50,832 nucleotides of DNA from a virus. The stretch's first letter is position 1. The number at the start of each line of letters is the position of its first letter. The DNA lies in the IMG/VR virus record IMGVR_UViG_3300025162_000066, positions 1-50,832 of that record; one strand, written 5' to 3'. The notes beneath the pieces are model-generated. The model had not been told where the DNA came from and did no database searches. It was given only the letters and a program-made list of their open reading frames with translations. Shown in pieces: positions 1-50,832 of this stretch. The position numbers were made by a program, and so were the translations under genes.

Positions 1-345
1 CTGCCGGCCGCTACCGAGGTGTGGGCCATCAACCTGCCGCTGCTGACCGCGCTGCCGGAGCTGCCGGCCGCCACCTACGTGTGGGCCGAGAACCTGCCGC
101 TGCTGACCGCGCTGCCGCCGCTGCCGGCCGCCACCTACGTGCGGGCCGAGAACCTGCCGCTGCTGACCGCGCTGCCGCCGCTGCCGGCCGCTACCGAGGT
201 GTGGGCCATCAACCTGCCGCTGCTGACCGCGCTGCCGGAGCTGCCGGCCGCCACCTACGTGTGGGCCGAGAACCTGCCGCTGCTGACCGCGCTGCCGGAG
301 CTGCCGGCCGCCACCTACGTGTGGGCCGAGAACCTGCCGCTGCTG
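1..345 (+). repeat. 60-bp tandem repeat inside the LRR gene
   Basis: Five full units (1-60, 61-120, 121-180, 181-240, 241-300) and a partial sixth unit are almost identical. Unit 1 and unit 4 are the same base for base; the others differ mainly at the GAG/ATC, TGG/CGG and GAG/CCG codons. The array is truncated by the window edge, so its true copy number is unknown. Arrays this uniform expand, contract and collapse in assembly, which may be why the sequence ends here. Confidence 0.9.
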
Positions 346-360
346 AAAAACAAAGCCTGA
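1..360 (+). CDS. LPX-type leucine-rich-repeat protein, 3' part only
   Basis: The frame is open from base 1 and ends with TGA at 358-360, so the N-terminus lies outside the window. The visible 119 residues are almost wholly 20-residue repeats of the form N-L-P-L-L-T-A-L-P-x-L-P-A-A-T-x-V-W-A-x, ending in a short LLKNKA tail. The N-L-P / L-P-x-L-P spacing resembles the bacterial LPX class of leucine-rich repeats (YopM/IpaH type, 20-residue units), though Ala-Thr-Tyr-Val replaces the usual Leu positions in the second half. Such repeats form curved solenoids used in protein binding. In a phage early operon its target is unknown. I infer a binding or decoy role only; no catalytic domain is visible in this fragment. 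Confidence 0.7.
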   Translation: MPAATEVWAINLPLLTALPELPAATYVWAENLPLLTALPPLPAATYVRAENLPLLTALPPLPAATEVWAINLPLLTALPELPAATYVWAENLPLLTALPELPAATYVWAENLPLLKNKA

Positions 361-368
361 AATCAACA

Positions 369-396
369 CCGCCCTGGCCCTAAAGGACCAGGGCGG
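369..396 (+). terminator. GC-rich hairpin after the LRR gene
   Basis: A 9-bp perfect inverted repeat (CCGCCCTGG / CCAGGGCGG) with a 10-base loop begins 8 bases after the LRR stop codon. There is no T-run, so it may be an mRNA-stabilising or processing hairpin rather than an intrinsic terminator. Confidence 0.35.
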
Positions 397-425
397 AAGC
401 GGGAACAGATCGGGGAGTTACGGAC

Positions 426-695
426 ATGGAAATCATCAGCAAATTCGAACAGATCAAGCGCATGGAAGCCGCGCTCCCGCTGCTCAAGCAAGCCGCAGAA
501 CTGTTGACCGCTCCGGCGGATATGGCCGAGACGCGCCACATCGAGGATTGCTACTGCCACCTGACCGACGACGCGATTGTCGAGTTGGAACTTTCCATCG
601 AAGAACTGACCATCTCGCTCGAACTGGAGTCAGAGGCCGATTACTACCGGGCACCGCGCGGTGTGTACGCCAGCATGTTCGGGAGGGCTGCGTGA
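426..695 (+). CDS. small acidic phage protein, 89 aa, unknown function
   Basis: Starts with ATG after a GGAG ribosome site (GGAGttacggac). The protein is mostly helical and acidic in its second half (runs of E with I/L: VELELSIEELTISLELESE), with one Cys-x-Cys pair (C42, C44). No family is recognised. Its stop codon overlaps the start of the next gene (TGATG), so the two are translationally coupled members of the early operon. Confidence 0.7.
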   Translation: MEIISKFEQIKRMEAALPLLKQAAELLTAPADMAETRHIEDCYCHLTDDAIVELELSIEELTISLELESEADYYRAPRGVYASMFGRAA

Positions 696-862
696 TGACC
701 CCTGACCAGATCATGCGCGCTGCTCTCCAAGACATCTCCGACACCCTCGGCGCCACCGTCTCGCAGCTCCTGCCGACCGACAACAAGCTAATCGCAGGGC
801 ACATCCGCGAGGCCCTTGATGTCGCCAGGAATGCGCTTCGGGAGACTCGACGCGCCGCCTGA
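695..862 (+). CDS. small helical phage protein, 55 aa
   Basis: ATG at 695 overlaps the upstream TGA by one base. The peptide starts [14 protein letters not shown] and ends in a basic tail ([10 protein letters not shown]); it looks like two amphipathic helices. Function is unknown. The start was chosen at 695 rather than farther upstream in the same frame because of the TGATG coupling and because upstream sequence in that frame is a shadow of the 426-695 gene. Confidence 0.65.
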
Positions 863-895
863 CAACCGCGCTCCGGCGCAATAGGGGATTCCACG

Positions 896-1447
896 ATGAA
901 ATTCGAGATCAAAAACCGCTGGTCTGGCGCCGCCCAGTTTGAATGTGAATTGGGGGTGGAGTTCGAAACGGAAGCGTTTGACGTGAGGCTTGGGGCGGCT
1001 GTTAAGCTTGCCACCAAGACCGGCGCCAATTTGACCGGCGCCTATCTGGCCGGCGCCTATTTGACCGGCGCCAATTTGACCGGCGCCTATCTGGCCGGCG
1101 CCTATTTGACCGGCGCCAATTTGACCGGCGCCGATCTGGCCGGCGCCGATCTGGCCGGCGCCGATCTGGCCGGCGGGATAAAGCTTGTCGGCCGACGCCC
1201 CATCGTCGCCATTAGCCCCATCGGGTCGCGCTCCGACAGCGTCCTGTTTTTCCTCACCGACGCCGGAATCAAGGTCCGCGCTGGCTGCTTTTTCGGCTCG
1301 CTCGAAGAGTTCCGCGCCGCCGTCGCCGCCGAGCATGGTTCCGGCGTTCACGGCCGCGAATATGGGCTGGCCTGCGATATGGCCGAGCTGCACGCCGAGT
1401 TGTGGACGCCGGAGGGTGCCGCAGAGTCGGTGGCTGAGGCCGCCTGA
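896..1447 (+). CDS. pentapeptide-repeat protein with conserved C-terminal domain
   Basis: 183 aa. Residues about 1-40 form a short N-terminal domain; residues about 42-92 are ten consecutive pentapeptides of the A(N/Y/D)LxG type ([20 protein letters not shown]), which fold as a right-handed four-sided beta-helix. Residues about 97-165 form a separate domain ([24 protein letters not shown]) that I recall as a recurrent partner of pentapeptides in phage-borne proteins. The pentapeptide stretch is encoded by near-perfect 15-bp repeats at about 1020-1170. Pentapeptide proteins can mimic DNA and bind gyrase, but that role is not shown here. RBS: AGGGGATTCCACG before ATG. Confidence 0.8.
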
Positions 1448-1824
1448 ACAAGTTCCCCCGCCGCCTCCCGTCCGAAGTTAGCGGTGGGGGTGGCCCTGGA
1501 GAGCCCGGATGACCCGATTGACTGCGCGCGAACTTGTGGAACGGTGACCACGCAGATCAATCGGCCCCGCGAGGCGCCAGGGCCAAGAATCGGCCGAGAG
1601 GCCGACGATGGTGCCTTGGTGGTGTGAGCCCGGATCACCCACCCGCAGCTCTGCGTTAATGGGGCCGCGATGAGGCACGCGTGATATCGCAGCCGGTGAG
1701 AGCCCGGCACCTTCGGAGAGCCATTCCGCCGGCTGTCCGCAGGTCGTTTCGAGACATGGCGGCAGGATTCCTCCCTAACTGCCGGGGCCGTCAAAAGCCC
1801 CGGCCCCTTTCCCGGAGACACACG
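1448..1824 (+). other. 377-bp structured leader or micro-ORF region
   Basis: No gene of normal size fits here. The stretch has several RNA-like features: a 9-bp long-range inverted repeat (TGGCCCTGG at 1491-1499 with CCAGGGCCA at 1577-1585), a six-pair hairpin closed by a GAGA tetraloop (TCGGCC gaga GGCCGA, 1590-1605), and the octamer GAGCCCGG three times (1501, 1626, 1700). It also holds a chain of micro-ORFs with overlapping stop and start codons: 1509-1547 (MTRLTARELVER, with GGAG eight bases upstream), 1544-1627 (GTG start) and one from GTG 1624. It is either a structured regulatory RNA or leader, or a decayed small-gene cluster. Confidence 0.4.
1781..1804 (+). terminator. hairpin before the 58-aa gene
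   Basis: Perfect 8-bp stem GCCGGGGC / GCCCCGGC with an 8-base loop, followed by CCCTTTCCC. It resembles a weak terminator or transcript-processing hairpin and lies 20 bases before the next start codon. Confidence 0.4.
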
Positions 1825-2001
1825 ATGCAAACCCTCACCCTCAAGCCCCTACGCGGCCGGAACGACGGCCAGCTTTACCTCACGGGCGGCACCGTCGTCC
1901 TTCTCGGGTTCAAGAGCCTGCGCGATGTCGCCGATGCTGGGCTGATGCACGTCAAGAACAGCTGTGGCGAGTGGGTGGCTTTGGCGCAGGGAGGGAAGTG
2001 A
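1825..2001 (+). CDS. small phage protein, 58 aa
   Basis: ATG at 1825 follows CCCGGAGACACACG (GGAG site). The sequence (MQTLTLKPLRGRNDGQLYLTGGTVVLLGFKSL) looks like a compact beta-rich domain, similar in style to small phage proteins that accompany recombination genes. Function is unknown. Next gene starts 2 bases after its stop. Confidence 0.65.
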   Translation: MQTLTLKPLRGRNDGQLYLTGGTVVLLGFKSLRDVADAGLMHVKNSCGEWVALAQGGK

Positions 2002-2003
2002 AG

Positions 2004-2561
2004 ATGAAGTTTTCTCTTGATGATTTCTGCTGGACATCTGTCAACACTGATCATCCGTTCTCAGCGGGAGAATGGACATACGCCGCGAACGGCCATATCG
2101 CCGTCCGCATCCCAAGGATTCCGTCAGTAACCCGCGAATGCCCTGGCGACATCAGCATGCTCCTGAATATTTTTGAAGGGCATTCATCTGTCCAGCTCTA
2201 TCCGGCGGCGTTCCCCGCGCTTCCTGGCTCTCCTGCAAAGAAATCGGAGGAATGCCCGGAGTGCGAGGGTCGTGGGACGGAGCATGATTGTCCGAGTTGT
2301 GACTGCGAATGCGAATGTTGCGAAGGGACTGGTAAGATTGATCTCATAGTTGAGAGGTCAATAAACATAAACGGGGTTCCGTTTAACCTGGAATACGTCC
2401 GGATGATGAGCCAGCTTGATGAATTAAAAATACAAGACGGGCCGATCTCGAACAATGCACTTCTGTTTACGTTCAGCGGCGGTCAAGGGGCGGTGATGTC
2501 GCTCAGGAGTCCCTACGACGACCATCTCGCCGAGCCTGTTACTTTGATGAGGGGTGAATAG
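2004..2561 (+). CDS. DnaJ-like zinc-cluster phage protein, 185 aa
   Basis: The centre (residues about 84-110) carries a dense cysteine cluster CPECEGRG-x4-CPSCDCECECCEGTG. It resembles the CxxCxGxG zinc motif of DnaJ but fits a single compressed zinc site rather than the four repeats of DnaJ. The flanks are ordinary globular sequence (residues 1-75 and 115-185). ATG at 2004 was chosen; an in-frame GTG at 1998 overlaps the previous stop and is possible. The gene is visibly richer in A+T than its neighbours, suggesting separate acquisition. It sits directly before the recombination genes; DNA or protein binding is inference. Confidence 0.7.
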   Translation: MKFSLDDFCWTSVNTDHPFSAGEWTYAANGHIAVRIPRIPSVTRECPGDISMLLNIFEGHSSVQLYPAAFPALPGSPAKKSEECPECEGRGTEHDCPSCDCECECCEGTGKIDLIVERSININGVPFNLEYVRMMSQLDELKIQDGPISNNALLFTFSGGQGAVMSLRSPYDDHLAEPVTLMRGE

Positions 2562-2563
2562 CC

Positions 2564-3124
2564 ATGGACACCGCGATCACCAACACACCCGTCGTTCTTG
2601 AAACCCTCGTCCCGGCCCAGGTTTTCACCCCCGGAGGCGTTGACCCGATCATTGCCCGCATCCGGGCCGAGGTGACGGCAGAGGACATCGACATCTCGAC
2701 GCCCACCGGCCGCAAGCGCTGCGCTTCGCTGGCCTACAAGGTCGCGCGGTCAAAAACCTTCCTCGACGACATGGGTAAGAAGCTGGTCGAAGGCTGGAAA
2801 ACGTCGGCAAAGCTTGTTGATGCCGAGCGGGACCGGGTGGAGGCTGCCGAAAAGGCAGAACAGGACCGCATCGCCGCCGAAGCCGCAGCCCAGCGCCGGG
2901 AGCAGGAAGCCGCCGAACGGGAGCGCGCCAGGATCGCGGCGCAGCAGAAGGCCGAGGCGGATGAGCGGGCGCGGAGGGAGAAGGATGTTGAGAACCGCAA
3001 GGCCGTCAACCGCGCTGCCGTGGCCGCCCTGGTGTCGGTCACCAGCATCGACGATGCGACCGCCCGGATGGTGATCACCGCTATCGCCAAGGGGCAGGTG
3101 GCTGGCGTTTCCATTACTTACTGA
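2564..3124 (+). CDS. coiled-coil phage protein before recE/recT, 186 aa
   Basis: N-terminal half (residues about 20-85) is a conserved-looking globular part (ISTPTGRKRCASLAYKVARSKT, FLDDMGKKLVEGWK). Residues about 85-150 are a highly charged coiled coil rich in E, R, A and Q. The C-terminus (AAVAALVSVTSIDDATARMVITAIAKGQV) is a short helical domain. Genes of this kind commonly stand just upstream of phage exonuclease and single-strand annealing genes, as here; an accessory role in recombination or replication is inferred, not shown. Start ATG at 2564 is two bases after the previous stop. Confidence 0.7.
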   Translation: MDTAITNTPVVLETLVPAQVFTPGGVDPIIARIRAEVTAEDIDISTPTGRKRCASLAYKVARSKTFLDDMGKKLVEGWKTSAKLVDAERDRVEAAEKAEQDRIAAEAAAQRREQEAAERERARIAAQQKAEADERARREKDVENRKAVNRAAVAALVSVTSIDDATARMVITAIAKGQVAGVSITY

Positions 3125-3143
3125 GGAAACTGAGGATCACGCC

Positions 3144-4133
3144 ATGCCAGACACCATCACCCCGCACCATCCGCTTATCACCGAGCCGGGAATTTTCGAC
3201 GACATCGAATCCGCCGTCTACCACACCGCCGGCCTTACGCCGCAGCCGGCCCTATCGTCCTCCGGCGCCCGCGCGCTTCTGACCGGGTGCCCCGCAAAAT
3301 TCTATTTCGATTACGTCAAGCCGCGCCCGGCGGTCCACAAGCGGACCTTCGACATCGGCCAAGCCGCGCACCTTCTCGTCCTCGAGCCCAAGCTGTTCGA
3401 TCACTCGGTCGCCATCGTTCGCGGTAAGACCAAGGACGGCAAGCTGAGTGCCGGCTACACCAGCCAGGACGCCAAGGATCAGCGCGACGCCGCCTATGAC
3501 GCCGGCTTGGTGCCGCTGCTTCCTGACGAGCACGAGATGATCCTTGCCATGCGTGAGGCCCTGGAACTCGACCCGGTGGCCCGCGCTGCATTCGACCCGG
3601 CCTATGTCGTCTCCGAGCAAACGCGGGTGTGGATCGATCCCGAGACGAAGGTGTGGTGCAAAGCTCGGCTCGACGGCTCGGCGATCTCCGGCATGTGGGT
3701 GTCGGACTACAAGACCACCGTCAGCGCCAAGCCCGACGACGTGGCGAAGGCCATCGTCAACTACGGCTACCACATCCAGGCCGCTTGGTATCTGGAGAGC
3801 GTTGCCCAGACCGGCGGCCCGCGTCTCGACCGCTTCGCCTTCGTCTTCCAGGAGAAGACCGCGCCCTACCTCTGCTCGGTCCACTGGCTTGAGCCGGAGT
3901 GGATCAACGAGGGCCGGAAGGCCGGCGAGGCTGCCCGCCAGAAGTTCGCCGAGTGCCTGAACTCCGGCAAGTGGCCCGGCTACCAGAGCGCGTCCGGCGG
4001 CGCCCACAACATCGCAATGCCCGACTGGTATCGCCGGCAGATCGACGCCCGCGAGGCCAATGGGGCGAGTTTCTTTGACCCGCGCTTTGCCACGGCTTTC
4101 CGTGGGTTCGCGCCGCTCGACCAGGAGGTTTAA
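3144..4133 (+). CDS. recE: RecE-like PD-(D/E)XK 5'-3' exonuclease
   Basis: 329 aa. The protein has the signature order of the RecE C-terminal/RecB nuclease family: H76 in GQAAHLLVLEP, D177 in KARLDG, D188-x-K190 in VSDYKTT, and Q212-x3-Y216 in YHIQAAWYLE. These are the metal-binding and catalytic residues of the family. It would resect double-stranded ends to give 3' single-strand tails for the RecT protein encoded 3 bases downstream, making a RecE/RecT recombination pair for phage DNA circularisation, repair or concatemer formation. It is the length of the isolated nuclease domain, much shorter than Rac-prophage RecE, as is usual for phages. RBS GAGGAAACTGAGG precedes ATG. Confidence 0.9.
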   Translation: MPDTITPHHPLITEPGIFDDIESAVYHTAGLTPQPALSSSGARALLTGCPAKFYFDYVKPRPAVHKRTFDIGQAAHLLVLEPKLFDHSVAIVRGKTKDGKLSAGYTSQDAKDQRDAAYDAGLVPLLPDEHEMILAMREALELDPVARAAFDPAYVVSEQTRVWIDPETKVWCKARLDGSAISGMWVSDYKTTVSAKPDDVAKAIVNYGYHIQAAWYLESVAQTGGPRLDRFAFVFQEKTAPYLCSVHWLEPEWINEGRKAGEAARQKFAECLNSGKWPGYQSASGGAHNIAMPDWYRRQIDAREANGASFFDPRFATAFRGFAPLDQEV

Positions 4134-4136
4134 CCA

Positions 4137-4988
4137 ATGTCCGAACAGCACCAGCCGCAAGGCCGCCAGCTCGCGCCGATCCAGCAATTCCGTCAGGACT
4201 TGGAGCGCATGACGCCCGAGTTCCAGTCTGCCCTACCGGCCCACATCCCCGTTGAGCGGTTCCGCCGCGTGGCCCAGACCGCAGTCACGCGGTCTCCGGA
4301 ACTCCTGAAGTCGGACCCGAAGGCCCTGCTCGGCGCCTGCATGATGGCAGCCCAGGACGGGTTGCTCCCCGATGGCCGCGAGGGCGCCATCGTCCTATTC
4401 AAGGGCAAGGCGCAGTGGATGCCGATGGTCTACGGCATCATCAAGAAGATGCGGAACAGCGGGGAAATCCTCAGCCTGACCGCTCACCCCGTCTACAGGG
4501 AGGACGAGTTCCGCTACATCCTCGGCGATGAGGAAAGCATCCATCATGAGCCGAGCATGAAGGAAGATCGCGGCCCCGTCATCGCCGCCTACGCCATCGC
4601 GAAGCTGGCCGGCGGCGGTATCGAGCGCCGCGTGATGCTCAAGGCCGACATCGAGAAGCGCCGCAAGGCCGGCTCGGCCAACTCCCCGATGTGGACGGGA
4701 TGGTACGAAGAGGGGGCGTGCAAGACCGTGATTAAGGCGCTGGCGAAGCGGCTTCCCATGTCCACCGAGGTTGAGCGGGTGCTGGAGCGCGACGACGCCA
4801 TGCACGCGATCTCGCTGGATCACCCGCCGGCCCAGCAGATCGCCCCGTCATCCGACCCGTTCCTTGCTGCGTCTGCCGGCGCCCAGATCGAACACCAGCC
4901 GGTCGATGCCGATTACGACGCCGATACCGGTGAGGTAGGCGCCGGAGACGGCTGGCCCGGCCCCGACACCGCCGCCGGGCAGGAGTGA
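4137..4988 (+). CDS. recT: RecT-family single-strand annealing protein
   Basis: 283 aa. Residues about 20-200 match the RecT fold: ALLGACMMAAQDGLLPDGREGAIV, QWMPMVYGIIKKMRNSGEI and the late block MWTGWYEEGACKTVIKALAKRLP are hallmark stretches. The C-terminal 60 residues are low-complexity and acidic (DYDADTGEVGAGDG), as in many RecT proteins. It would coat and anneal the 3' tails made by the adjacent exonuclease. The gene starts 3 bases after recE stops, preceded by AGGAGG. Confidence 0.95.
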   Translation: MSEQHQPQGRQLAPIQQFRQDLERMTPEFQSALPAHIPVERFRRVAQTAVTRSPELLKSDPKALLGACMMAAQDGLLPDGREGAIVLFKGKAQWMPMVYGIIKKMRNSGEILSLTAHPVYREDEFRYILGDEESIHHEPSMKEDRGPVIAAYAIAKLAGGGIERRVMLKADIEKRRKAGSANSPMWTGWYEEGACKTVIKALAKRLPMSTEVERVLERDDAMHAISLDHPPAQQIAPSSDPFLAASAGAQIEHQPVDADYDADTGEVGAGDGWPGPDTAAGQE

Positions 4989-4993
4989 GCGAG

Positions 4994-5143
4994 ATGGCGC
5001 GCGCGAAACCCGATCCACCTAAGAAACGACCCAATCTCGCTTACATCGCCCATGACGGGGGAGATGGATGGTGTGTGGTCTTCGCCCGTTCGGGGGCAGA
5101 AGCGCGCCGCGATGTCTGGGTGCCACGGGAGGCGAACTGCTGA
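4994..5143 (+). CDS. 49-aa phage protein of unknown function
   Basis: ATG at 4994 follows the recT stop by 5 bases with GGAGTGAGCGAG upstream. It begins with a basic, proline-rich segment (MARAKPDPPKKRP) and ends in a small domain (LAYIAHDGGDGWCVVFARSG). Its TGA overlaps the next start (TGATG). Too short to assign; supported by operon position and coupling. Confidence 0.6.
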   Translation: MARAKPDPPKKRPNLAYIAHDGGDGWCVVFARSGAEARRDVWVPREANC

Positions 5144-5214
5144 TGGAAACCGAAATCATCGCCGCCCTGATCATCGCAGCCGGGGTTGTTATTTGGTGGG
5201 GGAGTGAGGGATGA
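5143..5214 (+). CDS. 23-aa single-pass membrane peptide
   Basis: ATG at 5143 overlaps the previous stop, and its own TGA overlaps the next start (ATGA). The peptide (METEIIAALIIAAGVVIWWG then SEG) is almost wholly one transmembrane helix with a short polar tail. Translational coupling on both sides supports it being real. Role unknown. Confidence 0.5.
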   Translation: METEIIAALIIAAGVVIWWGSEG

Positions 5215-5411
5215 CGCCAGAGAAAATCGCTGAACTGCGGGCGCTGTGTGATGCGGCAGCTTCCGGCCCCTGGAAGGCAACTCGCAGGTACATCGGGCTT
5301 CCGTTCGACAATTGGGTTCGATATCAGCGCGTCCTCGCCCTCCCCTGGAGCGATGTCTGCGGCCTGAGCGGGCGGTTTTGGTATCCGAAGCCGGTGGAGC
5401 CGCAGCCATGA
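5211..5411 (+). CDS. small phage protein, 66 aa
   Basis: ATG at 5211 sits in an ATGA overlap with the 23-aa peptide, and its TGA overlaps the next ATG. The N-terminus MTPEKIAELRALCDAAASGPW resembles the start of a common phage family of small Ead/Ea22-like proteins (xxLRALADAATPGPW), here shortened. Function is unknown in that family. Confidence 0.6.
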   Translation: MTPEKIAELRALCDAAASGPWKATRRYIGLPFDNWVRYQRVLALPWSDVCGLSGRFWYPKPVEPQP

Positions 5412-5899
5412 TCTCCGACCGCCGCCGCGTTGAGCTTGCAGTGATCCCGCTGGTGTTCGTGCGGATCGCCGGCCAAATCCTCGACCACTGTGTCGAGACC
5501 GGAATGTATGCCAAGCCGGATGACCACCCCGATCTGTGGCCCGCGATCCATCTGCTGGGCAAGGCTGCGGCCGAGGCCATCCTCGACGGCGGGCAGATCG
5601 ACCGCAAGGCCAGGAAGCTGCTGCGCCGGGCAGATCGGTTGGCGAATGCAGTCATGGCCGACAAGCGCGGAATCCTGCCGGCGTACCGTCATGCACAATA
5701 TCTGATGGCCGAACTGCTGGAAAGCGACCGGCTGCGGCTGATCTCGGGCAGCGACTTCGACCGGGGGTACGAGATGCTCGACGAGACAATCCGCAGTAAG
5801 CCGGACAACGCCGAAGCTCTGGAGGCGCTGGATAGGAGCGCGGCGAAGTCGGCGCGGAAGGTTCTGGCGCGGTTGGAAGCTGAGGGGGTGTTTGCGTGA
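5408..5899 (+). CDS. helical phage protein, 163 aa
   Basis: Start ATG at 5408 overlaps the previous stop (ATGA). The sequence is alpha-helical throughout (ILDHCVETGMYAKPDDHPDLWPAIHLLGKAAAEA, then RKLLRRADRLANAVMADKRG), with no motif I can name. Two adjacent helices near residues 58-85 are strongly basic. In-frame codons upstream of 5408 belong to a shadow frame. Function unknown; early operon member. Confidence 0.65.
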   Translation: MISDRRRVELAVIPLVFVRIAGQILDHCVETGMYAKPDDHPDLWPAIHLLGKAAAEAILDGGQIDRKARKLLRRADRLANAVMADKRGILPAYRHAQYLMAELLESDRLRLISGSDFDRGYEMLDETIRSKPDNAEALEALDRSAAKSARKVLARLEAEGVFA

Positions 5900-5945
5900 T
5901 GGACATTGCGGCGGAAAACGAGGTGCTGAGGAGGCGGATGGCGCA

Positions 5946-6371
5946 ATGCACGATCTGATGACCATATCGGAGGCGGCGGCCTATATCCACCCGAACGGGG
6001 CCGTGAAGACCGCAACTGTGAAAGCCGCCATTGACGCCGGCCGTCTCCGGGCGCGACGGTTCGGCAAAACGCTCCTGATCGCCAAGACCGACCTGGACGA
6101 CTACATGAAGCAGGGAGACAAGCCATGCCGCGCCAGAGCAAGGGCGTCCACCTCCAGCTCTACGGGCCAGACTCCATGCGCGGAGCCAAGCCAAGACGCG
6201 GGTTCACCCGCTACGTCTGGTACATCCTCTACCAGGAAGGCGGCCGGCAGCGTGAGCGTTCGACGGGCACTGGCGACCTTCGAGAAGCTGAAGGGGCGCT
6301 CGGGGAATTCACCCAAACCAGAGACGCAGAGCACGAACGGAACAGCCCGCGTGATCCCAATGTTTTCCTGA
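5946..6371 (+). CDS. xis: excisionase-like HTH protein overlapping integrase
   Basis: From ATG at 5946 the first 60 residues (MTISEAAAYIHPNGAVKTATVKAAIDAGRLRARRFGKTLLIAKTDLDDYM) form a MerR-like winged-helix domain of the excisionase/AlpA type: helix-turn-helix, then a wing ending at a DLDDY helix. The frame continues for about 80 more residues of Ser/Thr/Arg-rich low-complexity sequence, overlapping the integrase gene by 247 bases in another frame. The N-terminal part should bend attP DNA and steer integrase towards excision. The extended tail may be an overprinted extension or merely an absent stop codon. Position immediately before integrase supports the assignment. Confidence 0.7.
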   Translation: MHDLMTISEAAAYIHPNGAVKTATVKAAIDAGRLRARRFGKTLLIAKTDLDDYMKQGDKPCRARARASTSSSTGQTPCAEPSQDAGSPATSGTSSTRKAAGSVSVRRALATFEKLKGRSGNSPKPETQSTNGTARVIPMFS

Positions 6372-7264
6372 TCGTTGATGCGCTGTCACTCTACGCCGAG
6401 CACCACGGCCCGGGGGTTTCCGGCCGGGAGACGCTGGCGAACAACTGCCAAGCCCTGGCCGAATGGTGGGGAGAGCTGACGGTCGACAAGATCACCGCCG
6501 CGACATGCCGACGTTACGCCAGAGAGGCAAAATGCGTTGATCGCGTCCGCAAGGACAAGACGATTCGCACGGGCGGCAAGAAGGCGGCCGGAACCGTTCG
6601 CCGGGAACTTGGGGTTCTGCGCAGCGCCGTCGAGTGGTGCCGCACCGAGGGCTATTTGCTCGGCGAGGCGCCGGTTGTCGTGCTTCCTGATGCCCCGAAA
6701 GGGAAAGAGGTGTGGCTGGACCGATCCGCCGCCGCAAAGCTACTGCGCGCCGCTTGGAAGCGCAAAGAGGCGGGGCTATACCTCACCGACTTCATCCTGA
6801 TCGGCATCTACATGGGCGCCCGCAAGGAAGCAATTCTGTCGCTCCAATGGCAGCCCAACACGGCCGGCGGCTGGATCGACCTGGAGCGCGGCGTCATCGA
6901 CTTTATGCCAGTAGGGAGAGCCCAGACGAAAAAACGTCGAGCAACGTCCCCGATCCCGAATCGACTCTTGGCGCGGCTGCGGAGAATCAGAGCGCGGACT
7001 CGTCAGTTCGTCATCGAGGCTGAAGGCCAGCCGATCAAGAACATTCGGAAGTCGTTCGAGTCGGCGTGCGCTGATGCTGGCTTGGACGATGTGACACCAC
7101 ACACGCTCCGGCACACGGCGGTCTCGTGGCTGATGCAAGACGGGCATCCGGCCTGGAAAGTCGGCGGGTTCGTCGGGATGTCGGAGAAGATGGTCAATGA
7201 CCGCTACGGCCACCACGCGCCGGAGCATATGCAGGATATTGCGCAGAGCAGGAGGGGGAGATGA
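6125..7264 (+). CDS. int: tyrosine-type site-specific integrase
   Basis: 379 aa. It has an N-terminal arm-binding region (residues 1-70, basic), a core-binding SAM-like domain (about 75-190) and a catalytic domain (195-370). Catalytic residues visible: R233 in GARKEAILSLQW, K269/K270 in the beta-hairpin, H326-x2-R329 in TPHTLRH and nucleophile Y361 in NDRYGHH. The usual second His/Trp before the tyrosine is replaced (GFVGMSEKM), as in many alphaproteobacterial integrases. It would recombine the tRNA-Gly-derived attP 365 bases downstream with the host attB. The start overlaps the excisionase frame; ATG at 6125 gives a normal N-terminus and follows GGGAGACAAGCC. Confidence 0.93.
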   Translation: MPRQSKGVHLQLYGPDSMRGAKPRRGFTRYVWYILYQEGGRQRERSTGTGDLREAEGALGEFTQTRDAEHERNSPRDPNVFLIVDALSLYAEHHGPGVSGRETLANNCQALAEWWGELTVDKITAATCRRYAREAKCVDRVRKDKTIRTGGKKAAGTVRRELGVLRSAVEWCRTEGYLLGEAPVVVLPDAPKGKEVWLDRSAAAKLLRAAWKRKEAGLYLTDFILIGIYMGARKEAILSLQWQPNTAGGWIDLERGVIDFMPVGRAQTKKRRATSPIPNRLLARLRRIRARTRQFVIEAEGQPIKNIRKSFESACADAGLDDVTPHTLRHTAVSWLMQDGHPAWKVGGFVGMSEKMVNDRYGHHAPEHMQDIAQSRRGR

Positions 7265-7581
7265 CGGATCACTACCGTAATTTAGCCGCTATGGCAGCTC
7301 GGTATAAAATTGAAGATAAGATCAGTGCGTGCAATTGCAGATGGATGCCAATATCAACAGCCACTCTTGATGGCTCTCTGATATTACTTATAAGCAATCT
7401 CTGGGGCGATGGTGACTATTTTGTCTGGGCAGGAGGCTTTGTCAAAGGTCTCTGGACATATCCAGCATTTAGCACATTGACTCAGATAACGGATCAAGAG
7501 GAATGGGACATGGAGAACGCCGGCCTGACATTCGAACCTGTTTTTTGGATGCCGATTACCGCCCCTCCTGAGTTTCGTTAG
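7261..7581 (+). CDS. phage protein of unknown function between int and attP, 106 aa
   Basis: ATG at 7261 overlaps the integrase stop (ATGA). The protein (KISACNCRWMPISTATLDGSLILLISNLWGDGDYFVWAGGFVKGLW) is aromatic-rich and looks globular, with no named motif. It is markedly more A+T-rich than int. Its stop lies directly beside the attP arm repeats, a typical place for cargo genes. No function is proposed. Confidence 0.6.
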   Translation: MTDHYRNLAAMAARYKIEDKISACNCRWMPISTATLDGSLILLISNLWGDGDYFVWAGGFVKGLWTYPAFSTLTQITDQEEWDMENAGLTFEPVFWMPITAPPEFR

Positions 7582-7788
7582 CCGGATGTAAAACCGGATG
7601 TGCGGTCGCCCCAATACCGGCTAAGTATTGGAGCGGGCGAAGGGATTCGAACCCTCGACCCCAACCTTGGCAAGGTTGGGTATTATATGATGTTGCGCTG
7701 ATGTTCTGCGTTTATTCTTGGTTTGGGCATGTTTTACGGAGAAATGACTCGGTATCGTCGCGGGGAAGGCCGGATGTAAACCGGATGC
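7582..7788. repeat. paired CCGGATGT repeats flanking attP core
   Basis: CCGGATGT occurs at 7582-7589 and 7594-7601 on the left of the tRNA-derived core, and at 7770-7777 with a near copy CCGGATGC at 7781-7788 on the right. Each pair is spaced 11-12 bp, about one helical turn. Direct repeats on both sides of a core are what arm-type integrase sites look like; that role is inferred. A perfect 7-bp inverted repeat (CCAATAC/GTATTGG, 7611-7631) abuts the core. Confidence 0.55.
7629..7679 (-). other. attP: attP core: 3' part of tRNA-Gly(GCC)
   Basis: Read on the minus strand this is the anticodon arm (loop TTGCCAA, anticodon GCC), variable loop, T arm (GGGTTCGAATCCC) and acceptor 3' strand with terminal CCA (complement of 7629-7631) of a tRNA-Gly. 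The 5' half of a tRNA is absent: beyond about 7679 the sequence becomes unrelated A+T-rich DNA. Phages integrating into tRNA genes carry exactly such a fragment next to int so that the tRNA is restored on integration. With phage genes on both sides I read it as attP of a non-integrated or circular genome. It could instead be one attachment end of an integrated prophage. Confidence 0.8.
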
Positions 7789-7851
7789 TGGCTAACCGCG
7801 CCCCGCCACCCGGTCCGCCCGCGTAAACTCCGTCCGCGCACATCACGGCCG

Positions 7852-8133
7852 TCACCGCTTCCGCCACGCCCTAGGCAGGGGCTTCTCTCCGTAGATCGAC
7901 GTAAGTGAGCCATGCGGGCGCTGAGTCAGCCAACAGCGGATTTCCGCCTCATAGGTCATGATGCCTACCAGATATCGAACCCGCGTGAAGACCCTCGGCT
8001 TGCGCTGCCACGCCCACGGCCCATGGTGCGCCATCCTACCACACAGTCGGACGCGGCGCATCTCCCGGCTCCAATTACGATCCCATGCGATTTTTTTCGT
8101 CACCGATACCCCTTCGCGCGTTTCGTCACTCAT
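7852..8133 (-). CDS. basic small protein, 93 aa, unknown
   Basis: The frame is open from 8250, but ATG at 8133 (MSDETREGVSVTKK) overlaps the end of the upstream RHH gene by 8 bases, arguing for coupling and for this start. The protein is rich in Arg, Trp and His (REMRRVRLCGRMAHHGPWAWQRKPR) with no recognised family. It may be a nucleic-acid-binding partner of the RHH protein; low certainty. Confidence 0.45.
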   Translation of the reverse strand: MSDETREGVSVTKKIAWDRNWSREMRRVRLCGRMAHHGPWAWQRKPRVFTRVRYLVGIMTYEAEIRCWLTQRPHGSLTSIYGEKPLPRAWRKR

Positions 8134-8317
8134 CACCGTCATTCCTTCGGTCAGGGTGTTTGCGGAGACGCCCACGCTTCGCCACTTCCTTCGATACAGC
8201 CCCCCGAATAAGATCGGTTCGCTTTTCTCCGGGCACGAGCGCGGCATCAATCCGTACCAGCGTTCCCGCCGGAAACGCCGCGATCATCCGCTCGGTGAAC
8301 TCTTTTTTCCGGCCCAT
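8126..8317 (-). CDS. ribbon-helix-helix (Arc/MetJ-like) regulator, 63 aa
   Basis: ATG at 8317 begins MGRKKEFTERMIAAFPAGTL; residues about 14-45 (TLVRIDAALVPGEKRTDLIRGAVSKEVAKR) have the beta-strand/helix/helix pattern of RHH DNA-binding proteins. The C-tail is basic and acidic mixed (RKHPDRRNDGDE). It is divergent from the 8464-8730 gene across a promoter with two ATATGCGAT repeats, so it probably represses that promoter and its own. Confidence 0.6.
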   Translation of the reverse strand: MGRKKEFTERMIAAFPAGTLVRIDAALVPGEKRTDLIRGAVSKEVAKRGRLRKHPDRRNDGDE

Positions 8318-8333
8318 GCCCAACCCATATCGA

Positions 8334-8370
8334 ATATGCGATTGACACGATAGCTGATATGCGATATTTT
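8334..8370 (+). promoter_or_regulatory. promoter with tandem ATATGCGAT boxes
   Basis: TTGACA at 8342-8347, a 17-base spacer and TATTTT at 8365-8370 make a good sigma70-type promoter reading right. The nonamer ATATGCGAT lies at 8334-8342 and again at 8357-8365, covering the edges of both promoter elements; these are plausible operators for the adjacent divergent RHH protein. Confidence 0.6.
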
Positions 8371-8463
8371 GTCCATCGTGAATTTCGGAGCATGTCGGGG
8401 GGTCGCAAAACGAGGCTGCGGTTGCCGCCTGACCATCCAACAACGCCCCCAAAAGGTGAAGTC

Positions 8464-8730
8464 GTGAACCTGATAGAAAAAATCGCCAGAGTTATCACCG
8501 CGCGCCGTGGCGAGAATCCGGACGATCCCGGCGTGATTCGGCAGCGTGGCGAACCCCCACGGAATGCGTTCAAGTGGCAGGACCAAATCGGCGTCGCGTC
8601 CGAGGTCATCCGGGCAATTGAACAGGAGCACGCTATTTTGCCCAGGACCCCGACGGAGACGATGCTTCGTGCGGGTGCGATTTCAACCGACACATGGGCG
8701 GTTCTGATCGATTTTGCTCCGAAACCATGA
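8464..8730 (+). CDS. phage hypothetical protein, 88 aa
   Basis: GTG at 8464 is preceded by AAAGGTGAAGTC, a good ribosome site. An in-frame ATG at 8392 exists, but its GGAG lies only one base upstream and the extra residues look disordered. The protein (NLIEKIARVITARRGENPDD..WQDQIGVASEVIRAIEQEH) matches a recurrent style of small phage proteins of unknown function with an N-terminal NLIEKIARVI helix. It is transcribed from the 8342-8370 promoter. Confidence 0.55.
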   Translation: MNLIEKIARVITARRGENPDDPGVIRQRGEPPRNAFKWQDQIGVASEVIRAIEQEHAILPRTPTETMLRAGAISTDTWAVLIDFAPKP

Positions 8731-8792
8731 GCGCACATCCAGTTTTACTGTTTTCTCCAGTCACCCCCCGCCAGTCTGTACAGGAGTCGATT

Positions 8793-9047
8793 ATGAAACC
8801 GCCATCCGCCAAGAAACTTTCCGACGCAGTTGAGCGATGGAACTCACGTTATCAGGTCGGTCAACGGGTGCGGCTTCGCAAGGACGATGGTGCGGTGATC
8901 GAAACAACAACACGGACCAAGGCGGGGATTTTGTCTGGTCACTCGGCGGTGATTTGGCTGGATGGAGTGACGGGATGCTACCTGCTTGATTGCGTTTCTG
9001 CCATATCGCCCTCGGGCCGCCACCTTCCGCCTGATCTCCCGATATGA
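8793..9047 (+). CDS. phage hypothetical protein, 84 aa
   Basis: ATG at 8793 follows ACAGGAGTCGATT, a strong ribosome site; an upstream in-frame ATG lacks one. The protein (VERWNSRYQVGQRVRLRKDDGAVIETTTRTKAGILSGHSAVIWLDGVTGCYLLDCVSA) looks like a small SH3-like beta-barrel, a fold often found in small accessory phage genes. Function unknown. Confidence 0.6.
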   Translation: MKPPSAKKLSDAVERWNSRYQVGQRVRLRKDDGAVIETTTRTKAGILSGHSAVIWLDGVTGCYLLDCVSAISPSGRHLPPDLPI

Positions 9048-9166
9048 CCGGCCCCAGCCCCTGACAGGGTGGCGCGCCGCCGCTGCTGAAACGCCGGAAT
9101 TGATCACCACGCCGCTTTTTTACAGGAGCCGAAGCATGCAGACCCTAACCCCACCCACCTAAACGC

Positions 9167-9200
9167 AAAAAAGAACCCCGCCAGCCGAAGCCAGCGGGGT
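9167..9200 (-). terminator. intrinsic terminator, minus strand
   Basis: On the minus strand ACCCCGC/GCGGGGT forms a 7-bp GC stem with a 12-base loop, followed by TTCTTTTTTG (complement of 9167-9174). This is a canonical intrinsic terminator for leftward transcription and would end any transcript of the 9252-9515 frame; on the plus strand the T-run is weaker. Confidence 0.7.
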
Positions 9201-9251
9201 GGTGACTATTTTGGATGGTAGCTAGTGACTACGTGCAAATTTTGCACACAT

Positions 9252-9515
9252 TTAGGACGGGGAATCCCCTCGGCAAGCCCGCAGCACCCGCCGCAGTTCA
9301 CCATAATCCACCATCGCCACGCCGAGCATTGAGAATGCTGTTAGAACCTGGTGCGCTGACGGTAAAAGCATTTCTGGATACTCAGGGCATTGCTTAGACC
9401 TCATCAACCCACCAGTCAAGTGGTGGGGGTGGCTGAGGTCTATGGGATAGGTAACGAGTTTGTCACGTCGGCAATAATCTACGATACCCAAAAACGATCC
9501 CTGGATAGTCGGCAT
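9252..9515 (-). CDS. possible small minus-strand gene, up to 87 aa
   Basis: An open frame runs from ATG 9515 (MPTIQGSFLGIVDYCRRDK) with internal ATG codons at 9404 and farther in. The C-terminal part (HQVLTAFSMLGVAMVDYGELRRVLRACRG) looks protein-like, and the minus-strand terminator at 9167-9200 lies about 50 bases past its stop. No convincing ribosome site precedes any start. A 46-base stem-loop overlaps the ATG at 9404. It may be a real small gene or the sequence may serve as RNA. The plus strand of 9048-9553 shows no better gene. Confidence 0.3.
   Translation of the reverse strand: MPTIQGSFLGIVDYCRRDKLVTYPIDLSHPHHLTGGLMRSKQCPEYPEMLLPSAHQVLTAFSMLGVAMVDYGELRRVLRACRGDSPS
9396..9441. other. 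two-tier perfect stem-loop, unexplained
   Basis: Outer stem AGACCTCA (9396-9403) pairs with TGAGGTCT (9434-9441), and inner stem CCCACCA (9408-9414) with TGGTGGG (9421-9427) around a 6-base loop. Both stems are perfect. It is not followed by a T-run on either strand. It might be a protein-binding cruciform, a single-strand initiation signal or an RNA element. Confidence 0.45.
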
Positions 9516-9553
9516 ATCGCTACTGTTCAGCTTCCTGAATGGAGTGAGCCCGT

Positions 9554-9904
9554 ATGACCAAACTCGAACAACTCCGCGACATCGCCCGGCGACTGGAAGA
9601 GGCGAGCGGGCTGGGGTGGAAAATTGACACAGCCATCAGGCTGGCACTCAACAGCGTAGATGTGAGCCAAGGTACGCCGCCGTATACCGCCAGTATAGAC
9701 GCCGCGCTGGGGCTGGTGGAGCGAGTGCTGCCGGTATCTATGTGGGATATGGAGTACGACCCGATTGCAGCAAATCGCTATCAGTTCTTCCTACACCTGG
9801 AAGTAGGAAAACATATGGAAGAAGCTAAGGCCCCCACCGCCCCGCTCGCCATCTTGCGCGCCCTGTTCGCGGCGTTAATCGCACAGGAGGATGCCAATGT
9901 CTGA
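9554..9904 (+). CDS. phage hypothetical protein, 116 aa
   Basis: ATG at 9554 follows GGAGTGAGCCCGT. The pattern MTKLEQLRDIARRLEEASG... then PPYTASIDAALGLVERVLP is recurrent in alphaproteobacterial and pseudomonad phages, where it sits among small early genes; its role is unknown there too. The last 8 bases overlap the next gene. First member of an overlapping five- or six-gene accessory operon that runs into the transposon. Confidence 0.65.
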   Translation: MTKLEQLRDIARRLEEASGLGWKIDTAIRLALNSVDVSQGTPPYTASIDAALGLVERVLPVSMWDMEYDPIAANRYQFFLHLEVGKHMEEAKAPTAPLAILRALFAALIAQEDANV

Positions 9905-10514
9905 CCACGAATGCGAGTGGCGGCTGATCGCGGAGACGCAGGATCGACAGATCGAAGTCATCCGCGCTGAGCGTGACGCGCTCAAGGCGCAGGCCATTGA
10001 ATGGTCCGCTTGGGCGAACCGGATGACATCCGAGATGCAGACCAAGCACGACGCCCGTGTCACTGAACTGGAAGCCGAGCGTGACGCGATCAGTTCCATG
10101 GTGGCAGAACTGGAAGCCGGGTTGTCCCATTTCTCTGCGATGGGGGAGAAAAATTACTGGAACGAACTCAATGAGGCCAAAGCCAATATACGGGTATTGC
10201 GCACCCACATTGAATTGGCGAAGACCAAGCACGACGCCCACGTCACCAAACTCTTGGAGACCAACAATCGAGAGGTGGGGCGGAGGCGGAAGGCTGAACA
10301 GCGCTTGCTGGTCACTGGCGAACTGCTGACAGCGAATATCGGCGTTGAAGCTGGAAAAGCCCTCATCGAAGGCCGCGCGGCTGTGGTGCCGATGACCATT
10401 ACTCAGTCTATGGTCGATGAACTTTGTTACGAGACAACACCCGCCGATATACAGCCTGATTGGACGAGAGCAATAAACGCTGGCCGCCTCGACAAGCCGA
10501 TGGAGAACAAATAA
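9897..10514 (+). CDS. coiled-coil phage protein, 205 aa
   Basis: ATG at 9897 is chosen over ATG at 9891 because AGGAGG lies 6 bases upstream of the former. Residues about 15-160 are a long heptad-patterned coiled coil (IRAERDALKAQ, ELEAERDAISSMVAELEAG, ELAKTKHDAHVTKLLETNN), and the phrase K(T)KHDA(R/H)VT is repeated twice, suggesting internal duplication. The C-terminal 40 residues (QSMVDELCYETTPADIQPDW..INAGRLDKPME) resemble the end of the following protein. Function unknown. Confidence 0.6.
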   Translation: MSDHECEWRLIAETQDRQIEVIRAERDALKAQAIEWSAWANRMTSEMQTKHDARVTELEAERDAISSMVAELEAGLSHFSAMGEKNYWNELNEAKANIRVLRTHIELAKTKHDAHVTKLLETNNREVGRRRKAEQRLLVTGELLTANIGVEAGKALIEGRAAVVPMTITQSMVDELCYETTPADIQPDWTRAINAGRLDKPMENK

Positions 10515-10804
10515 TGGAAAACGGACTGAAGAAGCTGGTTGATCTTGGCGCATCCGCCATTCACCGTGCCTATATTCTCGGCACAAAATGCCAGGACAGC
10601 GTTGCGACCATGCACGCGCACCGGGCGATTATCGTCACCCTCGAAGCTCTCGGCCTGACCGATGAAGCGGTTGACGCTTTGCTGGCGGGGCAGGCGGCTG
10701 TGGTGCCGCTGGGTGGTGTCAACCATTTCTATGGTCAGGATGGAGAGGACGGATGGAAAGACATTAGTGAAATCCGCCTTGATAAGCCGGTGGAGGATAC
10801 GTGA
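10514..10804 (+). CDS. phage hypothetical protein, 96 aa
   Basis: ATG at 10514 overlaps the previous TAA (TAATG). The C-terminal half (DALLAGQAAVVPLGGVNHFYGQDGEDGWKDISEIRLDKPVED) echoes the C-terminus of the preceding protein (GRAAVVPMTITQ..AINAGRLDKPMENK), so the two probably share a small domain by duplication. Function unknown. Confidence 0.55.
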   Translation: MENGLKKLVDLGASAIHRAYILGTKCQDSVATMHAHRAIIVTLEALGLTDEAVDALLAGQAAVVPLGGVNHFYGQDGEDGWKDISEIRLDKPVEDT

Positions 10805-10971
10805 TGCCTGATATTTCTCTCTGCCTGAACCTAGACTGCCCCAGCCGCAGCCATTGCTATCGAGCAACAGCAACTCCGTGTGAATACCGGCAGTCGTACA
10901 TGGCTTTCACCCCGAAGACTGGGGAAGATAAGTGTGAGGCGTACCGGCCGGTGAAGAAGGAGAACAATTGA
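10804..10971 (+). CDS. cysteine-rich small protein, 55 aa
   Basis: ATG at 10804 overlaps the upstream TGA. Residues C7, C12, C18, C26 and C45, with Tyr and Arg between them (SLCLNLDCPSRSHCYR, CEYRQSY, CEAYRP), suggest a small zinc-binding domain of a kind seen in many phage accessory operons. Its TGA overlaps the next ATG. No function is known to me. Confidence 0.6.
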   Translation: MPDISLCLNLDCPSRSHCYRATATPCEYRQSYMAFTPKTGEDKCEAYRPVKKENN

Positions 10972-11138
10972 TGGATACGCTGACTGGATTCCTGGTTGGT
11001 CTTTTCCTCGGAGCAGTAGGGGTTGGTATCCTGGCTGCCAAAGCCACTGAACCTCATGCAGATATCATCGCCCACCACGCCGCGCACTATGACACGACGA
11101 GCGGGAAGTTCACTTGGAACGACGAGGTGACACCATGA
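10971..11138 (+). CDS. small single-pass membrane protein, 55 aa
   Basis: ATG at 10971 overlaps the previous TGA. The first 24 residues (MDTLTGFLVGLFLGAVGVGILAAK) form one transmembrane helix; the rest is a polar, His-rich tail (IIAHHAAHYDTTSGKFTWND). The stop overlaps the next ATG (ATGA). Orientation and role are unknown. Confidence 0.5.
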   Translation: MDTLTGFLVGLFLGAVGVGILAAKATEPHADIIAHHAAHYDTTSGKFTWNDEVTP

Positions 11139-11168
11139 ATAAGCCATCGCTCCGAAACTGCTGCAAGG

Positions 11169-11176
11169 CTCTTATC
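11169..11176 (+). repeat. target-site duplication, left copy
   Basis: CTCTTATC, identical and in the same orientation as 15674-15681, directly abutting the terminal inverted repeat. An 8-bp duplication is the usual size for the IS1595 family. Confidence 0.9.
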
Positions 11177-11200
11177 CGGCATGGTGTAGCATACGCCACA
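11177..11200 (+). repeat. left terminal inverted repeat
   Basis: 24 bases beginning CGGCATGGTGTAGC and ending ACGCCACA, exactly the reverse complement of 15650-15673. Homology stops at 11201. Confidence 0.9.
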
Positions 11201-11264
11201 GAACCTAAGCGTGTATGGTGAGAGTCTGTGACAACCTAGGTTATAGCGTATGATGGGCGATGTG

Positions 11265-12185
11265 TCACCGCCCCTTAGACAGTTCAATCTTTAAGCTTGG
11301 GTCGGTTTCGTAAGTGTCAATTATCTCATTATATAATTGAAGAAGTGAATCTATACGGAGGCGACGTTCTTCCGGAACAAACCGGCCAAGCTCATAAATA
11401 TTTGTCGCAATGAACTGTTCAAATTCAACAATGTCAATTCGGTCAGTGATATTGCACTTCTCTGCAAAAACCTCAGCGGCCATAGCTCCTTTTGAGGTTG
11501 TCACAATTATAGGCTTGCGCCCAATATCGATGTTCTCCGAACATTTTCGCATAAGCGCCTCGCCGGGCGCGGTTGAAACATGGATAGAAACATCGCCCGT
11601 TTCAAAATCACCAGTCCTATTGTCAGCTTCATCATTCTCATTAGAACCATGTTGCTCGACAACGCCACGTCCAAGAACAAGGGATAGCTTGGCCCCGACG
11701 AGATGCTGCATCATAGTGCCAAGAAACATATTCCCAGGCATTTCGCGTTGTCTTTCCTCGGCTTGCCGCATCAAGCTTCGCACAACAGCCCTTAGGCCAA
11801 GTGCGCCGTCAAGTCGAAGAGTAAATGGCTTGGCTGTAAAAAAATCGCGAACACGGTTTATCCAAAATTCCTCTACATCGGTGATGCTAAATTCTGGATG
11901 GTCGTTAAGGAACGCAACGTAAGTACGCATGTTCGCGATGCTTCCGCGCGAAGTCCTTCCGCACTCTTTTGCAAGAATCCTTGTAATGCCGTGCCTAGCC
12001 AGGATCGCTTGTACCTTCCCCTGGCCTAGCCCGAGAACCTGCCCACCGCCACCAGTGATAAGGTTATCTGGGTTCAGCGGAATGCCTGATATTCTCGCAT
12101 GATCAGTTACAACTAATGCCACAGAAAGCGGCCCTTTTCCACGGAAACGGTTCGCTTTGTAAAAGTCATCGAGAAAAGAAATCAT
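11265..12185 (-). CDS. DUF4928-type predicted restriction endonuclease
   Basis: 306 aa. The sequence follows the DUF4928 family pattern: N-terminal FLDDFYKANRFRGKGPLSVALVV, then GGGGQVLGLGQGKVQAIL, the GRTSRGSIANMR block, and near residues 195-225 the block GDFETGDVSIHVSTAPGEAL followed by RKCSENIDIGRKPIIVT. The last block is acidic, then hydrophobic, then His/Ser-Thr, and could be a diverged PD-(D/E)XK core, but a canonical DXK is not obvious. The family typically neighbours 5mC methyltransferases. Here it starts 3 bases after the methyltransferase stop, which strongly implies it is the cognate nuclease. Target sequence cannot be read from the protein. Confidence 0.75.
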   Translation of the reverse strand: MISFLDDFYKANRFRGKGPLSVALVVTDHARISGIPLNPDNLITGGGGQVLGLGQGKVQAILARHGITRILAKECGRTSRGSIANMRTYVAFLNDHPEFSITDVEEFWINRVRDFFTAKPFTLRLDGALGLRAVVRSLMRQAEERQREMPGNMFLGTMMQHLVGAKLSLVLGRGVVEQHGSNENDEADNRTGDFETGDVSIHVSTAPGEALMRKCSENIDIGRKPIIVTTSKGAMAAEVFAEKCNITDRIDIVEFEQFIATNIYELGRFVPEERRLRIDSLLQLYNEIIDTYETDPSLKIELSKGR

Positions 12186-12188
12186 TTA

Positions 12189-13370
12189 TTAGGCCGCCTT
12201 CTTTGCTAAGCGCGAAAGGTTGTGACTCAAGAGAGGTTCAAAGATGTGTTGAGCAAGCCACCGGACGACGGGGACAGCCACCCCGTCACCTGCCAGATGA
12301 TAGGCTTCGTTGTAGCTCTTTGGAAGCTTATAAGTATCGGGCAACCCCATCAGCCGTGCAGCTTCACGCGGAGAGAGCAGGCGGGATCTAACTCTCCGGC
12401 TCTGGTCCACCACGATGATGCTCTGCCTTGATGATCCGCCAGAAGGTGTTCTAAGGCATCCAGCAAGATCGTCGAAGCGCACCTCGGCGCGCTGCACCTT
12501 ATCCCCGTCGTCAACGCGGGTGCGCTTGTAAACCCCGCCAACAACGAGGCGCCCCTCAGACTGAGCTATTGCCTTAGCAGCCTCAACTTTTCCAAGGTGC
12601 AAGGAGTTCATCATACCAAGTAGACGGGCCGTCTCGGCAGGGGTGTGCCAAGAACACCCCTCAGGATTGTCCTGTATTAGGTCTGAGAAACGGGACGAGC
12701 GCACAGGCGGTTCAGCAAGTTTCCACCAAACCCACATCGATTTGGCTTCTTGAGAGATGTTGGTGTAAGCCTGACGCAAAGCTTGTGGATGCCACGCCTC
12801 ATTCGGCTTACTCAGCAATAGTTTTGCCGGAATACTAATATCGGGGTGAACACCAACCACAAATACCCGAGGGCGGCTGTGGGGGAGGAACTTCGCGGCA
12901 TCGATAACCATTGCGCCAAAACGGTAGCCTGAGTGCGCAAATGTCGCTGCGATTGCGGCAAAATCCTGTCCATTATTGGATGTTAATGCTCCAAATACAT
13001 TCTCAAGGACAATTATTTTCGGAGAACGTCCATCTTTCATCAAGGACTGCATTAGACGCCAAAATGGCCAGAATGTCCCAGATCGGGTGTGGCATTTGTC
13101 CGATGATGAACCAATACCAAGGTAATTCCCTGCAAGCGAAAGGTCCTGACAAGGAAATGATGCCCATACTAAGTCAGGCGTTCCTGGAAGCTGTTTCGGG
13201 GTGATGACATTAATATCACCAAGCAACAAATCAGACTCTCCCCAATTAGCCCTATAAGCCGATGCTTTATTGGGATCAAAATCATTCGCGAAAGCACAAG
13301 CCCAATTCCTCCCAAGGCCGGCTCTAGCCATGCCACCGCCTGCGAAAAACTCAAAGAATTTATGGCTCAT
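12189..13370 (-). CDS. dcm: DNA (cytosine-5) methyltransferase
   Basis: 393 aa with the ordered C5-methyltransferase motifs: I (FFAGGGMARAGLG, residues 8-20), IV with catalytic C74 (WASFPCQDLSLAG), VI (VLENVFGAL, E123), VIII (HSRPRVFVVG), IX region (SRRVRSRLLSPREAARLMGLP) and X (GDGVAVPVVRWLAQHI). The target-recognition region lies between VIII and IX (about residues 190-310). It would protect DNA from the downstream nuclease. The start overlaps the stop of the upstream RHH gene by 4 bases (ATGA), making RHH-methyltransferase-nuclease one operon in the usual order that lets methylation precede cutting. Confidence 0.92.
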   Translation of the reverse strand: MSHKFFEFFAGGGMARAGLGRNWACAFANDFDPNKASAYRANWGESDLLLGDINVITPKQLPGTPDLVWASFPCQDLSLAGNYLGIGSSSDKCHTRSGTFWPFWRLMQSLMKDGRSPKIIVLENVFGALTSNNGQDFAAIAATFAHSGYRFGAMVIDAAKFLPHSRPRVFVVGVHPDISIPAKLLLSKPNEAWHPQALRQAYTNISQEAKSMWVWWKLAEPPVRSSRFSDLIQDNPEGCSWHTPAETARLLGMMNSLHLGKVEAAKAIAQSEGRLVVGGVYKRTRVDDGDKVQRAEVRFDDLAGCLRTPSGGSSRQSIIVVDQSRRVRSRLLSPREAARLMGLPDTYKLPKSYNEAYHLAGDGVAVPVVRWLAQHIFEPLLSHNLSRLAKKAA

Positions 13371-13534
13371 TTTGTCACCCCATCGACCTTAGTGTCGCGC
13401 TCGATCTTTTCTCGTATTGCAATCTCTATCCAAGTGTTCCGAGACACCGTGCCAGGAAGTTGCTGCCTTAGGATGTCAATCTGATTGTTTACCTCAGGTG
13501 GCAACCGGAAACTGGTGCGATTTCGCGAGTCCAT
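13367..13534 (-). CDS. ribbon-helix-helix regulator of the R-M operon, 55 aa
   Basis: From ATG 13534 the protein reads MDSRNRTSFRLPPEVNNQIDILRQQ then SRNTWIEIAIREKIE, a clear RHH pattern: a TSFRLP beta-strand followed by two helices. A longer start at 13567 adds 11 residues but has no ribosome site; GAAGGG lies upstream of 13534. Its stop overlaps the methyltransferase start. Upstream are two 8-bp palindromes TGGCGCCA spaced one helical turn, the arrangement bound by MetJ/Arc-type proteins. It likely times R-M expression, taking the place of the HTH C proteins of classical systems. Confidence 0.7.
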   Translation of the reverse strand: MDSRNRTSFRLPPEVNNQIDILRQQLPGTVSRNTWIEIAIREKIERDTKVDGVTK

Positions 13535-13598
13535 TTTTGAGCACATCCCTTCAAATGTTGGAGACATCGCGCACTGATTGCCCTAAGCTAACGCTGAT

Positions 13599-13625
13599 TA
13601 CATATGTGGCGCCAAACTGGCGCCA
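13599..13625 (-). promoter_or_regulatory. R-M operon promoter with tandem TGGCGCCA operators
   Basis: The 8-bp palindrome TGGCGCCA occurs at 13607-13614 and 13618-13625, 11 bp apart. Read leftward, TTGGCG within one palindrome can act as -35, with TATGTA (13604-13599) as -10 at 16-base spacing; an alternative -35 TTGACT lies just upstream. The palindromes therefore cover the promoter, as expected for autorepression by the RHH protein. Confidence 0.6.
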
Positions 13626-13704
13626 AAGTCAAGCCTGAATTTGCGGGATACATTGATTTTTTCCGCAACCAGAACATAACGTGAACGCTCGCGGGGTTCA
13701 AGGC

Positions 13705-13956
13705 TCAATCATTCCTCGTGCGGTTGCCGCGATGTGAGCCGCCGTCCAAGTCAAGCTTGCCTATGATAGAACGGTAGTCGATCTGCCTCTCAGCCATCTC
13801 GGCGATCAGCGCTGCGATCACCGCCATGTGGTCTGGGACGCGGCCCTGCTGGGCCTTGTTTGAAACGGTGTTGGGTGACATTCGAAGCAGTTCTGCAAAC
13901 TCACGGATGCTGATGGCTGCCTTACCAAGCTGCCGCCGAAACTCGTCGTAGGTCAT
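13705..13956 (-). CDS. XRE-type regulator divergent from the transposase, 83 aa
   Basis: ATG at 13956 (MTYDEFRRQLGKAAISIREFAELLRMSPNTVSNKAQQGRVPDHMAVI). The stretch ISIREFAELLRMSPNTVSNKAQQG is a Cro/C1-type helix-turn-helix. In-frame codons farther upstream run through the operator and are not counted. It faces the transposase across a 142-base gap with a 12-bp inverted repeat over the transposase promoter. It probably represses transposition, itself, or both. Confidence 0.75.
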   Translation of the reverse strand: MTYDEFRRQLGKAAISIREFAELLRMSPNTVSNKAQQGRVPDHMAVIAALIAEMAERQIDYRSIIGKLDLDGGSHRGNRTRND

Positions 13957-14022
13957 GATTCTTCCCAAAAAATGGTTGCCCCGTAGGGTGGTCAAGATAC
14001 CTATCACATTTGTATAGCAATG

Positions 14023-14069
14023 CCTACCATTGGTTTTGTGTTGACACCAATGGTAGGGTGTGCTAGCCT
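14023..14069 (+). promoter_or_regulatory. transposase promoter with 12-bp inverted-repeat operator
   Basis: CCTACCATTGGT (14023-14034) and ACCAATGGTAGG (14046-14057) are perfect inverted copies with an 11-base spacer. TTGACA (14041-14046), a 17-base spacer and TAGCCT (14064-14069) form a promoter reading towards the transposase; the right operator half lies inside the spacer. The binding partner is most simply the divergent XRE protein. Confidence 0.65.
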
Positions 14070-14098
14070 TGTCGAACACAGTAAGAGGGGGTTCGGCC

Positions 14099-15109
14099 AT
14101 GGCCCGTCGCTACCGCAAGCAAGGCACGCACCGCCTCAAGAAGGCGTCGGCTCGCACCATCTCCCTTGGCAACATCTTCAGAATGACCGATCTTGAGGCC
14201 GAGGCCGCCTTTGCTCGGCTCCGCTGGCACCAAAATGACGGCAAGCCAATCTGCCGGCACTGCGGCTCCTGCGACGAGCACTACGACTGTCGCCGACCAA
14301 ACGGAACGTTCCGCTACCGCTGCTCGGGGTGCGCAAAGGACATTGGCCTCACCGCTGGCACCTCGTTCGCCCATCACAAGTTGCCAATACGGGACTACCT
14401 CGCCGCCATTGTAATCTACGTTAATAATGTTAAGGGTTCTGCGGCATTGATGCTCTCGCGTGAGCTTAATGTTCAATACAAAACCGCATTCGTCCTTGAG
14501 CACAAGCTGCGCGAATGCATTCATAAAGAGGTTATGGCTAATAATATTGGAGGTCTCGACAAGATTGTTGAAATCGACGGCTGCTTTATCGGTGGCTATG
14601 AATATCCCGAAAATCGAAAAGCCAAACGCAAGGACATGCGCCGTAAGGAGAATCAGAACGGCAAGGAACAATGCGTTGTCGCCATAACCGAGCGGGGCGG
14701 TCGTACCAAAACCAAGGTGTTTCAGAGCGAAGATGATTCTGGTGAATTCATCCGCGATAACCTCGACAAGGGAACAATCGTCCACGCCGATGAGGCTCCT
14801 GCATGGGACAAGGTTGTTGCGCCTTACAAAAACTATCGGGTGAACCACTCGGTCGAATATTTTGGTGAGGACAAAGCCTGCACCAACCATGCTGAGGGAC
14901 TCTTCAACCGCCTCCGTCGGTCGGAAATTGGCATTCATCACCACATCTCTGGCGCCTACGCCGCCCGGTACGCTAACGAAATCGCATGGCGGGAAGACTT
15001 CAAAGACCTGTCGAACGGCGATCAGTTCGAGATTGTCGGTCGTCTGGTCGGCAAAACCGCGCCCAGCATTGATTTCGTCGGGTACTGGCAGCGGAATTGG
15101 GCGGCGTGA
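14099..15109 (+). CDS. tnpA: IS1595-family DDE transposase
   Basis: 336 aa. A zinc-ribbon near residues 55-85 (ICRHCGSCDEHYDC..FRYRCSGCAKD) is followed by an ISXO2-like DDE domain: EIDGCFIGG (first D, about residue 160), VHADEAPAWD (second acidic, about 228) and NHAEGLFNRLRRSEIGIHHH (third acidic E/N-H-A-E block, about 265). These are hallmarks of IS1595-type transposases. ATG at 14099 after AGAGGGGGTTCGGCC is preferred to farther upstream codons. The gene is uninterrupted and lies within intact inverted repeats, so the element could still be active. Confidence 0.92.
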   Translation: MARRYRKQGTHRLKKASARTISLGNIFRMTDLEAEAAFARLRWHQNDGKPICRHCGSCDEHYDCRRPNGTFRYRCSGCAKDIGLTAGTSFAHHKLPIRDYLAAIVIYVNNVKGSAALMLSRELNVQYKTAFVLEHKLRECIHKEVMANNIGGLDKIVEIDGCFIGGYEYPENRKAKRKDMRRKENQNGKEQCVVAITERGGRTKTKVFQSEDDSGEFIRDNLDKGTIVHADEAPAWDKVVAPYKNYRVNHSVEYFGEDKACTNHAEGLFNRLRRSEIGIHHHISGAYAARYANEIAWREDFKDLSNGDQFEIVGRLVGKTAPSIDFVGYWQRNWAA

Positions 15110-15127
15110 TATCGGCGAGCGGCACGA

Positions 15128-15580
15128 CTAGATCATCATTGGCTGCATTGGGTCCAGCAGCGACCATGTGAGTTCGCCGAACTCCCCATCGTGGCGCTGG
15201 AAGTAGCTGCGCTGCCGGCTGAGCGTCTTGTAGACCGTCCGGCGCATCTGGTCGATCACCTTCGGGTCATCGCCCGCCATCTTCTTCCGGTGCATCACCC
15301 GAGCCGTGATGGCGTTCGTCGCCATTGGCTCGTCGGCACCGCGCAGCACGTCGGCGCAGAGTCTGGTGGCCTCCTTGTTCTTGAAGAATGGGCACCGCCG
15401 CCGATACCGGCGAGCGGGGATCGATTCCGGCTCCAGGTCGGGCGCGTAGAGCCTCAGGACGGCATCGACGTGGCCCATCTCGGACCTAAAGGCGAGAGCC
15501 TGTTGCTCATGGTGCTGCGCCAGCCCGGCCAACTCGGCTCTCTTGTCGCGCAGCGCAGAAACGACATGCGGCTCACCCAT
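15128..15580 (-). CDS. transposon passenger protein, 150 aa
   Basis: ATG at 15580 (MGEPHVVSALRDKRAELAGLAQHHEQQ) follows GGAGGGGGAA on the minus strand. The N-terminus is a coiled coil of the ALRDKRAEL type followed by VDAVLRLYAPDLEPESI; the second half (EATRLCADVLRGADEPMATNAITARVMHRKKM..VYKTLSRQR) looks like a winged helix. I recall such proteins scattered in alphaproteobacteria, often beside insertion sequences and phage genes, with no known role. It is convergent with the transposase (18-base gap) and inside the right inverted repeat. Confidence 0.65.
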   Translation of the reverse strand: MGEPHVVSALRDKRAELAGLAQHHEQQALAFRSEMGHVDAVLRLYAPDLEPESIPARRYRRRCPFFKNKEATRLCADVLRGADEPMATNAITARVMHRKKMAGDDPKVIDQMRRTVYKTLSRQRSYFQRHDGEFGELTWSLLDPMQPMMI

Positions 15581-15649
15581 TTCCCCCTCCCTGGAGACCA
15601 GCGAATGGGGAATTCTGCTATGCAGCAGCGGGGAACACAATTAAAGCCT

Positions 15650-15673
15650 TGTGGCGTATGCTACACCATGCCG
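15650..15673 (-). repeat. right terminal inverted repeat
   Basis: Exact reverse complement of 11177-11200 over 24 bases. Confidence 0.9.
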
Positions 15674-15681
15674 CTCTTATC
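15674..15681 (+). repeat. target-site duplication, right copy
   Basis: CTCTTATC, same as 11169-11176. It contains the complement of the holin TAA stop (15677-15679), so duplication preserved the holin reading frame. Confidence 0.9.
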
Positions 15682-16204
15682 GCACTGAGAGCTTTGCGGC
15701 CATAGCGTCAGCTCCTTTAGAACTGCCGTAGAAATAGCTCACCATGGTTCCCCAACCGGCCCCGAGTGCTCCGAGCATGATGTTGAGGATGTCGCGACTG
15801 CCTACAGGCGGTTCGTGGCTCACAAGCCAGCCTAAAAGACCGAAGAACCCTACAGTGAGGACGATAGCCAGCACGCCGGGAACCCAGTCTTTCACGGCGA
15901 TTTCCCGCTGGCGCGCGGAGTCCCGATCCTTCTGCGCCAAGGTCTCCAGGTCGATACCGGCCTTCTGGAGAGCCTCGGCGTGCCGGTTGTCCTCGGCCTT
16001 GAGCGCCAGGATTTGCTCCGGCGTGGCGTTGGCGCAGGCGGCCAGGGCTTTGTTGGCGTCGCCGGTCGGAGTGATGCCGAGCACGGATTCGATCGCGGTG
16101 ACGGCCGTGCCGGCGAGCGGGCCGCCGATCATGGTGGCGAGAGTCGGGGCGTACTGGGCGAGGCTGTTGAGCCCAGCCTCGGCGATGTCGGAGAAGATAC
16201 TCAT
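15677..16204 (-). CDS. holin, GTA three-TM type
   Basis: 175 aa. The N-terminal amphipathic/hydrophobic region (LATMIGGPLAGTAVTAI, about residues 22-40), a middle helical region (EQILALKAEDNRHAEALQKAGIDLETLAQKDRDSARQR) and two strong C-terminal TM helices (VPGVLAIVLTVGFFGLLGWLV; LNIMLGALGAGWGTMVSYFYGSSKGAD) match the three-TM holin family of gene transfer agents and alphaproteobacterial phages. It would permeabilise the inner membrane for the endolysin encoded just upstream. It is the last gene of the late operon; the transposon inserted directly at its stop codon without altering it. Confidence 0.8.
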   Translation of the reverse strand: MSIFSDIAEAGLNSLAQYAPTLATMIGGPLAGTAVTAIESVLGITPTGDANKALAACANATPEQILALKAEDNRHAEALQKAGIDLETLAQKDRDSARQREIAVKDWVPGVLAIVLTVGFFGLLGWLVSHEPPVGSRDILNIMLGALGAGWGTMVSYFYGSSKGADAMAAKLSVR

Positions 16205-16205
16205 G

Positions 16206-16352
16206 TCAGGTATCCTTGTGCGCCAGCCTGCGCCGGCAGAGGGTGGTGTAGCAATACCCCGGCGACTGGCACCGCACCGTCCGAGCCGGGCAGGCTGCGG
16301 CTTCGGCGACTTCGGCGGCAGAGATGACCGGGGGCGGAAACTTCGGCTTCAT
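16206..16352 (-). CDS. 48-aa protein between endolysin and holin
   Basis: ATG at 16352 overlaps the endolysin stop (ATGA), and its TGA lies two bases before the holin ATG. The peptide (MKPKFPPPVISAAEVAEAAACPAR, then CQSPGYCYTTLCRRRLAHKD) is Pro-rich then Cys-rich, with four cysteines. Its place in a lysis cassette suggests a lysis accessory, but there is no signal peptide or TM helix to support a spanin. Confidence 0.55.
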   Translation of the reverse strand: MKPKFPPPVISAAEVAEAAACPARTVRCQSPGYCYTTLCRRRLAHKDT

Positions 16353-17134
16353 AGCCCCAACGACCGCAGCGTATCGGCGTCAGCCATGCCGTGCTTTGAG
16401 AACCCCTGACGGCTCTGCCAAATGAGAAGCGCAATCAGAGTGCCGGTGCCGAACTCACCATCAGCATTGACCCGCAGCGCCCGCTGCATCGCCCGCACCC
16501 TGTCGCCAGAGTCCCCGAGCAGGAGCGTGGATTGGTCGGTCAGATGAGCGCCCATCAACCCGCGCTCGAACAGGTGGCCCTCGTAATACCGGCGGCCGGC
16601 GAGATTCGATGCTGTCGGAACGCCGTTTTTCCAAAGCCGCGCCATCAACGCGAACTCAAGCGGCACCATGTCGTAGACGGCGGCGTCGATGTGGTCGCGG
16701 ATGGCTGCCATTTCCTGGCGCTTAGGGCCGTCGAGCGATGCTCCGCGATTGTAGACCAGCGACACCAACGCGCCCTGGCTCATGGCCGGGAGATGTTCGG
16801 CGCCGGGGAATGTATGGAGCGTCAGCACGAGATAGGCCGGCAACGCGGCGCCGATCAGCACCGCTTCGGACGCGGCCGGCGGAATCTCAATGTCCCGGAG
16901 CTTGGGCAACAGCGCCATCGCCGCCGGTCCCCGAACGCCGCGCGCCTCTTGCAGACGAGCGAAAGCGTAGGGGTCGAGGTGGTCGTGCCAATCGTCCAGG
17001 CCGTCAGGGTCAGCGCCGATGTCCGAGCCGTAACCGATAGTGATTCCGCTGGCGCCGCCCGGCCACTCGGGATGCGTCGGGCGGCCCTCGAACTGCTTGA
17101 TCAGCGCGAGGGCGGCAGGGTCGATGGTGGTCAT
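16349..17134 (-). CDS. endolysin: lysozyme-like domain plus peptidoglycan-binding domain
   Basis: 261 aa from ATG 17134 (MTTIDPAALALIKQFEG); upstream in-frame codons are excluded because the start overlaps the previous gene by 4 bases. E16 in KQFEG is the catalytic glutamate position of T4-like lysozymes, followed by GGASGITIGYGSDIG. Residues about 205-258 (GDSGDRVRAMQRALRVNADGEFGTGTLIALLIWQSRQGF) form a C-terminal peptidoglycan-binding domain. No signal sequence is present, consistent with dependence on the holin encoded downstream. Confidence 0.85.
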   Translation of the reverse strand: MTTIDPAALALIKQFEGRPTHPEWPGGASGITIGYGSDIGADPDGLDDWHDHLDPYAFARLQEARGVRGPAAMALLPKLRDIEIPPAASEAVLIGAALPAYLVLTLHTFPGAEHLPAMSQGALVSLVYNRGASLDGPKRQEMAAIRDHIDAAVYDMVPLEFALMARLWKNGVPTASNLAGRRYYEGHLFERGLMGAHLTDQSTLLLGDSGDRVRAMQRALRVNADGEFGTGTLIALLIWQSRQGFSKHGMADADTLRSLGL

Positions 17135-17691
17135 GATGGCCACACGATCTTGGGCAGTGAAGCGATGAGAGCGCCCTGGGTCATCATCGGAACGGTCCCG
17201 GCGAGGACTTGGGCCTGAGTAGCGAAGAACGCCGACCAAACAGCATCGCGCCAAGTGATTGCCGCATGAGCATCAGCCGCCCAGGCCGCATTCGCGCTGT
17301 TGGCATAGCTGCACACGGCTTCGATAGACTTGTAGCCACGTTCCTGCGATATCTGATCAATCCAGGCATCAACCTCAACGCCTAAACGCTTAACATCCCT
17401 CTGGATCAGAAAGAGCGGCTTTGGCACCACCCCCTGAGTTGTGACGACTACTTTACGTTCCATATCGGCGACAGGCGGCCAAACATCTGCCGCAATGTGC
17501 ATCGGGTCCGGACACGCGGAAACCCGAGATTCCTCCCAAAATCCGACCCCGGAAAGGTCCGACCGATCTGGGAACGCCGGTCCAAGGTCTTGAAGCACAG
17601 CATAAGACAAGCCGGAAAACTCTTCCGGGGGCTGGACGAGCTGAGCGGATAATATCTCACCCGTCAGTGTGTTCACTTTATAGCACGACAT
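17131..17691 (-). CDS. DUF4376-like tail-fibre-associated protein, 186 aa
   Basis: The C-terminal half (RDVKRLGVEVDAWIDQISQERGYKSIEAVCSYANSANAAWAADAHAAITWRDAVW) matches the DUF4376 pattern, common at the end of tail-fibre clusters and in tail-fibre assembly proteins. The N-terminal half is less conserved. It ends in a 4-base overlap with the endolysin. Fibre assembly or tail attachment is inferred from its neighbours. Confidence 0.65.
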   Translation of the reverse strand: MSCYKVNTLTGEILSAQLVQPPEEFSGLSYAVLQDLGPAFPDRSDLSGVGFWEESRVSACPDPMHIAADVWPPVADMERKVVVTTQGVVPKPLFLIQRDVKRLGVEVDAWIDQISQERGYKSIEAVCSYANSANAAWAADAHAAITWRDAVWSAFFATQAQVLAGTVPMMTQGALIASLPKIVWPS

Positions 17692-17701
17692 ATTTCTACC
17701 C

Positions 17702-18646
17702 TCACCCGAAAGTGATTAGCAGCGAGCCGTTGGCTCCAGCGGCACCACTAAGCTGTGATGTTCCGTGGACCCCAGCAGCGCCTCCTACGCCACCGGAACC
17801 TTGAGACATCGTATATGACGTAACCGCACCGCTCACATAATCAGAACCACCTGCGCCGCTGCTGCCGTAGTCATAGTTGCCATACCCAGTCTCAGAACCC
17901 GCGCCACCTCCGAAATATCCCGCGCCCCCGCCACCGCCGCAAGTAGCACCATGGACAATGGAATTATTGGCCGCGCCTCCGCCGCCCCCGACCGTCGTTG
18001 CATTTGCCGGAGACGGTTGGGGACTGGGACTGATATTTCCGCCTGTCAGTGCGGACCCAGAGATTCCGTTGTAACCACCAGACACGTTGTTTCCGGCTAT
18101 CGAGCCACTCCCACCACCTACTTGAGTCCCACCCGTGGCGGGAGAACCACCATAAGGTGGGGTTGACCCAGAGGCTCCCGTCAGGCCTCCCCCCGCGCCA
18201 CCAGGGGATGTCTCAGACGCCCCCCAGGACGCGCCAGGGCCCCCGCCGCCGCCTGCCGCGATGGCAACAAGCGTTCCGTTGATGGACAAGCTACAATATC
18301 CGCCACCGCCGCCACCGCCGCCCGCATCTTCGCCTTCAGCTCCGCGCGTATCGTACGCGCCACCGCGGCCACCAGTTGGGACGTTATACGAGATACCGGC
18401 CCCGCCGGAGACCGGAAGCACAACTGTTACCTTGCTCCCTGCGCCACCAGCACCGCCGTCATAACCCGCAGCATCGGCTCCGCCTCCGCCTCCGCCCGCG
18501 CCCTGCAATATGCACGTCATTCGAGTGGCGCCTGCGGGTGCGGTAATGGACCCCGCTCCAGCATTGGCTGGGGAGACAGTGCCTGTGAATGGAGCAGTCT
18601 TCGACGTAGCGCCGAGTGCTACGCCAAGGGGTCCACCGAGGGCCAT
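17702..18646 (-). CDS. glycine-rich tail-fibre protein
   Basis: 314 aa from ATG 18646, which overlaps the upstream TAA (TAATG). After a 40-residue start, the protein is dominated by long Gly runs (GGGGGG, GGAGGAGSK, GGGGGGAANN) and short beta segments, a pattern of poly-glycine (PGII) helical-bundle receptor-binding tips or adhesins of phages. It ends ANGSLLITFG, typical of glycine-rich fibre ends. Likely contacts the host surface. Confidence 0.7.
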   Translation of the reverse strand: MALGGPLGVALGATSKTAPFTGTVSPANAGAGSITAPAGATRMTCILQGAGGGGGGADAAGYDGGAGGAGSKVTVVLPVSGGAGISYNVPTGGRGGAYDTRGAEGEDAGGGGGGGGYCSLSINGTLVAIAAGGGGGPGASWGASETSPGGAGGGLTGASGSTPPYGGSPATGGTQVGGGSGSIAGNNVSGGYNGISGSALTGGNISPSPQPSPANATTVGGGGGAANNSIVHGATCGGGGGAGYFGGGAGSETGYGNYDYGSSGAGGSDYVSGAVTSYTMSQGSGGVGGAAGVHGTSQLSGAAGANGSLLITFG

Positions 18647-19092
18647 TACAAGTCCCTCCGCTGCGCGACAACGGCGACGCCCGGCGCAGTCTGAGTGGCC
18701 CCGATCTGCACCCATAACTGACCATTGGCGGGAAGCCGGAGCGGAGATGATTCAGATATCTGCGTACCATCGGCATTCAGAAAAGCTGCTGTCTGTAACG
18801 TGCCCGCGGTCGTGGTCGCAAACGCCGACAACGTCGTGCTTGCAATCGGACCAGCACATGCAGTTCCGTCCGGAGAATACAGCAACGTCACCTGAGTAGC
18901 GGAAGTTCCAACCATCGGAAATGCACCCAGATGTGTATACTCAGAGCCATTCGCTCCGGCCGTGCTCAGCTTTGAGCACCCCGTCAGCGTGTTGTACGTC
19001 AGCTTACCGGTGGCGCAGGTCGTGATGTCGAGCGTTCCGATAGTTTTCGGAAATGTCGCCCGATAGCTGTTTGTATCCATTGTGGTTGTCAT
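18646..19092 (-). CDS. tail-fibre-cluster protein, 148 aa
   Basis: ATG at 19092 follows GAAGGAGAAAACGA, an excellent ribosome site; upstream in-frame codons overlap the previous gene. The sequence is Thr/Ala/Ser-rich and beta-patterned (GTLDITTCATGKLTYNTLTG, TQVTLLYSPDGTACAGPIAS) and ends with a hydrophobic beta segment (QLWVQIGATQTAPGVAVVAQRRDL). Likely a minor fibre or tip component; no named family. Confidence 0.6.
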   Translation of the reverse strand: MTTTMDTNSYRATFPKTIGTLDITTCATGKLTYNTLTGCSKLSTAGANGSEYTHLGAFPMVGTSATQVTLLYSPDGTACAGPIASTTLSAFATTTAGTLQTAAFLNADGTQISESSPLRLPANGQLWVQIGATQTAPGVAVVAQRRDL

Positions 19093-19111
19093 TTCGTTTT
19101 CTCCTTCAGAA

Positions 19112-20368
19112 CTAGAATGCGTAAAGCCAGCTTTGGTCAAAGTCAGACGATCCAGAGCCGCCAGCTAGTTGCCAGTTGGTACCGTCGAAGTCGAAGCTGA
19201 GGGTGGTGTTGGCCGGGAGAGCGCCCAAGGCCAGAGTCGTGCTGCCGTTGATCGAGATCGACTTGACGCCGGAAGTGTCCACCGAGAGCGTCGCGGACGT
19301 GGCGCTGCTGGCGGAACCTCCCGTCGTCACGGTGACGTGATAGCCCCTGAGCGCCGTCGAGATCGCGCCCTGGGTGCTGACGGTCAAAGCGTTGGCTGTT
19401 CCGCCGGCGGCGCCGCCCTGGAGGATGGTGTTGGCGCCCGATGCGCCTGTCGTGCCTTGGCTCCCTGAGGGACTGATCGTCCAGGCGCTGTAAGTCCCGG
19501 ACCCACCGACGTCCGTGACATTGACGATCAGGGTCGTGCCGCTGTAACTCGTCACCTGCCCGTGCATATAGTTCGCGGGCGTGGTCGTGTAGGCGGCGGT
19601 GATGAACTCGCCCGTGATGAACTGCTTTCCAGCCGAGACGGTGAAAGTATTCGAGCCGGTTCCGATGGTGAGGCTGGTGCTGCTGGTGTCGCTTAGGGCG
19701 ACGACAGACGCCGCTGCCGCAGTGGCCGAGGCCGCCGCCAAATTCGCGTTGTACTTGGCGCTGTAGTTCGTGCCGTCAACCGTTCCGCCGATATACATCG
19801 CCCAGTCTTGAGCCGACCCATAGCCAGCCGAACCTCGCTTGTAAGTCCCCGTGGCCCACTCCTGCGCTGAGAGGGATGTGCCGGTGACGTAGGCCCCGGT
19901 AAGCGTCGCCCAGCTCTTGGAAGACCCGGCCGCAACCGTCATCCCGATGGCATATTCTTTCGCAGAATATTCCGCGTTGTCGGCGGTCGCCGCCAACAGG
20001 GTCGCCCAGTCCTTAGCAGAGCCAAAACCGGCCGCGCCGCGCTTATACGTGCCGGCGGCCCATTCCTGGGCGCTTAGGCTGGTGCCGGTGACATAAGCCC
20101 CGGTGAGGGTGGCCCAGCTCTTGGACGATAACGCCGTTGTTCCCTGCGCCCATTCCTTGGCTGAATAGTCCGTCGAGGCGACCAGCGATCCGGTCAGAGA
20201 CGCCCAGTTTTGCGCCAGGGTCGAAGACGTCCCGAGGTCAGCCTTACCGTCCACCCACATCTTTTGCCAGAGCGGGTAGACATCACCAAATGCCCCAGGG
20301 GTTAAATACCCGAACCCCGACAGAATATTGTCAGGATAGGGGTTTCCGTTGAGCGTAACTGTAGACAT
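19112..20368 (-). CDS. tail fibre with repeated SAKEWA modules
   Basis: 418 aa. Residues about 50-215 contain a recurring unit S-A-(K/Q)-(E/D)-W-A-x-G-T alternating with S-S-K-S-W-A-T-L-T-G-A-Y-V-T-G-T-S-L and K-R-G-(A/S)-A-G-(F/Y)-G-S-A-(K/Q)-D-W-A. Such modules are typical of trimeric phage tail-fibre stalks. The C-terminal part (STQGAISTALRGYHVTVTTGG..SLSFDFDGTNWQLAGG) is a beta-rich tip. The repeats are also visible as DNA direct repeats, offering recombination points for fibre variation. Confidence 0.7.
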   Translation of the reverse strand: MSTVTLNGNPYPDNILSGFGYLTPGAFGDVYPLWQKMWVDGKADLGTSSTLAQNWASLTGSLVASTDYSAKEWAQGTTALSSKSWATLTGAYVTGTSLSAQEWAAGTYKRGAAGFGSAKDWATLLAATADNAEYSAKEYAIGMTVAAGSSKSWATLTGAYVTGTSLSAQEWATGTYKRGSAGYGSAQDWAMYIGGTVDGTNYSAKYNANLAAASATAAAASVVALSDTSSTSLTIGTGSNTFTVSAGKQFITGEFITAAYTTTPANYMHGQVTSYSGTTLIVNVTDVGGSGTYSAWTISPSGSQGTTGASGANTILQGGAAGGTANALTVSTQGAISTALRGYHVTVTTGGSASSATSATLSVDTSGVKSISINGSTTLALGALPANTTLSFDFDGTNWQLAGGSGSSDFDQSWLYAF

Positions 20369-20423
20369 ATCAGTCCCCTAGCAAGAGGCCAATCGAGGCA
20401 TTTCAGACGATGCGTTCGAGTTC

Positions 20424-21311
20424 TTAGGCGACGACTTCGATCAGGTCGTAAGCGACGCCCGAGTATCCGTAGTAAGCCATCGTGATTGGGTTCAACTTGC
20501 TCAGGTTCGCAAGGAACGACACGCGATGGAGGTTGGTTATGTCTTTCGGGTTGGCCGAGAAGAATACCTGACCAGACAAGCCGAGCGCGAATTGCTGATC
20601 GAAGACCGAAGACAGAGCTTCCTGGTTTGGGAGGGTCTGGATAGCCAGATGGAATTCACGGTATTTCGGCCGAGCATCGAAAGCTCTGTATCCACCAATC
20701 GTCTTCGTCACGACGGACGGGTCAACCGGGACAAGCTGAGCCCCATAGCTCATATTGTAGAACGGCTGATAACCTGGGGAAACGAACAGGCGAGACAGTT
20801 CGATGTAACCATACGGGTTGCTCTGGTCGGTTATCAGCACCTGGACATATCGCCCCAGTACCGCAGTGGTGAATAGAGCGACCACAGGAACCTTAAAGTT
20901 GTTGAACTCTTCCGGGGTATACTGCCCATTATACCAATGCTGGTCTTCGAACGGCACCGTTCCAAATGGGAATACCACTGGAGAAAGAACGCCAGAGTAT
21001 GTACCTGCGAGGACGGTGAGAGCGGCGTCTTTGAAGACGCTGATCGTGTAGGACGCGCTCTGGCTCAGGTTATGCGGAGCCGGGATGACGACGGCCATGA
21101 TCGATCGCGTCACCCCGAGGTCGCAGACAAACGAGGTGTCCGACGGAACGCAACTCGCCGACCGCGCCTTGTAAGCCAGCATCGGGTTTTGCAGGTTGGT
21201 CAGAGGCAAAGTATCCGACCACAATCCCCCTGAGAACGTAGGCGCGTAGAGCCCATTCACGTCCACGTAATTCTGGGTGCAGAGCAAGCAGTTCGAGGCG
21301 GATGCGGTCAT
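20424..21311 (-). CDS. minor tail protein, 295 aa
   Basis: Beta-rich protein beginning MTASASNCLLCTQNYVDVNG with middle region (VCDLGVTRSIMAVVIPAPHNLSQSASYTISVFKD..GRYVQVLITDQSNPYGYIELSRLFV) that reads like a galactose-binding/discoidin-type beta sandwich. It lies between tail hub and fibre genes, so a baseplate or tip component that binds sugar is plausible. Not recognised more precisely. Confidence 0.6.
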   Translation of the reverse strand: MTASASNCLLCTQNYVDVNGLYAPTFSGGLWSDTLPLTNLQNPMLAYKARSASCVPSDTSFVCDLGVTRSIMAVVIPAPHNLSQSASYTISVFKDAALTVLAGTYSGVLSPVVFPFGTVPFEDQHWYNGQYTPEEFNNFKVPVVALFTTAVLGRYVQVLITDQSNPYGYIELSRLFVSPGYQPFYNMSYGAQLVPVDPSVVTKTIGGYRAFDARPKYREFHLAIQTLPNQEALSSVFDQQFALGLSGQVFFSANPKDITNLHRVSFLANLSKLNPITMAYYGYSGVAYDLIEVVA

Positions 21312-21317
21312 GATCGT

Positions 21318-21719
21318 TTACCGCGCCGCGACGTTGACGATCAGAGTGGTGCCGGCGCCGTAAGTGCCAACCGACGTGATCTTGACCCGGTAGCGCTCGC
21401 CGAGGACGCCCTGCTGAACCGTGTTGTTCGCGATGCTGCCGTCCGTGATCGCGGTCGGCGTCGTAACGGCGGTCAGGCCGCTCACGTTGACGATGTTCGT
21501 CGCCGACGCAGTGGTGAAGTGGAAGTTGGCGATGTCGATCCAGGTCGTGCCGCCGTCGATGCTGGTCTGGACGTAGGCATCGACCGTTGTTGCGGCTGAT
21601 GCGACGTAGGTAAAGGCCGCCTCGATGGTGAGGGCGGTGACCTTACCGAAGCCTGTCTGGGCGGTTTGGATAGAGCCGGTGACCGCTGTCGTGATCGCGG
21701 TGCTGCAAAGTAAAGTCAT
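21318..21719 (-). CDS. small beta-sandwich tail protein, 133 aa
   Basis: ATG at 21719 overlaps the tail hub stop (ATGA). The sequence alternates short hydrophobic and Thr/Ala segments (TTVDAYVQTSIDGGTTWIDIANFHF..RYRVKITSVGTYGAGTTLIVNVAAR), an Ig-like or jelly-roll pattern common in tail accessory proteins. Function unknown. Confidence 0.6.
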   Translation of the reverse strand: MTLLCSTAITTAVTGSIQTAQTGFGKVTALTIEAAFTYVASAATTVDAYVQTSIDGGTTWIDIANFHFTTASATNIVNVSGLTAVTTPTAITDGSIANNTVQQGVLGERYRVKITSVGTYGAGTTLIVNVAAR

Positions 21720-23362
21720 AGTAGCCCCCATCCGATGATTGTGGTTGTCGCCGGGGTTTGGTAGTCCCCGTAATTTTCTATAAGACCGATGCAGAGGAAG
21801 TTGCGCCCCGCATCCCAGCCAAACCTTGCCAGCGCGAGAGTGAACGCGCTTCCCAAGTCTAGTGAAGCCGCGAAATTGCTCGGCACCTGCACACTAACGA
21901 CTACCCGCTGCACCTTACGGAGCGCGAGTTGGCGGTTTGCTTCCGTCTGCGCGTCGGCTTGAAACCGGAGAAGAGTGGTTAGGTCAAACTCAGGTGCCTT
22001 TAAGTGAGCTGCAAGAACGGACGTGTCGCTCGCCATGACCGTTCGGAATTGAACCTTAGTGAATGCAACATCTGTTGCGCTATCTGACGGAAGGTCTGTC
22101 TCGGTCATGATCGTGTAATTCTGACCGTAGTCGAGCATTACCTGCCAAGGCGGGATTCCTGCGACGGTTCCTTGCGCGCTGTAGATCGGGTTGCTGGCGT
22201 AAATCCCGAACCCTGTCGATCCCACCCGGAGACCAATGCCGGAATCGTTCGGTGCCGAGAGGGTCAGGTTGACTATCTGCCACTCAGAAAGCGTCAATGC
22301 GCTCGGCAGCGTGTCGGGGTCTTCAAGCCGGCCAAGGTTCAAGCCAGTCACGCGCTTGTCGGCGAGGTAGCATCCCCCGCTTGCCAGGATCACATCAAGG
22401 GTGGCCCCGAGAGTGGTATCGCTGATCGTCCAGCCCCCGACTTCCGCCAAGAATTTACCATCCAGCGTCGTGATCCCGTCGATAGCTGGGATCGCGTACC
22501 CTGGGTATTTACTGGCGACGCGCGTGATCAGTCGGCTGGTGGTCTGCGCGATGGTGCGATCAGACGATGCGCCCTCGGCGACATCGCAGGTGATGCGGCC
22601 AACAATCCCGACGCAGAGCTTGAAGTACCAACCCTCTGGGCCAGCGTACCAATCGTATGTGCTGCTGGTCGGTGTGTTGCTCTGTAGCAGCGCCAGGGTG
22701 GCGCGCTGGGTGCCGGGCGTGACGACGTTGCGGCTGCTGTAAACCGTAAGCGTCATCGGCAGCTTGGCGCCGCCGTCGTCCACCTGATAGACGAGTTGCA
22801 CCGCATTGGCGAGCGGAGGACTGATGTTCTGGACTTTGCCGACCAGCATCGGCTTGATCGTTCCGATGAGGTCGGTTGCGAGCCCTTCTAGGCCGGTGCC
22901 CCCCGAGTTCGTGCCCAGGTACTTCGTCTGTTGGAGAGGCAAATCCCAGAGAAACGACGTCTGGTCATTGAGGATGTAATCGATGTAGTCCCACCCCGGC
23001 TGGATCGCCTTGGTGATCCCGGTGGCATAGACCGGATATCCCGACAGGCTATTGCCATCTCCCATCCGGATCACAAACGGCTGGCCGTCGACCGCGTCAT
23101 GGACGAGGCTGTCCAGCAGCCAAACGCCGTTCACCTTGGTGTTCGCCACTCGGATTGCGCCGAACCCGGCTTGGCTGCGGCCGGTGGTGGCGCCTTTGCT
23201 CCAGGAGTGCCGTTCGAAGCTGCCGGCGGTGCGGATCAGCGGCAGGTAGACGGTGTTCGACGGGCTATCCGTGGGGGCGGTCGTAAACGCCGTGCCGCCG
23301 AACCGGCGCACGACGGCGTTTCCGCCGGTATCAATGGCGGACTGCTCGAAGAGGATGTCCAT
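21716..23362 (-). CDS. tail hub/tip protein, 548 aa
   Basis: Large beta-rich protein directly downstream of the tape measure, the standard place for distal tail and hub proteins. It has a receptor-like mid-section (ITTLDGKFLAEVGGWTISDTTLGATLDVILASGGCYLADKR) similar in layout to tail hub (gp27-like) proteins and C-terminal segments (RQLALRKVQRVVVSVQVPSNFAASLDLGSAFTLALARFGWDAG). No enzymatic motif is seen. It probably forms part of the tail tip through which DNA exits. Confidence 0.65.
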   Translation of the reverse strand: MDILFEQSAIDTGGNAVVRRFGGTAFTTAPTDSPSNTVYLPLIRTAGSFERHSWSKGATTGRSQAGFGAIRVANTKVNGVWLLDSLVHDAVDGQPFVIRMGDGNSLSGYPVYATGITKAIQPGWDYIDYILNDQTSFLWDLPLQQTKYLGTNSGGTGLEGLATDLIGTIKPMLVGKVQNISPPLANAVQLVYQVDDGGAKLPMTLTVYSSRNVVTPGTQRATLALLQSNTPTSSTYDWYAGPEGWYFKLCVGIVGRITCDVAEGASSDRTIAQTTSRLITRVASKYPGYAIPAIDGITTLDGKFLAEVGGWTISDTTLGATLDVILASGGCYLADKRVTGLNLGRLEDPDTLPSALTLSEWQIVNLTLSAPNDSGIGLRVGSTGFGIYASNPIYSAQGTVAGIPPWQVMLDYGQNYTIMTETDLPSDSATDVAFTKVQFRTVMASDTSVLAAHLKAPEFDLTTLLRFQADAQTEANRQLALRKVQRVVVSVQVPSNFAASLDLGSAFTLALARFGWDAGRNFLCIGLIENYGDYQTPATTTIIGWGLL

Positions 23363-23364
23363 GA

Positions 23365-26300
23365 TTACGCCGCCACCGCGCGGGGTTGATAAGCCGCATG
23401 CTCAGCGGCGGTGGCGAGGCGGTTATTCCCCGCAGACACCGTATCGGCGACGTGCATGGCGCCGGCGGCGGTGGCCTGCCTGAGAGCGGCGACCTCGGCC
23501 CGCAGTGCCTGGAGTTCCGCCAGGAGGTCCGAGTTATCACCGCCGACTATCCGTCGCGTCTGATCGGCGTTCCATATCCGGGCCGGGCCGGTGGCCTCAA
23601 GCTCTGGCCCGCGCTCGCCGACGATGCGCAGGCCGCCTCCGAAGTCACCACCGGAGGCGAACCCAGAGATTCCGAGAATCGCCTCGTTCGAGCTGAAGTC
23701 GGACTTATTGACGCCGGGCTTGCTAGAAGGTCCGTTAAGCAGCAAGTAGTAAAGGGCTCCGATCTGCGCTCCCGAAGGGACGGAGCCGTACAGGGCGTTT
23801 CCGACGGTGGTTAGCAGCGCGCTTTGATAAGCGTTAGGGCTAACCGCCGCGTTATACGCTTGGTATGCCACGGACTGAGTGCCGAAATCGTACTTAGAGC
23901 CAGCGGTCGTTGCATTGTTCGAGCCGCTTATCATGTCGTACAGCAGCCCGTATTGCTGCGGGTTATCAGACGTACGGAAGGCGTTGATGTTCGCAGCGGC
24001 TCCGGAGGTGTTGTACGCTGAGAGGTCAATCTGACTCGCCCAAGCCGGAGCGCTGGACGACGAACCTGCACCCCCCGAACCGGAACTGCTGGACCCCCCG
24101 CTCAGCGCCGAGGTCACCACGCTCGACACACCGGCCGAAATCTGGGCGACTGTGTTGACGGCAGCCGTCAAGGCCGGGATCGTCGAGACCGCCGAGCTGA
24201 ACGTGCCGGCCATCGAGGCGAGCTGAGCCGTCGCCTGGGCGTAGGCGGCGGTCGCGGTGGCCTCGTACCCCTGGAGCGCGGACACCGAGTCCGTGGACGC
24301 CGTGAGCTGCTTCTGGGTGTTGAGCGCAATGGTCTGGAGGGCATTGAGCTGCGCCATCGCGGCGTCGTACTGGATGCCGTTCTGAGCGTCGATCTGGTCG
24401 GCAAGTCCGGCCAGCCCAGTCGTCACCTGATCGAAGACCGTGGTCTGCGTCCCGCCGTAGACCGTGCTCTCGGCGTTCACCGCCGCTTGGCCGTAGGCCG
24501 TGACCTTGCCGAGCGCGTCCAGATTGCCGCCCTGCGCCGCCGTGAGCGTCGTCTGGAACCGGCTGATCGCGGTGTCATACGCCTGCTGCGGCGTCAGTCG
24601 AGAGTCCTGCATCGACGTAACGGCATCGCGCAGGCTGCCAGACTGCTGCAACTCGGTCTGGAGGACGCTGATCTGGCTCTGCGCCGAGGAAATCACCGCC
24701 TGCAACTGCGCCTTGGCCGCGTCCACTGCGGCAATCGCCGATGCTTGGCTCACGTCCTGCCCATTCTTGGCCGCGTCCAGGACCGTGTTATAGCCCTGCT
24801 GCGCGATCTGCGCCCAAGCCGCATTGACGACCTGACCGAGGTCGGCCATGCCCTTGGCCGCAAGCGTGGTCTGAACGGTCTGGAGCTTGGCCGCAGCGTC
24901 GGCCATCGTCTGGGCGTATTCTTGATCCTGGACCGCCGCCAGCTTCGTGGTATCCGTCGTGTGGTCGCGCTGGGCCTTGAGCATCTCCTCGGCCTGGGAC
25001 GCCTTGAGAGAGGCGGCTGTCGTGTCGAGCGATCCGCCAGTCAGCGCGGCAGCCCGAGATGCCAGAGCGGCGCTGTTCGAGTTGGCGGCGGCGGCTTGGT
25101 CCTGGTTGTTGTAGAGGGTGTTCTGGTTGTAGATGGCGGTGAGCTGATCGGTGCTATAGCCGTACTGCGTCGCCTGGGCCTTCTGAGCCGCGAACTGCTG
25201 GTCGAGCTGGTCCTGCTTCTGCTGATACGAGTTCTCGTTGAGGGCCTTGTACGAAGTATCGACGCCAGATGCCGCCTGGAGCGCAGCTTGGAGCGTCTTG
25301 GTATCCTTCCATCCACCGGCCTGCATGACCTGACCGACGTCACCGCTGCCGGCCATCATCTTGTTGTTGGCGAGGGCCATCATCAGGGCATCGGTCGAGC
25401 CGTAGCCGGGGTTCGAGTTGTCCCCCGAGATCATCAGGGCCGATGCCTGCTTCGTCATGGTCAGGTTGTACTGAGCCATGAAGGCGTTCAAGCTGTCGGC
25501 GGTGCTTTTAGCCAGCGAGGACATGGACCCGCCGTCGCCACCACGTACCGATTCGCTGTTCGTGTTGGCGTACCAAGTGTTCGGGTCGAGCTGCGACGAG
25601 GACGTGACGCCGATCAACCGGCCGGCGTCGGCGTTCCAGGCGGCGTCTTGGTTTCCGTTGACCGGGGAGTTCATCCCGTGGGTGGCGCCGCCGGTTTCAA
25701 TCGAGCCGGTGGCGGCAGGGCCGTGCTCGGAGCCACCGTCGAACAGGCCGCCGATCATGCCGCCAATCATCGAGCCGGCCATCGAGCCGATAGGCCCGAA
25801 ATAGGCTCCAGCTATGCCGCCGACCAAGCTTCCGATGCCGGCTCCCGTGTTGCCTTGGGAGAAGTTCGTGATGCTGTTGATCGCTGCTCCGGCATAGGGG
25901 AGATACGAGGACATACCGGCCCCGGCCATTGTCCCTGTCGCGGTTTCCGCAGCAGTGCTTCCGCCAGCCCCAGACATAAAGCCGCCACCGGCGGATGCGG
26001 GAGTCACCATCCCGGCGGTCATATCCGTTGCACCTGTTTCAGAAATCGCCCCAGTTAGATTCCCCAACACCGCGCTATCGGATGCAGAGTAACTGGCCGC
26101 ACTCCCACCACCGAAGATTCCCTGTAGCCAACTTCCCGTGTATCCGTTTGAGAAGAAATTTGATACCTTTTCACCGATGCTTGCCATAGATGCGAGGTTA
26201 TTTAACTGGCCCATAACTCCAGAACCAGACGATGCTGTTGTCGCGCTGGTCAACATCCCTGGAGTGCTTCCCCCAACAACTTGAATACCTGGATTATAAC

Positions 26301-29300
26301 CGCCATACGATCCGTTGCTATTTGCTACGTTTGGTGATTGTGAGAAAAAGTTGGATGTCGTTAGTTGTTGAGGCGCCGAACTACCTGATGAAGATAGGCC
26401 AAATGCATTAGAAATGCTCGTAAGCATCGGCAGGCTTGACCCACCATTGATGTAATTTTTTATTGGATTTATCACCGCGAGCTTGAGTAGTTCCTGCGTG
26501 ATCTCCGACTGGATGCCCTGGAGGATGCTCTTGAAGTTGATCGCGGCGCCGTTGCCCTGGGTAAACGCCTGGGTAATCGCCGTGCCCATGCGGTCGAAGA
26601 CCTGATCGCCGAACTTGCCCAGTTCGTCGAGGGCGGCTTTCTGCTGCTCGTAGGCGATGGTCTGGTTCGCGATGGCGTCGGCGCGGGCGAGTTCGTCCTC
26701 GTAGACCTTGCGGATTTCGGGATTCAGGTCAGCAATAGCACCATACTGGTCCCTGTACCATTTCGTTACATCGTTCTCGGCCTTCGCACGCTTGGCCGCG
26801 TCCTCGCCCATGCCGAGATAGGACATATTCTGGTTCGCAGCGTTCATCTGCTGCATTTGGGCGTAGCGGTGCTGCTCGGCGGTCAGCAACTGTTTCGACG
26901 CATCAGCCTCGCGCATCGCGGCATCAATGCTCGCCTTCTGCTCATCCGTCTTGCCGACAGAGGCAAGCGCAATGGCCTTCTCAAGCTCGACCCGGTGGAC
27001 TTCGGCGACGTTGCCGGTGGCCCAGGCATCGGCCAGCTTCTTCTCTGCATCGGCCTGGGCAAGAATACGGGCGGTGGCGTCTTCGCCTTTGGAAGATGGC
27101 GATTTGTCGGCTTCCCTCCGATCATCCCTAGCGTTCTGTATTCCCTGCTGCGAAGCCGTCAGCCTGTCGATAGAACTCCCGAGAACCTGCGCGGTTTCAG
27201 GTCTTCTCCCGTGCGTCTGCTGGAGAACGGACATTTCACGGCGGTACTTATCGACCAATTCGTCCTGATGCTTACGCTCAGCATCTGCGATCTTTTCGTT
27301 AATATCCGCCTGAGCGTTATTGTATTCGGCAGCGTCTCGCGCCGCATTGGCTTGTTGCTGGCGGACAATATCGGCTTGGGCGTTGACGAATTGATCCTTC
27401 GTAACCCCCCCGGTCCTTACGGAAGGATCGCTCTCATACTTTTTCCTCGCAGCGTCCATCGCGTCAAATATCTGGCGCTCTTCTCCTGGGGCAACAAACC
27501 CTGACATGGTATTGTGGGAAAGTTCCTGCCGAAGCGCACTGAACGCCGTCTGAGCGCTGTTAGCCTTGTCGGCAAGTGCTCCGAGCGTTTGATAAAGGGA
27601 TTGCGCCTGCCTTTCATAGTTTAATGTATCACCACCAACATTCCTGACTGATTCCCCATATCGTTCGTTCTCATCAAGAGCGCGCTGCGTTGCATCAATC
27701 TGGCCCTGAATTGCCCGCTGCTGTTGCTCAAACGGCATAGCTTGATTGGCGAGCGCCATTCCGGCGCTGATTTGCCGATTGGCCGATGCGAGATCAGCGC
27801 GCGACTGCGCATCAGCCTCTTGCTTTTGGGCCTGTTGCAGCTTGGCATTAAGGGCCGCGATCTGCTCAGGCGATGATTCGCCACCGAGGCTACTTGGCGT
27901 TTTCGCCGCCGCGATGCGATCACTGATCTGGGACGATGTTTCCGACGATGAAGACTTTCCGATATTACCCGCCGCGTCATAGTAAAACTTCCACGCCTCA
28001 GCAGCATCACGTAACCGGCGGCCAACCCAGTTTAGCCCTTCATCCGCCAGCCCTTTGTATTGGGTGTTGAGCTTGCTCGCCAATTCGGCTTGCGCGCCCT
28101 CAAGGTTTCCAGCTTCCTGAAGTCTGTGGATAAACTCGACTTCTGAATAGCCAAGAATATGATAAGCGTCGTCGAGCTTTTTAGCTGCCGCCGCCGGATT
28201 CTCGAACATTTTGACCAGGGCTTTGCCGGCTTCCTCTGCATCCTGTCCGGTAACAGCCGCGTAGTTGGCCGTCAGGCCCATGATATTCTGGAGCGCGGCC
28301 GGGCCGATGTTCCCCTGATTCATCGCGTCGTTTGCGATGGCTCGATAGTTGCTCGACGCCACATGAGACGATGCGGATACCGCCATCTGGTCAATCTGTC
28401 CGGCGGTCAGCCCGACCCCGCCGCCAGATGCCTTAAGCGCAATCTTCAACTCGGTCATCTGCCGCCCAGTCTGGGCGGCGGCGGCTCCGATAGTCGCCAG
28501 CGTGGCAACGGCGGCGACGCCTGTGCCTGCGAGCAATCCGAAGGCCCCAGCCGATATCTCCGTGGCGGCTGCCATTGCCTCTACGGCATTGGTGAGGCTA
28601 AATCCACGCTCTGCTAACAAAACGAACAGCGATCCAGGGATGCGCGCGTCTTGCCCAGTCCCAAACTCATGCAAGATGACCATCATCTCGCGAATCTGTC
28701 CGCCATTCAGCGCGTAGGACTTCGTTAATTCATCAACGGCAGCTTTATGATTCCCTACAGCAGTAGTGTTTTCCTTATATCCGTCAAGCGTCTCTTTTAT
28801 GCTCTTCTTCCTGTTGTCGAATTGGCTCTGAGCAAGGGCGTCAAGCTCTTTCTCGGTGGCCTTCCGCGATCCAGCGGATGTCTTCCAAAGATCGCCTTGC
28901 TCCTTTTGCCACGACGCTGCGTCAGCCTGCTGCTTGCGCACGAATGCCTGATATTCCTCGCGCTCCTGATTTCTTTTCGATAGATTAGAGCCATCATCGC
29001 CAGCAGACAACTTCTGGGTATTAAACGATTTATTAAGCGCGTGCGCCTCATTTAAAGTTGCTTTGTAGTCAGCCAAATACTGCCGATCAATAGACTTGTT
29101 TATTTGGACAGCTTCGGCGTGGGCGCGGTTTACACTTTTTTCAAACTCCTTATCGGCATCCGCCATCTGGGATAACTGAGACCGCCACGAGCTGAAAATC
29201 GCGTCGTTCTCTCGCTGTTGATTAGCCAGTGAACTCTTGACCCAGTTCACGCCTCCGGTTTGAGATAGCGACTGGTCGGCCCGCATATCGGCGCCGCCGA

Positions 29301-29943
29301 ACCGAGCGGCATTGCGAGCGGAATTAATCGTTCTTGCAGCTTCGGATTCAGCCGCGACTTCTTGCCTCGTCGCTTCGATGCGGTTGTCACGTTCAGCTTT
29401 GCGTGATGTTTCCTCGGCTAAACGCAGCGCCTGCCGTTGTGCCCGAAGGTCACGCTCCAGCCCAAGCATTGCGGCGGCATTGGCGTTCTCTTCAAGGACA
29501 CGCTGTTTTCCGAGTTCAGTCTCGGCCTTCATGTCGGTAAGTGCGGCCTTCGACGACTGGGATATAGCTTCCTGCGCGGCTTTTTGAGCAACAGCTGCCT
29601 GATTTGCAGCGGTTCCTTGCTGCGCTATAACCTCAAGCAAGCCTTTGAGCGCAGTCGTCTGAGAATTGATGGCGCCCGTGATCTGACCGGAACTGGCCGT
29701 GAACCGCTGACCAAGCTGATCAATCGACTGCGACACCTGCTGTATCGACCCATTCAGCCGGTCGAACTGCTGAGAGATGCCGCCGAAGCTATCGCCGCCG
29801 CGCCATGCTTGGCTGATCTTGCCGGTGATATCGAGAGCGCCGCTGCCCTGCGTCGAAAGCCGGGAGAGGGCGTCGGAGAGCGCATTGACGCTCTGAACCG
29901 CACCATCGGCTTGAACGCCAATCGCAAGCGTAATGTCGGACAT
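23365..29943 (-). CDS. tail length tape-measure protein, 2192 aa
   Basis: Starts MSDITLAIGVQADGAVQSVNALSDAL, runs through long Ala/Gln/Lys-rich coiled coils, a hydrophobic stretch near residues 460-500 (FGLLAGTGVAAVATLATIGAA) and a Gly-rich hydrophobic segment near 1400 (GSLVGGIAGAYFGPIGSMAGSM). The C-terminus has the widespread tape-measure ending GFASGGDFGGG-x-RIVGERGPE-x-E. At the usual 0.15 nm per residue it would set a tail near 330 nm, longer than lambda's roughly 150 nm. Segments around 26.0-26.5 kb and 27.1-29.6 kb are A+T-richer than the rest, pointing to mosaic origin. Confidence 0.9.
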   Translation of the reverse strand: MSDITLAIGVQADGAVQSVNALSDALSRLSTQGSGALDITGKISQAWRGGDSFGGISQQFDRLNGSIQQVSQSIDQLGQRFTASSGQITGAINSQTTALKGLLEVIAQQGTAANQAAVAQKAAQEAISQSSKAALTDMKAETELGKQRVLEENANAAAMLGLERDLRAQRQALRLAEETSRKAERDNRIEATRQEVAAESEAARTINSARNAARFGGADMRADQSLSQTGGVNWVKSSLANQQRENDAIFSSWRSQLSQMADADKEFEKSVNRAHAEAVQINKSIDRQYLADYKATLNEAHALNKSFNTQKLSAGDDGSNLSKRNQEREEYQAFVRKQQADAASWQKEQGDLWKTSAGSRKATEKELDALAQSQFDNRKKSIKETLDGYKENTTAVGNHKAAVDELTKSYALNGGQIREMMVILHEFGTGQDARIPGSLFVLLAERGFSLTNAVEAMAAATEISAGAFGLLAGTGVAAVATLATIGAAAAQTGRQMTELKIALKASGGGVGLTAGQIDQMAVSASSHVASSNYRAIANDAMNQGNIGPAALQNIMGLTANYAAVTGQDAEEAGKALVKMFENPAAAAKKLDDAYHILGYSEVEFIHRLQEAGNLEGAQAELASKLNTQYKGLADEGLNWVGRRLRDAAEAWKFYYDAAGNIGKSSSSETSSQISDRIAAAKTPSSLGGESSPEQIAALNAKLQQAQKQEADAQSRADLASANRQISAGMALANQAMPFEQQQRAIQGQIDATQRALDENERYGESVRNVGGDTLNYERQAQSLYQTLGALADKANSAQTAFSALRQELSHNTMSGFVAPGEERQIFDAMDAARKKYESDPSVRTGGVTKDQFVNAQADIVRQQQANAARDAAEYNNAQADINEKIADAERKHQDELVDKYRREMSVLQQTHGRRPETAQVLGSSIDRLTASQQGIQNARDDRREADKSPSSKGEDATARILAQADAEKKLADAWATGNVAEVHRVELEKAIALASVGKTDEQKASIDAAMREADASKQLLTAEQHRYAQMQQMNAANQNMSYLGMGEDAAKRAKAENDVTKWYRDQYGAIADLNPEIRKVYEDELARADAIANQTIAYEQQKAALDELGKFGDQVFDRMGTAITQAFTQGNGAAINFKSILQGIQSEITQELLKLAVINPIKNYINGGSSLPMLTSISNAFGLSSSGSSAPQQLTTSNFFSQSPNVANSNGSYGGYNPGIQVVGGSTPGMLTSATTASSGSGVMGQLNNLASMASIGEKVSNFFSNGYTGSWLQGIFGGGSAASYSASDSAVLGNLTGAISETGATDMTAGMVTPASAGGGFMSGAGGSTAAETATGTMAGAGMSSYLPYAGAAINSITNFSQGNTGAGIGSLVGGIAGAYFGPIGSMAGSMIGGMIGGLFDGGSEHGPAATGSIETGGATHGMNSPVNGNQDAAWNADAGRLIGVTSSSQLDPNTWYANTNSESVRGGDGGSMSSLAKSTADSLNAFMAQYNLTMTKQASALMISGDNSNPGYGSTDALMMALANNKMMAGSGDVGQVMQAGGWKDTKTLQAALQAASGVDTSYKALNENSYQQKQDQLDQQFAAQKAQATQYGYSTDQLTAIYNQNTLYNNQDQAAAANSNSAALASRAAALTGGSLDTTAASLKASQAEEMLKAQRDHTTDTTKLAAVQDQEYAQTMADAAAKLQTVQTTLAAKGMADLGQVVNAAWAQIAQQGYNTVLDAAKNGQDVSQASAIAAVDAAKAQLQAVISSAQSQISVLQTELQQSGSLRDAVTSMQDSRLTPQQAYDTAISRFQTTLTAAQGGNLDALGKVTAYGQAAVNAESTVYGGTQTTVFDQVTTGLAGLADQIDAQNGIQYDAAMAQLNALQTIALNTQKQLTASTDSVSALQGYEATATAAYAQATAQLASMAGTFSSAVSTIPALTAAVNTVAQISAGVSSVVTSALSGGSSSSGSGGAGSSSSAPAWASQIDLSAYNTSGAAANINAFRTSDNPQQYGLLYDMISGSNNATTAGSKYDFGTQSVAYQAYNAAVSPNAYQSALLTTVGNALYGSVPSGAQIGALYYLLLNGPSSKPGVNKSDFSSNEAILGISGFASGGDFGGGLRIVGERGPELEATGPARIWNADQTRRIVGGDNSDLLAELQALRAEVAALRQATAAGAMHVADTVSAGNNRLATAAEHAAYQPRAVAA

Positions 29944-29972
29944 GGGCGCCTCGGGGGAATTGGGTGCCGGCG

Positions 29973-30736
29973 TTAAGCGGCCGGCTGCGCTTTCTTTTCC
30001 TGACGGGCAGCAATGGCGGCGCGGAAGTCTTCATCCGCTGCCATCACCAGCCGGCAGAAATGGTCGATGTCATGCCGCCCCCTCAGTCCGAGGTGCCGCG
30101 CATAACGGCGCACGGCATCCCAGGGGATCGGGAGCATTCCGCCCATTGAGGCGGGTCGGCATGTCGAGAGGGTGTGGAATGCCGTCCAATAGACCTGGAG
30201 GGCTTCCGGGAGGCGGGGCTTATTCGCCAGCGCCTCGGGAACTTCGCCGCTGCTGACGACGATCTCGTGGAAAAAACTTAGCTGCTCGCACCACTCTCCA
30301 TACCAGCGGGCGAGGTCACGGAGTTTTTTTCCGCAGCGCCCGCCGAGTATTTCAGGAACAGCGACTGCTCCTGGCTCTTGGCGGTGACGATCTGGCGGAA
30401 CGAGATCATTTCCTCGTCGGCCAGCAGGTCGGCGGCCGCGTCGACGCTGTAGGGGATGGCCGCGCCGTCTTCGTCGGTGACGCCGGCCCAGCCTACCAGC
30501 ACGCCTTCGGCCAGAGCGCGCGACTGGGCGCGTTTCCACTCGGCGTCGGGGATTTTACCGCCGGCTTCGAGCAATGCCTTGTACGGCTCGCGGGCGCGTT
30601 CCAGTGCGGCTTCATGCTTCGGGTTGAGGAAGCGGGCGATGGTGACGGTGATGCCGTCGCCAAGGTCGGCGGTAACGCCAGTCTCGGCCTTGGTCAGGTC
30701 GAGCGCGAAACGGCGCCTCAGGTTCGAAATGCTCAT
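29973..30736 (-). CDS. tail assembly chaperone frameshift product (gpGT-like), 254 aa
   Basis: A second frame lies directly downstream of and overlapping the gpG-like gene, -1 to it, with no start codon of its own near the junction. Shifting at A AAA AAC (30329-30323) joins residues 1-138 of the first frame (ending EKN) to LRDLARWYGEWCEQLSFFHEIV and 100 more residues ending EKKAQPAA. The downstream part is well-behaved protein with Trp/Tyr/His-rich helices. In lambda and most long-tailed phages the two tail chaperones G and GT are made this way, just before the tape measure. The chimera would bind tail tube subunits on the tape measure. Confidence 0.75.
30278..30736 (-). CDS. tail assembly chaperone (gpG-like), 152 aa
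   Basis: ATG at 30736 (MSISNLRRRFALDLTKAETGVTADLGDGITVTIARFLNPKHEAAL) follows AAAGGATGCAATTCAAC. It is a helical protein placed between tail tube and tape measure genes, the lambda gpG position. The zero-frame product ends 14 codons after the slippery site (NSVTSPAGMESGASS). Expected to coat the tape measure during tail assembly; not part of the virion in related systems. Confidence 0.75.
   Translation of the reverse strand: MSISNLRRRFALDLTKAETGVTADLGDGITVTIARFLNPKHEAALERAREPYKALLEAGGKIPDAEWKRAQSRALAEGVLVGWAGVTDEDGAAIPYSVDAAADLLADEEMISFRQIVTAKSQEQSLFLKYSAGAAEKNSVTSPAGMESGASS
30323..30329 (-). promoter_or_regulatory. -1 ribosomal frameshift site A AAA AAC
   Basis: The minus-strand text GCG GAA AAA AAC TCC contains the canonical slippery heptamer in the right phase (X XXY YYZ = A AAA AAC). 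A -1 slip reads on as CTC CGT GAC CTC GCC CGC TGG. Seven consecutive A residues make slippage efficient. No stimulatory structure was modelled. Confidence 0.75.
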
Positions 30737-30861
30737 GTTGAATTGCATCCTTTGTCGGAAGGAATTAGCGCAGGCGGGGACCGACACCCCCGCCTGCTGT
30801 TCGCGCGAACCCTGCCGTCCTTTCGGACGTTGGGGCCGGTGTCGGCCGGTATTCGTCAAGA

Positions 30862-32301
30862 TCAGGCGCCGTAAACAGCGAGGCGGTCGATCTGGAACAT
30901 GCAGTTGGTGAGGGTGTCGAGCTTGGCGGCAGCGGTCATGCCCAAGATGCAATCCTGGTTGACCGAGCCGGCATTGACCGAGCACGACGTGTACTTCACC
31001 GCCGGGAAGGTGAACAGGTAGGCATTGCCCGCCGTGTCTTGGATGGCGGTGGAGAACGACGACTGGGTGCTGTTGATGAACTTGTCGTAAATGGCCGTGC
31101 CGGTGCCAGTCACGAGGTACATGTTGAACTGCAACGTCGCTTCGAACTGCCCGACACCGATACCGGCATTGCCGAGTGTGCCGACCGCCTTCTGAGCCCG
31201 CAGGTTGTTGTTCAGGTTGGCGGTGAAGTCCTGGATTTTGCCGGAGGCGGCGCCGCCCTCGTAAACCCGGACCACGTTGGAAGCCGCGTTGAACACGCTG
31301 TTCGTCGGCGCGGCGGTGTAGGCGCCGGTCGAGAGCGAGGCCGCATTGCGGGTGGTCGAGAGGCCCATGAAGTTGATGTTGCTGTCCAGCAGGGCGCCGA
31401 CCTTGAAGGCGATGCTGGCAGTGTTCGGGTACATGCCGGAGAAGTCGAAATACCCGTTCGTAACGTCGGTGTGCGCCCGCTCCAGGGTGAACGCGGTCTG
31501 CGTGGTGCCGTTGCAGATGTAGTCGCAGAACTGAATGCGGATCAACTTGCCGGTGCCGGCATCGACGCCCCAGCCGGTGGGCAGGTTGTCAAGGGTCAGC
31601 GCATGGGCCGCGATGGCGGTGATGCGGGCAAAGCCGTTGTTGGCCGCGTTGATGGCGAACTGGTTGGCCGCAAGCGCGCCGCCGAGCTTGAGCCACTGAC
31701 CGACCGCGAGGCCGAGGGTGGTGAAGTCAAGAGTGGTGCTGGCGAGGCCGTTGCTGGTGGCGGTGATGTCGCCGCTGGCGCCCTGGATGCCGATAACTTC
31801 GAGCGTCTTGCCGGTGCCGCTGGATTCGATGGTGAGCGGGGTGCCGGTGACGGTGATGGTGGTACCCGAAGAGGCGGTGACGACGTTAACGCCGTTGTTT
31901 CCGGCAGTCGTCCAGCCCTTGGAATAGACCAGAGAGTTGACCACCGCAGCGGTGCCGCCCGAGGCCACGGTGAAGACGCTGGAGCTGGTCACGCTGGCGC
32001 CGGTCAGGAAGTTGGCCGGGCCGCTCCAGGTCAGCGCGTTCTGGAGCACAGCCGCCCAGAAGTCATCCACCGCGCCGTAGCTGACTTCGAGGTCAAGCGC
32101 GCCGCCGGGCGACTGATCGGTGAGGATTTGGTCGGGAATCTGGCGGTCGGCGCGGAACTCGCCCGACTTGATGTAGGTCAGGTTCGGGTTGAGGCTCTGG
32201 CCCTTCACCCGCATCTGCTGGAAGCTGATCGTGGGAACGGTGCCGGGGGTGACTTCCGCACCGTAGGCCATGTTGATGAGGTTCGTAACGGCGAAGGCCA
32301 T
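30862..32301 (-). CDS. major tail tube protein, 479 aa
   Basis: N-terminus MAFAVTNLINMAYGAEVTPGTVPTISFQQMRVKGQSLNPN and the RQIPDQILTDQSPGGALDLEVSYGAVDDFWAAVL block are typical of tail tube proteins of this phage group. The middle (about residues 95-260) is Thr/Gly/Ala-rich beta sequence, perhaps an Ig-like surface domain inserted in the tube fold. C-terminal VKYTSCSVNAGSVNQDCILGMTAAA resembles the closing strands of the tube fold. Immediately upstream of the tail chaperones, as expected. RBS AAAGGAC precedes ATG. Confidence 0.8.
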   Translation of the reverse strand: MAFAVTNLINMAYGAEVTPGTVPTISFQQMRVKGQSLNPNLTYIKSGEFRADRQIPDQILTDQSPGGALDLEVSYGAVDDFWAAVLQNALTWSGPANFLTGASVTSSSVFTVASGGTAAVVNSLVYSKGWTTAGNNGVNVVTASSGTTITVTGTPLTIESSGTGKTLEVIGIQGASGDITATSNGLASTTLDFTTLGLAVGQWLKLGGALAANQFAINAANNGFARITAIAAHALTLDNLPTGWGVDAGTGKLIRIQFCDYICNGTTQTAFTLERAHTDVTNGYFDFSGMYPNTASIAFKVGALLDSNINFMGLSTTRNAASLSTGAYTAAPTNSVFNAASNVVRVYEGGAASGKIQDFTANLNNNLRAQKAVGTLGNAGIGVGQFEATLQFNMYLVTGTGTAIYDKFINSTQSSFSTAIQDTAGNAYLFTFPAVKYTSCSVNAGSVNQDCILGMTAAAKLDTLTNCMFQIDRLAVYGA

Positions 32302-32373
32302 CGTACAGTCCTTTCAAGCAAAAGAGCCGGGCGATGGCCCGGTTGATGTGGTTTCAGCGGTGGGGTGATTGGG

Positions 32374-32811
32374 TTACTGGAAGCCGTCAGCCCAGAAAGT
32401 GAACATGACGGTTCCGGTCAGGTAGCCGTTGCGCGGGGCAGCCGGCGGAACTGAGGTCGAGGTGACGCGGATGTGGCAACCGGCCCCGTCGAAGACTTGG
32501 CCCTCGAAGATGGCGCGGGCCGCGTCGATGAGTTGGTCGCACAGCGAAGTGCCAATCCCCATCGGAGTGTTGGCGTAAATCGTGATGCTGCTGTTGGACC
32601 GGAATGCTCGGTCGCCCTGGCCGGTCGAGCCAAAGCCAACTTGGTTGATGCCGCCGATCTTGATGTACAGCTCGAACCATGGCGCGCCGCCGAGCGTGGC
32701 CGGCTCTTCCGGGTATTGCTCAAAGAAGATGTTGGCGGCCGGGACAGCCGTCATCAGCAGCGCGAACCGGTCTCGGATCGTCTGCTTGATGTCGTCGGTG
32801 GAGAGGGGCAT
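32374..32811 (-). CDS. DUF4128-like tail terminator, 145 aa
   Basis: The pattern MPLSTDDIKQTIRDRFALL..FEQYPEEPATLGGAPWFELYIKIGG..GQGDRAFRSNSSITIYANTPMGIGT..RVTSTSVPPAAPRNGYLTGTVMFTFWAD fits the lambda-gpU-like tail completion family (DUF4128). It would cap the tail tube at the head-proximal end. Situated between the head-tail joining protein and the tube gene. Confidence 0.7.
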   Translation of the reverse strand: MPLSTDDIKQTIRDRFALLMTAVPAANIFFEQYPEEPATLGGAPWFELYIKIGGINQVGFGSTGQGDRAFRSNSSITIYANTPMGIGTSLCDQLIDAARAIFEGQVFDGAGCHIRVTSTSVPPAAPRNGYLTGTVMFTFWADGFQ

Positions 32812-32814
32812 GGG

Positions 32815-33324
32815 TTATCCCGTCAGCGGCCCAGCGAGGGCTTGCCAGTTGTACGGATGATGCGCCGCCGCTTCCCACGCCAGAGCGCGGGGATGTTCTG
32901 GTGAGTTTTGCTCAACCCGTTCAGCGTATGGCAAAGTAACAGATACATAGACAACGGGAGGGCTGTCCGATGGCCGTAGCCCAAGCATTAACTGATCGGT
33001 ATCTACTGGCATGTATGGGCTGTCTGGGTGCTTATTCCTTGGCCCACTCCTATCCGGAGGCCATACAATAGTTCCGTCTGCCGCATCTGGGTGTTCAGGA
33101 AGCGCGTCTAAATTTTTGCTCCCGACCCCGATAGTGACGGACCCTCTATATCGGCCAGTCCAGTAACGGCTCGGGTTTCGAGGACTCCAAGTCGCCCGCG
33201 CCCACTGCCAAGTATACAGCGCCTCTTGCGCCACCTGGAACTGAGCCAGCGAAGGCAGGTCGGCGACCTTCTTCTGCACCCGGCCGATAGCGTTTTGCCA
33301 TTCGGACGCGGTGGTGCAGAGCAT
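32815..33324 (-). CDS. head-tail joining/minor tail protein, 169 aa
   Basis: Protein with an N-terminal helix (EWQNAIGRVQKKVADLPSLAQFQVAQEAL) and beta-rich middle (SRYWTGRYRGSVTIGVGS..VVYVSVTLPYAERVEQNSPEHPRALAWEAAAHH). Length, place and the closing YAERVEQ..H helix resemble the HK97 gp10-like completion family. It starts 18 bases past the terminator that closes the 33.4-37.1 kb island; assignment is tentative. Confidence 0.5.
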   Translation of the reverse strand: MLCTTASEWQNAIGRVQKKVADLPSLAQFQVAQEALYTWQWARATWSPRNPSRYWTGRYRGSVTIGVGSKNLDALPEHPDAADGTIVWPPDRSGPRNKHPDSPYMPVDTDQLMLGLRPSDSPPVVYVSVTLPYAERVEQNSPEHPRALAWEAAAHHPYNWQALAGPLTG

Positions 33325-33334
33325 GGCGCCTCAC

Positions 33335-33368
33335 AAGAAAAGGCGCCCGCATTTTCAGCGAGCGCCTT
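33335..33368 (-). terminator. intrinsic terminator closing the immI-like island
   Basis: On the minus strand AAGGCGC (33368-33362) pairs with GCGCCTT (33346-33340), followed by TTCTTG. It lies just after the 33390-34181 gene and would stop its transcript before the tail genes, a common feature of moron inserts. Confidence 0.6.
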
Positions 33369-33389
33369 CTGGTTACGAACTCAGGATGG

Positions 33390-34181
33390 TTAGGCCCGGC
33401 CCTCTTGTTGAACGGTCGGCTCGGCCCCGTTGCCCCTGGACGGCACGAACTCGGCAGCGATAGCCGCAAGCAGCGCGGCCTTGCCGGTGGGGTTCCAATG
33501 GAACTGCTCCACTTGCTTCGAGCTGTACTGCGACTTCGACATCCTGTTCTCGCCGTTCGCGGGAACCTTCAGACCGTGGCGATTGGCGATGGCTCCCGCC
33601 CGTTGCGCAGAGATACCGGCTTCCTCGGCAATCTCGGTCGTGGTGTAGGACGCCTGCGTAAGAACCGGCTGCGGAACCAGAGCCCGGCCCAGCGCGGCCT
33701 CCGTCGCCGTCGAGATGAACGACTGCCGCGAGTTCTCGCCCAGGTTCGGCAGGACCGACATCACGGTGTTGATCAGCTTGCTGACCGCATACATCTGGCG
33801 GGCACTCATTGCCGGCGGCAGAGCGCGGGCGACCTTCGGCGGCGTCAGACCCTTCTCGTAGGCGTCAAACCGCTCGATGATCTCGATGGTGATCTCAGTG
33901 GCGGCGGCCGTCTCGGACTTGGCGGTGATGAAGATCGCCTGCTTGCGGCTGAGGTGATATTCGGTGGCTTCCTGGCCGCGCTTCACTCTTGCCACCGTGG
34001 CAACAGTGCCAAATTCAGCGAGGGACGCCTCGTGCCGGCGGACCAGCTTGCGGATATCGATGGGATTGGAGAACCCCAGCCGTTTGGCAAGGTCGGTATC
34101 CAGGATACGCGGCTCGCCTTCGACGCAGGCAATCGGCAGGTTTACTTTTTCCCCATCGTGGGGCATTTTCGGGTCAGTCAT
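33390..34181 (-). CDS. antirepressor-like phage regulatory protein, 263 aa
   Basis: Residues about 18-105 (GEPRILDTDLAKRLGFSNPIDIRKLVRRHEASLAEFGTV..QEATEYHLSRKQAIFITAKSETAAATEITIEIIERFDAYEKG) match the N-terminal domain found in many phage Rha/antirepressor-type proteins. The C-terminal part (about 185-250: ASYTTTEIAEEAGISAQRAGAIANRHGLKVP) resembles the ANT-type antirepressor C-terminal domain with a helix-turn-helix. It lies in the same direction as, and 117 bases downstream of, the XRE gene at 34299-34535, so both may be co-transcribed. It could inactivate a repressor; direct evidence is absent. Confidence 0.65.
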   Translation of the reverse strand: MTDPKMPHDGEKVNLPIACVEGEPRILDTDLAKRLGFSNPIDIRKLVRRHEASLAEFGTVATVARVKRGQEATEYHLSRKQAIFITAKSETAAATEITIEIIERFDAYEKGLTPPKVARALPPAMSARQMYAVSKLINTVMSVLPNLGENSRQSFISTATEAALGRALVPQPVLTQASYTTTEIAEEAGISAQRAGAIANRHGLKVPANGENRMSKSQYSSKQVEQFHWNPTGKAALLAAIAAEFVPSRGNGAEPTVQQEGRA

Positions 34182-34298
34182 CAGGGGCTCCTGTTAAGCC
34201 GTTGGTGATGATGGCTCCGGCTGGTAACCGGAACCGGGGAAGAGACCGACAACAGCGCGTTGGCCTAGGAACCTGTCGCTGTTGTCGGCCTCGCCGAG

Positions 34299-34535
34299 CT
34301 ATTCGCCCGGATCTCTGAGGCGGACTCCATATCCGCCGCCATTCCTCTCGATGAACTGCACGCCAGCCGCTTCAAGAGCGGCGCGGATCGCAGCGAGATT
34401 GTTGTGTGACGGGACAGAGCGCCCCGCCTCGAAGTTTCGAATGGTGCTTTCCCCCAGGTGCGACTCTTCAGCGAGGCGCTTTTGGGGACAATCGATCAGT
34501 GCGCGTGCGGCGCGGCATTGGGCGGGCGTCATCAT
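34299..34535 (-). CDS. XRE repressor A, 78 aa
   Basis: [71 protein letters not shown] is a complete Cro/C1 helix-turn-helix (recognition helix about residues 28-38). It is a paralogue of repressor B at 35771-35998 (shared pattern MMTPxQxRxARAxL, LAxExxxGxSTxxxFExG, NLAAIxxALExAGxxF). It is divergent from the 34660 small gene across a 124-bp control region, as cI and cro are. Confidence 0.8.
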
Positions 34536-34588
34536 GAAAGGGTTGTCGCACGGCTAACGGAAAACGTCAAGAGATAACGAAAAACATC

Positions 34589-34617
34589 TTGACGCCTGGT
34601 GCTGTAACGGTTATCGT
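34589..34617 (+). promoter_or_regulatory. switch A promoter with TAACG operators
   Basis: TTGACG (34589-34594), 17 bases, TATCGT (34612-34617) read rightward towards the small gene. An inverted pair TAACG-N5-CGTTA overlaps the -10; further TAACG half-sites occur at about 34552, 34575 and 34632. A second CTTGACG reads leftward from the same region. The layout fits a repressor-controlled divergent switch. Confidence 0.6.
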
Positions 34618-34659
34618 TAGTTCATACCGGATAACGGTACAGACTCACGGAGACCAACC

Positions 34660-34827
34660 ATGTTCAACCACACCGTCCTCGCCCGCCTTCGCCGGATTTT
34701 GCCGGCCACGTTCCGGGCCAATTCGTCTCAGGTCGAGATCGCCCCGCCGCTGTCCGTGCCGAGCTAGGTTCCGGCGACGCCGTGGCTGGTGGACCGTACC
34801 GGGTCCGTGTTCGTTCGCATGGCGTGA
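34660..34827 (+). pseudogene. small switch protein A, interrupted by TAG at a conserved Trp codon
   Basis: Reads MFNHTVLARLRRILPATFRANSSQVEI... and stops at TAG 34765-34767 after 35 residues. The same frame continues without another stop to TGA 34825-34827. It is a paralogue of the intact 36148-36345 product: FRANSSQVEI vs FRASSTQVEI, and after the stop PWLVDRTGSVFVRMA vs PWLVDTTGRCFVRLA. With no gap, the TAG falls exactly on the Trp codon (TGG) of the paralogue, so one G-to-A change explains it. Either a broken gene, a truncated functional form or a readthrough site. It lies directly behind promoter A and ahead of the 34841 gene. Confidence 0.7.
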
Positions 34828-34840
34828 GGGGGATCGAACG

Positions 34841-35131
34841 ATGACCGCAACCGTCATTGACTTCGCCACCCGCCGCGCCCTAGCCGGCGACCCGCAACCG
34901 AAATCCCTCAGCATCGAGACCCTGCGCTATCGCCACCGCGCGCTCGTTGAAGAGGTGCTGTCGCTGCCGCTGGACGAGTTCAGCCCCATGGTCCGCTACG
35001 CCTGCCTGACGGTTGCCGACCACGTTGAGAACATGATCGGCGCCCGAGACGACGCTATCGAACCGCTGGCTGGGAGCCTGCGGAAGCTCGCAAAGCATCT
35101 GGAGTGGGAGAAGACGCTCAGGACTGCATGA
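34841..35131 (+). CDS. switch A operon protein, 96 aa
   Basis: ATG at 34841 follows GTGAGGGGGATCGAACG. Sequence MTATVIDFATRRALAGDPQPKSLSIETLRYRHRALVEEVLSLPLDEFSPMVRYACLTVADHVENMI: a short N-terminal linear part and a helical domain. No family recognised. It is the last gene of the rightward switch-A operon, followed 16 bases later by an intrinsic terminator; a regulatory or immunity-modifying role is inferred only from context. Confidence 0.6.
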   Translation: MTATVIDFATRRALAGDPQPKSLSIETLRYRHRALVEEVLSLPLDEFSPMVRYACLTVADHVENMIGARDDAIEPLAGSLRKLAKHLEWEKTLRTA

Positions 35132-35147
35132 CCCACTCGCCTCAAAG

Positions 35148-35172
35148 CCCCGGCCAACCACCGGGGTTTTTT
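35148..35172 (+). terminator. intrinsic terminator of switch A rightward operon
   Basis: CCCCGG (35148-35153), 7-base loop, CCGGGG (35161-35166) and TTTTTT (35167-35172). Canonical rightward terminator; its stem may also help end the leftward transcript of the 35178-35417 gene. Confidence 0.85.
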
Positions 35173-35177
35173 CTTTA

Positions 35178-35417
35178 TCAGCCGACAGCAGTCTCAGCCG
35201 TCTCGGCAGCCGCTTCCTCGCTCGGGAACATCGCCACCGACATCGCCGAACGGGCCTGGAGCAGGGAATCCGTGGCGGTCTGCGCCATGCGCTTTTCCCG
35301 CTCCATGCCGACCTCATCGCACAGCAGAAACGCGGCCTGATACAGCGCGGCATGGGCGCCCACGCGAAGTTCCGCCGCCGCAACCATGCGGGCAGCGGCT
35401 TGTCTGTGATCTTGCAT
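35178..35417 (-). CDS. small helical protein of switch B leftward operon, 79 aa
   Basis: MQDHRQAAARMVAAAELRVGAHAALYQAAFLLCDEVGMEREKRMAQTATDSLLQARSAM... An Ala-rich helical protein with no recognised motif. It starts 3 bases after the stop of the 120-aa gene, so it is coupled to repressor B and the membrane protein in one leftward operon. Confidence 0.55.
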   Translation of the reverse strand: MQDHRQAAARMVAAAELRVGAHAALYQAAFLLCDEVGMEREKRMAQTATDSLLQARSAMSVAMFPSEEAAAETAETAVG

Positions 35418-35420
35418 GTG

Positions 35421-35783
35421 TCACCTGATGATGAGTAGCGCCGCCAGAATAGCGGCTATCCAAAGAACCGGCGAACAGCCGCTCGGCTGCTTCACCATGA
35501 TTACCTGCGGGCGATGCCGCCGGATCGCTTCCAATACTTCTGCCCGCGCCGCAACGGTCGCGTCATCAACCATTTCCTGCGCGATGCCGAACAGCTCGGC
35601 CCGGTGTGCGTCGCTCATGCCGTGCTGGTCGGCGATGGCGTGTAGCTCGCGCTCGAACCGCCGGTCATGCTCGGCACCGGCGTAGGGGTCGGCGCGGTTG
35701 CGGGCGACGTAATCCGCCACCAGCGGCTCGACGGCCTCTCGGGCGATACCAACTCGGTGCCAGTCGGAAGCTATCCGGCGCAT
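35421..35783 (-). CDS. membrane-anchored protein of switch B operon, 120 aa
   Basis: Starts at ATG 35783, inside the end of repressor B (13-base overlap). Residues about 1-100 are charged and helical (VADYVARNRADPYAGAEHDRRFERELHAIADQHGM); the C-terminus (PVLWIAAILAALLIIR) is a single TM helix, giving a tail-anchored topology. A repressor co-transcribed with a tail-anchored membrane protein suggests a superinfection-exclusion or toxin-like moron; this is inference. Confidence 0.6.
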   Translation of the reverse strand: MRRIASDWHRVGIAREAVEPLVADYVARNRADPYAGAEHDRRFERELHAIADQHGMSDAHRAELFGIAQEMVDDATVAARAEVLEAIRRHRPQVIMVKQPSGCSPVLWIAAILAALLIIR

Positions 35784-35998
35784 GGCGGCTTCGGCCGAAC
35801 CCCGCCGTCGTCCGTGAACTCGATGCCCGCTGTCTCAAGGGCGCGCTGGATGGCGGCGAGGTTGGCCTTGGTGGGCTCTTTCTGCCCCGTCTCGAAGCGA
35901 GTAACCGTCGAAACACCGATTCCCGCCTCTCTGGCGAGATCGCGGGTTCCCCACCCCAAGGCCGCACGGGCCATCCTGCTTTGAACTGGCGTCATCAT
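35771..35998 (-). CDS. XRE repressor B, 75 aa
   Basis: MMTPVQSRMARAALGWGTRDLAREAGIGVSTVTRFETGQKEPTKANLAAIQRALETAGIEF is a Cro/C1 helix-turn-helix paralogous to repressor A. It is divergent from the 36148 small gene over a 149-bp control region containing GTTCA/TGAAC palindromes. The different operator sequence from switch A suggests the two repressors have separate specificities. Ends with TAG, showing TAG acts as a stop in this genome. Confidence 0.8.
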   Translation of the reverse strand: MMTPVQSRMARAALGWGTRDLAREAGIGVSTVTRFETGQKEPTKANLAAIQRALETAGIEFTDDGGVRPKPPCAG

Positions 35999-36024
35999 GT
36001 GATGACAATAGCTTCAAAAAAGCC

Positions 36025-36090
36025 TTGACGCAAGAGCGTCTGATGAATATGTTTAGTTCAACTGAACACGAGACGTTCAGTCGGATGAAC
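36025..36090 (+). promoter_or_regulatory. switch B promoter with GTTCA/TGAAC operators
   Basis: TTGACG (36025-36030), 17 bases, TATGTT (36048-36053) read rightward. Downstream are two inverted pairs: GTTCA-N2-TGAAC (36056-36067) and GTTCA-N6-TGAAC (36075-36090). They sit over the expected transcription start, suitable for repression by repressor B. Confidence 0.65.
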
Positions 36091-36111
36091 CGGGAGGGCT
36101 CAATCTCCCGG
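36090..36111 (+). other. 5' UTR hairpin in switch B
   Basis: CCGGGAG (36090-36096), 8-base loop, CTCCCGG (36105-36111): a perfect 7-bp stem in the leader between operators and the small gene, with no T-run. It may affect mRNA stability or translation. Confidence 0.45.
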
Positions 36112-36147
36112 AACATCCTAACCACCCCAAGCCGCACGAGGCCCAAA

Positions 36148-36345
36148 ATGGCTAACCGCAATCCTACCACATCGCCCCGTTCCGCTCGAACCGTTTTCGC
36201 GTTCCTGCGCCGCATCCTGCCCCCGACGTTCCGAGCCAGCTCGACGCAGGTCGAGATCAGCAACCCGGTCGCCACCCCGTCGTGGGTCGCTCAAGGTCCG
36301 TGGCTGGTTGATACGACCGGCCGTTGCTTCGTCCGTCTGGCGTGA
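36148..36345 (+). CDS. small switch protein B, 65 aa
   Basis: ATG at 36148 with GAGG 7 bases upstream; longer in-frame starts would lie within the promoter. Sequence is basic at the N-terminus (MANRNPTTSPRSARTVFAFLRRILPPTFRASSTQVEIS) and ends WVAQGPWLVDTTGRCFVRLA. It is the intact paralogue of the interrupted 34660 gene. It stands where Cro stands in lambdoid switches but has no visible helix-turn-helix; the shared (F)LRRILP-x-TFRA-x-S-x-QVEI and PWLVD-x-TG motifs define the pair. Confidence 0.65.
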   Translation: MANRNPTTSPRSARTVFAFLRRILPPTFRASSTQVEISNPVATPSWVAQGPWLVDTTGRCFVRLA

Positions 36346-36351
36346 GGGGAA

Positions 36352-37131
36352 ATGACCATGACCGGTTCACAACTGACCACCGTCGATTTCCACGGCGCCA
36401 AGCTGATCGCGCTCCGCGGTGAAACCCCCGCCGACACCCTGGTTGCCATGAAGCCCGTCGTCGAGGGCATGGGGCTTTCCTGGGCGGCGCAGTTCGTCAA
36501 AATCCAGGCCCACCCGGTTCTCAGCCAAGGGATTGCGAATATCGCAATACCTTCTAATGGTGGCCTGCAAGAGATGACGGCGCTACCGCTATCCCGCCTA
36601 AGCTTCTGGCTCGCCACGATCCAGCCGAACAAGGTTCCCAACCTCGAAACCCGCGCCAAGGTCATCGCCTACCAGACCGAGTGCGCCGACGTGCTGTTCG
36701 CCCACTTCTTCGCCAAGGCGACGGGGAACGAAGAGTTGATCCGCCGCACCGATGGCATCGCCCGGATGCTGGCGCACAAGGTCACGGGCATCGAGTCCGA
36801 AGTCGGCCAGATCGGAACCGCCGTCCTCGAACTCGCCAACGTGTGCAAGGCGCAGGCTGCGCTCTTGACCGAGGCGAACCATCGGATCGATGAGTCCAAC
36901 CGGCGGATTGAGGGATTGCTCCTCACGACCGACGCTCGCCGGGGCACCGGTGAACTGGTTGCCGTCCGTCAGCTTCTCGATACCGCCAAATGCATGACCA
37001 AGGGCCGCAACAGCTTGGCCCGCCGGCTGCTGGCAACTTTGCTGGTGATGGTGTCCAGCCAGGCGTTGCGGGTCGTCGTCTCGAATTGGAGTGCCATGGA
37101 GATCAGCCCTTCGCTTGGATTTCGAACATGA
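36352..37131 (+). CDS. ant: P22 Ant-type phage antirepressor, 259 aa
   Basis: Residues about 8-125 (LTTVDFHGAKLIALRGETPADTLVAMKPVVEGMGLSWAAQFVKIQAHPV..MTALPLSRLSFWLATIQPNKVPNLETRAKVIAYQTECADVLFAHF) match the P22 antirepressor N-terminal domain (P22_AR_N) almost step for step. The C-terminal half has a coiled coil (LTEANHRIDESNRRIEGLL). Antirepressors bind and disable phage repressors. It is downstream of the switch-B small gene and its 3' end overlaps the convergent 37103-37663 gene by 29 bases, showing how tightly the island was fitted into the late operon. Confidence 0.85.
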   Translation: MTMTGSQLTTVDFHGAKLIALRGETPADTLVAMKPVVEGMGLSWAAQFVKIQAHPVLSQGIANIAIPSNGGLQEMTALPLSRLSFWLATIQPNKVPNLETRAKVIAYQTECADVLFAHFFAKATGNEELIRRTDGIARMLAHKVTGIESEVGQIGTAVLELANVCKAQAALLTEANHRIDESNRRIEGLLLTTDARRGTGELVAVRQLLDTAKCMTKGRNSLARRLLATLLVMVSSQALRVVVSNWSAMEISPSLGFRT

Positions 37132-37663
37132 CGATCTGGCCGTCGATGCGGATTTGCCTGACAGCGCCCACGCTCAACACCTTCCCGCCAATCACCAGCT
37201 TGTCAGTCGGGATCGGGGTAGGGAGCGCCGAGCCGGTGTTGTCGATGGCCGACATCGTGACCTTGAGGTCGGAGATGCTCACGACGCCCATAGCGATCAT
37301 CGCTTGGTCAAAGCTCGTGACTTCTGCGCGCACCGTTGTGTCGATGGCGTGGTTGAAACTGAGCGCCGAGCCGTTGGTCAGGGCCATGGTGATGGCCGGG
37401 GTGAATGTGACGCCGGTCATGACCCCCGCGACGGGAGCGACGGTATTGCTGACGGCATAGGGGTAGGTGCCGAAGGTGTCGCCCGGAACCACACCACCCC
37501 AGCCGGCCGAGCAGTTGGTGACGTTGATCGTGCTGGTCCCAATGGGATAGGCCGCTCCGCTCTTTGCCGCCGTTGTGGTGACGCGGCGGAAGATGATGTC
37601 CTCGCTACCGGGGCATTTGCGGATGACCTGCGTTACCCGCCGGGAACGGGCGCTCACGCCCAC
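37103..37663 (-). CDS. head-tail connector protein, 186 aa
   Basis: Beta-rich protein (SGAAYPIGTSTINVTNCSAGWGGVVPGDTFGTYPYAVSNTVAPVAG..KLVIGGKVLSVGAVRQIRIDGQIVMFEIQAKG) between the gp6-like connector and, across the island, the tail completion genes. This is the place of head closure or neck proteins in HK97-type phages, though the sequence itself is not recognised. Its start overlaps the end of the upstream connector by 10 bases. Confidence 0.5.
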   Translation of the reverse strand: MGVSARSRRVTQVIRKCPGSEDIIFRRVTTTAAKSGAAYPIGTSTINVTNCSAGWGGVVPGDTFGTYPYAVSNTVAPVAGVMTGVTFTPAITMALTNGSALSFNHAIDTTVRAEVTSFDQAMIAMGVVSISDLKVTMSAIDNTGSALPTPIPTDKLVIGGKVLSVGAVRQIRIDGQIVMFEIQAKG

Positions 37664-38217
37664 CGCCGCACATACGGGGTTTGGTCGAGAATGAGCTTGG
37701 CGTCGGCTGGGATTTCCAGCGGCGCGTAGGTGGCCTGATAGACGCCGTGATTGACGACCTCACTGCGCACTGCCGGGTCGCGTGTCGCCGCATTGTATGC
37801 GGCAAGAACGGTTAGGATGCAGGCTTGCTCGACATCGGCGGGAACGATCCCCTGCCCAGCGGTATAGGCCACGGTGCAGTTCGCCATGCCGCAGGAGAAT
37901 CGGTACCCTCGCAGCCCCACAGCTCCGGCCGAGAACACAAAGCCCGGAGCGGTCGCGCTCGTCGCGGCCGGGATGGCCTGGTCGTTGACCGTCACCGACG
38001 ACACCGCCGTCACCGGCCATTGCTGCGGAACGAACTTTGCGCCGCCGTTGCCATCGAACGTCTCGGTATACGGTCCCTCGGCGGTGATATCGCGGCTGCA
38101 ATAGCCCCGGATCACGGCGGACGCGAGGGTGACGAGGTTGCCGAGTTCGTAGTCGCTGATATCCGAGGCCGCGAGGCCGGAATAGCCACGAACGGCGGCA
38201 ACGCTGGTCAGGTTCAT
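37654..38217 (-). CDS. gp6-like head-tail connector, 187 aa
   Basis: The helical opening (SVAAVRGYSGLAASDISDYELGNLVTLASAVIRGYCSRDI) followed by a beta section with VPQQWPVTAVSSVTVNDQ and a late helix (VPADVEQACILTVLAAYNAATRDPAVRSE) is the usual architecture of HK97 gp6-type connectors that extend the portal. Directly downstream of the capsid gene. Good match in order and length. Confidence 0.65.
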   Translation of the reverse strand: MNLTSVAAVRGYSGLAASDISDYELGNLVTLASAVIRGYCSRDITAEGPYTETFDGNGGAKFVPQQWPVTAVSSVTVNDQAIPAATSATAPGFVFSAGAVGLRGYRFSCGMANCTVAYTAGQGIVPADVEQACILTVLAAYNAATRDPAVRSEVVNHGVYQATYAPLEIPADAKLILDQTPYVRRWA

Positions 38218-38219
38218 GA

Positions 38220-38417
38220 TTACTCGCCCCTGCGCTTGCGAGCGGTCACGGGCTCTCCGGGGACAACGACGGTCAGGCCATGCGCGGCAATCTGCTCGGC
38301 GTAGTCGGTGACGATGATGTCGGGCAGATCAACGACGCCATCCGCAACCGGGAACTCCTGGGCATCAATGCCGAAAGTCCCGTTGGGAGAGCATTCGTCG
38401 GGAAGGCGGAATTTCAT
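38220..38417 (-). CDS. small head-region protein, 65 aa
   Basis: ATG at 38417 (MKFRLPDECSPNGTFGIDAQEFPVADGVVDLPDIIVTDYAEQIAAHGLTVV) follows CGAAGGAGTGTCGCC. Proteins of this look (small beta-fold with a basic tail) occur between capsid and connector genes of many phages as head decoration or completion proteins; function unassigned. Confidence 0.6.
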   Translation of the reverse strand: MKFRLPDECSPNGTFGIDAQEFPVADGVVDLPDIIVTDYAEQIAAHGLTVVVPGEPVTARKRRGE

Positions 38418-38471
38418 GGCGACACTCCTTCGAGAGAATGAGGGGGAGGCCGAAGCCTCCCCGCCCAATTA

Positions 38472-39971
38472 TCAGCCGGCGGCGATGTTCTGAATGACGC
38501 CCATCGACGGGGGGAAGTAGTGCTGGAGCACTTCGTCGGCATAGACGCCGTACTCGTACTTGCGGGTCCGGCGCGGCCACTCGATGCTGTAGTATTCGCG
38601 ACGAGTGCGAATCTGCATCACGTTGCCGACGTTCGACAGCGGGTAGGGGATGCTGTTCGACGTGAACAGGATAGTCCCGGCCGGAAGGTTCGGGTGAATC
38701 TTGATCGGGATTTCCTGGGCGCCGCTCATGCTGAACTTGTTCAGGTACGAGCGAACCATCACGCCGCCAGCGATCATGCCCTGATCGACGTTGAAGGAGA
38801 ACCGCTGCGCGGTGTTGGCGTTCCCGGCCAGCACCTTCGCCGAGATGTCCTTCTGCTGCTGCGACGACACCCAGATAGTATCGGGCGACAGGCGGTAGTT
38901 GTCCCAGAACGACTGGAGCGCGGTGTCGATCTCGACGATGCCGCCCACGCCGTCGCCGGTCAGGGTCGAACCAACGCCGGGGGTGCCGGTCGCTAGGGTC
39001 TTGACGTAGGCGCCGGAGTTGGAGGTCAGAGCCTGGGTCAACAGGCCGTCGAAGGCCATGCTGTTGCGGCTCTTATCGGCAGTGAAGCCGGCCGAGGCCA
39101 ACTGAGTGCCGGTGCCGGTGGCAACGGTGATCAGGTAGGAGTTCTGGAAGACGATGGCGCCGAGGGTCTCGTTGCCGGCCGTGCCCCAGTAGACGCCGTA
39201 CGCCACGGCGCCGGACTTCCAGGTCCACGAAGCGCGAACCGAGTGGGTCGAGAGGCCATCGGTCGCAGTGGTGGCGGACCCAGCCGCCGACTTGATCGAG
39301 GTGCCCTGATTGACGGCTTCGGTTGAGCCATCAGCCAGCGTGCGGGTTGCCGAAAGCGGCAAGCCGCCAGCAACCGAGGCGTTCAGATAGCCTTCCATGG
39401 TCAGCGCGACCACGATCACCGAGACCACGGTGGTCTGGGCAATGGCGCCACCGGTCGCAACATCGGTCACGGTCGGGGTGCCGCAGGTTCCGAGCGCCAC
39501 GCTGTTGTTGCCGCCGAGGATGTACTTTTCCTCGCCGATCATCAGGGCGCGCAGCAGGTTGGAGGTCGCCAGCGCCTTCACGTCGTCGAAGCCTTCCGCC
39601 GCATAGTCGGCTTCGAAGGTCACGCTGTCTTCCAGACCGATGGTCTTGTAGGCGGCGGTATAGTCAGCGGTGCTGGTCGCGGCCACAACACCCCGGTTGC
39701 CTTCGGACACGCCGATGTTGCCGTTCGAGGTGTTGATGCCGGTGATCGAGCGCCAGTTAGCCTGAATGCCACCACGACCGGAGACGCGGGGAATACTGTT
39801 GCGCAGAGGGGTGAGGACCGGGAAGAGCAGCTTGGCGCCGGCTTCAAGGTCATAGGCGGTAATGCCCGAGGTCGCGGTCCCAGACTGGGTGTAAGCCTTC
39901 TGGAGATCGGCGTCGGGGTTCTGGATGCTGTTTTTGAGAAGCGCGAGGGCTTCGTTGACGGTGTTAGCCAT
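38472..39971 (-). CDS. major capsid protein, HK97-like
   Basis: 499 aa. N-terminal helical segment (MANTVNEALALLKNSIQNPDADLQKAYTQSGTATSGITAYDLEAGAKLLFPVLTPLRNSIPRVSGRGGIQANWRSITG) and C-terminal IPIKIHPNLPAGTILFTSNSIPYPLSNVGNVMQIRTRREYYSIEWPRRTRKYEYGVYADEVLQHYFPPSMGVIQNIAAG match the major capsid proteins of this phage group. The middle, Thr/Gly/Ala-rich region (about residues 210-320) may be an inserted surface domain. Location between protease-scaffold and connector genes confirms it. RBS AAGGAGCC. Confidence 0.85.
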   Translation of the reverse strand: MANTVNEALALLKNSIQNPDADLQKAYTQSGTATSGITAYDLEAGAKLLFPVLTPLRNSIPRVSGRGGIQANWRSITGINTSNGNIGVSEGNRGVVAATSTADYTAAYKTIGLEDSVTFEADYAAEGFDDVKALATSNLLRALMIGEEKYILGGNNSVALGTCGTPTVTDVATGGAIAQTTVVSVIVVALTMEGYLNASVAGGLPLSATRTLADGSTEAVNQGTSIKSAAGSATTATDGLSTHSVRASWTWKSGAVAYGVYWGTAGNETLGAIVFQNSYLITVATGTGTQLASAGFTADKSRNSMAFDGLLTQALTSNSGAYVKTLATGTPGVGSTLTGDGVGGIVEIDTALQSFWDNYRLSPDTIWVSSQQQKDISAKVLAGNANTAQRFSFNVDQGMIAGGVMVRSYLNKFSMSGAQEIPIKIHPNLPAGTILFTSNSIPYPLSNVGNVMQIRTRREYYSIEWPRRTRKYEYGVYADEVLQHYFPPSMGVIQNIAAG

Positions 39972-40044
39972 TTTGAGGCTCCTTGAATGCCTTGCCCAAG
40001 AGCATTGGATTAGATGACCCCACGCGGGCTAACACGCGGGCATG

Positions 40045-40067
40045 AAAAAGCCGCCATGAAGGCGGCT
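40045..40067 (-). terminator. intrinsic terminator upstream of the capsid gene
   Basis: On the minus strand AGCCGCC (40067-40061), 5-base loop, GGCGGCT (40055-40049), then TTTTTC. A textbook intrinsic terminator placed between the protease-scaffold gene and the capsid gene, inside what otherwise looks like one late operon. Confidence 0.8.
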
Positions 40068-40090
40068 GTTATTCCGAAATGTTCCTGCCG

Positions 40091-41350
40091 TTACACCGGT
40101 AGTATTTTGCCGCCGTGCTTGAGCGTGAACTTGAGCACGGCTTGCGCCTGCTGTTCAGGAGACATCTTTTCGAGCGACTTCTGGAGGTTGTCGATCGCTG
40201 ACGGCTCGGACGCGCCCGTGTCGGCGGACTTCTCGATAACTCGCACGGCGCCCTTGGCCGGGGCCGGTTGCGCTTCCCACTCGGCCTTGGCTTTCGCCAG
40301 GGTGTCGCGCTCGGCGGTCACGGTATCAAGGGACTTGCGCAGGTCGGTGGCTTCGGCCTGGACCTTCGCCAGATCGGCCTTTGCCAGATCATCGGGGGCT
40401 TCGGCCTTGTCGGCATCGTCCACGGCGGCGGCGTCGGCCGCGCCCATCATCTTGGCGCAGCGCGTGGCGATGTCGCTGGCGGCCTTGTGGATGGCGCCAA
40501 GGTGTTCGCTGTTCTTGGCGCTGATCTCCTTTCCGGCCTTCTCCAGGTCGGCGATGGGCTCAGCCTGGGCAACGGCGTCGTCGGCCGGCGCGGCGCCCTC
40601 ATCGTTGTTCTCCTGGATTTCGGAGACGATGAACGCCTTCAGCCGGGCGATGGCCTCGCGGAGGGCGGCGACTTGCTCAGGCGGTTCGCCGTCGCCGTCT
40701 TCGGCTTCCCACAGCTCATTCCGGAGCAGATCGGTCAGCGCGGCCAGGGCGTCGAGGGCGCGCTGGGCGTCCCAGACTTCCTCTCCGAGGTACTTCTTGA
40801 GCCCATCCAGGGCGGCGGACTTGGCCGCGTCGCGCTCGGTCAGCACGGCCGGGCCCTCGGTCTCGGTGGCAATCGTCGCCTCTTCGGAGGCCGTAGCTTC
40901 CTGGTTCATATCGGCTCCTTCGGCCTTGTACATGGTGAAAACGGCCTCGGGATTGGCCGGGCGGTCAACCAGACTGATCTCGGTTAGCCTGATTCCCTTG
41001 ATGATGGTTCGGTTCAAAGTGTCGCGCTCGGTGACCTTGCCGCCGATGCTGAACCCCTTGTAGACGCCGGTCTGGACCTTCTTCACGGCGATCGGATCGA
41101 CCACGTGGGCTCCGAACCAAGTCCGGCCGTCGTCTTGCACGCTTGCTTCGATGGCGGTGCCAGCGGCGAGCGGCTGGTGCATCTCGCGGACGGCGCCGAA
41201 CTTCATGTAGTCGGGCAGTGCGGCCTTGATCGCGTCGGGCAGCACCGTCTCGCCCTGGCTATCTTCGGCGGCGGTTGAGGCGAAGCCGTAGACCTTGATC
41301 GTGCCGTCGTCCTGGGGATCGACCTTGCTGATTTCGCCGTAGAGGTTCAT
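40091..41350 (-). CDS. prohead protease fused to scaffold domain
   Basis: 419 aa. Residues 1-145 are an S78/U35 prohead protease with H58 (REMHQPLAAG) and S101 (YKGFSIGGKV), the catalytic pair of the family. Residues about 160-419 are acidic, Ala/Glu/Asp-rich coiled coil (VQAEATDLRKSLDTVTAERDTLAKAKAEWE) ending in a basic region, fitting an internal scaffold. Such self-cleaving protease-scaffold fusions assemble and mature HK97-type heads. It starts in a 4-base overlap with the portal-MuF gene. Confidence 0.85.
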   Translation of the reverse strand: MNLYGEISKVDPQDDGTIKVYGFASTAAEDSQGETVLPDAIKAALPDYMKFGAVREMHQPLAAGTAIEASVQDDGRTWFGAHVVDPIAVKKVQTGVYKGFSIGGKVTERDTLNRTIIKGIRLTEISLVDRPANPEAVFTMYKAEGADMNQEATASEEATIATETEGPAVLTERDAAKSAALDGLKKYLGEEVWDAQRALDALAALTDLLRNELWEAEDGDGEPPEQVAALREAIARLKAFIVSEIQENNDEGAAPADDAVAQAEPIADLEKAGKEISAKNSEHLGAIHKAASDIATRCAKMMGAADAAAVDDADKAEAPDDLAKADLAKVQAEATDLRKSLDTVTAERDTLAKAKAEWEAQPAPAKGAVRVIEKSADTGASEPSAIDNLQKSLEKMSPEQQAQAVLKFTLKHGGKILPV

Positions 41351-43569
41351 GGCTTATTCCCGATTGTCGTGAGGACCGCCGCCCGCTGCGCCCGGAATAT
41401 CCGGCGCATGACGATGGCGATCTTCTTTGCCCCTTTGGCCCGCATCGCCTCGCGCTCATGCCAGAGCGCATCTCGCGGATCGTCGGCCTTGCTCAGTTCC
41501 GCCGGGCCGAGAACGCAGCGGCAGTTCACATCTTCCGCCGCGATACCAAACCCGCCTGGGTAGAACGCCTGCGCGCCACTCGGGCTATCGAACGGCCGCC
41601 CCAGTTCACGAACCTGCCCGTGCATGGCCCAATGCGTGTCGCGGACCCGGCTATCCAGGCAGGTAATCCACTCGGCCGCTTTGACACCGGCCGTCTTGTA
41701 TGCTGACCGGGCTGCAAAGCCTGCGGTGGCAACCGCTACCGTATCTCCCGCGATGACCGACCGGCTGTCGATGGCCTGCTTGAACGCCCGCTTGATGGCA
41801 TCAATGGTCGCGGCGGCGCTGTCATTGGCCGCCGGCCCGGTTGTTCCGCTTACGGTAGCCGCTACCCCGCCGCCACCCTGCACAACCGCCATCGCGTCAA
41901 TGATGGCCCGCCGCGTCGTGTTGTTCACCAGCCCGAGCGTGTGGTCGGCGTAGGCCATGGCCCATTCCGCAAGCTGCGGATCGCCGGCGTCCTCGCCGGT
42001 CCAGAATATCCCGATCAATACCGAGCGGCGCCAGTTCGTCAGCAGCGCCAGGATAACCGCCGCGAGTTCCTTGCGATGATCGTCCTTCTTCTCGTCAACG
42101 GCCGATTCTGGCGTCGGCGTCACGGCCCCAGCAGTATCGACCGCGTCAATGACTTTGTCGTCAGCGAATTTGACGAAAGGGGCGTCGGCGGATTTGCCTA
42201 CCTCCTGAGCCGGGGGGCCGGCTGGGTCTTGGCTCTGCGCCGGCGGCGGCTCCGGAGGGTTCAGCACCTCGTCGAGCTTCACGGCGCCGGCCGCAGTGTA
42301 GATCAGGTGAACATCACCGCCCTCAACAGGATCAAGGCCAAGGTCGCCGCGGACCTCATTCAGCGTCTTGACGCCAGAACGCAAATATTTGTCGTTGACC
42401 GTCGCCCGGATATCCGGGGAAACAGCTTCCTCTTCCGACCAGACGAACTCGATATCGTCATAGCCGAAGCCGCGCTGGATGCACTCGTTGATGAAATCCG
42501 ACATCCAGAGCTTCAGCGGCTCAAGACCCTCTTTCGAGGCTTCCTCGGCGCCGACCTGGGCGGTTGCCCGGTTCTGCATTTGCACGAGGGCCTGCGGGCT
42601 GACGGAGAACGCAAAGCACACGATCCGGGCGAGCCAATCGTCGAATTGGTCCTTGAGCGGGCTTTCCTTGATGTCCCATGGCTTGGTGCCTTCGGGGACA
42701 AAGAACCCGCGCCGCCGGGCGGCGGTGTTGCCCTGGAGCATCGAGTTGAAATGCTCGTCGAACTGCTTGATCTGATCGACGGACCATTCCTTCGGAACGC
42801 TGATCAGCGTCTCGGGCAGGTTGCCTTCCGTGTAATACTGAAGCTGGCTGACCTGACGGCGCAGAGCGAGGTTGACCGTCGTGATGATTTGCTCGACTGG
42901 GCCGAAGCCATAGACCCGATTTGTCCGCAGGTTGCGCGGGTAGTAGACCAGCTCGTCGGCCGTATAGTCGCATGCCGGGATGCCCTTGATGATCTGCTGA
43001 TAGGCAACTCCGTCCATCGGCGCGCGGCCACTATCATCGATCTTCGGCGCGATGGTGGCGCCGTCGATTGGCTCCAGGGCGAACAGAGCGCCTCCGTTGG
43101 TTCGCCGCAGGTAAACGGCGGGGGCGTCGAGCACCAGCATGTCTTCCAGCAACATGCGCGACCATTGGCGCCAGGACAGGCGACCATCGGGGCGCAGCAA
43201 CCTGTCGGTGACTTCCTTCAGCTTGGCTTCTGATCCGGTCGCGCCATCGCGAAACTGGATGTCCCATGCCATGCGCTCAAGCTGGTCCTTGCGGGTTTCA
43301 ATCACCAGCCGCAGCAGGTCGTAGCCGTCGGCCAGACCGCGCAACGTCGCAAATGTCACCGGCTCGTTGGCGCGCGGTGCCATTTGGATGTTGTAGCCGG
43401 TTTGATAGTCGAACTGCCGCCCGACAGCCTGCTCTTGCGCCGCCGGCTGCATCGGCTGTGACGGCCCGAACCACCCGTTAGGGGCAACGCCGGTCAAGGC
43501 GTAGCGGAACCCCTGCGCGACGCGCTGGACGATTCCAGGGTCAATGAGGATTCTAACGGGTTCGGACAT
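41347..43569 (-). CDS. portal protein fused to MuF head-morphogenesis domain
   Basis: 740 aa from ATG 43569 (MSEPVRILIDPG). Residues about 60-420 are an HK97-type portal (GYDLLRLVIETRKDQLERMAWDIQFRDG; VLDAPAVYLRRTNGGALFALEPIDGATI; FAFSVSPQALVQMQNRATAQ). A Pro-rich linker follows (NPPEPPPAQSQDPAGPPAQE), then a MuF/SPP1-gp7-like domain near residues 630-710 (EWITCLDSRVRDTHWAMHGQV..DVNCRCVLGPAE, with the CLDSRVRDTHW and NCRC hallmarks). The two are usually separate adjacent genes. The frame is continuous with no stop between them. Confidence 0.85.
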   Translation of the reverse strand: MSEPVRILIDPGIVQRVAQGFRYALTGVAPNGWFGPSQPMQPAAQEQAVGRQFDYQTGYNIQMAPRANEPVTFATLRGLADGYDLLRLVIETRKDQLERMAWDIQFRDGATGSEAKLKEVTDRLLRPDGRLSWRQWSRMLLEDMLVLDAPAVYLRRTNGGALFALEPIDGATIAPKIDDSGRAPMDGVAYQQIIKGIPACDYTADELVYYPRNLRTNRVYGFGPVEQIITTVNLALRRQVSQLQYYTEGNLPETLISVPKEWSVDQIKQFDEHFNSMLQGNTAARRRGFFVPEGTKPWDIKESPLKDQFDDWLARIVCFAFSVSPQALVQMQNRATAQVGAEEASKEGLEPLKLWMSDFINECIQRGFGYDDIEFVWSEEEAVSPDIRATVNDKYLRSGVKTLNEVRGDLGLDPVEGGDVHLIYTAAGAVKLDEVLNPPEPPPAQSQDPAGPPAQEVGKSADAPFVKFADDKVIDAVDTAGAVTPTPESAVDEKKDDHRKELAAVILALLTNWRRSVLIGIFWTGEDAGDPQLAEWAMAYADHTLGLVNNTTRRAIIDAMAVVQGGGGVAATVSGTTGPAANDSAAATIDAIKRAFKQAIDSRSVIAGDTVAVATAGFAARSAYKTAGVKAAEWITCLDSRVRDTHWAMHGQVRELGRPFDSPSGAQAFYPGGFGIAAEDVNCRCVLGPAELSKADDPRDALWHEREAMRAKGAKKIAIVMRRIFRAQRAAVLTTIGNKP

Positions 43570-43574
43570 TAGGG

Positions 43575-45011
43575 CTATGCTTTCTTGGCGGCGGATAGGC
43601 CGGCGTAGAAGTCGATGACGGATGTATTGCTCACGCAAACCTTCGCGAACGCCCTACTCAGCGCGTCCACTTGGTCATCATGCTTGCCGGCTGGAAACAC
43701 CGACATCTCACCGAGCAAATCCCGGTTCCACGGCGCCTTGAGCATCCGCACATTACCCGCCTCAACCTGAGCGGCGAGCGGCGCGGCGCGTGTGGCCTTG
43801 TCTCCGGTCTCCGGCGTCGTCTCGACCACGTAACCGGCCAGCATCCGTACGAACGCTTGGGCCTGTGCTTTGCCGGCCTGCCCTGGGTCTTGCGGTAGGC
43901 TGATCGAAACACCCGCGCCATGCTCGGCCCGGTCTCGTGCCGCCGTGTTGGCGATGGCGCGCTCAACATCCAGCGGCGAACCGCGCAGCCGGACAATATC
44001 GGCGATGTAGATCACGCCCGCCGTGTCCCGGCCGACAAGCGCCCCAACAGTCCAGTCCGGGTCATTGGTCCCGAGTTGCGCCGTCGCGGCCAAATCCCAG
44101 CCGCGAGCGAACTTCAACCCGGCCGGCAACGCGTCAACCGGCGTGATCCGCTCCGGCTTGAACAGCACGCCTTCGACCGGGGCCGGGCGTTGCTGGTACA
44201 GGGCTGACCACTCTCGGACGCCGATGGTGCGCTCGATCTCCCGGAGCCGCTCAAGCGGGTATTGCTCAGGCCACAGAGCCTCGCCAACGTCACTGATCGC
44301 CGGCATATCGATAACGGTCCAGTCCTCGTGTTGATGGTCCCTAAGAAGCCAGCCGGTTAGGTCGTCCTCATGCCAGCGGGTGGCTATAATAACAACCGCG
44401 CCTCCGGGCATAAGCCGAGTGTAGGCAACCGATGCGTACCAGTCCCGCAAATGCTTGCGGATGATTTCACTGTCGGCGTCTTCGCGACTTTTCAGGGGAT
44501 CATCTATCAGAAGCAAGTGTGCGCCGCGCCCAGTAATTGGGCCGCCCGCGCCAACCGAGAAGTATGATCCACCGGATACCGTGCTGAACCTGCGAACGCT
44601 TGTGCTGTCTTTCGCAAGCATGGATTTCGGGAACAACGCGCCGTAGCTGGGGTCCGCCATGGTATTGCGGACTTTTCGCCCGATGTCGTCGGCAAACTCT
44701 TGCGCGTATGTCGCGGAGATCACGTACTTGTCAGGGTTGCGCCCAAGATACCATGCCGGAAACGTCTCGGATACCAGATGCGACTTACCGTGTCTCGGCG
44801 GCATGGCAACAATGAGCCGCTTGATGTCTCCGCGTTCTACCGCTTCCAGCGCCCGCGCCAGCTTTTGCAAGTGACGCGGCGCGCGAAACCTTCCGCAGTG
44901 GGCGAATCCGGCAAATGGAACCAACTGCTCTTGCGCGGCCATGATCGCGAGAGCGTCACGGTTCGCGGCCAACTCCGCCGCCATCGTCTCGATTATCGCG
45001 GTGGCGCCCAC
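43575..45011 (-). CDS. terL: terminase large subunit
   Basis: 478 aa, GTG start at 45011 overlapping the TerS stop by one base. The ATPase domain has a Walker A variant MPPRHGKS (70-77), Walker B LLLIDDP (166-172) and coupling segment ATRWHEDDL. The nuclease domain begins with RGWDLAAT (D306) and has the C-terminal HDDQVDALSRA acidic motif. It drives headful or site-specific packaging through the portal encoded 5 bases downstream. All catalytic residues appear intact. Confidence 0.95.
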   Translation of the reverse strand: MGATAIIETMAAELAANRDALAIMAAQEQLVPFAGFAHCGRFRAPRHLQKLARALEAVERGDIKRLIVAMPPRHGKSHLVSETFPAWYLGRNPDKYVISATYAQEFADDIGRKVRNTMADPSYGALFPKSMLAKDSTSVRRFSTVSGGSYFSVGAGGPITGRGAHLLLIDDPLKSREDADSEIIRKHLRDWYASVAYTRLMPGGAVVIIATRWHEDDLTGWLLRDHQHEDWTVIDMPAISDVGEALWPEQYPLERLREIERTIGVREWSALYQQRPAPVEGVLFKPERITPVDALPAGLKFARGWDLAATAQLGTNDPDWTVGALVGRDTAGVIYIADIVRLRGSPLDVERAIANTAARDRAEHGAGVSISLPQDPGQAGKAQAQAFVRMLAGYVVETTPETGDKATRAAPLAAQVEAGNVRMLKAPWNRDLLGEMSVFPAGKHDDQVDALSRAFAKVCVSNTSVIDFYAGLSAAKKA

Positions 45012-45424
45012 TACTCGGCTTTCGACGCGGCCATTTCGATGGCGAGAGTTAGTGCCGCTTGGCGTTGCTCGGGCGAACCAACATCAACATGAATCGGCCC
45101 CGCCTCATCGCTGCCCCCATGGCGCAATTCCTGCGGCGGCTCTTTCCAGCGGGCGCGCGTCTTGAGCCAGAAGATTTGCGCCGTGACGTTATTGCCCTCG
45201 GTGGCGTTCTTGTAGAGCGAGCCTGCAACGCGGGCGTTGGCCTTGGTCGTGCCGGTGTCCAGTTCATGTCGGAAGTTATTCGCCAGCGTCTGCTCGTCGA
45301 TTTTCCGGCCCGATTCCGGGTTGATGATCATGGCGCAGATGTCCGCCTGGGGGATGCCATAGGCGGATAGCTGCTCGACCAGCTTCCGGTGTTCAGGGGT
45401 GGGGCGGAAGGGTTTGCGGGGCAT
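45011..45424 (-). CDS. terS: putative terminase small subunit, 137 aa
   Basis: Residues about 8-50 (PTPEHRKLVEQLSAYGIPQADICAMIINPESGRKIDEQTLANNFRHELDTGTTKANARVAGSLYKNATEGNNVTAQIFWLKTRARWKE) contain an N-terminal helix-turn-helix followed by the TEGNxxAxIFWLKTRxxW signature found in small terminases and related DNA-packaging proteins. It immediately precedes terL. It would recognise packaging sites and stimulate TerL. Confidence 0.8.
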   Translation of the reverse strand: MPRKPFRPTPEHRKLVEQLSAYGIPQADICAMIINPESGRKIDEQTLANNFRHELDTGTTKANARVAGSLYKNATEGNNVTAQIFWLKTRARWKEPPQELRHGGSDEAGPIHVDVGSPEQRQAALTLAIEMAASKAE

Positions 45425-45572
45425 GGTTGCTGTCCGGAATGGGTCTGCTGGCGATCACGCCATAAGCCGCGTGCGGGCCGCGCTGTGGGGTAATCGTCCA
45501 GCCGTCGTCGAGGTAGCGTTGCTGGTCGGCGTAGCTGATGTAGCGGCACTCGGTGATGTCACCGGCCGGCAT
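45393..45572 (-). CDS. small YISYADQQRYLDDGW protein, 59 aa
   Basis: ATG at 45572 (MPAGDITECRYISYADQQRYLDDGWTITPQRGPHAAYGVIASRPIP) overlaps the upstream methyltransferase stop by 14 bases and extends 32 bases into terS. The core YISYADQQRYLDDGW...GPHAAYGVIA is repeated in the 46905-47255 gene, with near-identical DNA. Function is unknown; the motif recurs as a small stand-alone phage domain. Confidence 0.6.
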   Translation of the reverse strand: MPAGDITECRYISYADQQRYLDDGWTITPQRGPHAAYGVIASRPIPDSNHAPQTLPPHP

Positions 45573-46890
45573 TCTTGATCTCGTCGAACGTGCGGCCATC
45601 GGACTCAAGTTTAGCCAGTTGCCCGCTGAACTGTTGGAACCGACGAACGGCAACGTCAACGTATTCCGGGGCCAGTTCGCAGCCGTAGCAACTGCGGCCG
45701 TTTTTCTGGGCGCTGATAAGCTGCGTGCCGCTGCCCATAAACGGCTCGTATATCAAGTCGTCTGGATCGCTGAATGCTGTCATCATCTCCGAAACGAGAT
45801 CGACTGGAAACACTGCCGGATGCGCAGTCTCAATCCCACGCGCTTTGTGGCGCATCACTCGGACGACGCTATCTGGTATCTTCCTGTCTTGGACGTTCTT
45901 CCCGATGGCTGTATATCCACCGACTTTCCCGTCTTTCCCTCGCATCCCAGTCCCGTGGTTGGCGGAACCAGCGTGCTTCGACTCTTTCGTCTTCCGCGCT
46001 TTCTCAGCCACGCGGTTGAAGTGGAAGATGAACTCGTGCGATGGCGCTAGTCGGCCATTCCAATCGCCGGGCAGTCCCGGACCCTGATCCCAGACGTACC
46101 AGCCGAAGCGGCGATATCCGGCGGTCCTCATCCACTCGACCCAGCCGTCCCAATAGGGCATCCACTCGCCATCGCGGTGGACGAGCCCGAGATTTACCAA
46201 GACTTGAGCTTCGTGCTTGACCGGTAGGATTGAGAACACGCCCTGCATCAGAGCATCCCAATCGTTGATCCCGCCGGATTTGTAGTCGCGCTGTTGCGCG
46301 TAGGGCGGGGACGTGAAACACAGATCGGCTTGTTTGCCCAACATCAGCTTTTCGATAACGTCGGCGCTTGTGCTATCGCCGCACACGATCCGATGCCTCC
46401 CGAGCACCCAGACATCGCCGAGCACGCTAACCGGGTCGGCCGGCGTCTCCGGCGTGTCATCGGGGTCAGTCAGCCCCTCAGTCTCTTCCGCCAGCAACTC
46501 AGCAATCTCGTCGCCGTCGAAACCGGTCAGTTCGAGATCGAACCCCTCGGCTTGTAGCTCGCCCAACTCCAGCGCCAGCAGTTCGTCGTCCCACTCAGCC
46601 CAGTTTGCCGACTTGTTCGCCAGCAGGCGGAACGCTTTGATCTGCGCGTCGGTTAAGTCATCAGCGAGTGCAACCGGAACAGTCTCAAGCCCGAGTTTTC
46701 TTGCTGCCTTCAGTCGCAAGTGGCCGTCGACCACGGTGCCGTCCGACTTTGCCACCACCGGGATACGAAAGCCGAACTCACGAATAGCGGCGCACATCTT
46801 GTCAACGACAGCATCGTTCTTGCGCGGATTGCGGGCGTAGTCTACCAGTTTATCGGTCGGCCACTGTTCTACGCGCAATTCAGTGTTCAT
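45559..46890 (-). CDS. ParB-domain DNA methyltransferase 1 (beta-type)
   Basis: 443 aa from ATG 46890 (MNTELRVEQWPTDKLVDYARNPRKND). Residues about 5-110 are a ParB/Sulfiredoxin-like domain (FRIPVVAKSDGTVVDGHLRLKAARKLG). The methyltransferase part has motif IV TSPPYAQQRDYKSGG (about residue 190) and, later, motif I FMGSGTQLISAQKNGRSCYGCEL (about 395), the DPPY-before-FxGxG order of beta-type adenine-N6/cytosine-N4 enzymes. Upstream in-frame codons are not used because they overlap another gene. Likely modifies phage DNA; specificity unknown. Flanked by the two copies of the YISYADQQ gene. Confidence 0.88.
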   Translation of the reverse strand: MNTELRVEQWPTDKLVDYARNPRKNDAVVDKMCAAIREFGFRIPVVAKSDGTVVDGHLRLKAARKLGLETVPVALADDLTDAQIKAFRLLANKSANWAEWDDELLALELGELQAEGFDLELTGFDGDEIAELLAEETEGLTDPDDTPETPADPVSVLGDVWVLGRHRIVCGDSTSADVIEKLMLGKQADLCFTSPPYAQQRDYKSGGINDWDALMQGVFSILPVKHEAQVLVNLGLVHRDGEWMPYWDGWVEWMRTAGYRRFGWYVWDQGPGLPGDWNGRLAPSHEFIFHFNRVAEKARKTKESKHAGSANHGTGMRGKDGKVGGYTAIGKNVQDRKIPDSVVRVMRHKARGIETAHPAVFPVDLVSEMMTAFSDPDDLIYEPFMGSGTQLISAQKNGRSCYGCELAPEYVDVAVRRFQQFSGQLAKLESDGRTFDEIKNAGR

Positions 46891-46904
46891 AGTTCCGATT
46901 TTTC

Positions 46905-47255
46905 CTATTTTATCCCAAAAACCGGCGCCACAACCGACCACAGCCCATTCCCCAGCGCCCCGATCACCAGGTCTCCGACGAGGTACAGCACCGTCCCGAC
47001 CATCGCCGCGCTGACAGTAATCGTGTACTGCCGGCGATGCGCCTGGACGTGCCGCACGACGCGGCGCTTGCGGGTCTCGGTCATCGGTATTTCCCTGGTC
47101 GCGATCACGCCGTAAGCTGCATGAGGTCCGGTTTGGGGCATCAGTTCCCAACCGTCATCGAGATAGCGTTGCTGGTCGGCGTAGCTGATATAGCGATGCT
47201 CGGTTATTTTCTCCCGCCCACCGAACCCAGCCTCTGATTCGTTCTTTAACATCAT
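46905..47255 (-). CDS. YISYADQQ-domain membrane protein, 116 aa
   Basis: Residues about 18-55 repeat the YISYADQQRYLDDGW...GPHAAYGVIA motif of the 45393-45572 protein; residues about 80-112 are hydrophobic (ITVSAAMVGTVLYLVGDLVIGALGNGLWSVVAPVFG), making one or two TM helices. The start is uncertain: ATG 47255 overlaps the upstream gene by about 100 bases and lacks a clear ribosome site, but no later ATG keeps the motif. Stop is 14 bases from the next start. Confidence 0.5.
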   Translation of the reverse strand: MMLKNESEAGFGGREKITEHRYISYADQQRYLDDGWELMPQTGPHAAYGVIATREIPMTETRKRRVVRHVQAHRRQYTITVSAAMVGTVLYLVGDLVIGALGNGLWSVVAPVFGIK

Positions 47256-47598
47256 CTATATTGGCCGGTTTCCATCTACTCATCTTGCCAGAATGAAAAA
47301 CGGCATACCTCTCGATTTTCATGGTTTCGGGATCGCCAACAATCACGAAGACATGCCATGCGGGATTTGATGCCATCCGCTCGTACATGATGGCCTGACC
47401 CCGGCCAATATCTCCGCTTATGCTCTGCTTCCACTCAAGAAGGAGGAAGTTTCCATTCAGTTCGGCAATTCCGTCGATGTCGCCAAAAGCCATGTTTCCG
47501 GGAAGACACTCCGCAAAGAGTTCAATCTTTGGGCGCTTCTTGAGATTGAAACAGCCCTTGCTGTCGCAATCCCATCGAAGCGGGTTTGCCCGGCCCAT
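47155..47598 (-). CDS. PD-(D/E)XK-like phage protein, 147 aa
   Basis: Residues about 37-60 (MAFGDIDGIAELNGNFLLLEWKQS) carry an acidic D-x-D/G then hydrophobic strand then E-W-K, the layout of PD-(D/E)XK nucleases (catalytic D, E-x-K). Then GRGQAIMYERM and a beta section (PAWHVFVIVGDPETMKIERYAVFHSGKM) follow. Cys residues near the start (CDSKGCFNLKKRPKIE) may bind zinc. It could be a Holliday-junction-type or Vsr-like nuclease; the family is not certain. It sits between the two ParB-methyltransferases. Confidence 0.6.
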   Translation of the reverse strand: MGRANPLRWDCDSKGCFNLKKRPKIELFAECLPGNMAFGDIDGIAELNGNFLLLEWKQSISGDIGRGQAIMYERMASNPAWHVFVIVGDPETMKIERYAVFHSGKMSRWKPANIDDVKERIRGWVRWAGENNRASLYQLRRPATLSR

Positions 47599-47619
47599 GG
47601 CCGATGCTCCTGGTGCCGA

Positions 47620-49206
47620 TTACGCCAGCCGCTGCTTTGCCGCGTCAAAGAACGTCTGGTCGATCTCGAACCCGATGAACCTACGGCCCGACTTCTTCGC
47701 TACAGCGGCCGTAGTCCCGACCCCCATGAATCCGTCAAGAACCGTGTCGCCCGGAACGGTGACGCACTCCATCAGGTGGCGGATCACAGCTTCCGGCTTC
47801 TGCGTCGGGTGCAGGCTGGCGCTTTCATCGGCCCGCGCCCCCTGACGCTTAATCCGCTCTCCACCGCCGCAGATCGGGAAGCGGCGCCAGTTGAATCCGT
47901 CTCCGTCCGCATCTCCGGGATAGTTGAATGTTCGCTTGGCTCCCGGCTTCACGAACTGGATTGCATAATCCATTGCCGGCATGAAGTCGGCTTGGGTCAT
48001 GCTTGCGCCGGGATTGGTTCGGCACCAGAAGAACGTGCCCTTGATCTCGAACCCGGCCGCCTCAAAGATGTCCTGTGCGACGTTGAAATACCGCTCTCCG
48101 ACGAACATGAATCCCGTTCCGCCGGGCTTGAGCACTCGCGCGAACGACGCGGCCCACGCGCTAATCATGCCCTTGAACTCAGCATGGTCGACATTGTCCC
48201 ATGCGCCGAAATTTTTCTCGATGTTGGCGCCGTCAGTCCGCGTATAGGTTCGATCCTGGCTAATGTTGTACGGCGGATCGGTGATGATGGCGTCGATTGA
48301 TCCAGACGGCAACTTCTCGATTTCCTGAGCGAAATCGCCTCGTATCAAAGTGATCGCGTGCAGCTTTTTGTGTGCATCGCGCTTCGCTTCAACTAGTTTC
48401 CCGAGCCGCGCCCCCGATCCGCTTGCGGCCTTCCATTCGTCGTCATAGATGCCCTTGGCGACTTCGGCGAGGGCACCATCAAGGATATCAGCATCAACCG
48501 CCGACAGTTCCTTGCGTACCCAGTCCGTCGCCTCGTTTCGCGACTTCAGGTTCTCGGCCTGCGTCTTGAACTGGGACTTCTTGATATGGCCGGCGGCGAG
48601 GCGGGTGACGAGGTCGAGTTGCTGGGCTGGGGTGAGGGCGAGGATCGATCGGAGAAGGTTCTCAGAGAATGTGCCGTCCGTCACATTGGCTGTGACGCCA
48701 TCTTCCCCCGAGGTTGTGACGGACCTTACAGCCGTCGTCACAACATCCCACGCGCTTACCGAAATCGCTTTCATGGCCGCGAACTTGGCGATGGCGTCCC
48801 GACTCTTCCCCAACTCATCCGCCACTGCCTGCTGTGTCTGGCCGGCGTCCAGTTTGCGCCATACCAGCTCGGCGATGTCCACGAAGGTGTTCGGCAGAGC
48901 GTCGGCGCTCGCGTCGTTATCCTCGATGGCGGCTCGGTCCAGGCTCTCCGGCTCGGGGGCGATGAACATTGGGACTTCGGAAAGCCCCAGTTCAAGCGCT
49001 ACCTCATAGCGATGATTGCCGGCCCAGAGCTTGCCTTCGGCCGTCACGCAAAGCGGATGCTGCGCAAGAAAGCCGATGCGCTCGATCTTCGCCTTCACGG
49101 CCGCTTTGTGGGCGGCGTTTACCGGCCGAACCATGTGGCGGCTGGTAACAAAGGAAATCGAACGCAGCATGGTATTCTCCGCAGATGCGGCGTTGGTCGT
49201 GGTCAT
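47620..49206 (-). CDS. ParB/HTH-domain DNA methyltransferase 2 (beta-type)
   Basis: 528 aa from ATG 49206 (MTTTNAASAENTMLRSISF). N-terminal ParB-like nuclease fold (FLAQHPLCVTAEGKLWAGNHRYEVALELGLSEVPMF, about residues 45-85), then a KorB/ParB-type HTH (AGQTQQAVADELGKSRDAIAKFAAM, about 120-145). Methyltransferase motif IV ITDPPYN is near residue 308 and motif I FMGVGTTAAVAKKSGRRFIGFEI near 500, with HPTQKP between. Beta-type order. It shares domain plan but not close sequence with methyltransferase 1. GAAGGAGACACCACATC precedes the start. Confidence 0.88.
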   Translation of the reverse strand: MTTTNAASAENTMLRSISFVTSRHMVRPVNAAHKAAVKAKIERIGFLAQHPLCVTAEGKLWAGNHRYEVALELGLSEVPMFIAPEPESLDRAAIEDNDASADALPNTFVDIAELVWRKLDAGQTQQAVADELGKSRDAIAKFAAMKAISVSAWDVVTTAVRSVTTSGEDGVTANVTDGTFSENLLRSILALTPAQQLDLVTRLAAGHIKKSQFKTQAENLKSRNEATDWVRKELSAVDADILDGALAEVAKGIYDDEWKAASGSGARLGKLVEAKRDAHKKLHAITLIRGDFAQEIEKLPSGSIDAIITDPPYNISQDRTYTRTDGANIEKNFGAWDNVDHAEFKGMISAWAASFARVLKPGGTGFMFVGERYFNVAQDIFEAAGFEIKGTFFWCRTNPGASMTQADFMPAMDYAIQFVKPGAKRTFNYPGDADGDGFNWRRFPICGGGERIKRQGARADESASLHPTQKPEAVIRHLMECVTVPGDTVLDGFMGVGTTAAVAKKSGRRFIGFEIDQTFFDAAKQRLA

Positions 49207-49219
49207 GATGTGGTGTCTC

Positions 49220-49295
49220 CTTCGGGGTCCGGAAGCTGCCAAGCCCCGGACGCGGACGGGTGCCGCAGGTTAATGCGGCCATCCAGACCCCGAAG
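49220..49295 (-). promoter_or_regulatory. long inverted repeat covering methyltransferase 2 ribosome site
   Basis: CTTCGGGGTC (49220-49229) and GACCCCGAAG (49286-49295) are perfect 10-bp inverted repeats 56 bases apart. On the mRNA the 3' arm runs directly into the GGAG ribosome site of methyltransferase 2, so pairing could mask translation initiation. Confidence 0.45.
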
Positions 49296-49386
49296 AATTT
49301 CGGTTGATCTTGACTGGCCGCGTCTATTCGCCACTTGGCAGAGGCGATAGTTCAGAAGGGCGCGTTGGCCCTAGTTCTTTAAAAGG

Positions 49387-49497
49387 TCACGCCCGCCACA
49401 TCATCGGCACGCCACAGGCGGCGAACGGCGCCAGCCAGAGCGTCGTCATGACGGCGAGCGAGCGAAACGCGATTCCGAGAAACGGGTTATCGATCAT
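49387..49497 (-). CDS. 36-aa membrane peptide
   Basis: ATG at 49497 overlaps the end of the coiled-coil protein gene by 11 bases; sequence MIDNPFLGIAFRSLAVMTTL, then WLAPFAACGVPMMWRA, is one long hydrophobic helix. Coupled position in the operon supports expression. Role unknown; a small holin-like or membrane-tuning peptide is possible. Confidence 0.5.
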   Translation of the reverse strand: MIDNPFLGIAFRSLAVMTTLWLAPFAACGVPMMWRA

Positions 49498-50020
49498 TGA
49501 ATTGCTCCACCAGCAGCAGCGGCTCGTTGTGCTCGGTCTTGACGAGGTACTTCGGCAGCTCAGCACGAAGGTACTTTAGCGCCTCTGGGTTCTGGCAGCC
49601 CTTGCAATTTTCCAGGTAGAACTTGGCTTGCGCCAACAGCAGCCGGTATTGCTCGGTTAGCGCCTCGGACTCATCGAATGCTGCCTCAACCGTCTTGATG
49701 TCGGACGACAGCTCTTTGATGCGGCGTTCAAGGTGGATAATCGTGCGCTGCATCTGGGCAACGCAGGAACCGGCACCGGATGATGCGGCGGTGGCTTCGA
49801 TCAGCCTGTCTTGGAGTTCCGAAACCTTGTGCTCTAGCTGGTCATTGCGCCGACGCAGTGACGAGCGGTCTTCCTTCTGTTCGGCGTCAAGTTCCGAACG
49901 CCGATCATCGACCTTTATGCGGCTGAAGACCTGCCACAAAAAATACCCGATGGCGCCGATGCCACAGACGGCCGTGACGACGGCTTGAATCGTCGGAGAG
50001 ATATCGGCTTCGCTGAGCAC
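49487..50020 (-). CDS. membrane-anchored coiled-coil protein, 177 aa
   Basis: GTG at 50020 (VLSEADISPTIQAVVTAVCGIGAIGYFLWQVF) has GAGGG 7 bases upstream and follows the Cache-protein stop; an ATG farther upstream would overlap that gene more. One N-terminal TM helix (about residues 8-28) is followed by a long coiled coil (about 35-130: RRNDQLEHKVSELQDRLIEATAAS..LERRIKELSSDIKTVEAAFDESEALTEQY). The C-terminal part has KGCQNPEALKYLRAELPKYL. It may partner the Cache protein; spanin-like function is possible but there is no lipobox. Confidence 0.55.
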   Translation of the reverse strand: MLSEADISPTIQAVVTAVCGIGAIGYFLWQVFSRIKVDDRRSELDAEQKEDRSSLRRRNDQLEHKVSELQDRLIEATAASSGAGSCVAQMQRTIIHLERRIKELSSDIKTVEAAFDESEALTEQYRLLLAQAKFYLENCKGCQNPEALKYLRAELPKYLVKTEHNEPLLLVEQFNDR

Positions 50021-50021
50021 A

Positions 50022-50711
50022 TCACACCCTCGAATAAAGCCAATCAATCAGGGCAGAGCCGAGAGCACAGAGCGCGGCGAATAATGACAAAACGAATGAG
50101 ATGTTGTTCCAAAATTGGATCAGGATATCGTCGATGTACGAACCGGTGCCGATGTACCAGCCCCATGGTTCGAACGCTGCGGCGTAGCTGACTTTCGGGC
50201 GAGCTTTCGGCGATGTGCCTCCAGCATCCCACTGGTACGAGTAGAACCCGCCGCCATTTCGAGCGACGTTGTAGCCGGCCAGGACGTATTTGACGCCATC
50301 TGACGATGTGGCATCGCGTCGGTCAACACCGACCAGATCGGGGCGAACCCGATTGAACTTCAGCAGGATTTTGCCCGGCTGTGACCGGTAGTCGTAGCCA
50401 TAGACATAATTGCTTTTGTCGTAGGACATGCTGTCGAGCACGGCGACGGCGGCTCGTTGCGCGTCGGCTTGGGTGATCTTACCGGCCATCGCGGCGTTGT
50501 AGTAGCCCAAGACGGTATTGATGCTGGCTTCGACGAGGTGCTGACTTCCGTCCATACGAGCCGCGATGGCGGCGTTCTTGATCTCGACCACACCCATCAG
50601 GGAGAGCGGCAGCATCAGCATCGCCAGAATGGCGAGAACGACTTGTGACCGCGTGCGCCCTGTCAGATGCCCGACGAACTCGGGGAAGTGAGCGATGGCG
50701 CGTGGCATCAT
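50022..50711 (-). CDS. Cache-domain membrane sensor protein, 229 aa
   Basis: ATG at 50711 overlaps the upstream TGA (ATGA) and has GGGGGGAA upstream. TM helix 1 spans about 24-42, TM helix 2 about 205-224. Between them, about 55-198 is a periplasmic sCache_2 sensor domain (QHLVEASINTVLGYYNAAMAGKITQADAQRAAVAVLDSMSYDKSNYVYGYDY..LVGVDRRDATSSDGVKYV..AAFEPWGWYIGTGSYIDDI), the kind found in methyl-accepting chemotaxis proteins and sensor kinases. There is no HAMP, MCP or kinase domain: the protein ends DWLYSRV just after TM2. It may act as a decoy or modulator of host sensors; that is inference. Confidence 0.8.
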   Translation of the reverse strand: MMPRAIAHFPEFVGHLTGRTRSQVVLAILAMLMLPLSLMGVVEIKNAAIAARMDGSQHLVEASINTVLGYYNAAMAGKITQADAQRAAVAVLDSMSYDKSNYVYGYDYRSQPGKILLKFNRVRPDLVGVDRRDATSSDGVKYVLAGYNVARNGGGFYSYQWDAGGTSPKARPKVSYAAAFEPWGWYIGTGSYIDDILIQFWNNISFVLSLFAALCALGSALIDWLYSRV

Positions 50712-50832
50712 TTCCCCCCGTAGACGATAGCCGCGCACTCGGCGACCGTCAGGCTGCACCGTGTCGACTCGATACTGGCGGGACGGCTGGGGGTGCGAAC
50801 CGCTCCCGAGCCGAGACGAGGCCGGGTTTCGA
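50708..50832 (-). CDS. 3' end of an unidentified gene, cut by the window
   Basis: On the minus strand the frame is open from the window edge and ends with TGA at 50708-50710, overlapping the Cache start (ATGA). Visible residues end SIESTRCSLTVAECAAIVYGGK. The overlap pattern typical of this operon supports it being a real gene end; identity cannot be told from about 41 residues. Confidence 0.45.
   Translation of the reverse strand, partial: ETRPRLGSGAVRTPSRPASIESTRCSLTVAECAAIVYGGK

Follow-up and report, generated by a model that had tools for sequence, protein, structure and literature searches.

We analyzed a window of 50,832 nt, the whole of the IMG/VR record IMGVR_UViG_3300025162_000066, in which positions 11177–15673 hold a transposon of 4,497 bp. 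Six genes lie between its ends, four of which had been named in a preliminary description of this DNA; the gene for the accessory protein and the helix-turn-helix (HTH) gene had been overlooked. The features of the element, from left to right, are as follows.

11169..11176, no strand: left copy of the target duplication, CTCTTATC, matching 15674–15681 at 8/8 positions
11177..11200, plus strand: left terminal inverted repeat, CGGCATGGTGTAGCATACGCCACA, complementary to the right end at 24/24 positions and fitting the family consensus CGGCATTATGTAGCAAACGCACCA
11265..12185, minus strand: putative type II restriction endonuclease, DUF4928, 306 aa (PF16280, 4.5e-49; PADLOC REase_II, 2e-37)
12189..13370, minus strand: DNA cytosine-5 methyltransferase, 393 aa (PF00145, 6.9e-45; TIGR00675 dcm, 4.6e-41; M.HhaI, 4.1e-24)
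13367..13567, minus strand: small ORF (66 aa) within the restriction–modification (R-M) operon, which may encode a ribbon-helix-helix regulator and has a conserved counterpart in L034, an operon on an Azospirillum plasmid
13705..13956, minus strand: HTH gene linked to R-M systems, 83 aa, with sub-threshold HTH matches and relatives beside methyltransferases in L064, L169, L171, and L172
14099..15109, plus strand: IS1595-family DDE transposase, 336 aa (PF12762, 2.7e-36; PF12760, 1.2e-6; NF033547, 2.4e-37)
15128..15580, minus strand: core accessory protein, 150 aa, coiled coil plus winged helix, kept in sister elements (model pLDDT 92)
15650..15673, minus strand: right terminal inverted repeat, complementary to the left end at 24/24 positions and fitting the sister consensus
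15674..15681, no strand: right copy of the target duplication, CTCTTATC, overlapping the stop codon of the holin-like gene 15677–16204 (minus strand)

The perfect 24-bp inverted ends and the perfect 8-bp direct repeat that had been read from this DNA earlier proved right to the base. No perfect inverted repeat in the window with arms 1–8 kb apart is longer than this 24-bp pair; at the same spacing, the longest inverted repeats in 40 versions of the window shuffled as 2-base blocks measured 13–17 bp, versus the 24 bp observed. Ends of ≈20 to 25 bp that are common to relatives and an 8-bp target duplication are both marks of the IS1595 family, and both are present here. The transposase and the 150-aa gene are convergent, and the HTH gene is divergent from the transposase. 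On the right, the holin-like gene is intact despite the duplication over its stop codon; on the left, the element interrupts a small ORF beginning at 11135, which would encode 21 aa if the flanks were joined.

Genes for an integrase, exonuclease VIII, a terminase large subunit, a head protease, ParB-methyltransferase proteins, and a peptidoglycan-binding endolysin identify the record as a temperate phage, and phage genes flank the element on both sides. The G+C content of the element is 53% (48–52% in its nuclease and methyltransferase genes), compared with 61% in the remaining, phage part. The neighbor that had been called a holin has a holin-like look and adjoins the endolysin gene, but its match, phrog_1544, is a PHROG without an assigned function, so we call it holin-like only. 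At 45559–49242, the matches of two adjacent genes are to DNA methyltransferase and ParB-like PHROGs; besides that of the transposon, the phage thus has methyltransferase genes of its own. A contig with a 68% identical terminase was considered as a relative of the phage and set aside, having little else in common with it.

The transposase combines a DDE_Tnp_IS1595 domain (PF12762) with a zinc ribbon (PF12760), every match being over its cut-off, and this pairing of an ISXO2-like DDE domain with a zinc ribbon is the protein-level mark of the IS1595 family. Residues D160, D231, and E266 are invariant in our alignment (A1). It is the only DDE transposase inside the ends, as had been proposed. The structural model of the accessory protein weakly matched the winged helices of Fur and forkhead.

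The nuclease and methyltransferase assignments of the preliminary description likewise held up in the family searches listed above. A C5 methyltransferase gene paired with a type II nuclease gene, one mark of a type II R-M system of the DUF4928 kind, is present here, and the same pair occurs in an Azospirillum plasmid (L034) and in L173. The structural model of the DUF4928 protein (pLDDT 36) is too poor to use and leaves the nuclease fold unconfirmed. We found no DUF4928 relatives in viral contigs or phage records and only one in 385 genomes of the class to which the Magnetospirillum element L064 belongs; the fetched stretch around that single relative holds no transposase relative. At L173:52–1707, the end of a methyltransferase gene, a DUF4928 gene, and a Vsr-like gene stand in a row without a transposase. 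Five viral contigs (L157–L161) encode methyltransferases 55–67% identical to that of the window, with no DUF4928 relative in the fetched stretches, and these are possibly solitary phage methyltransferases.

Two small genes are candidates for the regulator of the R-M set. The 66-aa ORF gave sub-threshold or chance-level matches, none convincing, in Pfam, NCBIfam, and the PDB, and it is kept at the equivalent place in the Azospirillum plasmid operon with 53% identity over 47 aa. Among 297 genomes of the order to which L064 belongs, five contain relatives of the HTH gene. These relatives lie beside C5 methyltransferases in L064 and L171, beside an MT-A70-like methyltransferase and a possible nuclease in L169, and beside a 1016-aa possible type IIG protein in L172, with a further one at a contig end (L170); the functional names in L169, L171, and L172 come from our reading of the sequences, not from family scans. 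Because these relatives adjoin other R-M-type gene sets, a role in R-M regulation is more probable for the HTH gene than one in transposition, and it is a likelier regulator of the R-M set than the ribbon-helix-helix protein suggested previously. In both L169 and L172, the HTH gene immediately precedes the other probable R-M genes, with no transposase relative nearby. As a marker, the HTH family may help to locate R-M sets in genomes of the Rhodospirillales type.

Single-sequence searches of viral and genome contigs with the transposase returned no relatives, and a search with a transposase alignment yielded 80 genome loci and 42 viral loci. Plasmid-borne relatives, some with extra genes and some without, resemble the element in their ends, are flanked by 8-bp duplications, and carry the same accessory gene. 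From the plasmid, genome, and viral loci together, we delimited 82 sister elements by fixing their ends and a 7- to 8-bp duplication, selecting candidates by a procedure that required repeats and rewarded a short core motif. Their hosts are mostly alphaproteobacterial. The duplication is perfect (8/8) in 80 of the 83 elements, window included, a rate that is not an independent test because the selection required repeats; the end consensus is conserved well past the scored motif. Among the duplications of 80 elements, we observed a weak palindromic preference, roughly GAAATTTC.

Lengths range from 1576 to 6256 bp, and the accessory and small HTH families have 79 and 55 members, respectively, in the 83 elements. 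Five sisters of ≈1.6 kb consist of the core only, and three loci missed by the filter (L036, L038, and L041) are core-only in appearance. In L035, whose transposase is the nearest relative (61%), the left end directly precedes the transposase gene. A passenger-carrying member of the family (tIS) is recognized by nontransposition genes inside the ends and by cargo-free relatives, and we found both. The single-transposase architecture, thought at first to be uncommon, is the standard plan of the 82 sister elements. Among the 17 sisters on viral contigs, the flanking proteins include several terminases, integrases, an endolysin, and a head-tail adaptor, indicating that a location in or near phage genes recurs.

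The sisters include elements both with and without R-M cargo. Two other intact elements carry unrelated R-M sets, acquired independently. One (L064:4837–9641, Magnetospirillum sp. 64-120) encodes a NotI-like nuclease, Vsr, a C5 methyltransferase only 24% identical to that of the window, and a related HTH protein; the other (L078) encodes a 589-aa protein that we read as a methyltransferase–Mrr fusion. A further element, L171, is decayed and contains a C5-methyltransferase-like gene together with the HTH gene. In the tree, the window groups with L035, and L064 and L078 fall in another clade; given the supported branches, the R-M label must have changed at least twice.

Most sisters carry cargo, which is highly variable. 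A cargo family is held in common by 12 of 43 element pairs with transposases 80 to 90% identical and by 7 of 12 pairs at ≥90% identity, where some cargo ORFs will be spurious because the gene calls were mechanical. The 111 sister cargo proteins have few Pfam matches, mostly to defense or toxin–antitoxin families: C5 and N6/N4 methyltransferases, Vsr, NotI, Mrr, Abi_2, SocA/Panacea (4), dCTP deaminase-like proteins (3), nucleotidyl cyclase plus NUDIX, IrrE peptidase (2), Fic, and DUF3800. PADLOC added BstA (2), mads_2 (2), capP, SoFic, and several PDC families. Cargo of other kinds comprises phage-type KilA-N/Bro-N domains and one OMP decarboxylase. For comparison, 58 flanking proteins of the same elements matched 43 Pfam families, with metabolic, transport, or regulatory functions prevailing among the 25 listed, and only nine PADLOC families, from a few proteins. 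These counts are per family, not per protein, and one methyltransferase matches many PADLOC models; the excess of defense functions in the cargo is thus clear in kind and not exactly measured.

Two further kinds of cargo deserve mention. A 4.8-kb sister on a Methylobacterium aquaticum plasmid (L029:4654–9456) carries a nucleotidyl-cyclase/NUDIX protein and a membrane protein, a pair reminiscent of cyclic-nucleotide defense pairs. The commonest cargo family, found in 15 elements (L043, L048, L061, L062, L065, L091, L093, L094, L101, L102, L108, L111, L144, L148, and L154), consists of putative membrane-anchored proteins of about 255 to 346 aa.

Taken together, these data make it very probable that a passenger-carrying IS1595-family transposon captured a set of R-M genes and inserted beside a phage lysis gene. 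The core would be the transposase and the winged-helix accessory protein between ≈25-bp ends, with the type II R-M set (HTH regulator, small ORF, C5 methyltransferase, and DUF4928 nuclease) presumably captured between the left end and the transposase; conservation of the operon as a unit outside a transposon in Azospirillum and the G+C content of the R-M genes, below that of the phage, support such a capture. Insertion with an 8-bp duplication would then have taken place immediately downstream of the lysis gene, leaving it intact. We propose that the transposase and accessory protein act on the ends, that the methyltransferase shields phage and host DNA, and that the nuclease cuts unmodified incoming DNA, through which lysogens would gain phage resistance and the element would gain carriage and retention. 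The locus had been described as a self-mobile defense island on a phage. An IS1595-type transposon with R-M cargo in a temperate phage stands, on the evidence of the sister ends, the cargo-free forms, and the phage flanks, and its spread by transposition is well supported by its anatomy and its relatives; we infer its defense function and present mobility.

Alternatively, the R-M set might act chiefly as an addiction module, preventing loss of the transposon and prophage, with phage defense as a by-product. An addiction role has been proposed for type II R-M sets carried by integrative elements (PMC5704250), and toxin–antitoxin-type cargo (SocA/Panacea and Fic) is found in the sisters too, but much of the other recognizable sister cargo (the BstA, Abi_2, cyclase, and dCTP deaminase families) is of an anti-phage type. 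We regard addiction as the main role as rather unlikely, and the two roles are mutually compatible.

The element is present once in the record. An exact search of viral contigs with a 17-nt stretch of its end returned only two unrelated chance matches, and an exact search of viral contigs with the 22-nt junction of an empty site gave no match. Relatives of the holin-like gene, other than that of the identical contig L004, are 44–69% identical and cannot serve as empty sites, as they do not align across the insertion point. The single copy and the two chance matches, along with the existence of the decayed relative L171, could fit a formerly mobile insertion that is now fixed in the phage. Against this, neither the ends nor the duplication contains a mismatch, and the transposase retains an intact reading frame, its zinc ribbon, and its DDE residues; we consider a dead insertion improbable.

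L004 is a viral contig identical to the phage over 9554 bp. It spans the right junction, stops after 23 nt of the element's right end (L004:9532–9554), and at its other end extends 4.7 kb beyond the window. Its stop at the right end resembles a branch in an assembly graph, and there could be further copies or rearranged forms in that sample. An assembly chimera of a bacterial transposon and a phage contig, which this stop and the origin of the window as one metagenome-type contig might suggest, is scarcely credible, since a perfect 8-bp duplication flanking the element is a trace of transposition that a chimera does not leave, and the right junction is also found in L004, a second contig.

Capture of R-M genes by a passenger-carrying transposon remains our preferred reading. 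The element belongs to a transposon family that is large, little described, and mostly alphaproteobacterial, and in which recognizable cargo consists mostly of bacterial immunity genes. Whether the clade as a whole represents compact, single-transposase "defense transposons" of Alphaproteobacteria and their phages is an evenly balanced proposition: the core (transposase, winged-helix accessory protein, and often a small HTH gene) would swap mainly immunity and toxin–antitoxin cargo between chromosomes, plasmids, and temperate phages. If so, its many cargo genes without an assignment would be candidates for undescribed defense systems. Because the recognizable cargo is mostly defense-related and most cargo is unassigned, the cargo slots offer a testable hunting ground for new defense genes. 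The ends, the duplication length, and the core genes provide a simple search key with which to delimit many more elements. The element would also represent an autonomous route for a complete R-M set into a phage genome, separate from phage recombination.

The open literature that we searched contains no report of R-M or recurrent defense cargo in IS1595 elements; the 2009 paper on the family lies outside the literature covered, so priority is uncertain. IS1595-family elements with passenger genes are already known, namely tISCpe8 and MTnSag1 (tISSag10) (PMC5704250), which share with our element an IS1595 DDE transposase, ≈25-bp inverted ends, a target duplication, and passenger genes. They differ in coming from Firmicutes and in being mobilizable by conjugation (PMC5704250), and the cargo of tISCpe8 is lincomycin resistance rather than an R-M set; the window element, unlike them, has a winged-helix accessory gene and is located in a phage. 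A parallel in cargo is the operon of plasmid p07 of Azospirillum sp. TSH58 (L034), where the order of small ORF, methyltransferase, and DUF4928 is preserved (53, 65, and 63% identity), although no IS1595 transposase was found in the fetched stretch. The L064 element has the same type of ends, an 8-bp duplication, a transposase of the same family, the accessory gene, and the HTH gene (48%), whereas its R-M set is a different one. Tn7-like transposons with defense cargo are also known (PMC8649781; PMC10121019) and resemble the present family in joining a transposon core to exchangeable, largely defensive cargo (PMC8649781), but they rely on multi-protein transposition machinery, whereas the family described here uses one DDE transposase in elements of 1.6 to 6.3 kb.
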